Positions 1-64,000 of a stretch of 64,000 bases of DNA are shown here, one piece after another; positions within the stretch are counted from its first letter, which is position 1; each line of letters opens with the position of its first letter. The translations under genes were made by a program, and so were the position numbers. This stretch comes from Desulfomicrobium sp. ZS1 (GTDB taxonomy: Bacteria; Desulfobacterota; Desulfovibrionia; Desulfovibrionales; Desulfomicrobiaceae). Location: assembly GCF_024204645.1 (NCBI RefSeq), contig NZ_CP100351.1, positions 2,940,001 through 3,004,000 on the forward strand, read 5' to 3'. The notes below the pieces were generated by a model that made no database searches, had not been told where the DNA came from, and saw nothing but the letters and a program-made list of their open reading frames with translations.

Positions 1-1424
<1,424 letters not shown>

Positions 1425-1439
1425 TTAAATTCTTAAAAA

Positions 1440-1730
1440 TTAGGCTTCGATTACAGCGAGGATGTCATCTTCACGCATGATGAGCAGTTCGTCACCATCG
1501 ATCTTGATTTCAGTGCCGGCGTACTTGTTGAAGATCACCTTGTCGCCGGTCTTGACGCCCATGGGGATCTGCTTTCCGTCATCGGCGACCTTGCCGGGAC
1601 CGGCGGCAACCACTTCACCCTTGATGGGCTTTTCCTTTGCGGAATCGGGGATGATGATGCCGCCTTTGGTTACCTGCTCCTCTTCGAGACGCTTGACCAG
1701 AATACGGTCGTGCAGTGGTCTGAGTTTCAT
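1440..1730 (-). CDS. groES: GroES co-chaperonin (10 kDa)
   Basis: Heptameric lid of the GroEL chamber. The 96-residue product ([15 protein letters not shown] start) has the mobile loop [15 protein letters not shown] that contacts GroEL, then the beta-barrel residues typical of Cpn10. The frame stays open 36 bases further upstream, but the start at 1730 is preferred because it follows a strong GGAGGA site and matches the conserved family N-terminus. It is first in the groES-groEL operon, 49 bases downstream of a perfect CIRCE inverted repeat, so HrcA repression is expected. Confidence 0.97.
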
Positions 1731-1779
1731 GTTTTTTCCTCCAAGATGTTTAAGAATTTCTTCCATGTAGATAATTTTT

Positions 1780-1806
1780 TTGGCACTCGGGAATCACGAG
1801 TGCCAA
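1780..1806 (-). promoter_or_regulatory. CIRCE operator (HrcA-binding site) of groESL
   Basis: Perfect inverted repeat TTGGCACTC-N9-GAGTGCCAA in the groES leader. It matches the CIRCE consensus TTAGCACTC-N9-GAGTGCTAA except for one symmetric base change. CIRCE is bound by the heat-labile repressor HrcA; hrcA itself is not in this window. Confidence 0.95.
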
Positions 1807-1809
1807 ATC

Positions 1810-1839
1810 GCGGAACTGAAAACGCAAAAGCAGTTCCGC
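1810..1839. repeat. Inverted repeat next to CIRCE in the groES leader
   Basis: Nine-base perfect arms GCGGAACTG and CAGTTCCGC with a 12-base A-rich spacer, only three bases from CIRCE and between it and the candidate promoter. No known operator is recognised. It could be an mRNA hairpin or a second regulator site. Confidence 0.55.
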
Positions 1840-1853
1840 ACGAGACAGAGGCC

Positions 1854-1881
1854 CAAATAATCCCTGCCGCAGTGAAGTCAA
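1854..1881 (-). promoter_or_regulatory. Candidate sigma-70 promoter for groESL
   Basis: On the minus strand TTGACT (1881-1876) and TATTTG (1859-1854) are separated by 16 bases. The -35 box is good and the -10 box is weak. The position upstream of CIRCE and groES is sensible. There is no experimental support. Confidence 0.45.
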
Positions 1882-2023
1882 GAGACTTGGCCAAAAAAAA
1901 ATTCACTCCTCACCAAATCGGACGGCTTGTGATTCGAGTCAAGGCAGGCTATGCATTTCGCCTCACAACCGCCACCACCGCCCACTTTGGGACTGACCGC
2001 ACGACCGCGACAAGGACATTTTC

Positions 2024-3307
2024 ATGCTCGACATTAAATTTATCAGATCAAACCCGGACGAGGTCAAAGAAGCCTTGCGCAAACGCCGCAGCAAACTGGA
2101 CCTTGAGCAGTTTCTGGCCATCGACCAAAAAAGACGCGACCTGCTGCTGGAGGTTGAAGACCTCAAAGCCCGCCGCAACCAGGCCTCGGGTGAAATGGCC
2201 CGCATGAAAAAGGCCGGCGAGAACGCCGAAGCCCTTTTGCTCGAACTTGGCGCCATGTCCACGCGCATAAAAACCCTGGATGAAGAACTCAAAGACATCG
2301 ACCAGCAAACCGCCGACTGGGTGATGTCCATCCCCAACGTTCCGCATTCCTCCGTCCCCGAGGGCGTGGACGAAGCGGACAACCGGGAAGTCCGCAGCTG
2401 GGGCGAAAAACCCGCCATGCCTTTCAGCCCCAAGGAGCATTGGGAACTTGGCACGGCGCTGAACGGACTCGATTTCGAGACCGCCGCCAAGATCACGGGC
2501 AGCCGCTTTGTGATTTTGAAAGGCTGGGCCGCCAAGATGGAGCGGGCGCTGATCAGTTTCATGCTCGACGTGCAGACCATGCAAAACGGCTACGACGAGG
2601 TCATGCCCCCGGTCATCGTCAACCGCGAAAGCCTCATGGGCACGGGGCAGCTCCCGAAATTCGAGGAAGACCTCTTTCACCTCGAAAACACCAACTACTA
2701 TCTCATCCCCACGGCCGAAGTCCCGGTGACCAACATCTACCGCGACACAACCCTGGCGCAGTCCGCGCTGCCCATCGCCCACTGCGCCTACACGGCCTGC
2801 TTCCGCTCCGAAGCCGGCTCATACGGCAAGGACACCAAGGGCATGATCCGCCAGCACCAGTTCGACAAGGTGGAGCTGGTCCGCTTCGTCCACCCCGATA
2901 CATCATATGATGAACTGGAAAAGCTCCTTGGCCACGCCGAGAGCATCCTGCAAAAACTGGGGCTGCACTACCGCGTGGTCACGCTCTGCGCCGGAGATCT
3001 GGGTTTCTCCTCGGCCAAGACCTACGACATCGAGGTCTGGCTGCCCGGCCAGGACAAATACCGGGAAATATCGTCCTGCTCCAACTTCGAGGATTTCCAG
3101 GCCCGCCGCGCGGGAATCCGTTTCAAGCCGACTGATTCCAAGAAGAGCCGGCTGGTCCACACCCTGAACGGATCAGGTCTGGCCGTGGGCCGGACCATGG
3201 TCGCCATCCTTGAAAACTACCAGCAGGCCGACGGGTCCATCATCGTGCCGGAAGCCCTGCGCCCTTACATGAACGGGCTGGATAAAATTGAATTGAAAAA
3301 AGCCTGA
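2024..3307 (+). CDS. serS: Seryl-tRNA synthetase
   Basis: Class II aminoacyl-tRNA synthetase charging tRNA-Ser (and tRNA-Sec) with serine. The 427-residue length is typical of bacterial SerRS. Residues about 1-110 form the tRNA-binding N-terminal domain with a charged helical hairpin. The catalytic core carries class II motif 2 ([16 protein letters not shown], then [10 protein letters not shown]) and motif 3 ([18 protein letters not shown]) near the C-terminus. It begins at an ATG behind a modest AAGGAC site. It is divergent from groESL and is followed by a tRNA cluster that has its own promoter. Confidence 0.98.
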
Positions 3308-3316
3308 CTTTCCGGC

Positions 3317-3343
3317 TTGACAAGGTGGATACCCGCCTATAGA
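3317..3343 (+). promoter_or_regulatory. Promoter of the tRNA cluster
   Basis: TTGACA (3317-3322) and TATAGA (3338-3343) lie 15 bases apart, so the boxes are near consensus but the spacing is slightly short. They are 17 bases upstream of tRNA-Lys and just after the serS stop codon. Confidence 0.6.
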
Positions 3344-3359
3344 AGCGTCTTCTCTTTAC

Positions 3360-3435
3360 GGGCCGTTAACTCAGACGGTAGAGTATCTGCCTTTTAAGCA
3401 GAGAGTCGAAGGTTCGATCCCTTCACGGCCCACCA
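3360..3435 (+). tRNA. tRNA-Lys (anticodon TTT)
   Basis: The 7-bp acceptor stem GGGCCGT/ACGGCCC, D arm ACTC/GAGT, anticodon stem TCTGC/GCAGA with loop CTTTTAA, T arm GAAGG/CCTTC with TTCGATC, and an encoded CCA all fold correctly. It is first in the cluster, 17 bases after the candidate -10 box. Confidence 0.96.
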
Positions 3436-3441
3436 TAATGC

Positions 3442-3517
3442 GTCCCCATCGTCTAGTGGCCTAGGACGGCGGCCTCTCACGCCGCTAACAGGGGTTCAAA
3501 CCCCCTTGGGGACGCCA
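3442..3517 (+). tRNA. tRNA-Glu (anticodon CTC)
   Basis: Acceptor GTCCCCA/TGGGGAC, anticodon stem GCGGC/GCCGC with loop CTCTCAC, T loop TTCAAAC and encoded CCA. The CTC anticodon reads GAG. It differs from the two TTC isoacceptors downstream in the D loop and anticodon arm. Confidence 0.95.
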
Positions 3518-3543
3518 CTTTTTTTCTTTGACGCGAAACTTGC

Positions 3544-3621
3544 GTCCCCATCGTCTAGCTCGGTCCAGGACACCGGCCTTTCACGCCGATAACAGGGGTT
3601 CAAATCCCCTTGGGGACGCCA
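3544..3621 (+). tRNA. tRNA-Glu (anticodon TTC), copy 1
   Basis: Acceptor GTCCCCA/TGGGGAC, anticodon loop CTTTCAC, T loop TTCAAAT, encoded CCA. Pair 27-43 of the anticodon stem appears to be a C-A mismatch. It is identical in sequence to the copy at 3724-3801. Confidence 0.95.
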
Positions 3622-3646
3622 CTTTTTTTGTCTTTTTGTTTATTGC

Positions 3647-3720
3647 TGGGTGATCGTTCAACGGTAGGACAGCGGACTCTGACTCCGTCAATCTTAGTTC
3701 GAATCTAAGTCACCCAGCCA
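3647..3720 (+). tRNA. tRNA-Gln (anticodon CTG)
   Basis: Acceptor TGGGTGA/TCACCCA, anticodon stem GCGGA/TCCGT with loop CTCTGAC (CTG), T loop TTCGAAT and encoded CCA. It sits between the two identical tRNA-Glu(TTC) genes. Confidence 0.95.
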
Positions 3721-3723
3721 CCT

Positions 3724-3801
3724 GTCCCCATCGTCTAGCTCGGTCCAGGACACCGGCCTTTCACGCCGATAACAGGGGTTCAAATCCCCTTGGGGACGCC
3801 A
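3724..3801 (+). tRNA. tRNA-Glu (anticodon TTC), copy 2
   Basis: Base-for-base repeat of the gene at 3544-3621, including the C-A mismatch in the anticodon stem. This is consistent with recent duplication or gene conversion. It is last in the cluster and is followed 11 bases later by a terminator. Confidence 0.95.
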
Positions 3802-3812
3802 CAAGAGATCAT

Positions 3813-3845
3813 GGCCGTGCATTGAAAAATGCACGGCCTTTTTCT
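3813..3845 (+). terminator. Rho-independent terminator of the tRNA cluster
   Basis: Perfect 11-bp stem GGCCGTGCATT/AATGCACGGCC with a GAAA tetraloop, followed by a T-rich tail. Confidence 0.92.
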
Positions 3846-3849
3846 TTTG

Positions 3850-3990
3850 GCAAAACGGCAATCACTTTTCTTCAATGTAATCAACAAGATATGCCGAACC
3901 GAAGACAACATCATCACCATGGGCTACCTCGTTGCGACTCCGATTCAGGCGGTGGGACTCCATGAATTCCCACCGCCGAAGAACTTCTGA
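3850..3990. other. Non-coding stretch with a palindrome, start of the restriction relic
   Basis: No gene is recognised. A 10-bp perfect inverted repeat GGCGGTGGGA/TCCCACCGCC lies at 3948-3957 and 3968-3977 with a 10-base loop. Base use looks less GC-rich than the surrounding core genes. Confidence 0.5.
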
Positions 3991-4275
3991 TACCCTTACA
4001 AAAGTTCCTCCATCCTCGAAACGTTTGATAGGCTGTGGCCAGCAATAGAGGTACGACAGAACTATTCAAACTTGCATACAATCTCGAAGGGTTGTATACA
4101 AACGCCAAACATTAAAGCTTGGGCATTGGCCTCATCACTGGAGCGCAACCACCGTGATCCGAAAGAGCTGATGGCCGAATACCAGAGAATCGTCCACCAA
4201 CTCGAAGCGGCGCAGGCAGCCTTGAAAGCCGAGCTGATGGCCAGCCTGTCCGCAGACAAACGGGGCAAGGCATGA
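3991..4275 (+). pseudogene. Open frame without a proper start upstream of yhcG; probable 3' remnant
   Basis: The frame is open from the stop codon at 3988 to 4275 but has no ATG until 4171. Candidate starts are a TTG at 4072 (67 aa) or that ATG (34 aa). The end is a charged helix rich in Ala, Leu and Glu (EYQRIVHQLEAAQAALKAEL) and overlaps the start of the YhcG gene by four bases (ATGA), as in a translationally coupled operon. The family is not recognised. Given an hsdS relic downstream, it may be the C-terminal stub of an HsdM-like or other restriction-locus gene; that is inference from context only. Confidence 0.45.
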
Positions 4276-5420
4276 GCGACGCGCATTTGACAACTCCGGA
4301 ATACCGCGACTGGCTAAAGCAGATTAAACAGCGCTTGCGACAGGCGCAGATGAAGGCGGCGGTGCAGGTGAATACCGCCCTACTGACCTTTTACTGGGAA
4401 CTGGGCGCGGACATCGCGGAGCGCCAAAAGTCGGCCCAATGGGGCAGCGGGTTTCTGAAGCAACTGAGCGCCGATCTGATGGCGGATTTTCCGGATATGA
4501 AGGGGTTTTCGTACAGGAATATCAAGTACATCAGGCAATGGTACCTCTTTTATGCAAAGAGGGATTCAAATTGGGCCACAAGCTGTGGCCCAATTACGAA
4601 ACGCCCTGCTGCACAATTGGCGGGACCGGAAAAACTGATAAACGCGGCGCAGCCTGCTTCACGCGTTTATTGGCCACAAGCTGTGGCCCAATTGGTGCGA
4701 ATTCCCTGGGGGCACAACCGGGAGATCATTTCCAAGTGTAAGGACGTCGCCGAAGCGCTCTACTATGTGAACAAAACCATCGAGCACAACTGGAGCCGCA
4801 ATGTGCTCACGCATCAGATTGAGAGCGGCCTGTACCAGCGCGATGGCAAGGCGATCACCAATTTTTCGGTAACGCTACCGGCACCGCAATCGGATTTGGC
4901 GCAACAGCTGATTAAAGATCCCTACAATTTCGATTTTCTGACGCTGACTGAAGACTACAACGAGCGGGAGCTGGAAAAGGCGCTGACCGACCATATAACA
5001 ACGTTCCTCTTGGAACTAGGAGCCGGTTTCGCCTATGTGGGACGACAGAAAGGTTTGCAGGTGGGCGAGCGGGATTTCTTCCTCGACCTGCTCTTCTATC
5101 ACATCAAGCTCCATTGCTATGTAGTCATTGAACTCAAGACCGGCGAGTTCGAACCGGAGTATGCGGGCAAGCTGAACTTTTATCTGAAAGCGGTGGACGA
5201 GCAGCTACGCGGCGAGCGGGATGAGCCGACCATCGGCATTCTGCTCTGCAAAACACGGGATCGCGTTGTGGTGGAGTATGCCTTGAGCGATATCCACAAA
5301 CCGATGGGTGTTTCGGAATACCAGCTCACCCGCGCCCTGCCGGAAAATCTGAAACCGAGTCTGCCCTCGATAGAGGAGCTTGAAGCAGAATTCGGCAACC
5401 CGGAGGGCGGCGAGGAATAA
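4272..5420 (+). CDS. YhcG/DUF1016 family PDDEXK nuclease
   Basis: Predicted nuclease-fold protein of the YhcG (DUF1016) family, common inside type I restriction loci; the biochemical role of the family is poorly known. The 382 residues show the N-terminal DUF1016_N region (TFYWELGADIAERQ, then GSGFLKQLSADL), then PWGHNREIISKCKD and HNWSRNVLTHQIESGLYQR, and a C-terminal PDDEXK-like core (ERDFFLDLLFYHIKLHCYVVIELKTGEFEPEYAG) where Asp and the E-x-K pair are visible. Between the two halves (about residues 97-152) it is longer than relatives I recall and contains two near-identical palindromes, suggesting a local duplication that kept the frame. It is flanked by relics, so it may be the surviving member of a dead locus. 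Confidence 0.88.
   Translation: MSDAHLTTPEYRDWLKQIKQRLRQAQMKAAVQVNTALLTFYWELGADIAERQKSAQWGSGFLKQLSADLMADFPDMKGFSYRNIKYIRQWYLFYAKRDSNWATSCGPITKRPAAQLAGPEKLINAAQPASRVYWPQAVAQLVRIPWGHNREIISKCKDVAEALYYVNKTIEHNWSRNVLTHQIESGLYQRDGKAITNFSVTLPAPQSDLAQQLIKDPYNFDFLTLTEDYNERELEKALTDHITTFLLELGAGFAYVGRQKGLQVGERDFFLDLLFYHIKLHCYVVIELKTGEFEPEYAGKLNFYLKAVDEQLRGERDEPTIGILLCKTRDRVVVEYALSDIHKPMGVSEYQLTRALPENLKPSLPSIEELEAEFGNPEGGEE
4569..4595. repeat. Palindrome inside yhcG, copy 1
   Basis: Perfect 12-bp arms AATTGGGCCACA/TGTGGCCCAATT around AGC. A near-identical copy is at 4669-4693. Here it is read in the frame giving NWATSCGPI. Confidence 0.8.
4669..4693. repeat. Palindrome inside yhcG, copy 2
   Basis: Same sequence as the copy at 4569-4595 with one G missing from the left arm. 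It is read in a different frame, giving WPQAVAQL, which fits the family sequence better, so this copy is probably the ancestral one. Confidence 0.8.
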
Positions 5421-5429
5421 ACACACCGC

Positions 5430-5678
5430 AACCTTCTGGAACAACACTTCAACACCGCCTTTGCCGCACCTGACGGCATTGCCAGGCTGTGCGGGCCTAC
5501 CCCTGACCCTCGCTACTTTGACGTTTTAGAGCCAGGCTCATGTCAAATACATTTACGAACAACACCGCATCGCCGCCCGGATCGACCAGTTGATGATCTT
5601 GTGCGGCACCCTCTACAGATCGACTCCACCGCCAACAAACAGGCTGAACTGCTCAACGCGCTGATGGTGCAGGCATAG
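5430..5678 (+). pseudogene. hsdS relic (type I restriction specificity subunit), internally deleted and frameshifted
   Basis: Immediately after yhcG the sequence translates as LLEQHFNTAFAAPDGIARL, which resembles the N-terminus of many HsdS proteins. About 65 bases later another frame reads EQHRIAARIDQLMILCGTL, then the first frame resumes as QIDSTANKQAELLNALMVQA and a stop. The latter two match the conserved HsdS C-terminus (EQHRIVAKVDxLMxLCD...). Both variable target-recognition domains are missing and the frame changes, so no functional subunit can be made. Assignment rests on family patterns recalled by eye; no alignment was run. Confidence 0.7.
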
Positions 5679-5928
5679 TGGCTCCCATCGCTCCGCCTGG
5701 CTTTACAATCCTGCGCAAGCAGTCCCTGGGCGGATCAGTTTCAAATTTCCCCTTTCGCGTGCGGAAAAGGTAGGTTACATATTTTTACATCCAGCGGAGT
5801 CGCCATGACCGGCGCGACTCCGGGCAAAGCCCTTCGTGCACGTAGTGCCCTTGGTGCAAGGCGCTCTTTTCACGCGGCACGCGTTTATAACCTCGCCATA
5901 AACGCCACCTCGCATATTCGGAGGCTTC
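5679..5928. other. Intergenic region upstream of the hybrid kinase
   Basis: No gene is supported. It holds the leader of the hybrid kinase gene, ending in a GGAGG ribosome site 7 bases before its ATG. No clear promoter was found. Confidence 0.5.
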
Positions 5929-8997
<3,069 letters not shown>

Positions 8998-9012
8998 CCG
9001 CACTTCATATTT

Positions 9013-12000
9013 ATGAAGCGACCCATGGCAAAAAAACTTTTCACTTCCCTGCGCTCCCGGGCGATTGTCACGCTCACTGCGATTTTCATGGCCATGGGCG
9101 TTGGTTCTGTACTCATAGTCGGGCTGATCATCATCGAACGCCTCGACACCTTCGAGCGCGACTTGGCCGCCGCCAACATACGCCGTGTGCGGAACTCGGT
9201 GCAGCAAGACATGCAGCGTGTCGACAACCTGCTCAAAGACTGGGCGTGGTGGGATGACACCTATCAATTCATGTCCACAGCCTCGGAAGATTATGCGGAA
9301 AGCAACATCACTCCGGACGTGTTCCTCAACCAGGGTCTCAGCGTCATAGCTTTCGTGACAAAGGAGGGGGAGATCCTGCATGCCTCGCAGATGTCCCGCG
9401 AAGGAGATGCGCTCGAAGCCCCCAGCAAAGCCCTGCTCAGCTATGTCAAAAGAATCAGCCTCTCCTCGCCCCCCGAAGATCTTTTCAGCGGCGCCCCCGC
9501 GCTGGTGAACATCGACGGCTCATTATGGATCGCCGCAAACCGCGCAATACTGACATCCCAGCAGACCGGGCCGGCGCGCGGCCGGCTGTGGATGATCCAG
9601 AAAATCGACGCTGCCTACGTTGAAAAGCTGACCCTGCGCACGGAACTCGCGCTGCAAATCCACGTCACCGAGGACGGAACGCTGCCGCAAGCCATGCGCG
9701 TGCTGCAAACCGATCCTCCGGCGTCAGGCGAAGCTCTCGTTGTTCCCGAGCGCGCCCTCATCTGGAGCGCCCTGCTTCTTTCCGACGCTGCAGGCGGCCC
9801 GCCCGTAGCCATCATCGCCAATGCCCCCAGGGAACTGACCATCCTGGCCCGCGCGACAATGAAGACCAGCCTCGCGGTGCTCATTGTGTTCGGGGCGATC
9901 GGCTTCTTCAGCGGCTTCGCCTTTCTCGAAAAAAACATCCTGTCCCGGCTGTCGCTGCTGAGCTCGCGCGTCAAAAACGATGCTCCGGACGCTCAATTTT
10001 GCAGGCTGGATCAAAACTGCGACGAAATAGACCAGCTCTCGAATCTGGTGGACACAGCTTTTACGTCCATCCGTGAGAACGAGCGTTTTCTCAAGGAAAT
10101 CCTGGGCGCGATCAAGGTCGGTGTCATGCTCATCCGCAAGGAAGACAGGGTCATCGTCAGCGCCAACCCATATGCGAGCGCTCTGGCCGGACTGTCCGAA
10201 AAGGACATTGTGGGCAAGGTCTGCCATCAGTTCACCTGCGGCGCTGAAATCGGGAAATGCCCGGTCTGTGATCTCGGGCAGAACCTCGACAATTACAAAT
10301 GCGAGTTTCTCGGTAGCGACGGCGAACGGATTGATATCCTCAAATCCGTGACCCTCATCACCCGAAACGATCAGAAATATCTGCTTGAAACATTCTGGGA
10401 CATCCGCGAGATCGAACGCACGCGGCACCTCCTGGAGGAATCCGAAGAGCGTTACCGCGCGATTTTCTTGAACACCGGCACGCCAGGAATCCTCATCAAC
10501 GAGGATACGTCCATCGACGTCGCCAACACGGAATTTCTCCACCTGGCCGGGGTCACGCAGGACGACATGCGCCAGAACCCCTCCTGGACGCGCTTTTTCC
10601 ATCCGGATGATGTGCAGAGGATGCTTCGTTACCACGCACAGAGGCGCCAGGACGAAGCCATCGCGCCAAGAACCTATGAAGCGCGGCTGGTGGATTCCTC
10701 GGGAGAGCTGCATCATGTCAAGCTCACCGTGGCCATGATCCCGCGCACCCAGCAATCCATCGCATTCCTGCTCGACATCACCGACATCAAGAACGCCGAA
10801 TGGAAGCTGCATGAACTCGCCTACACGGACACCCTGACCGGCCTGCCCAACCGCCTCTGCGCCATGGAAAGACTGGACAGGACGGTGCAGGGCCTTTCCC
10901 CTGCAACCGGGAGCCTCGCCGTTTTCCTGCTCGACCTCGACGATTTCAAGGTCATCAACGACTCCTGGGGACACGCCGTGGGCGACATCGTACTCATGGA
11001 GGCGGGGCAACGGCTTGTTTCCATCCTCAAGACATCCGAGTTGGTGGGCCGCCTCGGCGGCGACGAGTTCATCATCGTATCCGATGCCAACAAATCCAAG
11101 GACGAGTATGTCAAATTGGCCCAAAAACTCATCAACGCCCTGTCCGCGCCATTCCAATTCGGAGATTCTGAAACATATCTCAGCGTGAGCGTCGGCGTAG
11201 CCGTCTTCCCCGAAGATGGGAACACCGCCGGACAACTGATCCGGTGCGCGGATCTGGCCATGTATCAGGCCAAAGCCCTCGGCAAGAACATCTACCGGTT
11301 CCATTCTCCGGAACTGACTTTAAAAGCCCAGCGCCGGATGGAAATCGAGAGTGAGTTGCGCCTGGCTCTGGACTCCGGAGAAATTGTCGCCTTCTTCCAG
11401 CCGGTCATCGACCTCGAAACCCGGAAAATTGTCGGGGCCGAAGCCCTGGCACGCTGGTGCAAACGGGACGGCACCCTTATCTCTCCAATGGATTTCATAC
11501 CCGTGGCAGAACAGACAAGCCTCATCACCGACATCGACTTCAGCATCCTGTCGCAGGCCTGCCGTCAGGCCCGGGGCTGGGATGAGGACGGATTGGGGCG
11601 GCTGCGCATCTCCTGCAATATCTCCGCGCGGCATTTCCAACGCGGAAACCTGCCCAGGGAAGTGATGCGCGTCCTTGAGGCCAGCAAACTGCCCCCAAGT
11701 CAACTGACCCTTGAAGTCACCGAAACGGTATACATGGAAAACATCGACCAGGTGCGCAGCATACTCGAATCCATTGACGCCATGGGCGTTTCGAGCGCCC
11801 TCGACGACTTTGGAACCGGCTATTCCTCCTTGTCGTACGTGCGGTCCCTTTCCTTCGATGTCTTGAAAATCGACAAGTCCTTCGTGAAAAACCTGCCGGA
11901 AGAGTCCTCGCTCGCACTCATTCGCGCCATGCTCGGCATCGCCATCAGCCTGGAGATAATCCCCTTGGCCGAAGGCATAGAGACCCAGGAACAATTCCTG

Positions 12001-12105
12001 CTGCTCAAATCACTGGGCTGCAAGCTTGGACAGGGCTACCTGTTTTCACCTCCGGTGCCGGCCGCGCAGTTTCAAGAACTGCTCAAAAAACAGAACAAAA
12101 TATGA
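9013..12105 (+). CDS. Cyclic-di-GMP turnover protein: CHASE4-like sensor, PAS, GGDEF, EAL
   Basis: Dual-domain cyclic-di-GMP enzyme of 1030 residues. TM1 is at about 18-45, followed by a CHASE4-like extracytoplasmic region (DNLLKDWAWWDDTYQF) to about 290, and TM2 near 293-312. Two PAS-like segments follow; the first carries Cys residues (CHQFTCGAEIGKCPVC) that could bind metal or sense redox. The GGDEF motif is intact at 682-686 (synthase-competent) and the EAL motif at 810-812 with EVTET and DDFGTGYSSL is intact (phosphodiesterase-competent). The dominant activity cannot be told from sequence. The gene begins ATG at 9013, with an alternative ATG at 9025, 15 bases after the hybrid kinase, suggesting co-transcription. 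Confidence 0.93.
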   Translation: MKRPMAKKLFTSLRSRAIVTLTAIFMAMGVGSVLIVGLIIIERLDTFERDLAAANIRRVRNSVQQDMQRVDNLLKDWAWWDDTYQFMSTASEDYAESNITPDVFLNQGLSVIAFVTKEGEILHASQMSREGDALEAPSKALLSYVKRISLSSPPEDLFSGAPALVNIDGSLWIAANRAILTSQQTGPARGRLWMIQKIDAAYVEKLTLRTELALQIHVTEDGTLPQAMRVLQTDPPASGEALVVPERALIWSALLLSDAAGGPPVAIIANAPRELTILARATMKTSLAVLIVFGAIGFFSGFAFLEKNILSRLSLLSSRVKNDAPDAQFCRLDQNCDEIDQLSNLVDTAFTSIRENERFLKEILGAIKVGVMLIRKEDRVIVSANPYASALAGLSEKDIVGKVCHQFTCGAEIGKCPVCDLGQNLDNYKCEFLGSDGERIDILKSVTLITRNDQKYLLETFWDIREIERTRHLLEESEERYRAIFLNTGTPGILINEDTSIDVANTEFLHLAGVTQDDMRQNPSWTRFFHPDDVQRMLRYHAQRRQDEAIAPRTYEARLVDSSGELHHVKLTVAMIPRTQQSIAFLLDITDIKNAEWKLHELAYTDTLTGLPNRLCAMERLDRTVQGLSPATGSLAVFLLDLDDFKVINDSWGHAVGDIVLMEAGQRLVSILKTSELVGRLGGDEFIIVSDANKSKDEYVKLAQKLINALSAPFQFGDSETYLSVSVGVAVFPEDGNTAGQLIRCADLAMYQAKALGKNIYRFHSPELTLKAQRRMEIESELRLALDSGEIVAFFQPVIDLETRKIVGAEALARWCKRDGTLISPMDFIPVAEQTSLITDIDFSILSQACRQARGWDEDGLGRLRISCNISARHFQRGNLPREVMRVLEASKLPPSQLTLEVTETVYMENIDQVRSILESIDAMGVSSALDDFGTGYSSLSYVRSLSFDVLKIDKSFVKNLPEESSLALIRAMLGIAISLEIIPLAEGIETQEQFLLLKSLGCKLGQGYLFSPPVPAAQFQELLKKQNKI

Positions 12106-12139
12106 TTGCAACAATGCAGGAGCGAATATTTCTTAAGCA

Positions 12140-12163
12140 CAGACATGAAATAATGTCTGCAAC
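12140..12163 (+). terminator. Weak stem-loop after the GGDEF/EAL gene
   Basis: Seven-base arms CAGACAT/ATGTCTG with a 6-base loop, followed by CAACTTTT. A possible but weak terminator. Confidence 0.35.
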
Positions 12164-12165
12164 TT

Positions 12166-12194
12166 TTGACGCCAAGCCCTGAATTGGATAGATA
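12166..12194 (+). promoter_or_regulatory. Candidate promoter of the CydA-like/octahaem operon
   Basis: TTGACG and TAGATA are 17 bases apart, about 57 bases upstream of the start codon. The -35 box is good and the -10 box is poor. Confidence 0.3.
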
Positions 12195-12250
12195 TCAAGT
12201 TCATAGGTAAGCGTTTCCCGGCAACCAGCACCCAAAAAACGGAGAAGTTC

Positions 12251-13318
12251 ATGGACCCCACCCAGCTTATCCCGCACGCCCTCCCCATCCCGGTGGAATG
12301 GGGCTGGTTTTACTTCTTTCAGGTACTCACGTTCATCCTGCACATTCTGGTCATGAACATCATGCTCGGCGCGTCCGTCATCGCCCTGGTCCACCATCTG
12401 CGCGGCAAGACCGAGACGGAACCCCTGACCAAATCGATTTCCACCAAACTGCCCTTCACCATCGCCTTCGCCGTCAACTTCGGCGTTGCGCCCCTGCTCT
12501 TCATGCAGGTCCTGTACGGGCAATTCCTCTACACCAGCAGCGTGCTCATGGCCGTGTATTGGCTGTCGGTCGTAGGGCTGGTCATCGTCGCGTACGCAAG
12601 CGCCTACATCTATGATTTCCGCTATGTGCCGCTGGGCAGCCTGCGCACGATCTTCATCGCCGTGACCACACTGTGCCTCTTGGTCACCGCCTTCATCTTC
12701 ACCAACAACATGACCTTCATGCTCAGCCCTGCCGGATGGTCAGCATACTTTGACAATCCATGGGGCACGCTGCTCAACCTGAGCGATCCGACCGTGCTGC
12801 CGCGCTACCTGCACTTTGTGGCGTCATCCATTGCGGTGGCGGGTCTGGCCCTGGCCATTTTCTACAGCATAAAAGTCAAGAACGACCCCGCAGCGCAGCG
12901 TTGGGTCCGGCACGGCATGAACTGGTACGCCTACACGACCATGGCGCAGATGGCGCTCGGCCTGTGGTTCCTCTCCGCCCTGCCCGAGCCCGTCAAGCAT
13001 CTCCTGCTGGGCGGGTCCCTGCCGCACACCCTGATCTTCGCGTTCAGCGCAAGCCTGGGCATCTTCAGCATCAGCAACGCGCTGAGCTACAATGTCGGCA
13101 CTTCGACGGTCCTGTCGCTGACCACCGTAATCCTCATGATCCTGCTGCGCGACATGGTCCGGGACGCCTATCTGGCCCCGTATTTTCAGGTCAATGACCG
13201 CGTCGTCACCGGCGAGTATCTCCCACTTGTCCTTTTCATCCTGACCCTGGCGGCCGGTCTGTGCGTCGTAGCCTGGATGCTCCGTACCGCCGCCACGGAC
13301 TCGGAGGTGCGCTCATGA
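12251..13318 (+). CDS. CydA-like integral membrane subunit
   Basis: Polytopic protein of 355 residues with about eight to nine hydrophobic helices and no haem-c motif. Several segments resemble cytochrome bd oxidase subunit I: AFAVNFGVAPLLFMQVLYG in an early helix pair, and the run GWSAYFDNPWGTLLN then DPTVLPRYLHFVA with a conserved Arg/His. It probably sits in the inner membrane and may bind haem b or quinol. It has a GGAGAAG ribosome site and overlaps the octahaem fusion gene by four bases (ATGA), so the two are translationally coupled and probably form one complex. Family assignment is by motif resemblance only; the exact subfamily is not known. Confidence 0.7.
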   Translation: MDPTQLIPHALPIPVEWGWFYFFQVLTFILHILVMNIMLGASVIALVHHLRGKTETEPLTKSISTKLPFTIAFAVNFGVAPLLFMQVLYGQFLYTSSVLMAVYWLSVVGLVIVAYASAYIYDFRYVPLGSLRTIFIAVTTLCLLVTAFIFTNNMTFMLSPAGWSAYFDNPWGTLLNLSDPTVLPRYLHFVASSIAVAGLALAIFYSIKVKNDPAAQRWVRHGMNWYAYTTMAQMALGLWFLSALPEPVKHLLLGGSLPHTLIFAFSASLGIFSISNALSYNVGTSTVLSLTTVILMILLRDMVRDAYLAPYFQVNDRVVTGEYLPLVLFILTLAAGLCVVAWMLRTAATDSEVRS

Positions 13319-15960
13319 ACTTTCCAATCTGGGAACTCCACTGGGCCGGCGGCGGACTGCTGATCGCGCTCATCGCCGTCTTTCATGTCTATATCGCCCA
13401 TTTTGCCGTGGGCGGCGGACTCTTTCTCGTCCTCACCGAACACCTGGGCTATCGCCGGCAGTCCCCGGCAATCCTTGATTATACAAAACGCCACACCAAG
13501 TTCTTCCTGCTCGTGACCATGGTCCTGGGCGGAATCACCGGGGTGGGCATCTGGTTCATCATCTCGCTGGTCGCGCCTGCGGCCACGAGCCAGCTCATCC
13601 ACACCTTTGTCTTTGCCTGGGCCATCGAATGGGTCTTTTTCCTGTGCGAAATCGTATCGTTGTTCATCTATTTCTACACCTTCGGAAAAATGGGGCGGCG
13701 CAACCATCTCACCATGGGCTGGCTCTATTTCTTCTTCGGCTGGATGTCGCTGTTCATGATCAACGGCATCATCGGCTTCATGTTGACCCCCGGCGACTGG
13801 TTGGAGACAAAAGACTTCTGGGACGGACTCTTCAACCCCTCCTTCTGGCCGGCACTGGCATTCAGGACGTTCATCGCCCTGATTCTGGCCGGACTTTACG
13901 GCTTCGTCACCGCCACCTGGGAAAAGGATCCCAAGACCCGCGAAACCCTGGTCCGCTATTGCGCGACATGGCTGCTGGCTCCCTTCGCCTTCCTGCTCCT
14001 GTCGGGGTGGTGGTACGTGCACGTGCTGCCCGAAGGGCCGCAGGCCATGGTCCTGGGCGCAAACCCGGAAATCGCCCCGTACCTACAGGGCTTTCTGTGG
14101 ATATCAGTCGTTCTCTTTGCCGGCGGACTGATCATGGCCGTGCGCATGCCTGCCGCGATCAAGCGGCCCATGGCGCTGGTCCTGCTCGTCATCGGCCTGT
14201 TGTACATGGGCTGTTTTGAAACCACGCGCGAGGCCGGCCGCAGACCCTACCTGATCCACGGCTACATGTATTCCAACGCCATCCTGGTCGGCACTGAAGA
14301 CGCCATCGCCGCCGAAGGCTTTCTGCAGACCTCCGGCTGGCACCGGAACCAGGAGATCACCCCCGAAAACGCCATGGCCGCAGGCCGTGAGATCTTTCGC
14401 GGCCAGTGCGCCGCCTGCCACTCCATCGGCGGCCCGCTGCACAACATCAAACGCCTGAGCGCGCAGTTCGGGACCGTTGGCCTCGAAGCCCAGATCGCGG
14501 GCATGGGCAAGATTTACTCCTACATGCCGCGTTTTGCCGGCACAGCGCAGGAGCGCAAGGCCCTGGCCGCCTACATCGTGCATGACCTGGTCGAAGCTCC
14601 CGTGACGGAACAGCATGCCCGGCCCCGCCCGGAAGTCGCACTTGAAATCCCGGCCTTCAACGCGGATGAAGCCGAGTATGTGCTCCTGTCCTGGTGCACG
14701 CTGGGCGAAAAATGCATCTCCGACAGTGACAGCCGCTTCTCCATTTTGCCCCCGGGCAGCACTCTCATGGCCCAGCTCATCCGACGCGGCCCCCTGCCTG
14801 AACTGGTGACCGAAAACGTCGAAATCACGTACACCGCCCCGGCGGGCTTCGAAAACCCGGCCAACCATGTGGAATTCTGGAAATACGCGCCGTCCCTGGT
14901 TGGCAAGGAGCTGCCCCAAAACATCAGCGCCAAGGGGCTGGGCATGTCGGGCGTGATGAAGCTGGGCGAACAGGGCTCGAACTTTGTGGCGGACGGCATC
15001 CCTGTGCTGCCCTACATGGACGACGGAACCATCAATCCCTACCCCGTCTTCACCATCGAAGCCAAGGACACGGCCAGCGGCGAGATTCTGGCAACCACCA
15101 AGGTCGTAGCCCCGATCTCCACGGAAATCGGCTGCAAGAACTGTCATGGCGGCACCTGGCGGCACGAGGGAGCCATGGGCATTTCCGTGACCACGGCCTC
15201 CGACGTGCTGGCCAGACACGACCGGCGTCACAAGACCCGGTTGCTGCCTGAGGCTGAAGCGGGCAAGCCCGTGCTCTGCCAGAGCTGTCACCCAGATCCG
15301 CTGCTCAAAGCCACTGGCAATCCAGAGCTTTTGAACCTCCCGGCCGCCATCCACGGCTTCCACGCCAACTACCTGTCCGGCCAGCCCGGCGCGGAGCCAT
15401 GCCACTCCTGCCATCCCACCGGGCCGGACAGCTACACCTATTGCGCCCGGGGCACGCATGCGGCCAAGGGCCTGACCTGCGTCAACTGCCATGGCACCCT
15501 GGAAGACCACGCCCTGTCGCTCTTGCGCGGGGAAAAAGAAGCGGGCAAGCCCAAGGCCGACCTGCTCATGCGTCACATCAAGCCCAGACTGGTCGCTTCT
15601 GTCGAAGAAATCGAACCGCGCACACCGTGGAACGATCAACCGGATTGTCTGAACTGCCACGTGGACTTCGAGCCCCCGCACGACGCGGAGCCTTCCGCTT
15701 TCAACCAGTGGGTGCGCGGACCGGAAGGGCTTTATCGCATGCGTACCGATGACGCGGGACTCATGTGCGAATCATGCCATGGTTCGACCCACGCCGAATA
15801 TCCGGGCACAAACGCGTTTCATCCGGATCTCGACGCCATCCAGCCCCTGCAGTACCAGGGACATCCGGGTCCCATCGGGAGCAAGGGCAACTGCGCGGTG
15901 TGCCACACCGAAGACATGTACGACGAATTCCATCATCCCAACATTCTCGGCGCACTCTAA
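13315..15960 (+). CDS. CydA-like membrane protein fused to an eight-haem cytochrome c domain
   Basis: An 881-residue fusion. Residues 1-330 form about eight membrane helices ending in EAGRRPYLIHGYMYSNAI, which closely recalls the GRQPW region of cytochrome bd subunit I. Then CAACH at 365 begins a class I-like cytochrome c unit, and seven further CxxCH motifs follow at 607, 655, 696, 722, 778, 818 and 860 in a multihaem region. Likely role: electron exchange between the membrane quinone pool and periplasmic haems. Whether the final acceptor is oxygen, a periplasmic cytochrome or something else cannot be read from the sequence. The start at 13315 is chosen because GGAGG lies 7 bases upstream and it overlaps the preceding stop. 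A strong terminator follows. Confidence 0.85.
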   Translation: MNFPIWELHWAGGGLLIALIAVFHVYIAHFAVGGGLFLVLTEHLGYRRQSPAILDYTKRHTKFFLLVTMVLGGITGVGIWFIISLVAPAATSQLIHTFVFAWAIEWVFFLCEIVSLFIYFYTFGKMGRRNHLTMGWLYFFFGWMSLFMINGIIGFMLTPGDWLETKDFWDGLFNPSFWPALAFRTFIALILAGLYGFVTATWEKDPKTRETLVRYCATWLLAPFAFLLLSGWWYVHVLPEGPQAMVLGANPEIAPYLQGFLWISVVLFAGGLIMAVRMPAAIKRPMALVLLVIGLLYMGCFETTREAGRRPYLIHGYMYSNAILVGTEDAIAAEGFLQTSGWHRNQEITPENAMAAGREIFRGQCAACHSIGGPLHNIKRLSAQFGTVGLEAQIAGMGKIYSYMPRFAGTAQERKALAAYIVHDLVEAPVTEQHARPRPEVALEIPAFNADEAEYVLLSWCTLGEKCISDSDSRFSILPPGSTLMAQLIRRGPLPELVTENVEITYTAPAGFENPANHVEFWKYAPSLVGKELPQNISAKGLGMSGVMKLGEQGSNFVADGIPVLPYMDDGTINPYPVFTIEAKDTASGEILATTKVVAPISTEIGCKNCHGGTWRHEGAMGISVTTASDVLARHDRRHKTRLLPEAEAGKPVLCQSCHPDPLLKATGNPELLNLPAAIHGFHANYLSGQPGAEPCHSCHPTGPDSYTYCARGTHAAKGLTCVNCHGTLEDHALSLLRGEKEAGKPKADLLMRHIKPRLVASVEEIEPRTPWNDQPDCLNCHVDFEPPHDAEPSAFNQWVRGPEGLYRMRTDDAGLMCESCHGSTHAEYPGTNAFHPDLDAIQPLQYQGHPGPIGSKGNCAVCHTEDMYDEFHHPNILGAL

Positions 15961-15972
15961 CTTACGACACCC

Positions 15973-16004
15973 GGACCGGGGCAGAAATGCCCCGGTCCTT
16001 CCCG
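15973..16004 (+). terminator. Rho-independent terminator of the octahaem operon
   Basis: Perfect 11-bp stem GGACCGGGGCA/TGCCCCGGTCC with a GAAA loop, then TTCCCGTTT. It lies 12 bases after the stop codon. Confidence 0.85.
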
Positions 16005-16214
16005 TTTGCGGATATCCACATCCTGTTTCCTGCCGGGCAGTCTACGACCACGCCCCGGTACGGACTCCCGCCAACGATTTTTTCAGCCGGATCGTCACGA
16101 TTACTCCTCAATCCCAGAATTCACTTTACCATCATATGCCCTTGAGCTAGCTTCCACAAAAGGTTTAGAAACGTTACGTTCCGGCACAGCCCCCTTCAAC
16201 ACACGGAGAATCGC

Positions 16215-16466
16215 ATGTCGTATCTGCCCTGTGTGGGCTGTGGTTGGTGCTGTCTGCATGACCAGTGCACGGATTCCTTGCGGCGCCATGGCTATCTGCC
16301 CCGCTGTCCCGAGCTTTTCTGGAGCGACGAAGCACAGCGTTACCTGTGCCGGACCATGCTTGAAGGCGAATCCGGAGACGGAATCCGCCGCAATCAACAT
16401 ACCGGCGGGGGATGCTGCGCTCCCCTCAACTCCTGGCGACAGGACATTCGAAACCGGGACAAATGA
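16215..16466 (+). CDS. Small cysteine-rich protein, YkgJ-like metal-site pattern
   Basis: An 83-residue product with eight cysteines, beginning MSYLPCVGCGWCC, with further Cys in HDQC, PRCPELFW, LCRTML and GGCCAPLNSW. The CxxCxxCC opening with later Cys recalls the YkgJ/UPF0153 iron-sulphur or zinc cluster proteins but is shorter. The gene has a good GGAGAA ribosome site, and its stop lies 21 bases before the next sensor kinase ATG, so they may be co-transcribed. Function is unknown. Small size makes it vulnerable to being missed, but codon use and spacing look genuine. Confidence 0.65.
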   Translation: MSYLPCVGCGWCCLHDQCTDSLRRHGYLPRCPELFWSDEAQRYLCRTMLEGESGDGIRRNQHTGGGCCAPLNSWRQDIRNRDK

Positions 16467-16487
16467 CCCGCATCTTTCGGACGGACC

Positions 16488-18188
16488 ATGACCCAACCTG
16501 CTGAAGTCAAAGACATCGCGCATCTGACAAACAAAGCCAAAACGTCTCCACGCCTCATGAGCGGGCAATTGACCGTCCTCTCCATACTGGTGGCCATGGT
16601 ACCGATCCTGTGCATCGCGACCCTGGGCTATGTCTTTTACGATGCGGCGTTCCGGGAAAAAACCCACGCGCTCCTGGCGCAAAAAGCCATGAGTTCGGTC
16701 CAGAACCTGGACGAATTTCTCGAAGAAAAAATCTCCAACCTCCGGCAAGAGACAGACGCAGCGACCATCTCGGAACTGTCGGACCCCGGCCATCTGCGCG
16801 CCCGCCTGCACTCACTGCAAAACGCCTATCAAGGCGTTTTCATCGGCCTTGACCTCGTCGACGCAAGCGGCACGATCATCGCGAGGACCACGGACGAAAA
16901 AACGCAAACAGTCTCCGCCGAAAAATCATGGTTTACGCAGGCCATAAGCCGCCCACAGTTTGTCAGCAATCTGGCCTTGTGCGAGACGTACTGCTTCCTT
17001 GCCGTACGCATCACCGCCGAACAGACCGTCTGGCTGCTGCGAGCCCACCTCGATCCGGATCTGATCCAGGAAAAGACCCGGCTCTTTCATCCCGGAGGAC
17101 CGGGAGGAGCTTTCTTTCTGGACCGTCAGGGCGCGTACAGCGCCGGCAGTGGCGCCGAACCGGGCAGCAGAGAAGCCGCGCAACTGCTGGCCCAGCAATT
17201 TTTCCCCGAAGGCAGGCCTGTCGTACTCGAAGCCAAGGACGCAAACGGCCAGGTCAATCTTTACGGCTGCGCCCCAGTGCGATCCACAGGCAACATCCTG
17301 GCCATCCATCAGCCCAAAGCCCAGCTGCTGCATCCGCTGTTCCAGGCCCGCCTTCTGGCCCTGGCCATCATTATCGCCGGTTTCGCCGGTATCGTCGTCA
17401 CCGCGCTGGCTCTGGCCAAACGGACGGAGCAACGACTGCTCAAAGCCGAACTGGAACTGCAGCAGATGCAAAAACACATCATGGACGCAGGCAAGCTGGC
17501 CGCCATTGGCGAACTGGCCGCCGGGGTCGCTCACGAGATCAACAATCCCCTGGCCATCATGATGGAGAACGCGGGCTGGATTCAGGATCTGCTCAAATCG
17601 GATGACCCGCACAGTGAAGAGAACACCGCAGAAATCTTCTCTTCCCTGCAAACCATCACCACCCAGGGCCACCGCTGCCGGGAGATCACGCACAAGCTGC
17701 TCAGTTTCGCACGCAAGGCCGACAGCGCGATAAAGGCGGTGAACATCAACTCGCTGCTGGATGACATCGCCGGGTTCGCACGGCAGAAGGCCAAATATCG
17801 GAATGTGGAAATCAGGCTGAGCCTCGACCCCAACGCGGGGGAAGTCGACAGCTCGCCTGCGGAAATCCAGCAGATCATCCTGAACCTCGTCAACAACGCC
17901 ATCGACGCCATCGAACACGACAACGGACTGGTGCAATTGCGTTCCGTCCGCGAGACCAGCTTCGTGCGCATCGATGTCGAGGACAACGGCCAAGGCATCC
18001 CTGATGACATTCGGCCCCAGATTTTCGAGCCGTTCTTCACCACCAAGGACGCCGGCAAAGGTACGGGCCTGGGTCTGTCCATTTGCCGGGATCTTCTCTC
18101 CAAAATGGGCGGCTCCATCAGCGTGGACTCCACCCCTGGCCACGGATGCGTTTTTCATGTCCGCTTGCCTGCGAGTTCCCCAAAATGA
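16488..18188 (+). CDS. Sensor histidine kinase with extracytoplasmic Cache-like sensor
   Basis: A 566-residue membrane kinase. TM1 is at about 30-52, an extracytoplasmic sensor spans about 53-285, TM2 is near 288-308, then a short coiled coil runs directly into HisKA with no clear HAMP or PAS. His349 in AAGVAHEINNP is the phospho-acceptor. The ATPase N box (ILNLVNNAIDAI) and G boxes (DNGQGIP, GTGLGLSI) are intact. The HEINNP type kinase usually partners NtrC-like regulators, but none is adjacent; the cognate regulator is not identified. The next gene begins about 100 bases later. Confidence 0.92.
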   Translation: MTQPAEVKDIAHLTNKAKTSPRLMSGQLTVLSILVAMVPILCIATLGYVFYDAAFREKTHALLAQKAMSSVQNLDEFLEEKISNLRQETDAATISELSDPGHLRARLHSLQNAYQGVFIGLDLVDASGTIIARTTDEKTQTVSAEKSWFTQAISRPQFVSNLALCETYCFLAVRITAEQTVWLLRAHLDPDLIQEKTRLFHPGGPGGAFFLDRQGAYSAGSGAEPGSREAAQLLAQQFFPEGRPVVLEAKDANGQVNLYGCAPVRSTGNILAIHQPKAQLLHPLFQARLLALAIIIAGFAGIVVTALALAKRTEQRLLKAELELQQMQKHIMDAGKLAAIGELAAGVAHEINNPLAIMMENAGWIQDLLKSDDPHSEENTAEIFSSLQTITTQGHRCREITHKLLSFARKADSAIKAVNINSLLDDIAGFARQKAKYRNVEIRLSLDPNAGEVDSSPAEIQQIILNLVNNAIDAIEHDNGLVQLRSVRETSFVRIDVEDNGQGIPDDIRPQIFEPFFTTKDAGKGTGLGLSICRDLLSKMGGSISVDSTPGHGCVFHVRLPASSPK

Positions 18189-18224
18189 CTCTTTCGTCTG
18201 ACAAGAGAGAGCCATCCTCTCAAT

Positions 18225-18253
18225 TTGACTCCATAATTTTCTCTCTGTAAGAC
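18225..18253 (+). promoter_or_regulatory. Candidate promoter of the GspE-like gene
   Basis: TTGACT and TAAGAC are 17 bases apart in an otherwise empty 100-base gap. Moderate -35, weak -10. Confidence 0.35.
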
Positions 18254-18290
18254 CTTTTCGCCACTGATCAACTCTCACCGTGGAGCCCCA

Positions 18291-20171
18291 ATGCCCAAGG
18301 ATAATCCCAAGAACAGCGCGCCCACCAGCCACGGCGAACTCATCGACATCCTTATCAAAGAAGGGCTGCTCTCGGAAAAACAGGCGCTCCATGCGGCGCG
18401 GCTGCGTACAAAGCTCGTCCGCCCCAAGCCTTTGCTCGAAATCGTCAAGGAACTCGGGTACGTCACCGCCGACCAGGTCACCACGGCCATCCGCAAGAAC
18501 AAACTGTCCATGCGCATCGGAAGTTTGCTGCTGGAACTCGGACTGATCAGCGAGGCGGACCTTGAAGCGGCCTTTCAGATCCAGCGCACGAGCAAGACCC
18601 CGCAAAAACTTGGCGAAGTCCTCGTCAACAACAATTTCATCAAGGAATTCAAACTCCTTGAAGCGCTCTCCCTGCAGCTTGGCTACCCCTTTGTCGATCC
18701 CAGATTTACAAGCCTCGACATCTCCCTTCTGCATCAGATTCCGGCCACGTACAGAAACAAGGCATCCTATGTGCCCATCGAGAGACAGGAGCATCAGGTC
18801 GTCGTGGCTTTTGCCAATGTTCTGGACATGGACGACCAGGAGGAGGCGCGCACCATTTTTCCTGAAGGGATTCTGCCGGCCATCGCCACGCGCGAGTCCA
18901 TCATCGAGACCTACCAGCGCTTCGAACGCGGATCACAGACCAAGGAATCTCTTGATGACGATTCGGCCTCGGGCATCGTCGAACGCATCATCCTCGACGC
19001 CATAGAACTCGACGTCAGCGACATCCACATGGAACCCCTCCCGGACCGCCTGCGCATCCGCTTCCGCCGGGACGGGGTGCTTGAACCCTACAAGGACTTC
19101 CCGCGCGAGATAATCCCCAACATCTCAAGCCGCATCAAGATCATGTGCAAGGCGGATATCGCCGAGAAGCGCCGCCACCAGGGCGGACGCATCCTGTTCG
19201 AATACCCCGGCGGCGAGCTCGACATGCGCGCCTCCTTTTACGTGACCATCCACGGCGAGGCCATCGTGCTGCGCCTGCTGAACCGGCAGGGCAACCTCAT
19301 CGACATCGCAAGCGTCGGAATGTACCCGAAAACACTCAAACGCTTCCTTGACGGAGCTCTGTCCAGGCCCAGCGGCGTCGTAATCATCACCGGCCCCACC
19401 GGGTCGGGCAAGACGACCACGGTCTACAGCTGCATCCACCACCTGAACACGCCGCTTCTGTCCATCATCACGGCCGAAGAACCCGTCGAGTACGTCATAC
19501 CGGGCATCTCCCAGTGTTCCATCGATCCCAAGATCAACCTGACCTTCGAGGAGACCCTGCGTCACATCGTGCGCCAGGACCCCGACGTCATCCTCATCGG
19601 CGAGATCCGCGACAATTATTCGGCAGAAGTGGCCGTGCAGGCGGCCCTGACCGGGCACAAGGTCCTGACCACCTTTCACACCGAAGACTCCATCGGCGGC
19701 CTGATCCGGCTCATGAACATGGACATCGAGGCCTTCCTCATCTCCTCCACCGTGGTCAGCGTGGTCGCGCAGCGCCTGCTGCGGCGCATCTGCCCGGAGT
19801 GCTCCCAGCCGTACAAGCCAAGCCCCGGCGAGCTGCAGCTCTTCGGCTACACGCAGGCCACGATCCAGAGCTCGAATTTTCGCAAGGGCACGGGCTGCGC
19901 CCACTGCCGCTACACTGGGTATCGAGGCCGCATCGCGGTGTTCGAACTGCTCATTCTCGATGAAATGGTCCGTGCCGCAATCCTGGAGCGGCGGACCAGC
20001 TTCGACATCCGCAAGATCGCCCTGGAGAGCGCAGGGCTTGTGACCTTGTTCGAGGAAGGTCTGGTCAAGGCCGCCGAAGGCCAGACCACTCTGGAAGAGG
20101 TCATGCGCTGCCTGCCTCTTGTTCTGAAACCACGCCCACTGGAAGAAACCCGCCGCCTGCTCGGAGTCTAG
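18291..20171 (+). CDS. GspE/PilB-type secretion ATPase with MshEN-like N-terminal repeats
   Basis: Hexameric AAA-like motor of type II secretion or type IV pilus systems, 626 residues. The N-terminus has helical repeats; two of 24 residues, 75-98 (RIGSLLLELGLISEADL...Q) and 106-129 (KLGEVLVNNNFIKEFKL...Q), fit the R/K-L-G-xx-L...L...Q pattern of the cyclic-di-GMP-binding MshEN domain. Then come the N2 domain, Walker A GPTGSGKTT (368-376), an Asp box (LIGEIRD) and a C-terminal tetracysteine zinc site (CPEC...CAHC). No pseudopilin, platform or secretin genes are adjacent, so the motor serves a system encoded elsewhere or an orphan role. It is followed two bases later by an HDOD gene. Confidence 0.92.
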   Translation: MPKDNPKNSAPTSHGELIDILIKEGLLSEKQALHAARLRTKLVRPKPLLEIVKELGYVTADQVTTAIRKNKLSMRIGSLLLELGLISEADLEAAFQIQRTSKTPQKLGEVLVNNNFIKEFKLLEALSLQLGYPFVDPRFTSLDISLLHQIPATYRNKASYVPIERQEHQVVVAFANVLDMDDQEEARTIFPEGILPAIATRESIIETYQRFERGSQTKESLDDDSASGIVERIILDAIELDVSDIHMEPLPDRLRIRFRRDGVLEPYKDFPREIIPNISSRIKIMCKADIAEKRRHQGGRILFEYPGGELDMRASFYVTIHGEAIVLRLLNRQGNLIDIASVGMYPKTLKRFLDGALSRPSGVVIITGPTGSGKTTTVYSCIHHLNTPLLSIITAEEPVEYVIPGISQCSIDPKINLTFEETLRHIVRQDPDVILIGEIRDNYSAEVAVQAALTGHKVLTTFHTEDSIGGLIRLMNMDIEAFLISSTVVSVVAQRLLRRICPECSQPYKPSPGELQLFGYTQATIQSSNFRKGTGCAHCRYTGYRGRIAVFELLILDEMVRAAILERRTSFDIRKIALESAGLVTLFEEGLVKAAEGQTTLEEVMRCLPLVLKPRPLEETRRLLGV

Positions 20172-20173
20172 CA

Positions 20174-21025
20174 ATGAACGAGGCCAAGTCTTTTATCGAA
20201 ATCCTCAAGGAGCATGTGAATTCGGACAAGGCGCAGCTCCCGCCCTTCAATCGCACCGGCCTTGCCATCCAGCAGGAAATGGCGAGGCCCGACCCGGATA
20301 TGCAGGTCATCGAAAAGCAGATTCTGCGGGACCCGGCCGTGGCCGGCCAGCTCCTCAAGGTCGCCAACTCGTCCTTTTACCGGGGCATGATCGAAGTGAC
20401 CACGGTCAGAAACGCCATGGTCCGCCTCGGTCTGGCCGAAGTCTCCAACCTGGTCACCCTGCTGACCCAGAAGCAATCCTTCACCACCCCGGACCCCTTC
20501 ATCCGCGAATACATGGATCAGCTCTGGATCCACTCCGTGGCCTGTGCCCTTGGCGCCAAATGGATCGCCAAGGAATGCCGGCTGCCAAGCAAGATGAACG
20601 AAGCCTTTTTCGCAGGGCTCCTGCACGACATCGGCAAGGCCTTTCTGCTCATGGCCATCGCCGACCTGAAACAAAGCGGACAGCTGGGGGACAGCGTTCC
20701 GCAGACCTTTATCGAGGAAGTCCTCGACACCCTGCACCAAAGCATCGGAGCGCAACTGCTCAAAAAATGGAACCTGCCGGAGATCTATTGCACGGTGGCC
20801 GAGCATCACCACGATGAAAGCATGGAAGGCCAGGATGTCGTACTGCTCATAGTCAGCCTGGCCAACAAGGTCCTGGCCAAGGCCGGAATCGGGATCATGC
20901 ACACCCCCGACATCGATCTGGCGACCAGTCCCGAAGCGATTCAACTGGACCTCTCCGAGATCAAGGTCGCCGAACTGGAATTGACCATGGAAGATTACGT
21001 CGAATTTGTCGGGGAAGTGAGCTAA
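20174..21025 (+). CDS. HDOD domain signalling protein
   Basis: A 283-residue protein that is essentially one HDOD domain (related to HD phosphohydrolases but usually without the catalytic metal site), cytoplasmic. Landmarks: LPPFNRTGLAIQQEMARPD, ILRDPAVAGQLLKVANSSFY, AMVRLGLAEVSNLV and LLHDIGKAFLL, then AEHHHDE. HDOD proteins are associated with cyclic-di-GMP signalling and motility or secretion control. It is two bases downstream of the GspE-like ATPase and surely co-translated, so it may regulate that motor (inference). A strong terminator follows. Confidence 0.92.
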   Translation: MNEAKSFIEILKEHVNSDKAQLPPFNRTGLAIQQEMARPDPDMQVIEKQILRDPAVAGQLLKVANSSFYRGMIEVTTVRNAMVRLGLAEVSNLVTLLTQKQSFTTPDPFIREYMDQLWIHSVACALGAKWIAKECRLPSKMNEAFFAGLLHDIGKAFLLMAIADLKQSGQLGDSVPQTFIEEVLDTLHQSIGAQLLKKWNLPEIYCTVAEHHHDESMEGQDVVLLIVSLANKVLAKAGIGIMHTPDIDLATSPEAIQLDLSEIKVAELELTMEDYVEFVGEVS

Positions 21026-21064
21026 TTATCCGGCGCTCCTCTCCTGTTTGCCGTTTGAAATGCG

Positions 21065-21101
21065 CAGGGGCCGGTTCGCTTGAACCGGCCCCTGCTGTTT
21101 T
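21065..21101 (+). terminator. Terminator between convergent genes
   Basis: Perfect 13-bp stem CAGGGGCCGGTTC/GAACCGGCCCCTG with a 4-base loop and CTGTTTTTC behind it. It ends the GspE-HDOD unit and may also act on the opposing transcript. Confidence 0.88.
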
Positions 21102-21114
21102 TCATGTCACGAAA

Positions 21115-22995
21115 TCACCATCCGCCCCCGCCGCCTCCACCTCCTCCGCCGCCGGACGAGCCGCCCCCGCCCATGCCCGAAGAACTGCCCGGCGCAGAGG
21201 AGGCCGAGGACACGGCAGACTGCATGCCGCTCCCGAGACTTGAGGCGAAAACGCCCGGGTGCATGCGGTTCCAGTGACGGCCCTCATACCAGCCGGGCTC
21301 GTATCCGGCCTGATCCAGCAGGCGCGCGAACCGTTCCCCCCACTGGTTTTCAACGCCCAGCGCCATGGCATAGGGCAGGAACTTCTCGAACAGCTCGGGA
21401 GTCTCGTCCGGAGGGTGAATGAAATTAAGCCGATCCTCCTCGGCCACGGAAAGATAGAGCTTGAAGCCTTCGATCTCGTCCAGAGTCTGACGCCCGATGC
21501 GCGTCGGCGCTTTCAGGAGCTCGTAGAAGAGCGCGTTCATGGCGATCATGATCCCAAAGCCCAGCATCACCGCGACCCCGAGCAGGCTGGAAAGGAACCA
21601 CAACCCCGCCGCCTCGCCAGCCAAAAAAGGGATTGCAAAGACGGACACCACCAGGGCCGAGACCTTGCCCCGAGCGCCCCTGCCCTGCCACGCCGTACCG
21701 ATCTGACGCACCAGCATGAAACAGCCGAAAGTCCAGAACGTCAGCCACACGCAAAGAAAGAGCGCCTCGGGAGGAACAGACGTGGCCCAGACCATGCCCG
21801 CCACCGAGGCCAGGGTGATGGCCAGCCCCGGCGCAAGCCAGCCCGTGTTGGACAGGAAGTAATTGGAGGACAGCTCCCTCTTCAGTTTGTCCTTTATGGC
21901 CTGCCTGGCGCCTCTTATGACCTTGTGGTTCACATTCTTGAGCTCGATGCTGGTACCGGCCTTGCGCAATTCGTCCCAGGCCGCCCGCTCGCCCATGGAA
22001 AGGCTGACCGGGGCCTGGTCGGCCAATGTCAGGTGCATCTTCGCGTTGTCGCCGATCTTCAGCGCCCCCTTGACCGCCATGTTGACCACGGCCGCGGTGA
22101 AGGCTCCGTTGTCGAATTGCATGCGCCACAGCATGCGGACCATGGCTGGAGAAAATCCGCGCGGCGGCGCAAAACGGGGGATGATCACGCCTTTGGCCGG
22201 ATCGCGGCCGACCTTCATCCAGGCCAGGACATAATAGATGGCAAGCACAGCGACCCCGATACCCACGGGAAGCACTCCCCCTCCCCTGGCCAGGACCTGC
22301 GCCGCCTGTTCCGTGACCGGTGGCGGAGTGACGAAGCCCTTGGGCCAGGACACCGCGATGGTCAGCCCCTCGCCGGGGGCATACGGACGCGAAGAAACAA
22401 AGGTCACCTCCTGCTGTCCGCCGGCGGGAAAAGCGCGGCTGTCCGTGCTGCCCATGGGTCCTTCGTAGGCCACGGCCTCAAGGGCCCGGGCCTCGCCCGG
22501 TAGCCGCACCTCGCAGCGAACCTGGTCAAAGGGCAGCCGCCAGCCATTGCCGTTCACGTTCCAATAGAGCTCGTCGTGTTCGTCAAAAAAACCCAGCTGC
22601 CTGGTGGTGCGGTATATGAGGGTGTAGGAATAGCGGCCCGGCTGCAAAAAGACATCCTTGCTGCCGACATAGACGGCGACCCCGTTGGACATGTTCTCGG
22701 TGTGGTAGGGCTCGGTCACGCCGTCGCGCTTCACGTCCAGAAGCGTGAACCCGACGCGCACCCGGCTCCCGTCGCGCCCGGTGTAGAGCGTTGGGAACTC
22801 GCGCACGATTCCGCGTTTGATCTGCTCCCCCGTGGCCTGGACCGTGATGGTCTCGGTGACCACCATGGAGCCGTCCGGGTCAATGAGGATCAGGGAGGAA
22901 AAATCGAGGATTCGTTCGCTCTCGGCCAGCAGGGGCGCGCAGGCAAGCAACGCAAACAGCGCGGCCAGAAATATGCGGATACGGATGCCCGCCAT
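21115..22995 (-). CDS. DUF2207 family membrane protein with poly-glycine tail
   Basis: A 626-residue predicted envelope protein. A signal peptide (IFLAALFALLACAPLLA) is followed by an extracytoplasmic DUF2207 domain (IDPDGSMVVTETI, ELYWNVNGNGWRLPFD), one TM near 250-268, a cytoplasmic segment, paired TM helices at about 380-425 and 450-500, then a C-terminal region ending in a Ser/Gly-rich tail with a run of eleven glycines and Trp. The start at 22995 is preferred over upstream codons because it yields a proper signal peptide and lies one base after the lemA stop. LemA plus DUF2207 is a common pair; the role is unknown, with an envelope function presumed. Confidence 0.88.
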   Translation of the reverse strand: MAGIRIRIFLAALFALLACAPLLAESERILDFSSLILIDPDGSMVVTETITVQATGEQIKRGIVREFPTLYTGRDGSRVRVGFTLLDVKRDGVTEPYHTENMSNGVAVYVGSKDVFLQPGRYSYTLIYRTTRQLGFFDEHDELYWNVNGNGWRLPFDQVRCEVRLPGEARALEAVAYEGPMGSTDSRAFPAGGQQEVTFVSSRPYAPGEGLTIAVSWPKGFVTPPPVTEQAAQVLARGGGVLPVGIGVAVLAIYYVLAWMKVGRDPAKGVIIPRFAPPRGFSPAMVRMLWRMQFDNGAFTAAVVNMAVKGALKIGDNAKMHLTLADQAPVSLSMGERAAWDELRKAGTSIELKNVNHKVIRGARQAIKDKLKRELSSNYFLSNTGWLAPGLAITLASVAGMVWATSVPPEALFLCVWLTFWTFGCFMLVRQIGTAWQGRGARGKVSALVVSVFAIPFLAGEAAGLWFLSSLLGVAVMLGFGIMIAMNALFYELLKAPTRIGRQTLDEIEGFKLYLSVAEEDRLNFIHPPDETPELFEKFLPYAMALGVENQWGERFARLLDQAGYEPGWYEGRHWNRMHPGVFASSLGSGMQSAVSSASSAPGSSSGMGGGGSSGGGGGGGGGGGW

Positions 22996-22996
22996 C

Positions 22997-23551
22997 CTAG
23001 AATTCCACCTTGGGCACGGCCCGCTCCGCCGGACTTTCGAGCTCGAAGAATTCCGCCTTTTCAAAGCCGAAGCGTCCGGCGACCAGGTTGGACGGAAACG
23101 ACTCCACCGCGATGTTCAGATTGCGTGCCGCCCCGTTGTAGTAACGCCGGGATAGCTGAACCTGCTCCTCGATTTCACCCAAAGAGGCCTGCAGCTGCGC
23201 GAAATTGGCGTTGGCTTTCAGCTCCGGATAACTTTCGGCCAGGGCGAAGAGTTTGCCCAGCGCCGCCCCCAGAAGCCCCTGCGCCTGAGCCGTCTCGCCC
23301 ACGCCCTGGGCGTTCTGGGCCAGGCCGCGCAGACGGATGACCTCTTCAAGGGTGCCCTTTTCGTGTTCGGCATACCCTTTGACCGTGGAGACAAGGTTGG
23401 GAATCAGGTCCGTGCGCCGCTTAAGCTGCACGTCGATCCCGCTCCAGGCTTCCTGCACCATGTTGCGCATGCGCACCAGGCCGTTATAAATCAGGATGGC
23501 CCACAGCAAAATGGCGACCGCCAAGGCAAGCACGACAAGAAAAGCGATCAT
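22997..23551 (-). CDS. lemA: LemA family protein
   Basis: A 184-residue membrane-anchored helical protein. The N-terminal TM (FLVVLALAVAILLWAILIY) is followed by the conserved LemA core: NMVQEAWSGIDVQLKRR, DLIPNLVSTVKGYAEHE, ELKANANFAQLQ, EEQVQLSRRYYNGAARN and ESFPSNLVA. It has a GGAGGA ribosome site and is followed one base later by the DUF2207 gene. The molecular function of LemA is not established. Confidence 0.95.
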   Translation of the reverse strand: MIAFLVVLALAVAILLWAILIYNGLVRMRNMVQEAWSGIDVQLKRRTDLIPNLVSTVKGYAEHEKGTLEEVIRLRGLAQNAQGVGETAQAQGLLGAALGKLFALAESYPELKANANFAQLQASLGEIEEQVQLSRRYYNGAARNLNIAVESFPSNLVAGRFGFEKAEFFELESPAERAVPKVEF

Positions 23552-23690
23552 GATTCCTCCAGGACAGAATGTTTGTGCCTCATCATGTAGAGCAAAGCCC
23601 GTTCGTTGAAAAGCCGCCTCTTGCTTTTTGAGCCGGTCCTTGCCAGATCATGGGTTCCAAAACACAATTCTTCACGCGCGCGAGGTTCTC

Positions 23691-26600
23691 ATGTCCAACC
23701 CCAAAAACTGGGTCATCGCCCTGCTCCTTCTGGTCATCGCGGGCCAGACATGGCTGCTCAAAGACCGCTTCTCAAGCGACGAACCGCAAGCCCTAACCGT
23801 AAGCGGGGTCAGCCTCGACAGCGCCATGCGCACCACCCTGTCCGTAGAGTTCGACCAGCCCGTCCCGGACTCCGTACGCGCACAGGCGGCCCCGGCCGCC
23901 ATCGAGCCCGTAGCCGCAGGGCAATGGGTCTGGACCAATCCCTACACCTTGAAATTTCTGGCCCAGACGCCCCTGCCGCTCGACATGCAGTACTCCCTGA
24001 CCCTCAGCCCCGTGGTTTTTCCGGACAAGCTCCTGCACGCCGAGCGCAGCAGGCTGATCCGCACCGGCAGCTTTGCCGTGCAGGAACTGACCGTGAACGA
24101 ACTGGCCTCCGACGCCGGTCCGGACATGGTCGAACTGGAGGGACGCGTCGTCTTCAATGCGCCCGTGGACCCGGAAAAGCTGCTCGCTGCCATGCGCCTG
24201 AGCGAAGCGGATGGCGCTTCCGTCGAACTTTCGCTCCTGACCCAGTGGCGCACGACCAGCTTTGGCTTCCGCAGCGCGCCCGTGCGCAAGGATACGGCCG
24301 GCCGCATCCTGACCCTGCGGCTGGCTCCGGAGCTGACCGTGGCCGAAAAGAGCCTGGCCCTTGGGCAGGAATTCAAGCGGGACATCGAGCTTCGCCTGGA
24401 CCCGGTGCTGCGCATCGTTGCCGTCAGCCCCCAGGCCGACAAGGACCTTTCGCGCATCAACCTTGATTTTTCCGCGCCCGTCAGCGCCGCCGCCATCCGC
24501 GAACTGCTGCGCATCGAGCCCGAAGCCCGGATTTCGGTCTCGGCCCACGGCAAGACCGCCTCCCTGACCGGCAAACTCGAACCCGGAGCCACCTATACAG
24601 TCCGCATCGCCAAGGGTCTTCTGGCCGAGGACAAAGCCGTGCTTGAAGCGCCTTTCGAGCAGACCCTGCGCATGCCGGACCTCCCCCCAAGCGTGGACTT
24701 CTCGTCCGAGGGCATGTTCCTGCCGCGCCAGGGCCAGGGCTTGCTTGGAGTCGAATACGTCAACGCCGACGCAGTGGAACTGACCGTGAGCCGGGTCTTC
24801 CCCAACAACCTGAGCGTCCTCTTCCAGGATTACGGCTACTCCATCTTCGACAGCACCGCCGCCCGGGACTCGGTGCCGTATCATCTGGGCAGCGAAATTC
24901 ACCGCGAGACCTTCAGCGTGACCTCCCCGTCGAACACGGTGCAGGAGCGAACCCTGTCCATGTCCGAGCTTATCCCCGACCAGCGCCCAGGGCTGTACAA
25001 GCTTGGTCTGAGCCTGCCTGCGGACTATCGCGGCGCAACGCGCTGGGTCCTGCGTACGGACATCGGCCTCGTGGCCAAGCAGGACGCGGCGGGCTTTCTG
25101 GTCTGGGCCAATTCCCTGGGGGACTTGCGCGCCCTGGAAGGCGTGGAACTGACGCTCCTGAGCTTCAAGAACCAGGTACTGGGCACCACCCGCACCAACT
25201 CGGACGGCCTGGCCCGCATCCCCTCCGCCGGAAACGAGGGGGAACTGGGCTCGCCGGCCATGATCCTGGCCCGCCACGGAGAGGATTTCAGCTTCATCTT
25301 TCTGGACCGTTTCCGCATCGACACCACTTGGCTCGATGTCAGCGGCGCCTCCATCAGCCAGACCGGCCTGCAGGCCTACCTTTACGGCAAGCGCGACATC
25401 TACCGCCCCGGCGAAACCCTGGACGGCGCGATGCTGGTGCGCGACGGCCGCATCGGCACGCCCCCCGACCTGCCCATAACCGTTGAACAACGCGACCCCG
25501 AAGGTCGCCTGCTGCGCACCATGAACCTGGTCCTGGACCGTGGCATGGCCGGTTTCAGTCTGGACATCCCGGACTGGTCCCTGACCGGGCACTATCTGCT
25601 GCAAGCCATGAGCGGCGGCCAGGTCATCGGTTCCTACTCCTATCAGGTCGAAGAATTCATCCCCGACCGCCTGAGCGTGGAGATCGCATCCACCGAAACC
25701 GGGGGCGAACCGGGCCGGAAGCTGACCTTTGACGTGATTTCACGCTACCTCTTCGGCCCGCCAGCCTCGAATCTGGCCGTCTCGGTCAAGGCGCGGCTGC
25801 TGGCCGCCGATTTCGCGCCCAAGGGCTTTGAGGCCTACAGCTTCGGCGATCCGGGCAAGAACTTCGAGCCCCTGCCGCTTTTGACCACGGATGGCCGCCT
25901 CGACGCCGACGGCCGGGCCGCCTTCGGGGTGGAAATCCCCAAGGATCTGACCCCGCCGCTGGCGCTCTGGGCCGAGTTCACCGGTCGCGTGCGCGAACAG
26001 GGCGGGCGCGGCGTGACCGCCAGAAAACGCATCCCGGTGCATGCCTACGCCTTGTATCCCGGCATCAAACGGCCCGGATCCATGGAGCTTGAGCCGCGCA
26101 AGCGGGCCGTGTTCGAGTTCGTGACGTTAAACCCCGAGGGCAAAAAAATCGCGCACCCGGAGCTCGTCGCGACCCTGTTTCAGGATCAGTGGCAGACGGT
26201 CATGCGCCGGACGCAGTCCGGGTTCAACTACGAATCGGTGCGAAATCCGGTGGAAATCTCGACCCAGCGCGTGAGCGCAGGCGACGGCGCGGGCTCCTTC
26301 TCCGTCACGCCGCCGGATTACGGCTCGTACCGGGTCCGTCTCGGCGACCCCAAGAGCGGGGCGGCCTCGGAGCTGGAATTCTACTGCGGCGGCTGGGGCT
26401 ACTCGCCCTGGGCGGTCAAGAACCCGGCCCGCCTGGAACTGATCCCGGACAAGAGGGGCTATCAGGCAGGCGAAACGGCCTCCATCCAGATCCGCTCGCC
26501 CTTTGCGGGCAAGGCGCTGGTCACGGTTGAAGGATCAAAAGTGGAGCACCTTGAAGTCGTCGAATTAATCGGGAACACGGGCCAGATCCGCATTCCGGTG

Positions 26601-29048
26601 CGTGAGCAGTGGCAGCCCAATGTGCATCTCACCGCCACCCTGATCCGCCGGGCCACGGACATCGCCCCCGGCAGCGCAGGGCGCGCCTTCGGAGCCACGC
26701 CCATTTTCGTGGACAGCCTCATAAACCGCATGGGCCTGCAGGTTGACGCCCCGGATGAGGTCCGCCCGCAGACCGACCTTGAAATCCGGGTCCAGGCCCA
26801 GCCACGCGCACGGGTGACCGTGGCCGTGGTCGACGAGGGCATCATGCAGCTGGCCGGGGGCAAAAATCCGGACCCCTTTGCCCATTTCTACGCCCCGCGC
26901 GCCCTGGATGTGATCAGCTACGACAATTTCGCCTTCATGTTCCCGCACGTCGGCGCGGCCAGGCCTCTGGCCGGAGGCGGCGACGACCTGGGCGGGGCCT
27001 CGTCCTTCATGCGCACCGAAGGCATCCGCCGCGTAAGGCCCGTGACCTTCTGGTCCGGCGTGCTCGACGCCGACCAGACAGGGACGGTGAGCCACCGCGT
27101 ACGCCTGCCCGACTTCCAGGGCGCGCTGCGCATTGTCGCCGTCGGCAACCAGGGCAAAAGCTTCGGCGCGGGCACGGCCATGACCCGCGTGCGCACGCCC
27201 CTGGTCCTGACCCCGACCCTGCCCCGCTTCCTGGCGCTGGGCGACGAGATCGAGATCCCCCTGACCCTGCGGAATGACACGCCCTCCGCCGGATCGTTCC
27301 GCATCAGCGCCAGCGTCAGCGGCCCGGCAACGCTTGGAACCATGCCCGCCCCCCTGACCCTGGAACCGGGACGGGAAAACACCGTCTACCTGCCCCTGCG
27401 CTGCGGCATGGAGGAAGGCAAGGTCACGCTGTCCTTCACCGCCACAGGAGGCGGCGAGACCGCCACGGCCGGGGAAGAGCTTGATCAGCGATCCCCTTTA
27501 CCCGTGACCCGGATGATGGAAAGCACGGTCCTTGACGCGGCCTCGGGCCAGATCGGCGCGGCGCTGCCGGACACGTTCCTGCCGGGATCGGTCGAACGCA
27601 CGGTGCGGCTCTCCACCCGCCCGCTGCTGCGCTACTCCGGGCACCTGGAGAACCTGCTCGGCTACCCGTACGGCTGCGCCGAGCAGACCGTGTCCAAGGC
27701 CTTTCCGCTCCTGCACTTCGGAGCCCTGGCCCGGGAACTGGCGCCGGGACGCTTCAATACCACCGGCCCGGCCGGACTGGTGCAAGGGGCCATCCGCCGC
27801 CTGCAGACCATGCAGACCGGACAGGGCGGCTATGCCTTCTGGCCTGGAGACACCGAGCCCGACCCGTGGGTTTCGGCCTATGTCTGCCACTTCCTACTGG
27901 AAGCCAGGCTGGCCGGACACACCATCCCCGAGCGCATGCTCGACAGCGCATTCTATTACCTTGAATCACTGGCCAACCCCGAAGCCGGGAGCTCGGCGCA
28001 AAAGATCGAACAGGCCGCCTATGCGCTCTATGTCCTGGCGCTGGGCAAGAGGTCCAACCTGGGCAGCCAGGACTATCTGCGCACGACCTTTGAAAAATCC
28101 CTGAGCGGCGTGGCGCGAACCCTGCTGGCCGGGGCCTATCTGGAGACGAGCAACCAGTCCGCGGGCTTCACGCTGCTGCACGCGGCCCCGGCCATCGACG
28201 ACAAACGCCGGGAAAGCGGCGGCAACCTGGGTTCGGGCCTGCGCGACAGGGCGCTCATCGCGCTCATTCTGCTCAAAAGCGTACCAGACGATCCGAGGCT
28301 GCCGGAACTCATGACCCGCCTTGGGTCGGAGCTTGGCCATGGCGGATGGCATTCGACCCAGGAGACAAGCCTGGCCTTCATGGCTTTGGGAAAATATCTG
28401 GCCGCCCTGGATGACAGCCGACCCTTCGCGGGCACGCTGACCTGGCCTGACGGGGCGCAGGTTTTCGAGGAAACAAAGCTCTTCATGCGCGAGAATATCC
28501 AGACCACGGGCGCGTTGACCCTGGAAAAAACGCCTGCGGACCGGGCCATCTTCGCCACCGTGCTGACCTCGGCCACGCCCAAGGCCGGCGCACACGCGCC
28601 CATCAGCCTGGGGCTTGAAGTCGAACAGATGCTGCTGCGCGAAAACGGGCTGCCCCTGGAAGGTGACAGCGTCAGCCAGGGGGATCTGGTTATCATGCGC
28701 ACCAAGGTGCGCAGCACCTCCGGGCCTATCGACAACGTGGTCGTGCAAAGTTTGCTACCTGCAGGTCTGGAAGTGGAAAACCCGCGTCTGGCGACCACGG
28801 AGCGGCTCGACTGGATGGAGGAAGGGGCGACGCTTGAAGGCCATCAGGACCTGCGGGACGACCGCATCCTTGTCTTCACCACCCTTGATGGAAACGGCTG
28901 GAAGACGCGTTTCAGCGTGCTGAGAGCCGTGACTCCGGGGCGCTTCACGTTCCCACCGGTGCAGGCCGAGGCCATGTACCATCCCGGCCTGCGCGCCGGC
29001 GGGGCGCTGGGGGCCGTCACCGTCACGCGAGAAACGCCGGTCCCATGA
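23691..29048 (+). CDS. Bacterial alpha-2-macroglobulin family protein (YfhM-like)
   Basis: Large periplasmic protease-trap protein of 1785 residues, thought to protect the cell envelope from foreign proteases and usually paired with PbpC. The N-terminus has a hydrophobic anchor (VIALLLLVIAGQTWLL) but no lipobox Cys, unlike E. coli YfhM. Multiple macroglobulin domains follow, then the A2M core and the thioester motif GCAEQ with Cys1329, followed by the alpha-helical thioester domain (GGYAFWPGD, WVSAYVCHFLLEA). The start at 23691 is chosen over an open upstream extension because it has a GAGG site and gives the anchor. It overlaps pbpC by four bases. Confidence 0.95.
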   Translation: MSNPKNWVIALLLLVIAGQTWLLKDRFSSDEPQALTVSGVSLDSAMRTTLSVEFDQPVPDSVRAQAAPAAIEPVAAGQWVWTNPYTLKFLAQTPLPLDMQYSLTLSPVVFPDKLLHAERSRLIRTGSFAVQELTVNELASDAGPDMVELEGRVVFNAPVDPEKLLAAMRLSEADGASVELSLLTQWRTTSFGFRSAPVRKDTAGRILTLRLAPELTVAEKSLALGQEFKRDIELRLDPVLRIVAVSPQADKDLSRINLDFSAPVSAAAIRELLRIEPEARISVSAHGKTASLTGKLEPGATYTVRIAKGLLAEDKAVLEAPFEQTLRMPDLPPSVDFSSEGMFLPRQGQGLLGVEYVNADAVELTVSRVFPNNLSVLFQDYGYSIFDSTAARDSVPYHLGSEIHRETFSVTSPSNTVQERTLSMSELIPDQRPGLYKLGLSLPADYRGATRWVLRTDIGLVAKQDAAGFLVWANSLGDLRALEGVELTLLSFKNQVLGTTRTNSDGLARIPSAGNEGELGSPAMILARHGEDFSFIFLDRFRIDTTWLDVSGASISQTGLQAYLYGKRDIYRPGETLDGAMLVRDGRIGTPPDLPITVEQRDPEGRLLRTMNLVLDRGMAGFSLDIPDWSLTGHYLLQAMSGGQVIGSYSYQVEEFIPDRLSVEIASTETGGEPGRKLTFDVISRYLFGPPASNLAVSVKARLLAADFAPKGFEAYSFGDPGKNFEPLPLLTTDGRLDADGRAAFGVEIPKDLTPPLALWAEFTGRVREQGGRGVTARKRIPVHAYALYPGIKRPGSMELEPRKRAVFEFVTLNPEGKKIAHPELVATLFQDQWQTVMRRTQSGFNYESVRNPVEISTQRVSAGDGAGSFSVTPPDYGSYRVRLGDPKSGAASELEFYCGGWGYSPWAVKNPARLELIPDKRGYQAGETASIQIRSPFAGKALVTVEGSKVEHLEVVELIGNTGQIRIPVREQWQPNVHLTATLIRRATDIAPGSAGRAFGATPIFVDSLINRMGLQVDAPDEVRPQTDLEIRVQAQPRARVTVAVVDEGIMQLAGGKNPDPFAHFYAPRALDVISYDNFAFMFPHVGAARPLAGGGDDLGGASSFMRTEGIRRVRPVTFWSGVLDADQTGTVSHRVRLPDFQGALRIVAVGNQGKSFGAGTAMTRVRTPLVLTPTLPRFLALGDEIEIPLTLRNDTPSAGSFRISASVSGPATLGTMPAPLTLEPGRENTVYLPLRCGMEEGKVTLSFTATGGGETATAGEELDQRSPLPVTRMMESTVLDAASGQIGAALPDTFLPGSVERTVRLSTRPLLRYSGHLENLLGYPYGCAEQTVSKAFPLLHFGALARELAPGRFNTTGPAGLVQGAIRRLQTMQTGQGGYAFWPGDTEPDPWVSAYVCHFLLEARLAGHTIPERMLDSAFYYLESLANPEAGSSAQKIEQAAYALYVLALGKRSNLGSQDYLRTTFEKSLSGVARTLLAGAYLETSNQSAGFTLLHAAPAIDDKRRESGGNLGSGLRDRALIALILLKSVPDDPRLPELMTRLGSELGHGGWHSTQETSLAFMALGKYLAALDDSRPFAGTLTWPDGAQVFEETKLFMRENIQTTGALTLEKTPADRAIFATVLTSATPKAGAHAPISLGLEVEQMLLRENGLPLEGDSVSQGDLVIMRTKVRSTSGPIDNVVVQSLLPAGLEVENPRLATTERLDWMEEGATLEGHQDLRDDRILVFTTLDGNGWKTRFSVLRAVTPGRFTFPPVQAEAMYHPGLRAGGALGAVTVTRETPVP

Positions 29049-31426
29049 ACAGACTCCGCAGGATCGCGGCGACCCCGGCGCGCACGGCCGCCGCGATCCT
29101 TTTTTTGACCCTGGGGCTTGCGGCCTGTCTGGGCCTGCTGCTGGACCGCCTCTTCCCCTTCCCCGTGGAGCGCCTTGATCCTCCGGCCGCCACCCGCGTC
29201 CTGGACCGGGACGGCAAACCCTTGCGCTTTTTCCTGGCCGCCGACGGGATGTGGCGGTTCCCGTTGACCCTGGAGGAAATTTCCCCGGACCTGACCGCCG
29301 CCCTGATCGATTCCGAAGACCGGCATTTCCTCCTTCATCCGGGCATCAACCCGCTGTCCGTATTGCGTGCGCTGTGGGTCAACGTCCGGCACGGACGGGT
29401 CATAAGCGGAGCCTCGACCATCCCCATGCAGGTCGCCCGCCTGGCCGACCCGCGCCCGCGCACCCTTGGGGCCAAGGCCGTGGAGGCGCTCCGCGCCCTG
29501 CAACTGTGCTGGCATTATCCCAAGGAAAAAATTCTGCTGTGGTACGTCAATCTTGCCCCATTCGGCTCCAACATGGTCGGAGTCGGAGCCGCCGCCTGGT
29601 ATTATTTCGGCAAGGCCCCGGACACCCTCTCCCTCGGGGAGATCGCCCTGCTTTCTGTTCTGCCGCGCTCGCCGACCCGCTACAACCCGCTCAGCAACCC
29701 TGAGCGTGCACGCAAGGTCCGCGACCGGGTCCTGGATCGCTTTGCCGCGCATGGCGTCTTCGACCCGGCCCGGATAGCCGAAAGCACGACCCGCCCGCTT
29801 CTGGCCCGCCGCGCTAGCGTGCCGCAGGGCGCGCCGCACTTCAGCCGCTGGATGCGTTCGCGTCTGCCCGAAAGGGCCGTAATCAGGAGCAGCCTGGACA
29901 GACGCGCCCAGGATATCGTCGAAAAGCTGCTCTGCGGCCGCATGGAAGGCCTGCGCCGTCAGGCCATCGACAACGCGGCCGCGGTGGTGCTCGACATAAA
30001 AAGCCGCGAGATTCTGGCCTATGCCGGGTCGGCGGATTTCTGGGACGACTCCCGGCCGGGGCAGGTCGACAACGCCCTGTCCCGGCGCTCTCCCGGATCG
30101 ACGTTAAAACCCTTCCTCTACGCCCTGGCCTTTGACCAGGGGCATCTCGTGCCCGGCTCCATGCTCCTGGACGTGCCCACGGATTTCGCAGGCTACGTCC
30201 CGGAAAACTACGGCCAGAATTTTCAGGGCCTCGTCAGCGCGCGCACGGCTCTGGCCACCTCCCTCAATGTTCCGGCCGCGCGCCTGCTGACCCGCTGCGG
30301 CCTCATTCCCTTCCACGAACTGCTGCGCCGGGGCGGCCTCTCCACCCTGGACAGACCGGCCAGCCACTACGGGCTGTCCATGGCCCTGGGCGGCTGCGAG
30401 GTGCGGCTGCTGGAGCTGACCAACCTTTACGCCACTCTGGCCGACGCAGGGATGCACAGAGCCGTCCGCCCCCTGGCCGGAGGTCAAGACGAATACAGCA
30501 AGGGCGTGCAGCTTTTCTCCCCCGAAGCCTCGGCCATGACCCTTGGCATTCTGTCCACGACCAGGAGGCCGGACCTGCCCGACGCCTGGGAATTCACCCT
30601 TTCCGCCCCCAAGGTGGCCTGGAAGACCGGGACCTCCTTCGGACATCGCGACGCCTGGGCCGTGGGCGTCAGCCGCGACCTGGCCATCGGGGTCTGGGTC
30701 GGCAACCCCGACGGCTCGCAGTGCACGAACATCTCCGGAGCGCGCCACGCCGGTCCCCTGCTTTTTGATCTTTTCCGGGCGCTCTCTCCCCGCACAACGC
30801 AGCTACCCTCGTTTCCCACGCCCGCGCTGCAACGAATCAAAATCTGCGCCGTCAGCGGGGAACGCCCCGGCCCAGGCTGCCCGGTCACCACGAGCATGGC
30901 CATCGCGGGCGTAACGAGCCTCCCGGTCTGCGGCATGCACAGACAGATCTTCGTGAATCCTGGCACCGGCCTGCGCCTGCACGGAGACTGTCTGCTCGCA
31001 AAGGAATCTACAGAAGAGGCCGCGCTGGTCTGGCCAGCCGAACTGGTGGCCTTTCGCCGCGCCCAGGGTTCGAACCTGCCGGGCCTGCCCGGCATCGACC
31101 CGGAGTGCCTTGACGTTCCGGAGGAAGGCGGTCCGGTCATTCAATCCCCTTCAGCCGGTACGCCCTACCATGTCCGCACGGACGCGCCCCCAAAATTTCA
31201 GCGTTTGGCCCTGTCCGCGGCAGGGGCGGCGGGCGCTTCGATACATTACTGGTACGTGGATGGCCGTCATGTGGGCCGAACCGCGCCCGAAACACCCTGC
31301 TTCATCCCTTTGGAGCGCGGGATGCATGAGGTCATCGTCACCGATGACCAGGGGCGTAGCGCCCGCACGACCTTCACGGTGCACGCCCGGACCGACGACG
31401 CCCTTGGCAGCCGGGGTCAGCCCTGA
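29045..31426 (+). CDS. pbpC: Penicillin-binding protein 1C
   Basis: Bifunctional peptidoglycan synthase, 793 residues, inner-membrane anchored by one TM (AAAILFLTLGLAACLGLLL) with the rest periplasmic. The GT51 glycosyltransferase shows SEDRHF (Glu91) and GASTIPMQVARL. The transpeptidase has STLK (Ser352-Lys355), SLN, and KTGTS from Lys527, so all catalytic motifs are present. A C-terminal PBP_C domain (about 700-793) is typical of PBP1C. It is coupled to the alpha-2-macroglobulin gene by an ATGA overlap, the classical arrangement in which the two are proposed to repair and guard damaged envelope. Confidence 0.95.
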   Translation: MNRLRRIAATPARTAAAILFLTLGLAACLGLLLDRLFPFPVERLDPPAATRVLDRDGKPLRFFLAADGMWRFPLTLEEISPDLTAALIDSEDRHFLLHPGINPLSVLRALWVNVRHGRVISGASTIPMQVARLADPRPRTLGAKAVEALRALQLCWHYPKEKILLWYVNLAPFGSNMVGVGAAAWYYFGKAPDTLSLGEIALLSVLPRSPTRYNPLSNPERARKVRDRVLDRFAAHGVFDPARIAESTTRPLLARRASVPQGAPHFSRWMRSRLPERAVIRSSLDRRAQDIVEKLLCGRMEGLRRQAIDNAAAVVLDIKSREILAYAGSADFWDDSRPGQVDNALSRRSPGSTLKPFLYALAFDQGHLVPGSMLLDVPTDFAGYVPENYGQNFQGLVSARTALATSLNVPAARLLTRCGLIPFHELLRRGGLSTLDRPASHYGLSMALGGCEVRLLELTNLYATLADAGMHRAVRPLAGGQDEYSKGVQLFSPEASAMTLGILSTTRRPDLPDAWEFTLSAPKVAWKTGTSFGHRDAWAVGVSRDLAIGVWVGNPDGSQCTNISGARHAGPLLFDLFRALSPRTTQLPSFPTPALQRIKICAVSGERPGPGCPVTTSMAIAGVTSLPVCGMHRQIFVNPGTGLRLHGDCLLAKESTEEAALVWPAELVAFRRAQGSNLPGLPGIDPECLDVPEEGGPVIQSPSAGTPYHVRTDAPPKFQRLALSAAGAAGASIHYWYVDGRHVGRTAPETPCFIPLERGMHEVIVTDDQGRSARTTFTVHARTDDALGSRGQP

Positions 31427-31451
31427 TAGGCAACCTCATTCCGGAGGGCTC

Positions 31452-33050
31452 ATGGCCATCAAGTTGCATCTCGTCTTTCAAGACCGCGTCGGCATCGTCG
31501 CCGACCTGTCCCGCCGCATCGCCGACCGCATGTTCAATATCGTGGCCATGGAAGTGGATCGCGTGGACGAGCTGGCCCATGTCTATGTGGAAGCCGAAGA
31601 CCGCAGAAGCGAGGGAACGCCCTCGGACCTGCCCCAAGCCCTGAGCGACATCCCCGGCCTGCTCACCTCCCGGGCCATAGACACCCTGCCCCAGGAAGAG
31701 CAGGCCCGGCGCCTGCGCGTGGTCCTGGACAACATCGCCGACGGGGTCGTGGCCGTGGACGCGGCCGGGCTGGTCACGACCATCAACGCCTCCGCCTGCC
31801 AAATCCTGAACCTGGATCAAGACAGCGTGACCGGCACGGACGTGCGTAAGCTGGGCCTTGGCGACACGGCCATTCTGGACAGCCTGGCCGGGAGGGAGAG
31901 CCCCGACGTGAAACGCACCCTGGTCACACCCTCGGGGCGCTTCCAGTATTTCGCCACCTGCCGCCCCATCCGCGACGCCGAAGGGCACATCATCGGGGCG
32001 GTGGAAATCGTAAGGGACATGCAAGAAATCCGCATGCTGGCGAGGAGCATCTCCGAACCCGCCCAGATCAGCTTTTCGGACATCGTCGGCCAGAACCAGA
32101 ACATCAACAACCTCATCGGCTACGCCCAGCTCATCGCGGCCACGGATTCCATCGTCTGCATCCGGGGCGCGTCCGGCACGGGCAAGGAACTCTTCGCCCG
32201 GGCCATGCACACGGCAAGCGGACGTTCCGGTCCCTTCGTGCCCATCAACTGCGCGGCCCTGCCCGAACAGCTGCTGGAGAGCGAACTCTTCGGCTACGTG
32301 GGCGGAGCCTTCACCGGCGGGCTGAGAGACGGCAAACCCGGCCTGTTCGAAGTCGCGGGGGAAGGCACGGTCTTTCTGGACGAGATCGGCGACATGCCGC
32401 AGCCCTCCCAGGCCAAAATATTGCGGGTCATGCAGGATCACTGCGTGCGGCGCATCGGGGGCTCGCGGGAAATACCCATCCGGGCGCGAATCATCACCGC
32501 CACCAACGGAAATCTGGAGAAAATGGTCGAGGAGGGAACCTTCCGACAAGACCTGTACTACCGCATCAACGTGCTGCCCATCCATATCCCGCCATTGCAG
32601 GAGCGTCTGGACGACATCGACCTTTTGGCGGAGCATTTCCTTTTTACCCTGGCCTCGCGCATGGGGCGACCGGTCAAGAGCATCACCCCGGAGGGCCTTG
32701 CCAAACTGCGCACCCACAGCTGGCCGGGCAATGTGCGCGAGCTCAAGAACGTGGTCGACCGCGCCGCCATCCTCTGCCCGGCGGAAAGCATCGACGAGCG
32801 TTTCCTGATCCTGGCCCATGAACTCGGCGACCGCATTCCGGGCCAGACCCGGCAGACCCAAGCCGTCGAACCGGGAAAACCCCTTAAAGAACAGCTCGAC
32901 CGCCTGGAAAAGGACATCCTTGAAAACGTCCTGACCCGGGCCAAAAGCGTGCGCCAGGCCGCCCGGACCTTAAGCCTGTCCCACACCGCCATCCTGAACA
33001 AAATCAAGAAACACGGCCTGCGCGTATCCAGAACTGTGCACGTCGACTAG
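31452..33050 (+). CDS. TyrR-like transcriptional regulator: ACT, PAS, AAA+ (GAFTGG variant), TyrR-type HTH
   Basis: A 532-residue cytoplasmic regulator. The N-terminal ACT domain (LVFQDRVGIVADLSRRIADRM) suggests amino-acid or small-ligand sensing. A PAS domain (about 85-190) follows, then an NtrC-type AAA+ core with Walker A GASGTGKE and Walker B VFLDEIGD. The sigma-54 contact loop reads GAFTGG (285-290) instead of GAFTGA. The C-terminal helix-turn-helix (RQAARTLSLSHTAILNKIKKHGL region) resembles TyrR. Start at 31452 behind GGAGGG. It lies 25 bases after pbpC, but its targets are unknown. It may be a sigma-54 activator with an altered loop or a TyrR-style sigma-70 regulator. Confidence 0.85.
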   Translation: MAIKLHLVFQDRVGIVADLSRRIADRMFNIVAMEVDRVDELAHVYVEAEDRRSEGTPSDLPQALSDIPGLLTSRAIDTLPQEEQARRLRVVLDNIADGVVAVDAAGLVTTINASACQILNLDQDSVTGTDVRKLGLGDTAILDSLAGRESPDVKRTLVTPSGRFQYFATCRPIRDAEGHIIGAVEIVRDMQEIRMLARSISEPAQISFSDIVGQNQNINNLIGYAQLIAATDSIVCIRGASGTGKELFARAMHTASGRSGPFVPINCAALPEQLLESELFGYVGGAFTGGLRDGKPGLFEVAGEGTVFLDEIGDMPQPSQAKILRVMQDHCVRRIGGSREIPIRARIITATNGNLEKMVEEGTFRQDLYYRINVLPIHIPPLQERLDDIDLLAEHFLFTLASRMGRPVKSITPEGLAKLRTHSWPGNVRELKNVVDRAAILCPAESIDERFLILAHELGDRIPGQTRQTQAVEPGKPLKEQLDRLEKDILENVLTRAKSVRQAARTLSLSHTAILNKIKKHGLRVSRTVHVD

Positions 33051-33392
33051 AAAAGACTCAAACTCACCAAATTCACTGAAGCGCCTCAACAACGCCTCAA
33101 GGCCCGTTGGCGGCATAAGTTTGAGGCCGAAGAGGAAATTCCAGCGGGTTCCAAACCGAAGGATCATCTCTTCATCCCGGCATCGCGGCATATTGAACGA
33201 CCACGGCTACTATAAATCCCAATAGACGTATCTGGCGGAGAACAGCGATCTTGGAGCCAATATTATCCGCTGGCATTCTGACCAAGACTTGCTTACGAAA
33301 CCCAAAAGATAAAGATATTGCGTAACCACTCGGAAGACCGCCAACGTGAGTTCGGGCGCACCCTGATCTCAACACGGCCAGGACGAACCACA
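33051..33392. other. Intergenic stretch with possible degraded coding sequence
   Basis: No intact gene. Short direct repeats of GCCTCAA occur at 33083-33100 with an inverted TTGAGGC at 33121-33127. A short open piece ([20 protein letters not shown]) without a start could be debris of an unknown gene. It looks lower in GC than the flanking regulator genes. Confidence 0.4.
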
Positions 33393-33968
33393 ATGCCAAC
33401 GTGCTGGATAATCGCAGGACCCAACGGGGCAGGCAAAACAACCTTCGCCCTTGAATACTTGCCTAAGGTTGCAGGCTGCACCACATTCATCAACGCTGAC
33501 CTCATCGCTGCCGGTCTTTCGCCTTTGGCGCCTGAACGGGACAGGATGGCAGCCAGCCGTATCTTCCTGAAGGAACTCAAGGAACGCATCAGGCTCCGAG
33601 AAAACTTTGCCTTTGAAACGACCTTGGCAGGAAGAACGTACCTGCGCTTGATCAGGGAACTCCGCCATGACGGATGGACCATCAAACTGATATTTTTGGG
33701 GCTGCCCAATGTCGAAATGTCAAAAATGAGAGTCGCCGAAAGAGTTGCTCACGGCGGTCACAACATCCCGGAAAAAGAAATCGAAAGGCGTTTCCCACGA
33801 AGCCTCTTAAATCTTTTTCAAAATTTCAGCTCAATTGTGGACAACTGCCTTTGTTTCATGAACGACAGAGGCACCCCCCTGCCCGTTTTCGAGCAGCAGA
33901 GCGGACGCAGGATCATTCACCACCAGGACTTGTATAATTTGATGCTCAAGGAAGCAGGACTATCATGA
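33393..33968 (+). CDS. Zeta-toxin-like P-loop kinase
   Basis: A 191-residue cytoplasmic protein beginning [17 protein letters not shown], with the Walker A of zeta/AAA_33 kinases at 9-17, then [12 protein letters not shown] and [14 protein letters not shown], the pattern seen in zeta-family toxins (UDP-N-acetylglucosamine kinases) and related small-molecule kinases. The ATG at 33393 fits the family N-terminus better than the longer upstream frame. It overlaps a 60-codon gene by four bases (ATGA), suggesting a toxin-antitoxin-like pair. Base use looks less GC-biased than its neighbours, and a truncated tRNA lies 230 bases downstream, consistent with acquired DNA. Substrate and toxicity are not shown. 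Confidence 0.82.
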
Positions 33969-34147
33969 AAGTAACCCAGGAAGCCCCCTCCAAAGAAAGC
34001 ATGATCGTGCTAGAATCACTCCGAAAGGCTGTTGCACAGGCATTGGACAGGAAGAAACGCCTCGGACAGTATGCAGTCGTCTGGCAGGATGGACAGCCGA
34101 CCATCATTGGCGATGACAAGCCGGAAACCACCAGACAGAAGGACTGA
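33965..34147 (+). CDS. Small protein, candidate partner/antitoxin of the zeta-like kinase
   Basis: A 60-residue protein coupled by ATGA overlap to the zeta-like kinase. It has a basic helical middle ([27 protein letters not shown]) and a short polar tail. I recall small proteins of this pattern ([16 protein letters not shown]) next to zeta-like kinases, but the order here, partner second, differs from classical epsilon-zeta where epsilon comes first. The antitoxin role is inferred from position and size. Confidence 0.65.
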
Positions 34148-34418
34148 ACCTTTCCACAAATCCTTGTCGATTCAAGACACGCCTAAGCCCTTGTTTTTCC
34201 TGGCCGGGGCGACTGGACTCGAACCAGTGGCCCTCGGCTCCCAAACCCATGACGACAACAGGCCCCATACCGCCCCTGGCTCGAATCTGACGCTATAAAC
34301 CTTGCCGAGAGTTACGCTCAAGCCCCCCCTCCCGCACACAAAGTCCGCCTTGACGGTGATAAACCGCAATCAGCCTTCCCTCTTTTCCTTCAACCTTCTC
34401 GGTGATAGGAAAAAAATT
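34148..34418. other. Intergenic region holding a tRNA-Pro scar and the leader of the REC-first kinase
   Basis: Contains the truncated tRNA at 34201-34245. The rest has no gene that can be supported. An AGGA ribosome site precedes the ATG at 34419. Confidence 0.6.
34201..34245 (-). pseudogene. 3' half of a tRNA-Pro (TGG) gene, probable attachment-site scar
   Basis: Read on the minus strand, positions 32-76 of a tRNA are intact: anticodon loop TTTGGGA (anticodon TGG, G37), 3' anticodon-stem strand GCCGA, T arm ACTGG/CCAGT with TTCGAGT, acceptor strand CGCCCCG and CCA. The sequence that should complete the anticodon stem and D arm is absent. A clean break in the anticodon loop with the 3' end retained is the usual product of integration into a tRNA gene. 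Confidence 0.8.
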
Positions 34419-36077
34419 ATGGAGTCCAGCACCAAATCCAGACCGTCCCACCGATCCATCCTCATCATCGAGGACGAGGAATTCATCCGCCTGACCGTCG
34501 CCGACCATCTCAAGGATAATGGGCACAGCGTGGACGAGGCCGCAAGCGGAGCGGAAGGGCTGCGCCTGCTCGACATTGATCGCCACGAGACAGTGCTGCT
34601 TGATTTGCGTCTCGGCGACATGGACGGGCACTCCATCCTGGCCGGAATCCGTGAAAAATCCGCCGAAATCCCGGTCATCATCGTTTCCGGAGCAGGCGAC
34701 ATGCACGACGTCATCAAGGCCTTGCGCGCCGGAGCGTCGGATTTTCTGACCAAGCCGATCCTTGATTTCGCCCTGCTCGACCTGGCCCTGGACAAGGCCT
34801 GGGAACGTCTCGATCTGCTTCAGGAACGCCGAGAATATGCCCATGAGCTGGAAAGGCGGGTCCTTGAACGAACCGCCGAACTGGCCGAGACCAATGGAAA
34901 ATTGCAGGAAAGCGAAGCCCTTTTTCGTCAACTTGTCGAAAACATAAATGAAATATTCTGGCTCCAGCAGCTTGACCCTCCTCGCATGCTCTATGTCAGC
35001 GCGGCCTGCGAAGACATTCTTGGCGTGCCGATGGATGTCATCATGGATGACATCAGAAATCTGGCCGACCATATCCATCCCGATGACCGTGAACGCGCCC
35101 AGCACTTCTATCAGCTCAAAACTCTTGAACATTCTGTCGATGAATACTTCAAATTCGTCAGGCCGGACGGAGAAATCCGCTGGCTCCGATCCAAGATATT
35201 TCCCATCCCCGACACCGACGGGGGGACCACCCGCGTCGCGGGTATCACTGAAGACATTACCGCGCGTATCGCCGCGGCAGAAAGAGAAAAAGACAACCAA
35301 CGCAAACTGATCCAGGCCGACAAGCTGATTTCGCTCGGCACCCTGGCAGCGGGCGTGGCTCACGAGATCAACAACCCCAATCATCTGCTACGGTTGAATG
35401 CCCAGGCCTTGGAGCAGATCTGGAGCCAGCTCCGGCAGCAGCTTGACGATGTGGTCCCAGAAATCTCCTCCATATCCATTGGCGGCATGACCATGGGGCA
35501 ACTTGATGCGGAAATCCCGCGCCTGCTGGGCGGCATGATTGGAGCTTCCGACCGCATCCGCGACATTGTCCAGCATATGAAGGATTTCGCCCGAACCGAT
35601 ACCCTGGACACAGACATACCGGTCAGGGTGGCAGAAGTCCTCGGTGCCGCCGTTTCCCTGCTGCACAACAAACTCAAAAATGCAACCGACCACCTGGAGA
35701 TCGACATCGAAGAACACCTTCCACCAGTGAAGGGAAACCCTCTACGGTTGGAACAAGTTTTCATCAATCTGCTGATGAACGCAGCCGAAGCCCTCCCGGA
35801 CAAAAATGCAGGCATCCATGTTTGCCTGCGCAGGCAGAGTCCTCGTCAACTGGAGCTGACAATCCATGACGAAGGGACAGGAATTTCCGCGCAAGTGCTG
35901 GAACACGTCTTCGACCCTTTCTTTACCACCAAACGCGACTGCGGCGGCCTCGGACTCGGGCTTTCCATCAGCAAGACCATCATCGACGCCCACGGCGGGG
36001 AACTTAGTTTCGAGCCTGCGCAAAACGGAGGCACACTGACTCGGGTGACGCTTCCGACAATGGCGATGAGGTCATGA
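34419..36077 (+). CDS. Receiver-PAS-histidine kinase
   Basis: A soluble 552-residue protein with an unusual order: an N-terminal receiver (phospho-Asp62 in VLLDLRLG), coiled coil, PAS/PAC (about 170-290), HisKA with GVAHEINNPNH and HATPase (N box FINLLMNAAEAL; G boxes DEGTGIS and GLGLGLSI). The receiver at the front suggests its kinase activity is controlled by an upstream kinase. The ATG at 34419 is chosen because it matches a receiver N-terminus and has an AGGA site. It overlaps the following NtrC-type regulator by four bases, a cognate pair. Confidence 0.92.
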   Translation: MESSTKSRPSHRSILIIEDEEFIRLTVADHLKDNGHSVDEAASGAEGLRLLDIDRHETVLLDLRLGDMDGHSILAGIREKSAEIPVIIVSGAGDMHDVIKALRAGASDFLTKPILDFALLDLALDKAWERLDLLQERREYAHELERRVLERTAELAETNGKLQESEALFRQLVENINEIFWLQQLDPPRMLYVSAACEDILGVPMDVIMDDIRNLADHIHPDDRERAQHFYQLKTLEHSVDEYFKFVRPDGEIRWLRSKIFPIPDTDGGTTRVAGITEDITARIAAAEREKDNQRKLIQADKLISLGTLAAGVAHEINNPNHLLRLNAQALEQIWSQLRQQLDDVVPEISSISIGGMTMGQLDAEIPRLLGGMIGASDRIRDIVQHMKDFARTDTLDTDIPVRVAEVLGAAVSLLHNKLKNATDHLEIDIEEHLPPVKGNPLRLEQVFINLLMNAAEALPDKNAGIHVCLRRQSPRQLELTIHDEGTGISAQVLEHVFDPFFTTKRDCGGLGLGLSISKTIIDAHGGELSFEPAQNGGTLTRVTLPTMAMRS

Positions 36078-37474
36078 ATCTTTACCCCGCAAACCCCGTT
36101 CTGTTGGTGGACGATGAAGAGGAAATCCTGGCCAGCCTGAGGGTCACGCTGGCCCTGGCCGGAATCACGAACTCCGTCCTCTGCTCCAGTGGCTCTGCGG
36201 CGGTGGACATCGCCCAAAAACGGGAAGTCGAGGCCGTGTTGCTGGACGTGCTCATGCCCGGACGCAAGGGCGACGATATTCTCGAAGAACTCCTGAATGC
36301 CCAGCCCGACCTGCCGGTCATCATGGTCACCGGCGTCGACGACGTGGACCTGGCCGTTTCCTGCATGCGTAAAGGGGCCTATGACTACATCCGCAAGCCC
36401 GCCGATTCGGAGCGCATCGTCTCGGCCCTGACCAGGGCCTTCGAGCTGCGCACCATGCGCCGGGAGCGCCGCAATCTTTCCGCCGGATTCCTAAGTCCCG
36501 CTCCGCATAAATCCGAAGCCTTCAATGAACTCATTACCTACAGCCCGGCCATGTCGCGCATCTTTCAGTACTGCGAGGCCATCGCCGCAAGCCCTGAGCC
36601 GGTGCTCATCATGGGAGAAACGGGGGTAGGCAAGGAGCTTCTGGCCAAGGCCATCCACGGGGCAAGCGCTCGTCAGGGCGAGTTCGTGGCCGTCAATGTG
36701 GCCGGACTTGACGAACAGGCCTTTTCCGACACTCTTTTCGGTCATGTCCGGGGCGCCTTCACCGGCGCGGACCGAGCGCGCGGCGGGTTCATGGAACGGG
36801 CATCCGGGGGCACACTCTTTCTCGATGAGATCGGAGACCTGCCCGTGCAAGCCCAGATCAAACTGTTGCGAGTCCTGCAGGAAAAGGAATTTTACCCCAT
36901 GGGTTCAGACCGGCCCAAGCCTCTGACCGCCAGAATTATTTCAGCGACCAATCGATCCGCTGACGAATTGAGCGACGGTCAACGCTTTCGCGCTGATTTC
37001 TATTTCCGCATTGCAACCCACTCCCTGACCATTCCCCCCTTGCGACATCGCCCCGAGGACATAGCCCCTTTGGCGGACCATTTTCTGGCCCATGCCGCCC
37101 AGACTTATGGCCACGCCCTCTCACTCCCCTCCCAAGTGCTCGACCTCCTGCGTGAATACGCATTCCCGGGCAACATCCGGGAATTACGAGGGCTGATCCT
37201 CGACATGGCAGGAAGATCCCAAAACGATCAATCCTGCCTCGATGCGCTGAGAGAAAAACTGTCCCAAACCCAGCCCGTCCTGCAAAACTCCATGCCGGAT
37301 CACTTGTTTTCAACCTTTCTGCGACTCCCCACCCTGCAGGAAGGATCCGAAGCCCTTGTCGCTGAAGCGCTGAAGCGCACCGAGGGCAATCAACGGCGCG
37401 CGGCCCAACTGCTGGGCATCACGCCGCAAGCCCTGAATTCACGCCTCAAACGCCGCTCGTCCTCCTCCGCATAA
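36074..37474 (+). CDS. NtrC-family sigma-54-dependent response regulator
   Basis: A 466-residue regulator. The receiver domain has phospho-Asp58 (AVLLDVLMP) and a KPAD lysine. The AAA+ core has Walker A GETGVGKE, an intact GAFTGA sigma-54 loop and Walker B FLDEIGD, and a Fis-type helix-turn-helix ends the protein ([20 protein letters not shown]). It is translationally coupled to the REC-PAS kinase upstream. The next gene downstream has a sigma-54-type promoter, so local activation is plausible (inference). Confidence 0.94.
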
Positions 37475-37650
37475 AGAAACATTGATCCCATTCCAAAATC
37501 TTGAGTTTCCTTTCCGCCCTTGGCCCACGCGGTTTTCTGCTCCCTCGCCGTATGAGCAGATAAAGATACGTTGATTCCAAACGCCGTATCCCGCCCTGTG
37601 CGCTACACATAACAAGCTGTTTTAATTCTTTTTTAGATTTCAAAACCGTG

Positions 37651-37666
37651 TGGCACGACTCTTGGT
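37651..37666 (+). promoter_or_regulatory. Sigma-54 (-24/-12) promoter upstream of the HD-GYP gene
   Basis: TGGCACGACTCTTGGT matches TGGCACG-N4-TTGCW except that the final -12 C is G. The GG to -12 spacing is exact. It lies 25 bases upstream of the HD-GYP ATG, which has a GGAGG site. Confidence 0.75.
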
Positions 37667-37690
37667 TATCGCAGCCCAGGAGGTGCCCCC

Positions 37691-38785
37691 ATGGACACAT
37701 CAAATCAAACAACAACACCCACGGTCCTGCTCATCGACGATGAGCGAATGAACCGTCTGATCGTAGGCGACTACCTCCGCGACAGCGGATACGCCGTTCT
37801 CGAAGCAGAATCGTCATCCGAGGGGTTGCGCATTTTCGATAATGCCCGGCCCGATATCGTCATTACCGACCTGCGCATGCCGGGAGGCGACGGAAACCAG
37901 GTCGTCACACGGTTACAAAATATCGCGCCCGACACCCCGGTCATCATCATATCCGGAACAGCAAGCCTGGAAGAGGCGCTGTGCACGCTGCGCGACGGCG
38001 CCAGCGATTTCATCACCAAACCGGTGCGGGAAATGGGCCGCATCAAGCACGCCATCGAAGCGGCCATGAAAAAAGCGCACCTGAATCGGGAAAATCGCCT
38101 CGTCAAAACCGCCCTGGACGACGCAATTCAACAACATACGCATGAATTGCGGGATCTCAACGCGAAACTCAAGAATGCCCTTGAATCCACGGTCAACGCC
38201 CTGGGCGTCATCGTGGCCCAGAAAGACCCCTACACCGCCGGACACAACGATCGCGTGGCACGTATCGCCATGGCTCTGGGCCATTCCATGGGGCTGTCCC
38301 GGGACCGCATCGAAACCCTGCGCGTGGCCGGGAACCTCCACGACATCGGCAAGATCAGTGTTCCCGGAAAAATTCTGAACAAACCGGGCAGGCTCACGCC
38401 GGAAGAATTCGAGCAGGTCAAGATCCACCCGGAAACAGGGTTTGAAATACTCAAAGACATCCCTTTCCACGGACCGGTGGCGGAAATCGTACTCCAGCAC
38501 CATGAACGCTACGACGGCACGGGATATCCGCGCGGACTCAAACGCGACGAAACCATGCTTGAAGCGCGCATTCTCGCCGTGGCGGACATCTACGAAGCGC
38601 TCACCTCGGACCGTCCCTACCGGCAAGCCCTTCCGCACGAACAGGCCATGGCGCACATCATCCGTGAAGCCGGCAACCAGATCTGCCCTCTCTGCGCTTG
38701 CGCCTTCATCGCTGCCAGCAAAGCCGGAGTGCTCTCCACCATCGCTAATAGCGAACGCGCCGGACAATTCCCTGAGCGCCCATGA
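37691..38785 (+). CDS. Response regulator with HD-GYP cyclic-di-GMP phosphodiesterase domain
   Basis: A 364-residue soluble protein. The receiver has phospho-Asp60 ([10 protein letters not shown]) and a KPV lysine. A coiled linker leads to the HD-GYP domain with HDIGK (His217-Asp218), [11 protein letters not shown] (GYP at 278-280) and [14 protein letters not shown], all expected for an active cyclic-di-GMP phosphodiesterase. The C-terminal end (CPLCACAF) departs from the usual FDPxxVxxF segment. The gene has a sigma-54-type promoter and follows the NtrC-type regulator, with two chemoreceptors next on the same strand. Confidence 0.93.
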
Positions 38786-38840
38786 ACGCCAGGGGATTCA
38801 TGAAAACCTTATCCCGCACATCCAGTTACGGAGCACAATC

Positions 38841-40718
38841 ATGACTCTGCGCATCAAACTGTTTTCCATCGCCATCACAGCTATCATCGGTTTTTTGTGT
38901 GTTTTCTTCGTCAACGAATACGGGACCCAAAGAAAGGACAAAGCGGCCCTGCTGCTTGAAAAAGCCACACATGTGCAAATTGGGATGCTGGAGGCTCGCC
39001 GATCGGAAAAGGATTTCCTAGTCCGGAAAGATATGAAATACGAGGCAATTGTCCGCGAAACGGTGGCAAGAACCCTGGAGGAACTTGGCCATTTGAGCGA
39101 GGAACCGTCCCTGCGCGACAAGGCTGCCGTCATCAAGGGATTGATGAATGAATACCTGTCCCATTTCTCATCGGTCGTCCAAAACGAACAGTTACTGGGC
39201 CTGAATGAAAATGAAGGTCTGACCGGCGAATTGCGGTCAAGCATACACAAAGTCGAAAAACTGATTGCCGATCGGAATAACGATGCCCTGAGCGTAAGGA
39301 TGCTGATGCTACGCCGCCTGGAAAAGGATTTCATGCTGCGCAGCGACATTAAGTACGTAGAGTCATTTCAAAAAGAAATGCTGCGCATGCGCAGGTCGAC
39401 AGAAGATGCATTGGCTGATGATCCCCAAGCCATGCAGAGCATTAATGATCTTCTGTCAGCCTATGACCAATCGTTCACGGCCTATGTCAAAGGAACGGCG
39501 GTCATAAAGGAAACGCAGGAACAGTTCCATGAGATTATCAGAAAGACAGAACCCCTTATCGAGGAGCTTGCCTCAACGACGCACCAACTCATTACGGATG
39601 AAAAAAAATCCATCCGCCAGCTCACCATTATCGGAGTGCTGATCTTTTCGACCCTGACACTGGGAGTCATCGCCCTGGTGATGCGATCCATCACGGCCCC
39701 CTTGAACCATCTGGCCGCCCAGAGCCTTAAAGTCGCCCAAGGGGACTACACGGTCATCATCTCCTACAAGGTCGAGGATCCCATCGGGCATCTGGCGGAC
39801 TCCATGAACATCATGATCGAACGCACCAAGGCCATGCTCGCCGAAATAACCGCCGCTACCCAGACTTTGGCCGCGTCCTCTTCCGAACTCTCCACCATCT
39901 CCGGGCAGATGACGGCAGGCGCCAGCCAGACCGCAGCCATGGCCTCCACCGTCAACACCTCCGCCGAAGAGGTCAGCGAAAGCATGAACTCGGTTTCCGC
40001 AGCCATGGAGCAGGCCACCAACAACATGGGCACGGTGGCTGCGGCCGCTGAGGAAATGTCCGCCACCATCCAGGAAATTGCCCAGAACTCCGAACGCGCC
40101 AGAGCCACAACATCCAGCGCAGTCGACAAGGCCCGAGAAACCTCTGGCAAAGTCAACGAACTGGGCCTTGCGGCCAAGGAAATTTCCACCGTCACCGCAA
40201 CTATCGCGGCCATTTCATCCCAGACCAACCTGCTGGCTTTGAACGCCACCATCGAGGCGGCCAGGGCCGGAGAATCAGGACGAGGATTCGCGGTGGTCGC
40301 CAACGAGATCAAGGAACTCGCTCAGCAGACAGCCCGCGCCACAGAGGACATCCGCGAAAAAATCACGGACGTTCAAGACGTAACCGCCCGAACCGTGCTT
40401 GAGATCACGGACATAACAGGACTCATCCACGAAATGAACGACATTATCGGCACCATCGCCACTGCCGTTGAGGAGCAGTCCGTAACCACCCGCGACATCG
40501 CCGAAAATGTGGGCCAGGCCTCCATGGGCATCACGGAAATCAACGAAAGCATCGCTTCCAGCTCGGCCATGACCAAGTCCATCAGCTCCGACATCTCACA
40601 AGTTCGCATGGCTTCCGACGAGATGAGCATCAGTAGCCACACCGTGCAAGAAAGCTCCACGGAGTTATCGCAGCTAGCGGAGCGTCTGGCGGATTTGGTT
40701 TCACGGTTCAAAATATAA
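38841..40718 (+). CDS. Methyl-accepting chemotaxis protein with HBM-type sensor
   Basis: A 625-residue chemoreceptor. TM1 is at about 5-22. The periplasmic helical sensor has two copies of the [12 protein letters not shown] / [12 protein letters not shown] pattern typical of the HBM (helical bimodular) domain, whose known members bind organic acids. TM2 is at about 260-282, then HAMP and the cytoplasmic signalling hairpin with tip [20 protein letters not shown]. There is no CheR-binding tail (it ends SRFKI). Start at 38841; the upstream open frame is not a gene. Confidence 0.93.
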
Positions 40719-40766
40719 TCAGTCGCAGTAACAACAAGAAAACAGCACAATTTAAGGAGTATCCCC

Positions 40767-42431
40767 ATGCAATGGTTCATCAACATGCGCATCATGAACA
40801 AGCTTTTGCTTTCATTTAGCATCATTTTGTTCATCATGGCTGGCCTGGGCTGGTTTGCGAGCACCCAGATGTCCCTCGTCAATGACAAATCAACTGAAAT
40901 CAGCGCTAACTGGCTCCCTAGCGTCCAGGCTTGCGGAGAGCTTAATTCACTAATCCTTGAGGTTCGCAACACGGAATATGGACATGCCATTTCCGAGAGC
41001 GAAGAAGATATGGCTCAATACGAAAAGCGTATCGAGCAATACCAGGCTGAAATCCAAAATGTCAGGATCGCGTATGAAAAACTTCCCAGCCTGGAAGAAG
41101 AGAGTCGCCTGTACCAAGAATACAAAAATCATTGGGATCTCTATATAAAAGAAAATGGAGCGATAATAGAGCTGTCCCGAGCCAACAAGACTCAAGAAGC
41201 AGTCGAAAAAATGCGAGGGACATCACGTGCAGAATACTACGCAGCCAAGGAAGCTCTGGATAAAATCATTCAACTCCAAAAAAACGCATCCGATGCCGCC
41301 AGCGCCGAGGGCGACACGATATACGCTCACGCCCGCACATCCATCATCGTCGCCAATATCGTCGCCATCCTAATAGGCCTCCTGGTGGCGTATCTCGTAG
41401 CCAGGGTCATCACTCGCCAATTGGGCACCGAACCCGGCGTCATCGCGTCCGTCGCGGAGCGGATCTCAAGTGGAGACCTGACGATTTCCTTCAATGACAC
41501 CACTCACCATATCGGCGTCTATGCCGACATCAAGCGGATGTGCGAACGTCTTCGCGAAATCGTGGCCGAGGTCCAGGGCGCGTCTGAAAACGTAGCCTCG
41601 GGTTCCGAAGAAATGAGCGCCACGGCCGAGCAGCTTTCCCAAGGTTCGACAGAACAGGCCTCGTCCGTCGAGGAAGTATCCTCCAGCATGGAGCAGATGG
41701 CCTCCAATATCCGGCAAAACGCCGACAACGCCGGACAAACTGAAAAGATCGCCCTCAAGGCGGCCCAAGACGCCGACGCAAGCGGCAAGGCAGTCGTCCA
41801 GGCTGTGGACGCCATGAAGAACATCGCCGAAAAAATCTCCATCGTCGAAGAGATCGCCCGCCAGACCAACCTGCTGGCATTGAACGCCGCCATCGAAGCC
41901 GCGCGCGCCGGTGAACACGGCAAAGGCTTCGCGGTGGTCGCGGCCGAAGTCAGAAAGCTGGCCGAACGTAGCGGCACCGCAGCGGCCGAGATCAGCGAGC
42001 TGTCTTCCTCCACGGTGAGCGTGGCCGATCAGGCCGGGCAGATGCTGGTCAAACTGGTCCCGGATATCCAGCGCACGGCCGAACTGGTGCAGGAGATCTC
42101 CGCCGCATCGAACGAACAGAATGCGGGCGCGGAACAGATCAACAAGGCCTTGCAGCAGCTTGACCAGGTCATTCAGCAGAACGCTTCGGCCTCCGAAGAA
42201 ATGGCCTCCACCTCCGAGGAACTGTCCAGCCAGGCCGAACAACTGCAGAGCACCATCAGCTTCTTCCGTCTCGGCGTCGATACGGGCAAAGTCGTCCGCC
42301 AAGCCACTCGCCAGACCCGGCCGCAGCCATCCCGCAAAGCCCCAAAGGCGCTGGTTTCCAAAGCCCCGGCCAGCGGCCTGGCCCTGGACATGGGACGCGA
42401 CGATGAAGACGACGAATTCGAACGCTTCTAA
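40767..42431 (+). CDS. Methyl-accepting chemotaxis protein with four-helix-bundle sensor and C-terminal tether
   Basis: A 554-residue chemoreceptor. TM1 is at about 8-30, a periplasmic four-helix-bundle sensor (4HB_MCP-like) to about 185, TM2 at about 190-212, HAMP, then the signalling hairpin with tip [21 protein letters not shown] basic/proline-rich linker of about 45 residues ends in an acidic tail, [10 protein letters not shown]. The last five residues EFERF fit the x-aromatic-x-x-aromatic pentapeptide pattern that tethers CheR or CheB. It has an AAGGAG ribosome site and is followed 19 bases later by cheW. Confidence 0.93.
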
Positions 42432-42450
42432 CCAGAGGACGAGATAAGCA

Positions 42451-42939
42451 ATGAACGACAACGCTATCCTGCAATATCTGACCTTCGCCCTTGGTGATGA
42501 GGTTTTCGCCCTCGAAACCGGGTTCGTGCGCGAGGTCATCGAACTCGTGCCCGTAACCCGCATCCCCAAGACCCCGCCATTCCTGCGCGGCGTCATCAAT
42601 CTGCGCGGCCACGCCGTGCCCGTAGTCGACCTGCGCATCAAGTTTGGCATGCCCTCGACCCAGGACACGGTGAGCACCTGCATCATCATCGTGGATGTGG
42701 AGATCGAAGGCGAAGAGTGCCACATGGGCGCCATCGTCGACTCCGTGCTTGAAGTCTTCGAGATGGCAAGCGACCAGATCACGCCGCCGCCGCGCATGGG
42801 CACGGCCATCCGCTCGGACTTCATCCGAGGCATGGGCAAGCAAAACGAGGAATTCATCATGATCCTCGACATCGGCAAGGTGTTCTCGTCCGAGGAGCTT
42901 TGCTTGCTGGAAACCATCAAGACCGACGAAGCGGAATAA
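42451..42939 (+). CDS. cheW: CheW chemotaxis coupling protein
   Basis: A 162-residue scaffold joining chemoreceptors to CheA. The CheW fold is clear: YLTFALGDEVFALETGFVREVIE, PPFLRGVINLRGHAVPVVDLR with the conserved receptor/CheA-contact Arg, and VDSVLEVFEM. It lies directly after the tethered chemoreceptor. Confidence 0.95.
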   Translation: MNDNAILQYLTFALGDEVFALETGFVREVIELVPVTRIPKTPPFLRGVINLRGHAVPVVDLRIKFGMPSTQDTVSTCIIIVDVEIEGEECHMGAIVDSVLEVFEMASDQITPPPRMGTAIRSDFIRGMGKQNEEFIMILDIGKVFSSEELCLLETIKTDEAE

Positions 42940-42940
42940 C

Positions 42941-42970
42941 AATGGGGGGCGCCCTCGCGGCGCCCCCATT
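42941..42970 (+). other. GC-rich stem-loop after cheW
   Basis: AATGGGGGGCGCC and GGCGCCCCCATT pair with one bulged G around CTCGC, right after the stop codon. There is no T-run, so this is more likely an mRNA processing or stability hairpin, or a weak attenuator, than a full terminator. Confidence 0.5.
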
Positions 42971-43061
42971 CCGCGCCATTGCACACCGCCCAAATGGCCG
43001 CAGCCGCTGTCATGCCGGTCCGGCTGGATGGGAAGAGCATGCGCACGTCAGGAGACATCCA

Positions 43062-43379
43062 ATGTTTACATGTACTGTCGAGGGTGTTCCGGGGCATCCG
43101 GTCGCCAAGCTGTCCGGCAGCCTGATCCTGGAACATTCCAAAAAAATTCATTCCGAACTGCTGACCATCCTGTCCCAGACCGACATTTTGACCATCGATC
43201 TGGGCGAGTCGGACAAATCGGATCTGTCCTTTATCCAGATACTGTACGCCCTGCTCAAGGACCGGGACAAGAAAATCCGTTTCGCGATCCTGCCAAACCA
43301 CCTGCGTGACAACGCGGCACGCCTTGGCGCGGGCAACTTCATGGCCGAATTCTCGAAGCGAATGGAGAACAACGCATGA
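43062..43379 (+). CDS. STAS-like protein in the chemotaxis operon
   Basis: A 105-residue protein resembling anti-sigma-factor antagonist (STAS) domains: KLSGSLILEHSKKIHSEL, LTIDLGESDKSDLSFIQILYALLKD, then a strand-helix end. Where STAS proteins have the phosphorylatable Ser/Thr (D-x-S pattern), DKSDLSFIQ is visible, with Ser in the right region. It overlaps the CheY gene by four bases, so it is part of the signalling set. STAS proteins occur in some chemosensory clusters; the role here is not known. ATG at 43062 behind AGGAG. Confidence 0.75.
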   Translation: MFTCTVEGVPGHPVAKLSGSLILEHSKKIHSELLTILSQTDILTIDLGESDKSDLSFIQILYALLKDRDKKIRFAILPNHLRDNAARLGAGNFMAEFSKRMENNA

Positions 43380-43738
43380 GCAAAACCATAATGACGGTCG
43401 ACGATTCGGCCAGCGTCCGCCAGATGGTCAGCCTGACCCTGAAGGACGCCGGCTATACCGTCATCGAGGCCCGCGACGGCAGGGACGCGCTGGCCAAGCT
43501 GTCCGGACCGGTGGGCATGATCGTGACCGATCTGAACATGCCCGGCATGGGCGGCATCGAACTGATCCGCGCCGTGCGCGCCATGCCCCAATACAGGTTT
43601 ACGCCCATCGTCATGCTGACCACCGAATCGCAGGCCTCCGCCAAAGAGGAAGGAAAAGCTGCCGGGGCCACGGGCTGGATCGTCAAACCCTTCAAGCCCG
43701 ATCAGCTTTTGGCAGTGGCCAAGAAACTGTTGCGATAA
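43376..43738 (+). CDS. cheY: CheY-like single-domain response regulator
   Basis: A 120-residue receiver only. Acidic pair DD near the N-terminus (TVDDSAS), phospho-Asp52 in IVTDLNMPGMGG, Thr in LTTES and Lys in VKPFKP are all present. Likely the phospho-carrier from CheA to the motor or to another output. It overlaps the STAS-like gene and precedes cheA by 21 bases. Confidence 0.93.
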   Translation: MSKTIMTVDDSASVRQMVSLTLKDAGYTVIEARDGRDALAKLSGPVGMIVTDLNMPGMGGIELIRAVRAMPQYRFTPIVMLTTESQASAKEEGKAAGATGWIVKPFKPDQLLAVAKKLLR

Positions 43739-43759
43739 CCCCCAGAACCGGAGCCGGAA

Positions 43760-45808
43760 ATGTTCAGAGAAGAAATGCACCGCCAGGCGTTCAAGGAAGA
43801 AGCCTTGGAGCTGTTGGGCGAATTGGAAATCTCGCTATTGGAGCTGGAGGCGGACCCGGCCAACGACGATGTCATCAACCGGGTCTTCCGCGCCATGCAC
43901 ACCATCAAGGGGTCCGGCGCCATGTTCGGCTTCGAGGACATCGCCTCCTTCACCCACGAGGTGGAGACGATCTTCGATCTGGCCCGCACGGGCCGGATTG
44001 CCGTGACCAGAGAACTGCTGAGCCTGACGCTTTTGGCCAGGGACCACATCCTGGCGATGGTCGAAGGAACCGACTCGGACACGCGGGCCGAAGAGGTCAT
44101 CAAGGGGCTTAAGGCGCTCAACCCAAAATCCGTGTCTCCCGAGACCACGCCCACGCGCGAACCGCTCACGTGCGCCCTGAATCCGGACCTGTGCACCTGG
44201 CGCATCCGCTTCGCTCCGCCCAAGAACGTGTTCATGAGCGGGACCAATCCGGCCTCTTTGCTGGAAGAGCTGTGCGAGATGGGCGAGCATCACGTCATCA
44301 TGCACGTCAAAGACATCCCGAGCCTGCCCCGGCTCAACCCTGAGAAATGCCTGGTGTGGTGGGATGTCATCCTGACCACGTCCAAAAGCGAGGACGAGAT
44401 TCGCGACGTTTTCATCTTCGTGGAGGAGGACAGCGATCTGACCATCCAGATGGTCGGCAGCTGCCAGAACATCGACGACGAGTCCTACAAGCTCATCGGC
44501 CAGATCCTGGTCGAGAAGAACGACATCACCAAGGACGCTCTCGAACGCATCCTGCTCGAACGCAAGCCCATCGGGCAGCTCCTGTCCGAGGCGGGCCTGG
44601 TCAGCGCCAGCCAGGTCGAGGCGGCTCTGGCCGAGCAGCAGGAGGTCAAGCGCCTCAAACAATCGGCCGGCGCCGAGCCGCAGACGTCGAGTATCCGCGT
44701 TCCGGCCCAGAAGCTCGACTATCTGGTCGATCTGGTCGGGGAGCTGGTCACGGCCCAGGCCCGGCTGACCCAGTTCGCCAGCGAACAAAGCGACGCGCGG
44801 CTGCACGGCATCTCAGAAGAAATCGAGCGCCTTTCGGACGAACTGCGCGACAACACCCTGGGCATCCGCATGCTGCCCATCGGCACCACCTTCACCCGCT
44901 TCAAGCGGCTGGTGCGCGACCTGTCCCAGGAACTGGGCAAGCGCATCGCGCTTGAAACCCGCGGCGAGGACACGGAACTGGACAAGACCGTCATCGAGCG
45001 CCTGAACGACCCCCTGGTCCACCTGCTCCGGAACAGCATCGACCACGGCATTGAAAGCCCCGAGGAGCGCTTGGCCAAAGGCAAGAAGCCCGAGGGACGG
45101 ATACAGCTTTCGGCCGAGCATTTTGGCGGCGAGGTGCTCATCCGCATCATCGACGACGGCGCGGGCATCGACCCCGAACGCATCCGGGCCAAGGCCGTGG
45201 AAAAAGGCATCATCGCATCGGACGCGCTGATTTCCGATAAAGACGCGCTCATGCTCATCTTCGCGCCGGGATTCTCCACAGCTGAAAAGGTCACCAGCGT
45301 GTCGGGGCGAGGCGTGGGCATGGACGTGGTCAAGCGCAACATCGACGCCCTGCGCGGCCGCGTTTCGCTGGAGAGCGCGCCCGGACAGGGTACCACCATT
45401 TCCGTGCGCATCCCCCTGACCCTGGCCATCATTGACGGATTGCAAATCCAGGTCGAGGACAGCTATTTCATCATGCCCCTGTCCGCGGTGGAGGAATGCG
45501 TGGAACTGATCCGCAAGGACAGCGGACGCGCCGATCTCATCAACCTGCGCGGCCAGATGGTGCCCTATGTCAGCCTGCGCGCCGGATTCGACATCCCGGG
45601 CCAGGCACCGGAGATCGAGCAGGTCGTGGTCTGCAACTCCCAGGGGCGGCGCGTGGGCATTGTCGTAGACCGGGTCATCGGCGAACACCAGACCGTCATC
45701 AAGAGCCTGGGCAAAGTCTACCAGGATGTGCGCGGCATTTCCGGCGCGACCATCAAAGGCGACGGCAGCATGGCGCTCATCCTCGACATAGCCGCCCTTG
45801 TGTCCTGA
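43760..45808 (+). CDS. cheA: CheA chemotaxis histidine kinase with an extra repeat segment
   Basis: A 682-residue kinase. The HPt domain carries His47 in RAMHTIKGSG. Residues about 137-232 form a domain (WRIRFAPPKNVFMSG, WDVILTTSKSEDEI) in place of classical P2. Residues 244-293 hold two helical repeats (LIGQILVEKNDITKDAL, PIGQLLSEAGLVSASQVEAAL) similar in pattern to those of the GspE-like protein at 18.3 kb. Then come the dimerization helix pair (QKLDYLVDLVGELV), the ATPase (HLLRNSIDHGIESP; DDGAGID; GRGVGMD) and a CheW-like C-terminus. It closes the chemotaxis unit; cheR and cheB are not in the window. Confidence 0.95.
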   Translation: MFREEMHRQAFKEEALELLGELEISLLELEADPANDDVINRVFRAMHTIKGSGAMFGFEDIASFTHEVETIFDLARTGRIAVTRELLSLTLLARDHILAMVEGTDSDTRAEEVIKGLKALNPKSVSPETTPTREPLTCALNPDLCTWRIRFAPPKNVFMSGTNPASLLEELCEMGEHHVIMHVKDIPSLPRLNPEKCLVWWDVILTTSKSEDEIRDVFIFVEEDSDLTIQMVGSCQNIDDESYKLIGQILVEKNDITKDALERILLERKPIGQLLSEAGLVSASQVEAALAEQQEVKRLKQSAGAEPQTSSIRVPAQKLDYLVDLVGELVTAQARLTQFASEQSDARLHGISEEIERLSDELRDNTLGIRMLPIGTTFTRFKRLVRDLSQELGKRIALETRGEDTELDKTVIERLNDPLVHLLRNSIDHGIESPEERLAKGKKPEGRIQLSAEHFGGEVLIRIIDDGAGIDPERIRAKAVEKGIIASDALISDKDALMLIFAPGFSTAEKVTSVSGRGVGMDVVKRNIDALRGRVSLESAPGQGTTISVRIPLTLAIIDGLQIQVEDSYFIMPLSAVEECVELIRKDSGRADLINLRGQMVPYVSLRAGFDIPGQAPEIEQVVVCNSQGRRVGIVVDRVIGEHQTVIKSLGKVYQDVRGISGATIKGDGSMALILDIAALVS

Positions 45809-45842
45809 AGCTGCGCCAAGGAAGCGCTCTAAAAGTATCCGC

Positions 45843-48344
45843 TCACGCGTCCGGGCTCAACGGCAGCGACACGATGAACTTGCTTCCCCGGCCCTCGCGC
45901 GACGTCGCGGTAAGATGCCCGTGATGATTGTTGGTGATGATGAAGTAGGACACCGAAAGCCCAAGACCAGTCCCTTCCCCGACCTTCTTGGTGGTGAAGA
46001 ACGGTTCGAATATGCGGGAGAGGTCCTTTCTGGGAATGCCCGGCCCGTTGTCCTCCACCTCGATCACCGCCCAGTCCCGCATCTTTCTTGTGCGCAGGGT
46101 CAGCGTCGGGTTCTCCGTTCCGGCCCGGACCATGGCCTGGGCGGCATTGCGCACAAGGTTCAAGAGCACCTGTTCGATTTCCGTGCCGACGCAGGGCACC
46201 AGCGGCAAATCGGGATCATACTCCAGGATAATATTCAACCTTCTGAAATCATAATGCTTCTTTAAATCAAAATCCTTGCCCGCCAACTCAAGGGCCTTGG
46301 ACGCGATCGCGTTCACATCATTGGAGGAAAACGTCCGTTCGCTGCGCCGGCTAAAGGACAGCATGTTGGCCACTATCGCTGCGGCGCGCTCGCCCGCGTC
46401 GCGAACCCCCTGAAGGTAGCGAATAATATTCCGTTCTTCGAGAAACATGGCCAAGCTGTGCAAGTCCAACCCGTACCGCCGGGCAGCTTCGATGTTGGGC
46501 TCCAAGGACGGGTCGAGCCTGCGCACGATATTCTGCACGCCCTGCACAATGATGCCCAGGGGATTATTGATCTCGTGCGCCATCCCCGCCGCCAATCCGC
46601 CCAGAGACTGCATCTTCTCCGTCTGGATCATGAGCTGCTGCATGCGCTTCATCTCTCGCAGATCGCGAAGCACGGCAAAAACACCTGCCTTTCCATTGAT
46701 GTCAATGAGCTGACATGAGAGCAGGCAAAGAATCTCTTCGCCGTCTTTACGGTAGGCAGCGAACTCAAAATCCCTGATTATCCGGTGTTCATTCATCAAC
46801 GCATACAAACGATCTCTCAAGTCAGGAGACTGATAGACCCCGAGTTCAAGAGACGTCTTGCCCAGTACCTCCTCGCGGGAAAATCCGAAAAGAGCGACAA
46901 AGGCATCGTTGACGTCCTGAATGCGCTGCGTTTCCATCTCAAAAAGCACGATGGCATCCGGGGACAGGCGAAATATGCTCGCGAACTTTTCCTCGGACTG
47001 CCGTAACATGTCCTCGGCGGCCTTGCGGGTGGTGATGTCTTCGATGGTGCCGTCGAGATAGGCGGGACGGCCGGAATCGTCGAATTGCAGGGACGCGTTG
47101 ATCACGGCGTAGAAAGGCGAGCCGTCCTTGCGCTTGAATTCGATATCCCTACGGATGCCTTCCGGCGAAAGGAGCAACGATTCAAGCATTTCCCGACGGG
47201 CCCCGGAATCCGGATAAATGTCCGTTTCCAGATTATTCACCGAGGCCAGAAGATCGTCCCGATCGCTGTATCCCAACATGCGGGCGAGGGTGGGGTTGGC
47301 CTCCAGAAAGCGCCCGGCGTAGCTGGTGCGGAAAATCCCTATGGGCGCGTTATTGAAAATGGCCCGGTACTTCTCCTCGCTTTGCAGCAAAGCCCTTTCC
47401 GTACGCTTTGCCTCGGATACATCCTGAATGATTCCGAGCACCCGCCGCGGCGCATCCTGCGTCCTGGCGAACATTTGCCCATATTCAAAAACATCGGCGT
47501 AGGTTCCGTCTTTGCGCCGCAGACGATACTCGATGACATACCTTTTCCGTTGCGACAACGCCTCTTCGAAAAGAGCTGTCGCCCTGTCCGCATCCTCCGG
47601 GTGAAGCAGCTCCGTCCAGACGCTCAAGCCCCCTTTCATCTTCTCCGGATCATAACCCAACACATCAAGCATGCTCCCGCTCCAGGAAAGCACGTCGTGA
47701 TCCACATCGTATTCATAAAAAGTCAGTTTGGCCGCCGCCGTGGTCAGATCGAATTTTTGTTGCCAGCGCTTATTGTTCTCTTCCGCCTTTTTGAGGGAGG
47801 TGATATCCACGGCAGTGGACAAAATTCCCGTCTGCCCCCCAAAGGGAACCAGCGTCGCGGAAAACAATACGTACCCCATGCTTCCGTCAGGCCTGACAAC
47901 CCTGACTTCGGTGTTGCCAAGACGACCGTCCCGTTCAAGCATCTCGACAAAACGCCGGGCTTCGTACTCACCCGGCAAGACTATATCCTGTACGGAAAGG
48001 CGCAGGGCCTCTTCACGGGAGAGCCCCCGCCGCGACAAAAAAGCCTTGTTAACCTCCAAATACGTGCCGTCCCTGCGACTGAACGTAATGGAATACGGGG
48101 AATGGTCGAAAACGGCTTGAAACTTCTCCTCGAATTCATGTTTTTCGCGGGACAAAGCCTCGATTTCCTCACGGGCAAACCGCAATTCACGAATTCGCGT
48201 TTTCAAGGCATCCCTGGTTGACCGCAGACGGGCGCGGACAATCAAAAACGCGGTCACGCAAAATAGCACCAACATGACAAGGAAAACAGGGAGAACGGCG
48301 TCAAAAAGCAGGGCAGGCGGGGAAACCGCGTTCATCGCGTACAA
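45843..48344 (-). CDS. Multi-PAS sensor histidine kinase
   Basis: A kinase of about 833 residues. The N-terminus has a hydrophobic helix (AVLPVFLVMLVLFCVTAFLIV) and a coiled coil, then four PAS/PAC domains, then HisKA with GMAHEINNPLG (His590) and HATPase with N box LLNLVRNAAQAM and G boxes DNGPGIP, GTGLGLSV. The start is uncertain: TTG at 48344 lies 8 bases after GGAGG and is taken here, with ATG at 48335 as the alternative. No regulator is coupled. The gene converges with cheA, 34 bases apart. The ligand is unknown; multiple PAS domains suggest redox or metabolite sensing (inference). Confidence 0.9.
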   Translation of the reverse strand: MYAMNAVSPPALLFDAVLPVFLVMLVLFCVTAFLIVRARLRSTRDALKTRIRELRFAREEIEALSREKHEFEEKFQAVFDHSPYSITFSRRDGTYLEVNKAFLSRRGLSREEALRLSVQDIVLPGEYEARRFVEMLERDGRLGNTEVRVVRPDGSMGYVLFSATLVPFGGQTGILSTAVDITSLKKAEENNKRWQQKFDLTTAAAKLTFYEYDVDHDVLSWSGSMLDVLGYDPEKMKGGLSVWTELLHPEDADRATALFEEALSQRKRYVIEYRLRRKDGTYADVFEYGQMFARTQDAPRRVLGIIQDVSEAKRTERALLQSEEKYRAIFNNAPIGIFRTSYAGRFLEANPTLARMLGYSDRDDLLASVNNLETDIYPDSGARREMLESLLLSPEGIRRDIEFKRKDGSPFYAVINASLQFDDSGRPAYLDGTIEDITTRKAAEDMLRQSEEKFASIFRLSPDAIVLFEMETQRIQDVNDAFVALFGFSREEVLGKTSLELGVYQSPDLRDRLYALMNEHRIIRDFEFAAYRKDGEEILCLLSCQLIDINGKAGVFAVLRDLREMKRMQQLMIQTEKMQSLGGLAAGMAHEINNPLGIIVQGVQNIVRRLDPSLEPNIEAARRYGLDLHSLAMFLEERNIIRYLQGVRDAGERAAAIVANMLSFSRRSERTFSSNDVNAIASKALELAGKDFDLKKHYDFRRLNIILEYDPDLPLVPCVGTEIEQVLLNLVRNAAQAMVRAGTENPTLTLRTRKMRDWAVIEVEDNGPGIPRKDLSRIFEPFFTTKKVGEGTGLGLSVSYFIITNNHHGHLTATSREGRGSKFIVSLPLSPDA

Positions 48345-48397
48345 GGGCGTATCCTCCAATCTCAAAACACATTTGAAGGATCAGACAAAAACCGTAT

Positions 48398-48423
48398 CGG
48401 CACGAATAACACGATTCGTGTCG
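48398..48423. repeat. Inverted repeat between kinase and regulator genes
   Basis: Arms CGGCACGAAT and ATTCGTGTCG pair (one G-T) around AACACG. The position is upstream of the PAS kinase and downstream of the sigma-54 regulator on the same strand, so it may be an operator or a terminator without a T-run. Confidence 0.4.
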
Positions 48424-48548
48424 GCACGCCGACAAAGAGAATTTCATGTTTTGAGATGGTTACGCATACACGATGATGCGAACGAAGAAAATGACGAAAT
48501 AGCGACTGGCGATGTTCTTCGGCAAGGCAAAAAGGAAACCCGAGGCCG

Positions 48549-49993
<1,445 letters not shown>

Positions 49994-49997
<4 letters not shown>

Positions 49998-52432
49998 TCT
50001 TTCCTCAGCTGCGTTGTATCCGACTCCGGATTGATCACGGACGGCAGGAGCACCACAAAACGCGCCCCGCCCAGGTCCGAATGCTCCACGCGGACCTCTC
50101 CGCCCACATCCCTGGCCATGCCGTAGACCACGGCCAGGCCCAATCCGGTACCGGCACCGATGGCCTTGGTCGAATAAAAGGGGTCGAAAATATGCGGCGC
50201 ATCCGCCGCCGAGACGCCCGGCCCGTTATCTTCCACCACAATGGCCACCCTCCCGTCCATGGGCGCGACCCGCACCACAATCTCTCCATCCCCCTCGCCG
50301 ACCGCGTCAAGGGCATTGATGACCAGGTTGCTCAGGACCTGCTCCAGTTCACCGATGCCCATGCGCACCAGCAAGGGCTTTGCTGGATGATCCACCGTCA
50401 GGCGCGCTCTCTTTTTGGCGGCCTGCACGGAAAACACTTCGGATACGGAAGCCGCCACGCTGCAGGCATCGGCCGTGCCGGACCCTGCGGCCTTGGGGCG
50501 GGCAAAATTGAGAAGTTCCTGCAGCACCCGCTGCGCCTGTCTGGTGTGACGCTCGATGATATTCAGGTCAGACGCCTGCTGCGGATCGGAGATCGTCTGG
50601 CGCAGCAGGCCTGCGTAGCAGAGGATGACCCCGAGCGGATTGTTGATCTCATGCGCCAGGCCCGCCGTGAGTTTGCCCACCGTGGCCATCTTCTCCGAAT
50701 GCCAGACCTGGGAACGCATGCGTTTCTCCATGGTCGTCTCGCGCACGTAGACGACCACGCGGTCCGTCTGTCCGTCGGAACTGCGCACCGGGTACATGGA
50801 CAGCGAAAAGGATCTGCCGGCGGGCAATTCGACTTCGCGCAGATCCGGGGTACCTCTGCGGATGGCTTCAACCATCGGACACGGCTGGGACTGCGGATCG
50901 AAAAAGATGGCCAGCATATTACCGTCCGTGCGTTCGCCTTCCGTCAATTCCGAGGTCAACTGACGGGCGGCCTGGTTCACGGTCAGCACGGCGCAGTTCG
51001 CATCCATGAGCGCCAGCGGATCGGTGATGCCTTCGACTATGGTCTCAAGCACGTTCATCTGCCGGAGCAGGCTGTCGATGGCCGTCAGATTTTCCGCCGC
51101 CGTGCCAAGCTGACGGCCGAGCGCCGTAAGCACCCGCTGGTCATGCCGTGCGGCCTCGGCCTCGGTGTCCCAGTAGAGGCAAAGAATGCCCTCGGCATTG
51201 CCGGTGCTGGACTCGACCGGCACGAAAATCCTGGCCCCCGATTGCAGGCAGGCACTACCGGTCAAGACCTCCACCATGTTCTCCGGCAGCTCCGGACTGG
51301 GCGACGATTCCGGCCAGACATAATAATTTCGGGTGACCATGGTGCAGACATAGGCGATACTACGCGCCCCGAAACGGGTGCAGATCTGGGGCAGAGCCAG
51401 GCTCCAGAGTTCGGAACGCGAGCCGCTGCGGCGCATGTCCTCCAGCAGGCGCACAAATAGATGCACGTCCGCCTGCCGGGCTTCGGCCTCGTGAGAGAGA
51501 GCCTCCGTGCGCTCATCAACCATCTTGCGCAAATTCTCCGCATAATCCTGCAGCTGCCGCCGGACCTCAAAGAGATGATTTCCCATCTGTTCCATGCCGT
51601 CGACCAGCTCCTCGATCTCGTCGCCCTGCTCCAGCCGGTGCAGGAGTTCAGAGCCTTCGGCATCGACCACGTTGCGCCTGAAAACACTGTTGAGCCGTTT
51701 TAGGTTATTAACCACCAAAACCCGAAACAGGAAGTTTGTCGCGGAAAAGAAAAGCAGCGCGCCAAAAGCGAAAAATGCGAAATAGGTCAAAATGGTCTGC
51801 TGCACGCGCCCGACACTGCTCTGCACGGAGATGCCCACGAAATCGACCCCGGCGATGGAGTTCTCCTCCTTGCCGAACCCACGGCCCCCGTAAAGGGTCA
51901 ACAGTTCGGGCGGAGCGTCCTCGGGGCGGCCATGGCAATACATGCATCCGTCCTCGAAACGCACGGAGCGCACCTTCAGGAAATATTTTTCCCCGTCCAT
52001 GGTCTTGTAGCCCTGCCACAGCTCCTGTTCGGGATTGGCCCGGAAATAGCGGATCAGCTCCCGTTCATGCTTGTTGGCTTCATAGGCGGGGTTGCGCGCG
52101 TCGATGGCCACACGGCGATAGATGGTGCCGCCGCGATCGTCGTTGATCGGGGACATGATGGTCCGCGAGATGTAGGAGGAGGACATGGCCTCGATGACAA
52201 ACGAGGCCGGCAGACGCTCGTACATCGCCGGGCGGAGGACATCGCGCACGTAGTGCTGAATGGAATCGACGTGGGCGAAGATGAGCATGGCCTTGTCCCG
52301 GACTTCCTCTTCCAGCACATTTTTCATGTGCAGGTAAAAGCCGATGGAGAAGACAATGCCCAAAAAAATGGAAGCAACCAAAAGTCCGGACACAAATTTT
52401 GTCTGTATTTTTGATGGCTTGAGGATATGCAT
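49994..52432 (-). CDS. Sensor histidine kinase with periplasmic haem-c (DUF3365/Tll0287-like) domain
   Basis: An 812-residue membrane kinase. TM1 is at about 14-34. The periplasmic domain to about 215 contains the c-type haem motif CMYCH (Cys163, Cys166, His167) in a context typical of DUF3365 redox or gas sensors. TM2 is at about 217-240, then HAMP, a GAF-like segment (about 335-465), PAS, HisKA with GLAHEINNPLG (His594) and HATPase (DNGPGVS, GTGLGLAV). The haem implies sensing of redox state or a small gas such as NO, CO or oxygen; which one is unknown. The kinase stop overlaps its sigma-54 regulator, and a YeiH-type transporter lies upstream on the same strand. Confidence 0.92.
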
Positions 52433-52628
52433 GGGCTCGCCTGGAGATGATGCTTCCCGTGATCGGGAAAAAAGATGCGCTGTGGACAGTGATTCTCCCG
52501 GCGTGGACTCCCCGGGAAATCAGACCAATAAAGATGCCGCGTCGCAAGCGGCGCGAGTCGATCATTCAACACTCGAAAAGAAACGAAAAATATCGGGCCT
52601 GGCGGATGAAACGCGGGCCGCTTTGATG

Positions 52629-52862
52629 CTATTTTTCTTCCAGGGCGAAGCGCAGGTAGGTTTCTCCCTCCTTCACCTGCTCCACATCCGTGTAATAATA
52701 CCGGCTCGGATCGATGCCGTTCTTATCCAAGTACCCGGACATGCGCTCCAAAATGCCGCAGGAGTGGGTCAGCAGAGGGAGAAACAAATACACAAAAGCC
52801 AGAGCCACACCCAGGCCCAGAGTGAAATTCCTCAACCGTACCGACAAACTTTTTTCCGTCAT
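52629..52862 (-). CDS. Small single-pass membrane protein in the transporter-kinase operon
   Basis: A 77-residue protein with one TM (FTLGLGVALAFVYLFLPLLTH), a short Cys-containing loop (SCGILERMSGYL) and a polar tail (YYYTDVEQVKEGETYLRFALEEK). It lies between the YeiH-type transporter (54 bases upstream) and the haem-c kinase, on the same strand. Family not recognised; an accessory subunit or regulator of the transporter is possible. AAGGAC ribosome site before the ATG. Confidence 0.7.
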   Translation of the reverse strand: MTEKSLSVRLRNFTLGLGVALAFVYLFLPLLTHSCGILERMSGYLDKNGIDPSRYYYTDVEQVKEGETYLRFALEEK

Positions 52863-52880
52863 GACGTGGCGTCCTTGAGA

Positions 52881-52903
52881 GCCGGGAGGGAATCCCTCCC
52901 GGC
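52881..52903 (-). other. Intercistronic hairpin between transporter and regulator genes
   Basis: Ten-base perfect stem GCCGGGAGGG/CCCTCCCGGC with a 3-base loop, between the transporter stop and the small membrane protein start. No T-run follows on the minus strand, so it probably protects or processes the mRNA, giving more transporter than kinase message (inference). Confidence 0.55.
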
Positions 52904-52916
52904 TTGAAGATACTGT

Positions 52917-54662
52917 TTAGATCTTAGCCGTGATTTCCGGGAAAACCACGTAGAACATGATGTAGGCCATGGTCAGAGTCAAGGCCAAGTTGAAGCTCTG
53001 GCCGCAAATGTACAGGATGAGAGGCTTGCCGCCCTTGAAGTACTTGGCCAGTTCGCGGAAGTTGGTGGACAGTCCGATAGCCGCGAAAGACAAGGTAAAG
53101 AACCAGTCGCGCAGCAGCTTGGTGCCGCCGCTGACGATGCCGCTGGAAAGCACGGCCTTGCTCAGATCCTTGTCCATGCCGGCGTCCATGATAGAGAAGA
53201 TGATGGACGCGCCGATGAAGCCAAGCACGAACTTGGGAAAACGATGCCAGATTTCTCCAGCGCCGACACTTTTACCGGTTTCCTGAACCTCAACCTTGGT
53301 GCACCAGTAAACGGCAACGCAGAAAGCCGTGACGCCGATCATGACGTTCTGGATCATCTTGATGGTCGCGGCCACGTACATGGCCTTCTGGCCCAAGAAC
53401 GCGCCGGCCGCTGCCACCGCGCCGGTGGAGTCGATGGTACCGCCCATCCAGGCGCCGCCCAGAACTTCAGGAATGCCGACAGCCTTGATGAAGGCCGGCA
53501 TGGCGATCATCATGATGGCGGTGAAGACCAGGGACAGACCGATGGACAGGGTCAGCTCTTCCTTCTTGGCCCGGCAGGCGGCTGCCGTGGCGATGGCGGC
53601 GGAGGTACCGCACACGGACATGTCGGCGGAAATGACGATGTTCAGGGTCTTGGAGGGCATCTTCAGCACTCTCTGACCAAAGGTGTAGGTCACGACGACG
53701 ACGATGGGCGTAACCACCCAGGCCACGAAGATGCCGGGGATGCCGATGGCCACGATCTTGTTGAAGAGCACTTCCGCGCCCAAAAGCACCAGGCCGGTCT
53801 TGATGAAGAATTCCACTTCGCAGGCCGGCAGCACCCACTTGGGCGTGCCCAGAGTGTTGGCGATGAGCATGCCGAGCACGACGCCCCAAGCCTCGGCACC
53901 GAAGCCGTACTGTTTGGAAATAGCCTGTCCGCCGAGCAGATAGGCCAGGATGGCGACCAGGAACACGACCACGAAGCCCTGCATGAAGGCGGGCATGCTC
54001 TTGCCCATCATGGCGATGCCGACGCCAAAGATGGCGGCGAGGAAGACGCACAGCCCGATCAGGCTGGGAATTTTGTTATACGGTTTGTTGTCGACTTTTT
54101 TCTTGGCATCGCCGGCGGCCTTGTGCGCATCGCGCCAGGCGGAAATCTTGGAGGCAGCCTCGTCGTTCAAAGCCTGATCCTGGAAGGAAGCGCCCGCAGC
54201 GGCTCCTTCGGCGGCAACGGCGGCGGCCAGAGCCGTTGCGAGATTGCCCTTGGCCTCTTCGTACTTGGCCATGCCCTTTTCATTGAGCGCCTGGGCCTGG
54301 GCCTCGGTCCGGATCACCGCATCCAGAGGATTGGACTTCCATGATCCGGGTTTGGTAACCCACTGGGTAACGAACTTGCCGAAAGGCGTGCTGGTGCCCT
54401 TGAGCTTGCCCTTGTCGTCCTGGGCATTGTGCCAGGCAATGGTCTTGAACGGAGCCTTGTCCAACTCAGCCTGCTGAACCTGACTCAACCCGGTGATTTT
54501 TTCGGCGAACTCTGCCTTGGGGCCAAACGTGGTGTACGCCAGAATGGACACGGCGATGATGATGAAGCCAAGCCAAATGGCCAGATAGTCCTCTTTTTTC
54601 CACAAATCCGACCACTGGCTTTTCCCGTGATCGATGACGACGCTGCTACTTTCTTCAGACAT
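52917..54662 (-). CDS. YeiH family (PF03601) membrane transporter with N-terminal soluble insertion
   Basis: A 581-residue inner-membrane protein. TM1 is at about 27-45, then a largely hydrophilic region 46-197 rich in Ala/Lys/Glu that ordinary YeiH proteins (about 340 aa) do not have, then the conserved core of about ten to eleven helices with [54 protein letters not shown] and [18 protein letters not shown]. Family members are often annotated as putative sulfate exporters; the substrate is not proven. The start at 54662 is set by GAGGAGGAAG 8 bases upstream. It heads the operon with the small protein and haem-c two-component pair. Confidence 0.88.
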
Positions 54663-54892
54663 TGGTTTTCTTCCTCCTCGATAATTATGAAGCGTTTTCT
54701 CGCCGGTTATTTTGACGACTCCCACAAAGCAAAAGACCTGCCATAACCTCAAAAAACATAAATCATAATTATATCTAATATTTATATACATAAACCCGCC
54801 GAAATATTGCCATGTTCGGTTTACACTGCAAACAATGGTTAGCACCCCGCCTTTCCGGATTGCTTTCTTTTTGCTGACCAAAATTCCGTAAG
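54663..54892. other. AT-rich leader of the YeiH-type transporter operon
   Basis: A strongly AT-rich stretch (54750-54795) suits a promoter or a DNA-bending site. No convincing -24/-12 or -35/-10 pair could be picked by eye. Confidence 0.45.
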
Positions 54893-54936
54893 AGACAAAA
54901 AAAGGCGTGGCCGCTTACGAAGAGCGCCACGCCTTT
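54893..54936 (-). terminator. Terminator of the hydrolase-mlaA operon
   Basis: 11-bp stem AAAGGCGTGGC/GCCACGCCTTT with a 14-base loop. On the minus strand it is followed by a run of T residues. It lies 22 bases after the mlaA stop. Confidence 0.8.
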
Positions 54937-54958
54937 TCAAGGCAGAGGGAAGAAAAAC

Positions 54959-55714
54959 TTATTTCTCGATGTCGAGCTCGCGTTTCTTGGAGTAGATGAA
55001 GCGCACCAGCTGGTATTCGAAAGGACTTCCTGTCTCGTAGTAGCGAAACTTGACCTGATGCCGCGCATCCACGGCTTTGACACCATATACGCCGGTGGTC
55101 GCCGACTCGCGCGCGAACCAACTCATGTCCTGGAAGAGGCCATACGACGGATTCACGGTCATGGCCGCGTCCACAAGCACGCCTCCCGTATCGCGCACCC
55201 CGGAAGGACCGAACACGGGGAGCACCAGATATGGACCGGCCGAAACGCCCCAGACGCCCAGGGTCTGTCCGAAATCCTCGTTTTCCTGCGGAATGCCGCC
55301 GTTGCCGAGCACATCGATAATCCCGCCCAGGCCAATGGTCGTATTGAAGACAAAGCGACCGAGCGAGACCGAAGCCTTCTTGGCCTTGCCTTGCAGGACA
55401 GAGTTCACAAAGATCGGTATTTCTTTCAAGTTGTTGAAGATATTTGAAACGCCCTGCTGCACGCTATCGGGCAGAATCGCTTCGTAGGTCCTGACCACCG
55501 GCAGATAGACATAGCGGTCCAGCTGCGCGTTGAAATGGTACATATTGCGATTGAACCCCTCCCAGGGGTCATGCACCAAAAAATGCCGCTCCAAGGTCGG
55601 GTCCTCCGGCAGGCCGCGATGCACGGGAGCCTGAAAAGGCCCGGGCTGATGCTGTCCGTTGGTGGCGCATCCGGCGGAGACGAGAAGGATGAGGCAGAGT
55701 AGGAAGATACGCAT
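54959..55714 (-). CDS. mlaA: MlaA (VacJ) family outer-membrane lipoprotein
   Basis: Outer-membrane component of the Mla system that removes misplaced phospholipids from the outer leaflet. The 251-residue product has a lipoprotein signal (MRIFLLCLILLVSAGC, lipobox SAGC) and the MlaA core: DPWEGFNRNMYHFNAQLD, FVNSVLQGKAKKA, RFVFNTTIGLGGIIDV, ENEDFGQTLGVWGV and LPVFGPSGVRDTGG. The ATG at 55714 is chosen for the signal peptide; an in-frame GTG at 55726 would overlap the upstream stop. It lies directly behind an alpha/beta hydrolase gene. The MlaBCDEF genes are not in the window. Confidence 0.95.
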   Translation of the reverse strand: MRIFLLCLILLVSAGCATNGQHQPGPFQAPVHRGLPEDPTLERHFLVHDPWEGFNRNMYHFNAQLDRYVYLPVVRTYEAILPDSVQQGVSNIFNNLKEIPIFVNSVLQGKAKKASVSLGRFVFNTTIGLGGIIDVLGNGGIPQENEDFGQTLGVWGVSAGPYLVLPVFGPSGVRDTGGVLVDAAMTVNPSYGLFQDMSWFARESATTGVYGVKAVDARHQVKFRYYETGSPFEYQLVRFIYSKKRELDIEK

Positions 55715-55722
55715 GATGTGTC

Positions 55723-57018
55723 TCACTTGCGGAAAAAATCGAGCATGGCCGCGACGTTGTCCCGATAACTCAGGTTGCCGCAGTGTCCCCCTGCCGGATA
55801 GAGCGTCAGGCGGTCTTTGAATGTTTGTTCCAGGAAACGGAAGTTGCCTGGGGTCAGAATGGGGTCGTCCGCATTGGTCATGACCGCGATGTTCGCGGAC
55901 TCGCGCAGAAAGGGAGCGATGAATTCGAGACTGCTGGCCACCACAGCCCGTTCCCGGGTCATGGCCGGGTCGGTGAAGGCCAGTGAGGGCATGAGATACT
56001 CATCCACATAATCCTCGAAACTCACGCCCACGGCCGCATCCAGATAGGGCGACAGGGATTCGTTCTTCTCGATGACGTGGCCTCTGGGAGAAATATATCC
56101 GGCTCCCGTACAGACATCGCTGGTAAAGACCATGGACGCCAGGGAAACGCGAAACGCCACGCCGATGAGGATTTTGAGCTCCTTCTCGGAAATGGAGCGG
56201 TTCCCATGCAGCGCAAAAAGAAATTCGTCGCCGAAATTGACCTCGTCGCTGCCGCGATAGGCCGCCGACAGATCAGAGACCAGATCGGCCACGACCCGTG
56301 CGGCCTCGGTCCGGTCGGCCACATTGTCGGAAAGCAGGTGGTCAAGGATGGTGGCCGAGGTCAAAAGGCTCACCGCCGGATTGAGCAGCATCACCTTGTC
56401 GAACCCAAAACGCTTCTCGCGCGTATCCAGCTCCGCCAGAAAGGCGGACTGCGTGCCGCCAAGGCTGTAGCCGGTCAGATTGTAGGAGGAAATCCTGTCG
56501 CGGCCGATTTCGTTCACGATGGCGTCCATGCTCTGGTACAGGTCGGCCACATCCTGGGGAATGAAGCCGGGAACCTGGGTCGTGGACGCGCTGACCACAA
56601 AGTTCGGGTACGTCGGCGAAGACAGGCTGACCACGTGGTATCCGGCGCGATGAAAGACCGCCTGCAAAAAGCGGCAATTGCCCGAATCGTAGGAAGAGCC
56701 TGTTCCGGCGATGATGAACAGCAGCGGCGCGACCTTGCGCTGCAGGGCCACGGAATACTGCAGGGTGTCGTCATACCAGAGAATATCGGGCACCGGGCGC
56801 TCATGCAGCAGGAGCTCGCGGGCGCGCACCGCCCCCAGATCACTCAAAGGGTTAAGATCGCGCAATGAGGCAGGACGGAGGGAGTCCAGCGCAAACCGGT
56901 CTTCGGGCGGAGTGCCCATAACCGTGGCCACATAGGGGTCCTTGAACGGATATTCATAGGCATTGGCCGGCGCGAAGGCGACCAGGACAAACAGGCATAA
57001 TAACAGGGCGCGATGCAT
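55723..57018 (-). CDS. Periplasmic alpha/beta hydrolase, possible lipase/esterase
   Basis: A 431-residue secreted protein. Signal peptide MHRALLLCLFVLVAFAPANA. The alpha/beta hydrolase core has FIIAGTGSSYDSG (oxyanion loop region), the nucleophile elbow GYSLGG, an acid candidate in TNADDPIL and the His in GGHCGN, so the triad looks complete. The start at 57018 (ATG) has GGAGG 7 bases upstream; a TTG at 57024 is too close. It sits just before mlaA in the same operon, which suggests a role with outer-membrane lipids (inference). Confidence 0.82.
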   Translation of the reverse strand: MHRALLLCLFVLVAFAPANAYEYPFKDPYVATVMGTPPEDRFALDSLRPASLRDLNPLSDLGAVRARELLLHERPVPDILWYDDTLQYSVALQRKVAPLLFIIAGTGSSYDSGNCRFLQAVFHRAGYHVVSLSSPTYPNFVVSASTTQVPGFIPQDVADLYQSMDAIVNEIGRDRISSYNLTGYSLGGTQSAFLAELDTREKRFGFDKVMLLNPAVSLLTSATILDHLLSDNVADRTEAARVVADLVSDLSAAYRGSDEVNFGDEFLFALHGNRSISEKELKILIGVAFRVSLASMVFTSDVCTGAGYISPRGHVIEKNESLSPYLDAAVGVSFEDYVDEYLMPSLAFTDPAMTRERAVVASSLEFIAPFLRESANIAVMTNADDPILTPGNFRFLEQTFKDRLTLYPAGGHCGNLSYRDNVAAMLDFFRK

Positions 57019-57027
57019 GCGCAATCC

Positions 57028-57048
57028 TCCACGATGATGTATCGTGGA
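57028..57048. repeat. Inverted repeat overlapping the ribosome site of the hydrolase gene
   Basis: Eight-base arms TCCACGAT/ATCGTGGA with a 5-base loop. One arm includes part of the GGAGG site, so a hairpin in the mRNA could limit translation. Confidence 0.5.
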
Positions 57049-57096
57049 TCACTAGCCAGTTGCAGATATAAGCGCAAGTTTTTGCGCCGCAAATGA

Positions 57097-57120
57097 AAAG
57101 AGCGCCCGCAGGCGCCCTTT
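57097..57120 (-). terminator. Terminator of the pho operon
   Basis: Ten-pair stem with one A-C mismatch (AAAGAGCGCC/GGCGCCCTTT) and a CGCA loop, 23 bases after the phoU stop. Minus-strand sequence behind it is T-rich. Confidence 0.7.
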
Positions 57121-57142
57121 GAGAGTTGTATGAATAAAAAGC

Positions 57143-57811
57143 TCAGCGCTCGTCAAAATACAGTTTGTGCTTGATGTTCACGCCCTTGGCGATGAACACG
57201 ACGGATTCGGCGATATTGGTGGCCAGGTCCCCGATGCGTTCCAGACGGCGGATGAGAATGATGGTGTGCACGGAGCGCTCGATGGCCGGGGTCTCGTGGA
57301 TCATGTATTCTATGACCTGACGCATGTTCTTGTGGTTCAGCACATCGACCTCGTTGTCCAGATGGCAGACCTGCATAGCCGCCTCCACATTGCCGGAGGA
57401 GAACGCCTGAGCCGCATGCCGCAGCATGGCCAGGGCCTTGTTGCCCATTTCCAGCACATCCTGATGAAAAGGCAACGGCGGCCGCGAGCTGAGCATGATG
57501 GACCGCTCCGCGATGTTCACGGCCTCGTCGGCGATGCGCTCAAGGTCGACGCTGATGCGCATGCAACCAAGGATGAAGCGCAGATCCCCGGCCACGGGCT
57601 GTTCCAGGGCCAGGAGCCTCAAGGCGAGTTCGTCGATCTCCACTTCCAGACGATTGACGTCCACGTCCCCGTCCTGAACCTCCTCGGCCAAATACAAATC
57701 CTTGTTCACATAGGCCTGGATGGATTTCTGGACCGCATCCTCGGTCAGGGACACCATCTTCAGCACTTTGAGCTTCAACGTTTCGATTTCTTCATGCAAA
57801 TGCGTATACAT
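57143..57811 (-). CDS. phoU: PhoU phosphate-signalling regulator
   Basis: A 222-residue helical protein that links the Pst transporter to PhoR and keeps the Pho regulon off when phosphate is plentiful. Two PhoU three-helix repeats are visible, each with the acidic metal-binding pattern: ELALRLLALEQPVAGDLRFIL... with RIADEAVNIAERS, and the second repeat with RRLERIGDLATNIAE. It is last in the phoB-phoR-pstB-phoU order, 51 bases after pstB. AAGGAAG ribosome site. Confidence 0.95.
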   Translation of the reverse strand: MYTHLHEEIETLKLKVLKMVSLTEDAVQKSIQAYVNKDLYLAEEVQDGDVDVNRLEVEIDELALRLLALEQPVAGDLRFILGCMRISVDLERIADEAVNIAERSIMLSSRPPLPFHQDVLEMGNKALAMLRHAAQAFSSGNVEAAMQVCHLDNEVDVLNHKNMRQVIEYMIHETPAIERSVHTIILIRRLERIGDLATNIAESVVFIAKGVNIKHKLYFDER

Positions 57812-57862
57812 CTTTCACTTCCTTTAAAAATTTGGCGGACCGGTCATGAGAACAAAAAGGCA

Positions 57863-58624
57863 TCAACCGAAACGCCCGGTGATGTAGTCCTCGGTCTGCT
57901 TGTTCTCCGGCCTTGTGAACAGCTTGTCTGTCGGGCCGACCTCGATGAGCCGGCCCATGTAGAAAAAGGCGGTCCGATCGGAGACGCGGGCGGCCTGCTG
58001 CATGGAATGCGTGACAATGACTATGGTGAACTTGTTTTTGAGATCGTGGATGAGTTCCTCGATCTTCTGGGTGGCTATGGGATCCAGCGCAGAGGCGGGT
58101 TCGTCCATGAGCAGGACTTCGGGCTCCACGGCCATGGCCCGAGCGATGCACAGGCGCTGTTGCTGGCCGCCGGAGAGGCTGAGACCCGACTGGTCCATGC
58201 GGTCCTTGACCTCGTCCCACAGGGCGGCAAGCTTCAGGCTCTCTTCCACCCGTGCGTCGATGAACTCGCGGTCCTTGACGCCGTTGACCCGCAGCCCATA
58301 GGCCACGTTCTCGTAGATGCTCTTGGGGAAAGGATTGGGCTTCTGGAAGACCATGCCCACCCTGCGCCGGAGCACGACCACGTCATGAGACGAATCGTTC
58401 AGGTCCTGACCGTCCATGGTCAAGGCCCCTTCGATCCGGGTGCCGGCTATGAGATCGTTCATGCGATTTATGCAACGCAAAAAAGTTGACTTGCCGCACC
58501 CCGAAGGCCCGATCAGGGCCGTGGCCTGATGCTGCAGCATATCAAAAGAGATATCCTGCAGCGCGTGAAAGTCCGAATAATAAAAATTCAGATTTCTGGA
58601 CGAAATCTTGACCGTTTCTGTCAT
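57863..58624 (-). CDS. pstB: PstB phosphate ABC transporter ATPase
   Basis: A 253-residue ATP-binding subunit of the high-affinity phosphate importer. Walker [10 protein letters not shown], the signature [11 protein letters not shown], Walker [13 protein letters not shown] and the switch His in [13 protein letters not shown] are all present, as is the PstB-typical [25 protein letters not shown]. It lies two bases after phoR. The partners PstS, PstC and PstA are not adjacent and must be encoded elsewhere. Confidence 0.96.
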
Positions 58625-58626
58625 GT

Positions 58627-60435
58627 CTATTCCTCTGAGGTCTGCCCGGCCAGGGGCAATGTGATGATGAAGCGGGATCCGATCCCGGTTTCGGGCACAG
58701 GGCTCTGTACCGTGATCCGCCCTCCGTGGTTGGCCATGATGTGCCTGCAGATAGCCAGGCCAAGGCCCGTGCCGCCGATGGAGCTGTTGCGGTCCTTTTC
58801 CACACGGTAGAACCGTTCAAAAATCCGGGCCTGGTCTTCGGCCGGAATGCCCGGCCCGTTGTCCTCGATAAAAACAACCAGCTCCGGTCCGCTCTTCTGT
58901 CCGTGGACATGAATGACGGCAGTATCCTCGGGCACATACTTGATGGCGTTTTCAAAGACGTTGCGAAAAACCTGCACCAACTGCTCAAAATTGGCCCGCA
59001 CCGCAGGAGTGGAGGCGTCCAGTTCGCTCGTGAACTCGATGTTCTTGTGCAAGGGATGACAACTTTTCCAGGCCGAATACACCGCCGAAGCGGGTTCGAC
59101 CGAGACCAGGTCAAGGCGCTGTTTGCCATGTTCCAGGCGCGAAAGCTGCAACAGCTCGTCGAGCATGGCGTTCATGTGGTTGGCGTTGCGCAGTATGACC
59201 TCCAGAAATGAGCGCGTCTGCTCGGGGTCGTATTTGTCGATGCCCACCAACGTTTCGGCATAGCCCTTGATCGATGTCAGCGGTGTACGCAGCTCATGCG
59301 ACACGTTGGCCACAAAATCACGACGAATCTGTTCCACGCGCTTGATCTCGGTGATGTCGTGAAAAACCATGATCACGCCAAGCTCGGCGTCGCCCTTGAT
59401 GGGCACGATGGAGACATCGAAATTCCTGCCGCCGGCCAGGGACACCATCACGCCGACTTGCGAAAAATCCCCGTCCAGGCGTTTTTTCAGCGCTGCGTCG
59501 CAGGCATCCTGCAGATCCTGGAGCAGGGAAAGTTCCATGGGCTTGCGACCCGCAAAGGTCGACAGGCCGGGAAAAATTTCCTGGGCGGCGTAGTTACCGC
59601 GCAGGATGCGCCCATTGCCGTCAAGAACGATGAGTCCGGCCTTCATCCCGTTCAGCACCGCCTCGGACTCCATCTTCTGCTTGACGATGGTCTGCATGTT
59701 GGACTCGATGCGCTCGACCATGTTGTTGAAGGCAACAACCAGCGGGGTGAGCTCCGTGCTCGGTGAAAAACGGATGCGCTTGCCCGGTTCGCCCTGGCCG
59801 ATGTCGGCGGCGGCCTGGGCCACGCTCGCGATGGCACGACCGATCTGGCGCGAAGTCAGGGAAACCAGCCCGAAGGCCAAAACCACGCCGAGCCCGTAAA
59901 CCCAGCCAGCCTGCCCGTAGAGGCGGTCCAGACTCTTGCGGATCTGGCTCTGGGGACGCGCGATGCGCACGACCCCCTCCGGCAGGATCCCATTCGCCTG
60001 CGTACGCATGGCCGCATAGAGCAAATCCTGGCCCAGGGTGTCGCTGTAGCGCAGGCCGACTCCGACCTCCCCGCCCAGGGCCTGGACCACCTCGGGACGG
60101 CCCAGGTGATTCTCCAGGCTCTCCACCCGCTCCGCCGTCACTCCGGAATCGGTCAGCACCCGGCCATCACGAGTCAGGAACGTGATACGTATGTCCATGC
60201 GCGCAGCCAGTTCGCGCAGGGCCTCGTTAACCTGTTCAATGCCTTGAAAAGAGCCGGAAGACAGCATCCATTCAACGGAACGCAGGTCGCGCACCGCGCC
60301 GTCGCGGGCCTCGCGCTCGCTGGTCTGCCCGAGATTCTGGTGCAAATAGTAGGCAGGTACGCCCAGCGCCAAAAACAAAATGACCCCGAAGGCCAGAAAC
60401 AGCCGCAGCCGCAAGGAAATCGTCGTAGTGGTCAT
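58627..60435 (-). CDS. phoR: PhoR phosphate-regulon sensor kinase
   Basis: A 602-residue membrane histidine kinase. TM1 is at about 9-28, an extracytoplasmic region about 30-165 (longer than in E. coli PhoR, which lacks one), TM2 about 170-190, HAMP, PAS (about 250-360), HisKA with [20 protein letters not shown] (His380) and HATPase ([21 protein letters not shown]). It follows phoB by 8 bases and precedes pstB by two. The link to PhoU/PstB supports the phosphate role. Confidence 0.94.
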
Positions 60436-60443
60436 GCTCCGCC

Positions 60444-61139
60444 CTAATCGACCTGATTTTCACGTTTCATGCGATACCCGATGCCCCGGACAGTCTCCAG
60501 CCAGTCGGCATAGGGCCCGAGCTTCTTGCGCAGCCTGCGGACATGGGTATCCACGGTGCGCGAATAGCCTTCGAATTCATAACCCCAGGCGTTGCTTAAG
60601 AGTTGCTCCCGAGAGAGCACCTTGCCTTCGTTGCGCACGAATTCGCCGAAGAGATTGAACTCCGTGGGGGTCAGATGCGCGTCCACGCCATCCACCAAAA
60701 GCGTATAGGCCTCGAAATCGGCTGCCAGCCCTTCACGTTGCCAGTGCGCGACCTTGGGCTGGATATTCACGTTGCGGCGCAGGACCGTCTTGATGCGCAG
60801 CATCAGCTCCCGGGGGCTGAAAGGCTTTATGACATAATCGTCCGCGCCAAGCTCGAATCCGAGAATGCGGTCGACCTCGTCACCCCGGGCGGTGAGCATG
60901 ATGATTGGTATGTGAGCGCATTCAGGGCTGCCCTTGACCGCCTTGCACACATCCGTGCCGCTCATGCCGGGCAGCATGAGGTCAAGGAGCACCAGATCCG
61001 GACGTTCGGACTGAACCAGTTGCAACCCCTTTTTACCGTCCCGGGCCACGAAACAGTCGTAGCCCCCGGATTTCAGATGAAAGGCCAGCAGGTTGGCAAT
61101 ATCGGGTTCGTCTTCGATGACGACAATCTTGTGAGCCAT
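60444..61139 (-). CDS. phoB: PhoB response regulator
   Basis: A 231-residue OmpR/PhoB-family activator. Receiver: DE acidic pair, phospho-Asp53 (LVLLDLMLPGMSG), KPF lysine. The winged helix ends with LSREQLLSNAWGYEFEGYSRTVDTHVRRLRKKLG, with the recognition helix pattern of PhoB. It is first in the operon and has a Pho box about 80 bases upstream, so it is probably autoregulated. Confidence 0.95.
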   Translation of the reverse strand: MAHKIVVIEDEPDIANLLAFHLKSGGYDCFVARDGKKGLQLVQSERPDLVLLDLMLPGMSGTDVCKAVKGSPECAHIPIIMLTARGDEVDRILGFELGADDYVIKPFSPRELMLRIKTVLRRNVNIQPKVAHWQREGLAADFEAYTLLVDGVDAHLTPTEFNLFGEFVRNEGKVLSREQLLSNAWGYEFEGYSRTVDTHVRRLRKKLGPYADWLETVRGIGYRMKRENQVD

Positions 61140-61219
61140 GTATCCCCCTTGTTCACGAAAAGAGCCGCGTCACTTTCGACATCAGCCCCTTCGTACCCAA
61201 CATGGGCTACAGGGGTCGT

Positions 61220-61237
61220 GTGACAGCATTGTGACAC
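61220..61237 (-). promoter_or_regulatory. Pho box upstream of phoB
   Basis: On the minus strand GTGTCACAATGCTGTCAC holds two direct TGTCAC units 11 bases apart, matching the PhoB-binding pattern CTGTCAT-A/T4-CTGTCAT. Its place in the 258-base gap between phoB and the divergent EAL gene fits autoregulation and may also affect the neighbour. Confidence 0.8.
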
Positions 61238-61397
61238 CCATATGAATTTCCTGTAACATTCACTCCAAAGGGATTCAATCACATCGCCTCGGACGTGTCA
61301 CGGAGCTGTCGCCAAAATGTCGCATCCGCCGGACAAAGAGCATCTGACTTGAATCGCGCCAGTCAAACGACCCCAATTCCATCTATTCGAGGAAAAG

Positions 61398-63659
61398 ATG
61401 TCCCACTCTCAAGCAGAAATCATGCACACCGCAACCCCACCGATTTTCGAACTCAAAAAATTCCTGCACGCCCATCATTGGTTGAGCATTTTCATATTTC
61501 GCCTCAAAGACTTCGGGCTCTGCCGGGAACTCTACGGAGACCATGTCGCCGAGGAACTGGAGAACCTGCTGATGAACGCATTGAGCCAGCACGATCCGGG
61601 CAGTCCGATGCTCAACGCCAGGCACGCGTTACGAATCTCTTGCGGCGAGGCGCTCTTGATCCGATGCCTGGGACAGGCCAAGGATTCCCAGCTCATGGAT
61701 CAGGCCTTCAGCCTCAAGGTCAAACTGCAGGCCATGCTCAGAAAACACACCATCTCCTCCCTCGGCAGGGAATTCGAGATCGAGGTGGGATTCGCCACGC
61801 TGCCGGAATCGTCCCTCTTCGAGCGGGAGCGGATTTTCCACGAGGCCATTCACGATGCGCGACGCATGGCCCAGGGCGGAATCGATCTTGAAGCGGTCAA
61901 GCTCTCATCGACCTTCCGCGCCATCATCCACAACGGACAGATCCGCATGCTCTTTCAGCCCATCTACGACTTCAAGACCGGGACTGTCATGGCCTGGGAA
62001 GCATTGGCGCGCGGCCCGCGCGGCTCCGATTTCGAGTCGCCGTCGATCCTCTTTGATTTCGCCGAACAGTTCGGCCAGCTCTTTGCCTTGGAGCAGGCCT
62101 GCCGCTCCAAGGCCATGGAAACGGTAGGAACCCTGGCGGCAGGGCAGAGGCTGTTTCTGAACATACATCCGCGCACTGTGGTCGACCCGACCTTCGCGCC
62201 CGGGAAGACCCTTGAAATTCTGGACAAGCATGGTCTGAGGCCCGAGGATATCGTCTTTGAAATCACCGAGCGCCATTGCATCAAGGACTTCACCTCGTTT
62301 CACAAAACCTTGGACCATTATCGCAGCCAGGGCTTCAAGATCGCCGTGGACGATGCCGGAACAGGCTACTCGGGCCTGTCCACCGTCGCGGCCCTGAAGC
62401 CGGACTTCATCAAGGTCGACATGTCGCTGGTGCGCGATGTGGACAAAGACCCTGTGCGCAGGGCGCTGATGGAGACCATGGTCACCCTGGCCGGCCGCAT
62501 CGGCTCGGAGATCATCGCCGAAGGGATCGAAACCAAGGGCGAGGCCCGGGCATTGATGGAAATCGGGGTCCATTACGGTCAGGGGTACTACTTGAGCCGC
62601 CCGCATTTCCCCAAACCCGAGACCCACCTGGACATGAAGGAGCTGACCCCGCTTCGCGCCGACAACTTCGGCAGGCTCTCCTGCTCGATCCCCATCGGGC
62701 AGCTCGCGCAAAAGACGCTGACGGTCAGTCCGCGCACTCCGGTTCAATCCGTGCAGCGGATCTTCGCCACAAATCCGGCTCTCTCAAGCGTGGTCGTCGT
62801 CGAGGACGAAATGCCCCGGGGACTGGTCATGGGCTACAACCTGGACCGGCATCTGGCCACTCTTTACGGTCGGGCGCTGTACGCGGAAAAGCCCGTGGCC
62901 GTGCTCATGGACGCCATGCCCATGATCGTCGATGAACGCGAACCCGTGGAATCCGTGGCCAAAAACGCCAACACCCGCGAAATGCTCAAAGCCTACGACG
63001 AGGTCATCGTCACCAGCGGCGGGCAATTTCTGGGCGTGGTCACGGTGCAGAAGATGCTGACCACCCTGGCGCAGGTGCAGGTCGAGATGGCCAAGGGCAC
63101 CAACCCCCTGACCGGCATCCCCGGCAATGTCGCTCTGGAAAAGGAGATCGAGATGCGGCTCAGGCGGGCCAAGCCCTTCTGCATGCTCTATGCGGACCTG
63201 GACAATTTCAAGGTCTACAACGACGTCTACGGTTTCAAGGATGGCGACTTCGTCATCCTGCTGCTGGGCCGCATCATGACCTGGGCCATCTCCCGGCACG
63301 GACACAGCTCAGACTTCCTGGCCCACATCGGCGGGGATGACTTCGTGGCCATGGTCAATCCGGAGAAGGCGGAACGCATCTGCCTGGCCGTGACCCGCTG
63401 CTTCAAGAGGCTCATCCTGAACTGCTACCACGCCCAGGACCGCGCCAGGGGATGGATCATGGGCAAGGGCCGCGACGGCAAGGAACAGCAGTTCCCCCTT
63501 GTCTCCGTCTCCATCGGCATCGTGGACTGCATGGCTCCGTGCAGCCTGCAGGCCCTGGGGGAAAAAGCGGCCCAGATAAAGGGATACGCCAAGACCCTGC
63601 CCGGCAATGTCTATGTCCGTGACCGGCGGGGCAGCTCCGGATGCGGACAGGCGGCCTGA
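61398..63659 (+). CDS. EAL-CBS-GGDEF cyclic-di-GMP protein (GGDDF variant)
   Basis: A soluble 753-residue protein. Residues 1-155 resemble a degenerate GGDEF-like fold. The EAL domain (about 170-405) has the intact EAL at 201-203, NIHPRT, EITERH, DDAGTGYSGL and AEGIET, so phosphodiesterase activity is likely. A pair of CBS domains (about 430-555) suggests adenine-nucleotide control. A C-terminal GGDEF domain carries GGDDF (645-649) in place of GGDEF, which may reduce or alter synthase activity. It is divergent from phoB with the Pho box between them, so expression could respond to phosphate (inference). Confidence 0.92.
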   Translation: MSHSQAEIMHTATPPIFELKKFLHAHHWLSIFIFRLKDFGLCRELYGDHVAEELENLLMNALSQHDPGSPMLNARHALRISCGEALLIRCLGQAKDSQLMDQAFSLKVKLQAMLRKHTISSLGREFEIEVGFATLPESSLFERERIFHEAIHDARRMAQGGIDLEAVKLSSTFRAIIHNGQIRMLFQPIYDFKTGTVMAWEALARGPRGSDFESPSILFDFAEQFGQLFALEQACRSKAMETVGTLAAGQRLFLNIHPRTVVDPTFAPGKTLEILDKHGLRPEDIVFEITERHCIKDFTSFHKTLDHYRSQGFKIAVDDAGTGYSGLSTVAALKPDFIKVDMSLVRDVDKDPVRRALMETMVTLAGRIGSEIIAEGIETKGEARALMEIGVHYGQGYYLSRPHFPKPETHLDMKELTPLRADNFGRLSCSIPIGQLAQKTLTVSPRTPVQSVQRIFATNPALSSVVVVEDEMPRGLVMGYNLDRHLATLYGRALYAEKPVAVLMDAMPMIVDEREPVESVAKNANTREMLKAYDEVIVTSGGQFLGVVTVQKMLTTLAQVQVEMAKGTNPLTGIPGNVALEKEIEMRLRRAKPFCMLYADLDNFKVYNDVYGFKDGDFVILLLGRIMTWAISRHGHSSDFLAHIGGDDFVAMVNPEKAERICLAVTRCFKRLILNCYHAQDRARGWIMGKGRDGKEQQFPLVSVSIGIVDCMAPCSLQALGEKAAQIKGYAKTLPGNVYVRDRRGSSGCGQAA

Positions 63660-63666
63660 ACTCTTC

Positions 63667-63694
63667 AGCCGCCCGGCTTCAGGCGGGCGGCCCT
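63667..63694 (+). terminator. Stem-loop between convergent genes
   Basis: GCCGCCCG/CGGGCGGC pair around a short loop, followed by CCTTTCTCC. It ends the EAL gene and overlaps the last codons of the MATE gene. Confidence 0.5.
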
Positions 63695-64000
63695 TTCTCC
63701 ACCACCAGCATGTGCCGCCATTTTCCCTGTCTGAAGCGCCACCAGCCCACAAGGGACAGCATGACCAGAAACGTGCAGCTCACGGCCCAGAAATAATACA
63801 GTCCAAAGCCAAGCCTGGCTCCGGCCAGAAGCGGCCCGACCATGACCATGATGACCAGCGCCAGGCGCGAGGTCATGACAAAGACCGTATCCCCCGCTCC
63901 TTTCAAGGCTCCGTAGACAATGAAGCTGACCCCGTCGAAGAACAGGTAGGCGACCACGATCATGAGCAGAATCCGGCCCATGTCGACCACCGAGGCAAAG
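63679..64000 (-). CDS. MATE family efflux transporter, C-terminal part only
   Basis: Only the last 107 residues or so are inside the window and the frame stays open to base 64000. Three hydrophobic helices are visible, with FDGVSFIVYGALKGAGDT, a hallmark of the C-terminal half of NorM-type MATE transporters (drug or metabolite/cation antiport). A short polar tail ends in EKGPPA. Substrate unknown. Confidence 0.85.
   Translation of the reverse strand, partial: FASVVDMGRILLMIVVAYLFFDGVSFIVYGALKGAGDTVFVMTSRLALVIMVMVGPLLAGARLGFGLYYFWAVSCTFLVMLSLVGWWRFRQGKWRHMLVVEKGPPA

Follow-up and report, generated by a model that had tools for sequence, protein, structure and literature searches.

The closest described relatives of the locus analysed here belong to the cytochrome bd superfamily, one family of which, OR-C ('with c haem'), was reportedly described by Murali, Gennis and Hemp in 2021. 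OR-C combines a CydA core, the O2-side ligands, a c haem borne by CydA and a second CydA-like subunit, and has no quinol site. The same features recur in a gene pair of the window (the whole stretch of 64,000 nucleotides from Desulfomicrobium sp. ZS1), whereas its large subunit would be set apart by a chain that additionally carries seven more c haems and a beta domain. By the definition of OR-C (a CydA subunit that bears a c-haem motif and lacks a quinol site), the large subunit would fall within the family. OR-C is named in portions of PMC10839748 and PMC13189123, and a portion of the former considers cytochrome c, not quinol, the probable electron donor of the OR-N relatives of bd oxidases. 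The OR-N CydAA' of Nitrospirota and Nitrospinota resemble the pair in having two CydA paralogues and a putative cytochrome c donor, but the heptahaem module of the large subunit is unmentioned for them in the available portions of PMC10839748 and PMC12342949. No description of an octahaem CydA was found in the literature covered, which included portions of PMC10553843, PMC6606698, PMC11247825, PMC10030654 and PMC11976967 and had Murali 2021 outside its scope.

The large subunit begins with an ATG that overlaps the stop codon of the upstream partner gene, and its own stop codon occupies positions 15958-15960 (Table 1); the mechanically called open reading frame, starting with GTG at 13261, is 18 aa longer. 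The original prediction of a CydA-like membrane domain with eight c-haem sites is borne out by the agreement of reading frame, motifs and eight modelled helices. CxxCH motifs stand at residues 365, 607, 655, 696, 722, 778, 818 and 860. A chance origin of these was rejected, because 5000 shuffles of the large subunit gave a mean of 0.022 and a maximum of one per protein, and because eight CxxCH are found in 99 of the 100 complete large-subunit copies among the loci fetched. The long helices of the AlphaFold2 model (pLDDT 90.9) span residues 12-47, 51-86, 88-121, 128-157, 177-201, 206-237, 254-274 and 280-308, and EAGRRPYLIHG, which had been placed at the end of about eight helices, was indeed located there, at residues 306-316. 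Pfam recognised Cyt_bd_oxida_I (PF01654; E = 2.3e-11; 43.4 bits against a cut-off of 26.2) over the first half only of the profile (6-192 of 418), followed by Cytochrome_CBB3, Cytochrome_C7 and MtrC/MtrF-like domains. Fold comparison of the model matched residues about 7-323 to CydA chains (Z = 30.5-32.4), the next best family for the membrane domain being alternative complex III (Z = 17.8), and profile comparison with canonical CydA gave 60.6% (E = 8.3e-5).

Table 1. Features of the bd-like gene pair and its upstream region, in window coordinates.
Feature	Coordinates	Strand	Details
Possible own promoter	12166..12194	+	TTGACG - 17 bp - TAGATA; consensus match only
Partner subunit, 355 aa, CydA-fold paralogue (A'-like), without CxxCH	12251..13318	+	invariant H31, H188, M296, R300
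Large subunit of 881 aa, bd-like, octahaem	13315..15960	+	start overlaps partner stop as ATGA
Eight-helix CydA domain, residues 1-322	13315..14280	+	H24, H29, E105, E112, R184, E302, R305, E306, R309
Class-I-like monohaem cytochrome c domain, residues 340-425	14332..14589	+	CAACH 365-369
Beta-rich domain, residues 453-605	14671..15129	+	without CxxCH; weak fold matches
Heptahaem module, residues 607-881	15133..15957	+	seven CxxCH

That the coupled upstream gene encodes a second CydA-like subunit, as had also been predicted, was confirmed by profile and model: the partner matched the large subunit at 96.3% (E = 2e-9, 269 columns), and its model aligned with CydA chain 5doq_A over 334 of 355 residues (Z = 28.7, rmsd 3.3). 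Comparison with canonical CydA alone was non-significant (1.1%, E = 0.049), and the top single TM-score in Foldseek was obtained with a CydB chain (9r2g_D), the folds of CydA and CydB being alike. Sequence and profile searches gave no credible PDB match, and no Pfam (E up to 1) or NCBIfam family was found, so the pair is easily overlooked. A recognisable CydB, as in a CydAB oxidase, is thus not encoded next to the large subunit: the neighbouring subunit has no Pfam family, and by profile it is closer to the large subunit's own CydA domain.

In E. coli CydA, roles are known for His19, Glu107, Arg448, Trp441 and Arg391. Sequence alignment placed E. coli H19, E99, E107, E445 and R448 on H24, E105, E112, E306 and R309 of the large subunit, and all five are kept in 26 of the 26 octahaem and monohaem relatives aligned; H24, E105 and E306 are the equivalents of the O2-side haem residues His19, Glu99 and Glu445. 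Because these ligand residues are present in the helices, the bd-family reading survives a check for absent axial ligands, made here by sequence alignment. The spacing of E105 and E112 is seven residues, against eight in E. coli, a one-residue insertion in helix 3 being missing; a portion of PMC6853902 describes this insertion in E. coli relative to Geobacillus. Further residues, namely H29, R184, E302 (W441 in E. coli) and R305, are invariant in the large subunit and show that its predicted pocket differs from that of canonical bd oxidase.

On the quinol side, the window has F183 and V266 in place of His186 and Met393, the ligands of haem b558 (the helix 6-7 alignment, which concerns Met393, is uncertain). 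Neither ligand occurs in any of the 17 octahaem and nine monohaem rows, and all of them have a gap where the Q-loop of E. coli has Lys252 and Glu257 (17/17 and 9/9). A canonical quinol oxidase was ruled out on these grounds: although the pair shares with CydAB (PF01654; E. coli cydA, L113) the CydA fold and the equivalents of H19, E99, E107, E445 and R448, it differs in its eight c haems, in the absence of b558 ligands and Q-loop residues, and in a partner that Pfam does not recognise as CydB.

A c-haem site follows helix 8 in all 26 members aligned, and the invariant M404 is likely the sixth ligand of the class-I-like haem c. The monohaem CydA-c proteins (L152-L159 and L162) share with the octahaem proteins the core residues, the haem c after helix 8 and the same kind of partner, but are without the heptahaem module. 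In this module, which also occurs on its own, the seven proximal His are invariant, as are seven further His (635, 680, 683, 715, 826, 873 and 874; H732 is nearly so), which are possible distal ligands. Since the conserved His suffice for bis-His ligation, the module looks like a wire and not a catalytic site; a catalytic multihaem reductase was rejected for the same reason, and because NCBIfam multihaem models scored far below their cut-offs. The beta domain gave weak fold matches (CrdA, Z = 5.0) in a comparison on the whole-protein model, by which the heptahaem domain was hardly tested. The NDLGMHC motif of the beta domain was rejected as a metal site, being unconserved (CTLGEKC in the window).

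With moderate confidence, we explain the pair as a quinol-independent O2 reductase of the bd type that is fed by cytochromes through a haem wire; the best reading of the large subunit is that of such a reductase, with cytochrome c as donor, OR-C features and a heptahaem extension. The loss of the quinol side, together with the retention of the O2-site residues and the gain of eight c haems, suggests that O2 is probably reduced with electrons from periplasmic cytochromes. The two CydA-fold subunits would form a heterodimer in the inner membrane, of which the large one would hold a b595/d-like active-site haem pair without the b558/quinol entry. Soluble multihaem cytochromes of the periplasm (here presumably cytochrome c3) would reduce the heptahaem module, from which electrons would pass by way of the class-I haem c to the membrane haems, and these would reduce O2 to water. 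In sulfate reducers, the oxidation of H2 or formate feeds cytochrome c3, and anaerobes may thus use periplasmic H2 or formate electrons to remove O2 or to respire it in traces, while leaving the quinone pool unused. The window genome contains eight matches to cytochrome c3 (PF02085) in six frames, no match to PF00115, and a canonical cydA (L001). The neighbours tested with Pfam in the window are signalling genes, not O2 genes; upstream of the pair, TTTTGACGC (12164-12172) is identical in nine of nine aligned sequences.

Relatives are encoded in 300 of the 305 candidate stretches, so that the pair constitutes a widespread two-gene unit. Large-subunit copies were kept at 100 of 111 loci, incomplete ones being dropped, and represent 94 distinct proteins; the loci count the window twice and some genomes from two collections. 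Alignments comprised the window with 58 of 61 non-redundant octahaem relatives (A1; L052, L099 and L103 omitted), the window with 60 of 67 partners (A2), and 27 of 31 canonical CydA proteins. In a tree that combined the window protein with 52 of the 61 non-redundant octahaem, nine monohaem and 14 of the 27 canonical proteins, the octahaem proteins form one family apart from canonical CydA, with bootstrap values that are unsettled.

In neighbourhood clustering, no further gene was conserved alongside the pair (the cluster next in size covered seven of 79 loci); genes were called by a simple script, not a gene finder, recurrent clusters were mostly judged by eye, and Pfam was applied to the genes of L098, L086 and L105 only. 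A gene linked to O2 was recognised in a minority of the 79 neighbourhoods and none in most. Canonical cydA and an Rrf2-type gene lie divergently beside the pair at L097, L098 and L102, cydA and a ferritin gene are close to it at L086, and an ODP gene follows shortly downstream in five Nitrospirota loci. Canonical CydA is present in eight of eight octahaem genomes against 54 of 140 others (one-sided Fisher p = 0.0007) and, in a second comparison, in 37 of 38 against 15 of 23 (p = 0.0011), in tests that ignore shared ancestry; it was counted at E < 1e-100 in the phylum set, whereas in the relatives set even a partial match of canonical type sufficed. Six genomes with the CydA-c part only or a weak match were scored as non-octahaem, as was G053, where a tail of 25 residues lies at the edge of a contig, and G041 has an octahaem gene without canonical CydA. 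The octahaem frame is broken or contains a stop in four of the 38 genomes (G004, G010, G011 and G031), and the copy at L105 is likewise broken, which may reflect sequence error or decay. Oxygen is thus indicated by some of the neighbourhoods and by the joint occurrence with canonical cydA.

The pair might instead connect quinone with cytochrome c in either direction, with a haem b (on H188 and M296 or otherwise) and a quinone site in the partner, and with c haems that serve periplasmic or extracellular partners; we regard this as unlikely. It would accord with the invariance of H31, H188, M296 and R300 in all 26 partners aligned, with the pairing of H188 with E. coli His186 in the profile alignment, and with the retention of the pair, which extends to L048, where the genes are apart and the partner lies elsewhere in the genome. 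The low confidence of that pairing (1.1%) counts against it, yet the partner may still hold a haem b or a quinone site, and a further haem could be bound by H188 and M296. However, a partner of 355 aa is too short for a long Q-loop, all O2-side residues are kept in the large subunit, where a mere conduit would not need them, and in the monohaem members L152-L154 the partner itself has two CxxCH, which suggests electron input from the periplasm. Of the quinone-cytochrome conduit originally predicted, the electron path to periplasmic haems thus stands, while the quinone half is not supported, the large subunit having lost the b558 ligands and Q-loop residues.

Still less probable is a reductase whose altered b595/d site, fed by the same haem wire, would act on some other small molecule such as nitric oxide or peroxide. 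The new invariant residues H29, R184, E302 and R305 would fit it, as would the occurrence of members in many phyla, which we take to include strict anaerobes, but the O2-linked neighbours at some loci and the co-occurrence with canonical cydA argue for oxygen, and no gene specific to NO or peroxide was recognised in the recurrent neighbourhood clusters, mostly judged by eye. A mere resemblance to CydA or a fusion by assembly error, to which the half-matched Pfam profile might be ascribed, is practically negligible, given that 99 of 100 complete copies share the fusion, that the fold matches at Z 30-32, and that the tree shows a single family apart from canonical CydA.

The cytochrome-fed O2 reductase that we prefer may exemplify a widespread respiratory class, present in many phyla including anaerobes, although we advance this broader proposal only tentatively: bd-type O2 reductases without a quinol site, tied by a link of eight covalently bound haems to the periplasmic cytochromes (c3 in sulfate reducers), would convey electrons from H2 or formate to O2 and bypass the quinones. 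A compact two-gene system would then allow tests of the cytochrome-fed bd branch, which the available portions of the literature have so far deduced from sequence. If true, sulfate reducers and other anaerobes would possess a quinone-bypassing route from periplasmic H2 and formate oxidation to O2, and part of their O2 consumption could be explained.

The CydA-like large subunit and its partner are encoded by a gene pair in which the stop codon of the partner gene and the start of the large-subunit gene overlap as ATGA. Eight CxxCH motifs were found in the large subunit (residues 365, 607, 655, 696, 722, 778, 818 and 860), whereas 0.022 are expected in the shuffled protein. Its confident structure model contains eight helices, the EAGRRPYLIHG motif occupies residues 306-316, and Pfam searches recognized bd oxidase subunit I (limited to the N-terminal half of the profile) together with a cytochrome c domain of cbb3 type and domains of multihaem cytochromes. 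Family searches and the structure model were used to set the domain limits. In model comparisons, residues ~7-323 matched CydA chains of solved bd oxidases (Z 30.5-32.4, rmsd 2.5-3.7), followed by alternative complex III subunits (Z 17.8), and the class-I-like haem c domain matched that of NirS (Z 6.4). Within the beta domain, residues 461-467 (window 14695-14715) read CTLGEKC in the window lineage, and many relatives have an NDLGMHC-like motif.

Genes of the pair and domains of the large subunit
Feature	Window position	Large-subunit residues	Length (aa)
Partner gene	12251-13318		355
Large-subunit gene	13315-15960		881
CydA domain		1-322	
Class-I-like haem c domain		340-425	
Beta domain		453-605	
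Heptahaem module		607-881	

To map ligand residues, we aligned the large subunit with two canonical CydA sequences, that of E. coli and that encoded in the window genome. Counterparts of the O2-side residues are kept (His19 as H24, Glu99 as E105, Glu107 as E112, Glu445 as E306 and Arg448 as R309), and His186, Met393 and Trp441 are replaced by F183, V266 and E302, respectively; the Q-loop residues Lys252 and Glu257 fall in gaps. According to passages of PMC6853902, His186 and Met393 ligate haem b558 in E. coli, Glu445 ligates b595 and Glu99 faces haem d. All 26 proteins of a joint set (17 octahaem proteins and nine monohaem CydA-c relatives, which have one c haem and no heptahaem module) retain the O2-side residues and share new invariants, H29, R184, E302 and R305. 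By this alignment, the large subunit has lost the quinol side and kept the O2 side.

For the partner, we could not find any family in Pfam and NCBIfam, and neither sequence nor profile searches of the PDB gave a credible match. Its profile matched that of the large subunit in the CydA domain (96.3%, E 2e-9), and direct comparison with the canonical CydA profile was not significant. Its model (pLDDT 93.5) aligned with CydA 5doq_A over 334 of 355 residues (Z 28.7), the next structural matches being alternative complex III and polysulfide reductase subunits (Z 16.1-19.0); the top Foldseek TM-score was to a CydB chain. From the large-subunit profile match and the structural alignment, we read the partner as a probable CydA paralogue. 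All 26 partners aligned, from octahaem and monohaem forms, share ten invariant residues (M1, H31, G40, L83, P160, W163, H188, G237, M296 and R300); H188 and M296 could accommodate an additional haem or a quinone site, which the partner nevertheless seems unlikely to carry.

A genome-contig scan yielded 305 candidate stretches, of which 300 encode relatives. Going by record titles, the top 80 represent Desulfomicrobium and other sulfate reducers, Bacteroidota, Calditrichota, Nitrospirota, Ignavibacteria, Thermodesulfobacterium, Gemmatimonadales, Verrucomicrobia and Spirochaetes, among other groups. Among close genomes, 45 of 61 have a match, 38 being counted as octahaem. Large-subunit anatomy is conserved: 99 of 100 complete copies have eight CxxCH, the sole exception (L112) having a frame that looks broken. 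Frame breaks or stops also occur in octahaem genes of four of the 38 genomes (G004, G010, G011 and G031) and in locus L105, which may reflect sequence error or decay. At 104 of 111 loci the partner gene is also present, and 73 of these 104 show the four-base overlap; the other seven are five genes at contig edges plus L048 and L051. In Desulfonema magnum (L048) the partner is located elsewhere in the genome, and a partner model detected it in all five genomes tested. Two CxxCH lie in the partner beside monohaem CydA-c at L152-L154 (Pfam run on L152), and CydA-like proteins of 595-619 aa at L143, L145, L147 and L148 lack CxxCH and match the CydA domain model weakly.

In the tree, canonical CydA (quinol oxidase subunit I) is set apart with full support. 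The octahaem label needs two changes, which would fit one gain and one loss. The loss looks like that of the heptahaem part at L155 (3358-4695), a monohaem form that branches within octahaem rows; a transposase-like gene was seen upstream by eye. The tree gives no firm branching order at the fork of three octahaem branches and the other eight monohaem rows, so the octahaem form may have a single origin or more than one. The large subunit shows the features of the OR-C family and is, on those features, a candidate member.

The C-terminal module was matched in 18 of 148 phylum genomes, as the fusion in eight and in other proteins only in ten. At 13 loci (nine of these ten genomes, plus G160), the stand-alone proteins are single multihaem cytochromes of ~440-1030 aa that contain 6-10 CxxCH and whose N-termini look, by eye, like signal peptides or lipoprotein starts; one (L180) adjoins a Tat-signal molybdopterin oxidoreductase. 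Because the heptahaem module also occurs in such separate cytochromes, the octahaem protein resembles a fusion of a monohaem CydA-c core with a periplasmic cytochrome module.

Canonical CydA occurs in 8/8 octahaem genomes versus 54/140 others in the phylum set, and in 37/38 versus 15/23 among close genomes, both uncorrected for ancestry. Three Desulfobulbaceae-like loci (L097, L098 and L102) have a divergent canonical cydA beside the pair, then a cydB-like gene (by position only), with DUF4492 and Rrf2-type genes; L086 has cydA and ferritin, and five Nitrospirota loci have an ODP-type metallo-beta-lactamase and a chemotaxis signalling protein. Pfam searches of neighbours covered only L098, L086 and L105, and in most neighbourhoods no such O2-linked gene was seen. 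A further CydA-like N-terminus was noticed by eye at L086 (17926-18630), near the pair and canonical cydA. The window genome has canonical CydA with an adjoining CydB-like gene (the latter by eye), no PF00115 match, and eight cytochrome c3 matches in six frames. A conserved promoter-like site lies immediately upstream of the pair, and the neighbouring genes that were tested encode signalling proteins. On the same strand, the pair has large sensor proteins on either side (hybrid kinase, CHASE4-GGDEF-EAL and histidine kinase; 5929-12105 and 16488-18188). Further along (23628-31423), a bacterial alpha-2-macroglobulin is followed by a penicillin-binding protein of the transglycosylase/transpeptidase kind that carries a BiPBP_C domain.

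What the analysis shows is anatomy and conservation; the donor, acceptor, haem types and direction of electron flow we infer as follows: most likely, periplasmic cytochromes would feed the heptahaem module, which would pass electrons to the class-I haem and then, through a membrane haem pair, to O2.

A Desulfobulbaceae-type family search found CydA-c-like matches (L234-L241) in 13 genomes (G259-G271) at 27-29% identity. Truncated globins occur in 12 of the 13 versus none of five others tested, and the globin frame and a frame with five CxxCH overlap at six of the seven loci inspected. These genomes are probably cable bacteria, because a fusion of this kind is described as unique to them in PMC11976967. 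Eight aligned CydA-c-like proteins keep the H19, E99, H186, E445 and R448 equivalents and the haem c, and have lost E107. The partner was found in 0/13 in a scan without its own positive control, the same model having given 5/5 in other genomes. The protein may correspond to the orphan CydA homolog that PMC10030654 and PMC11247825 discuss in cable bacteria, and is a candidate for their missing O2 reductase.
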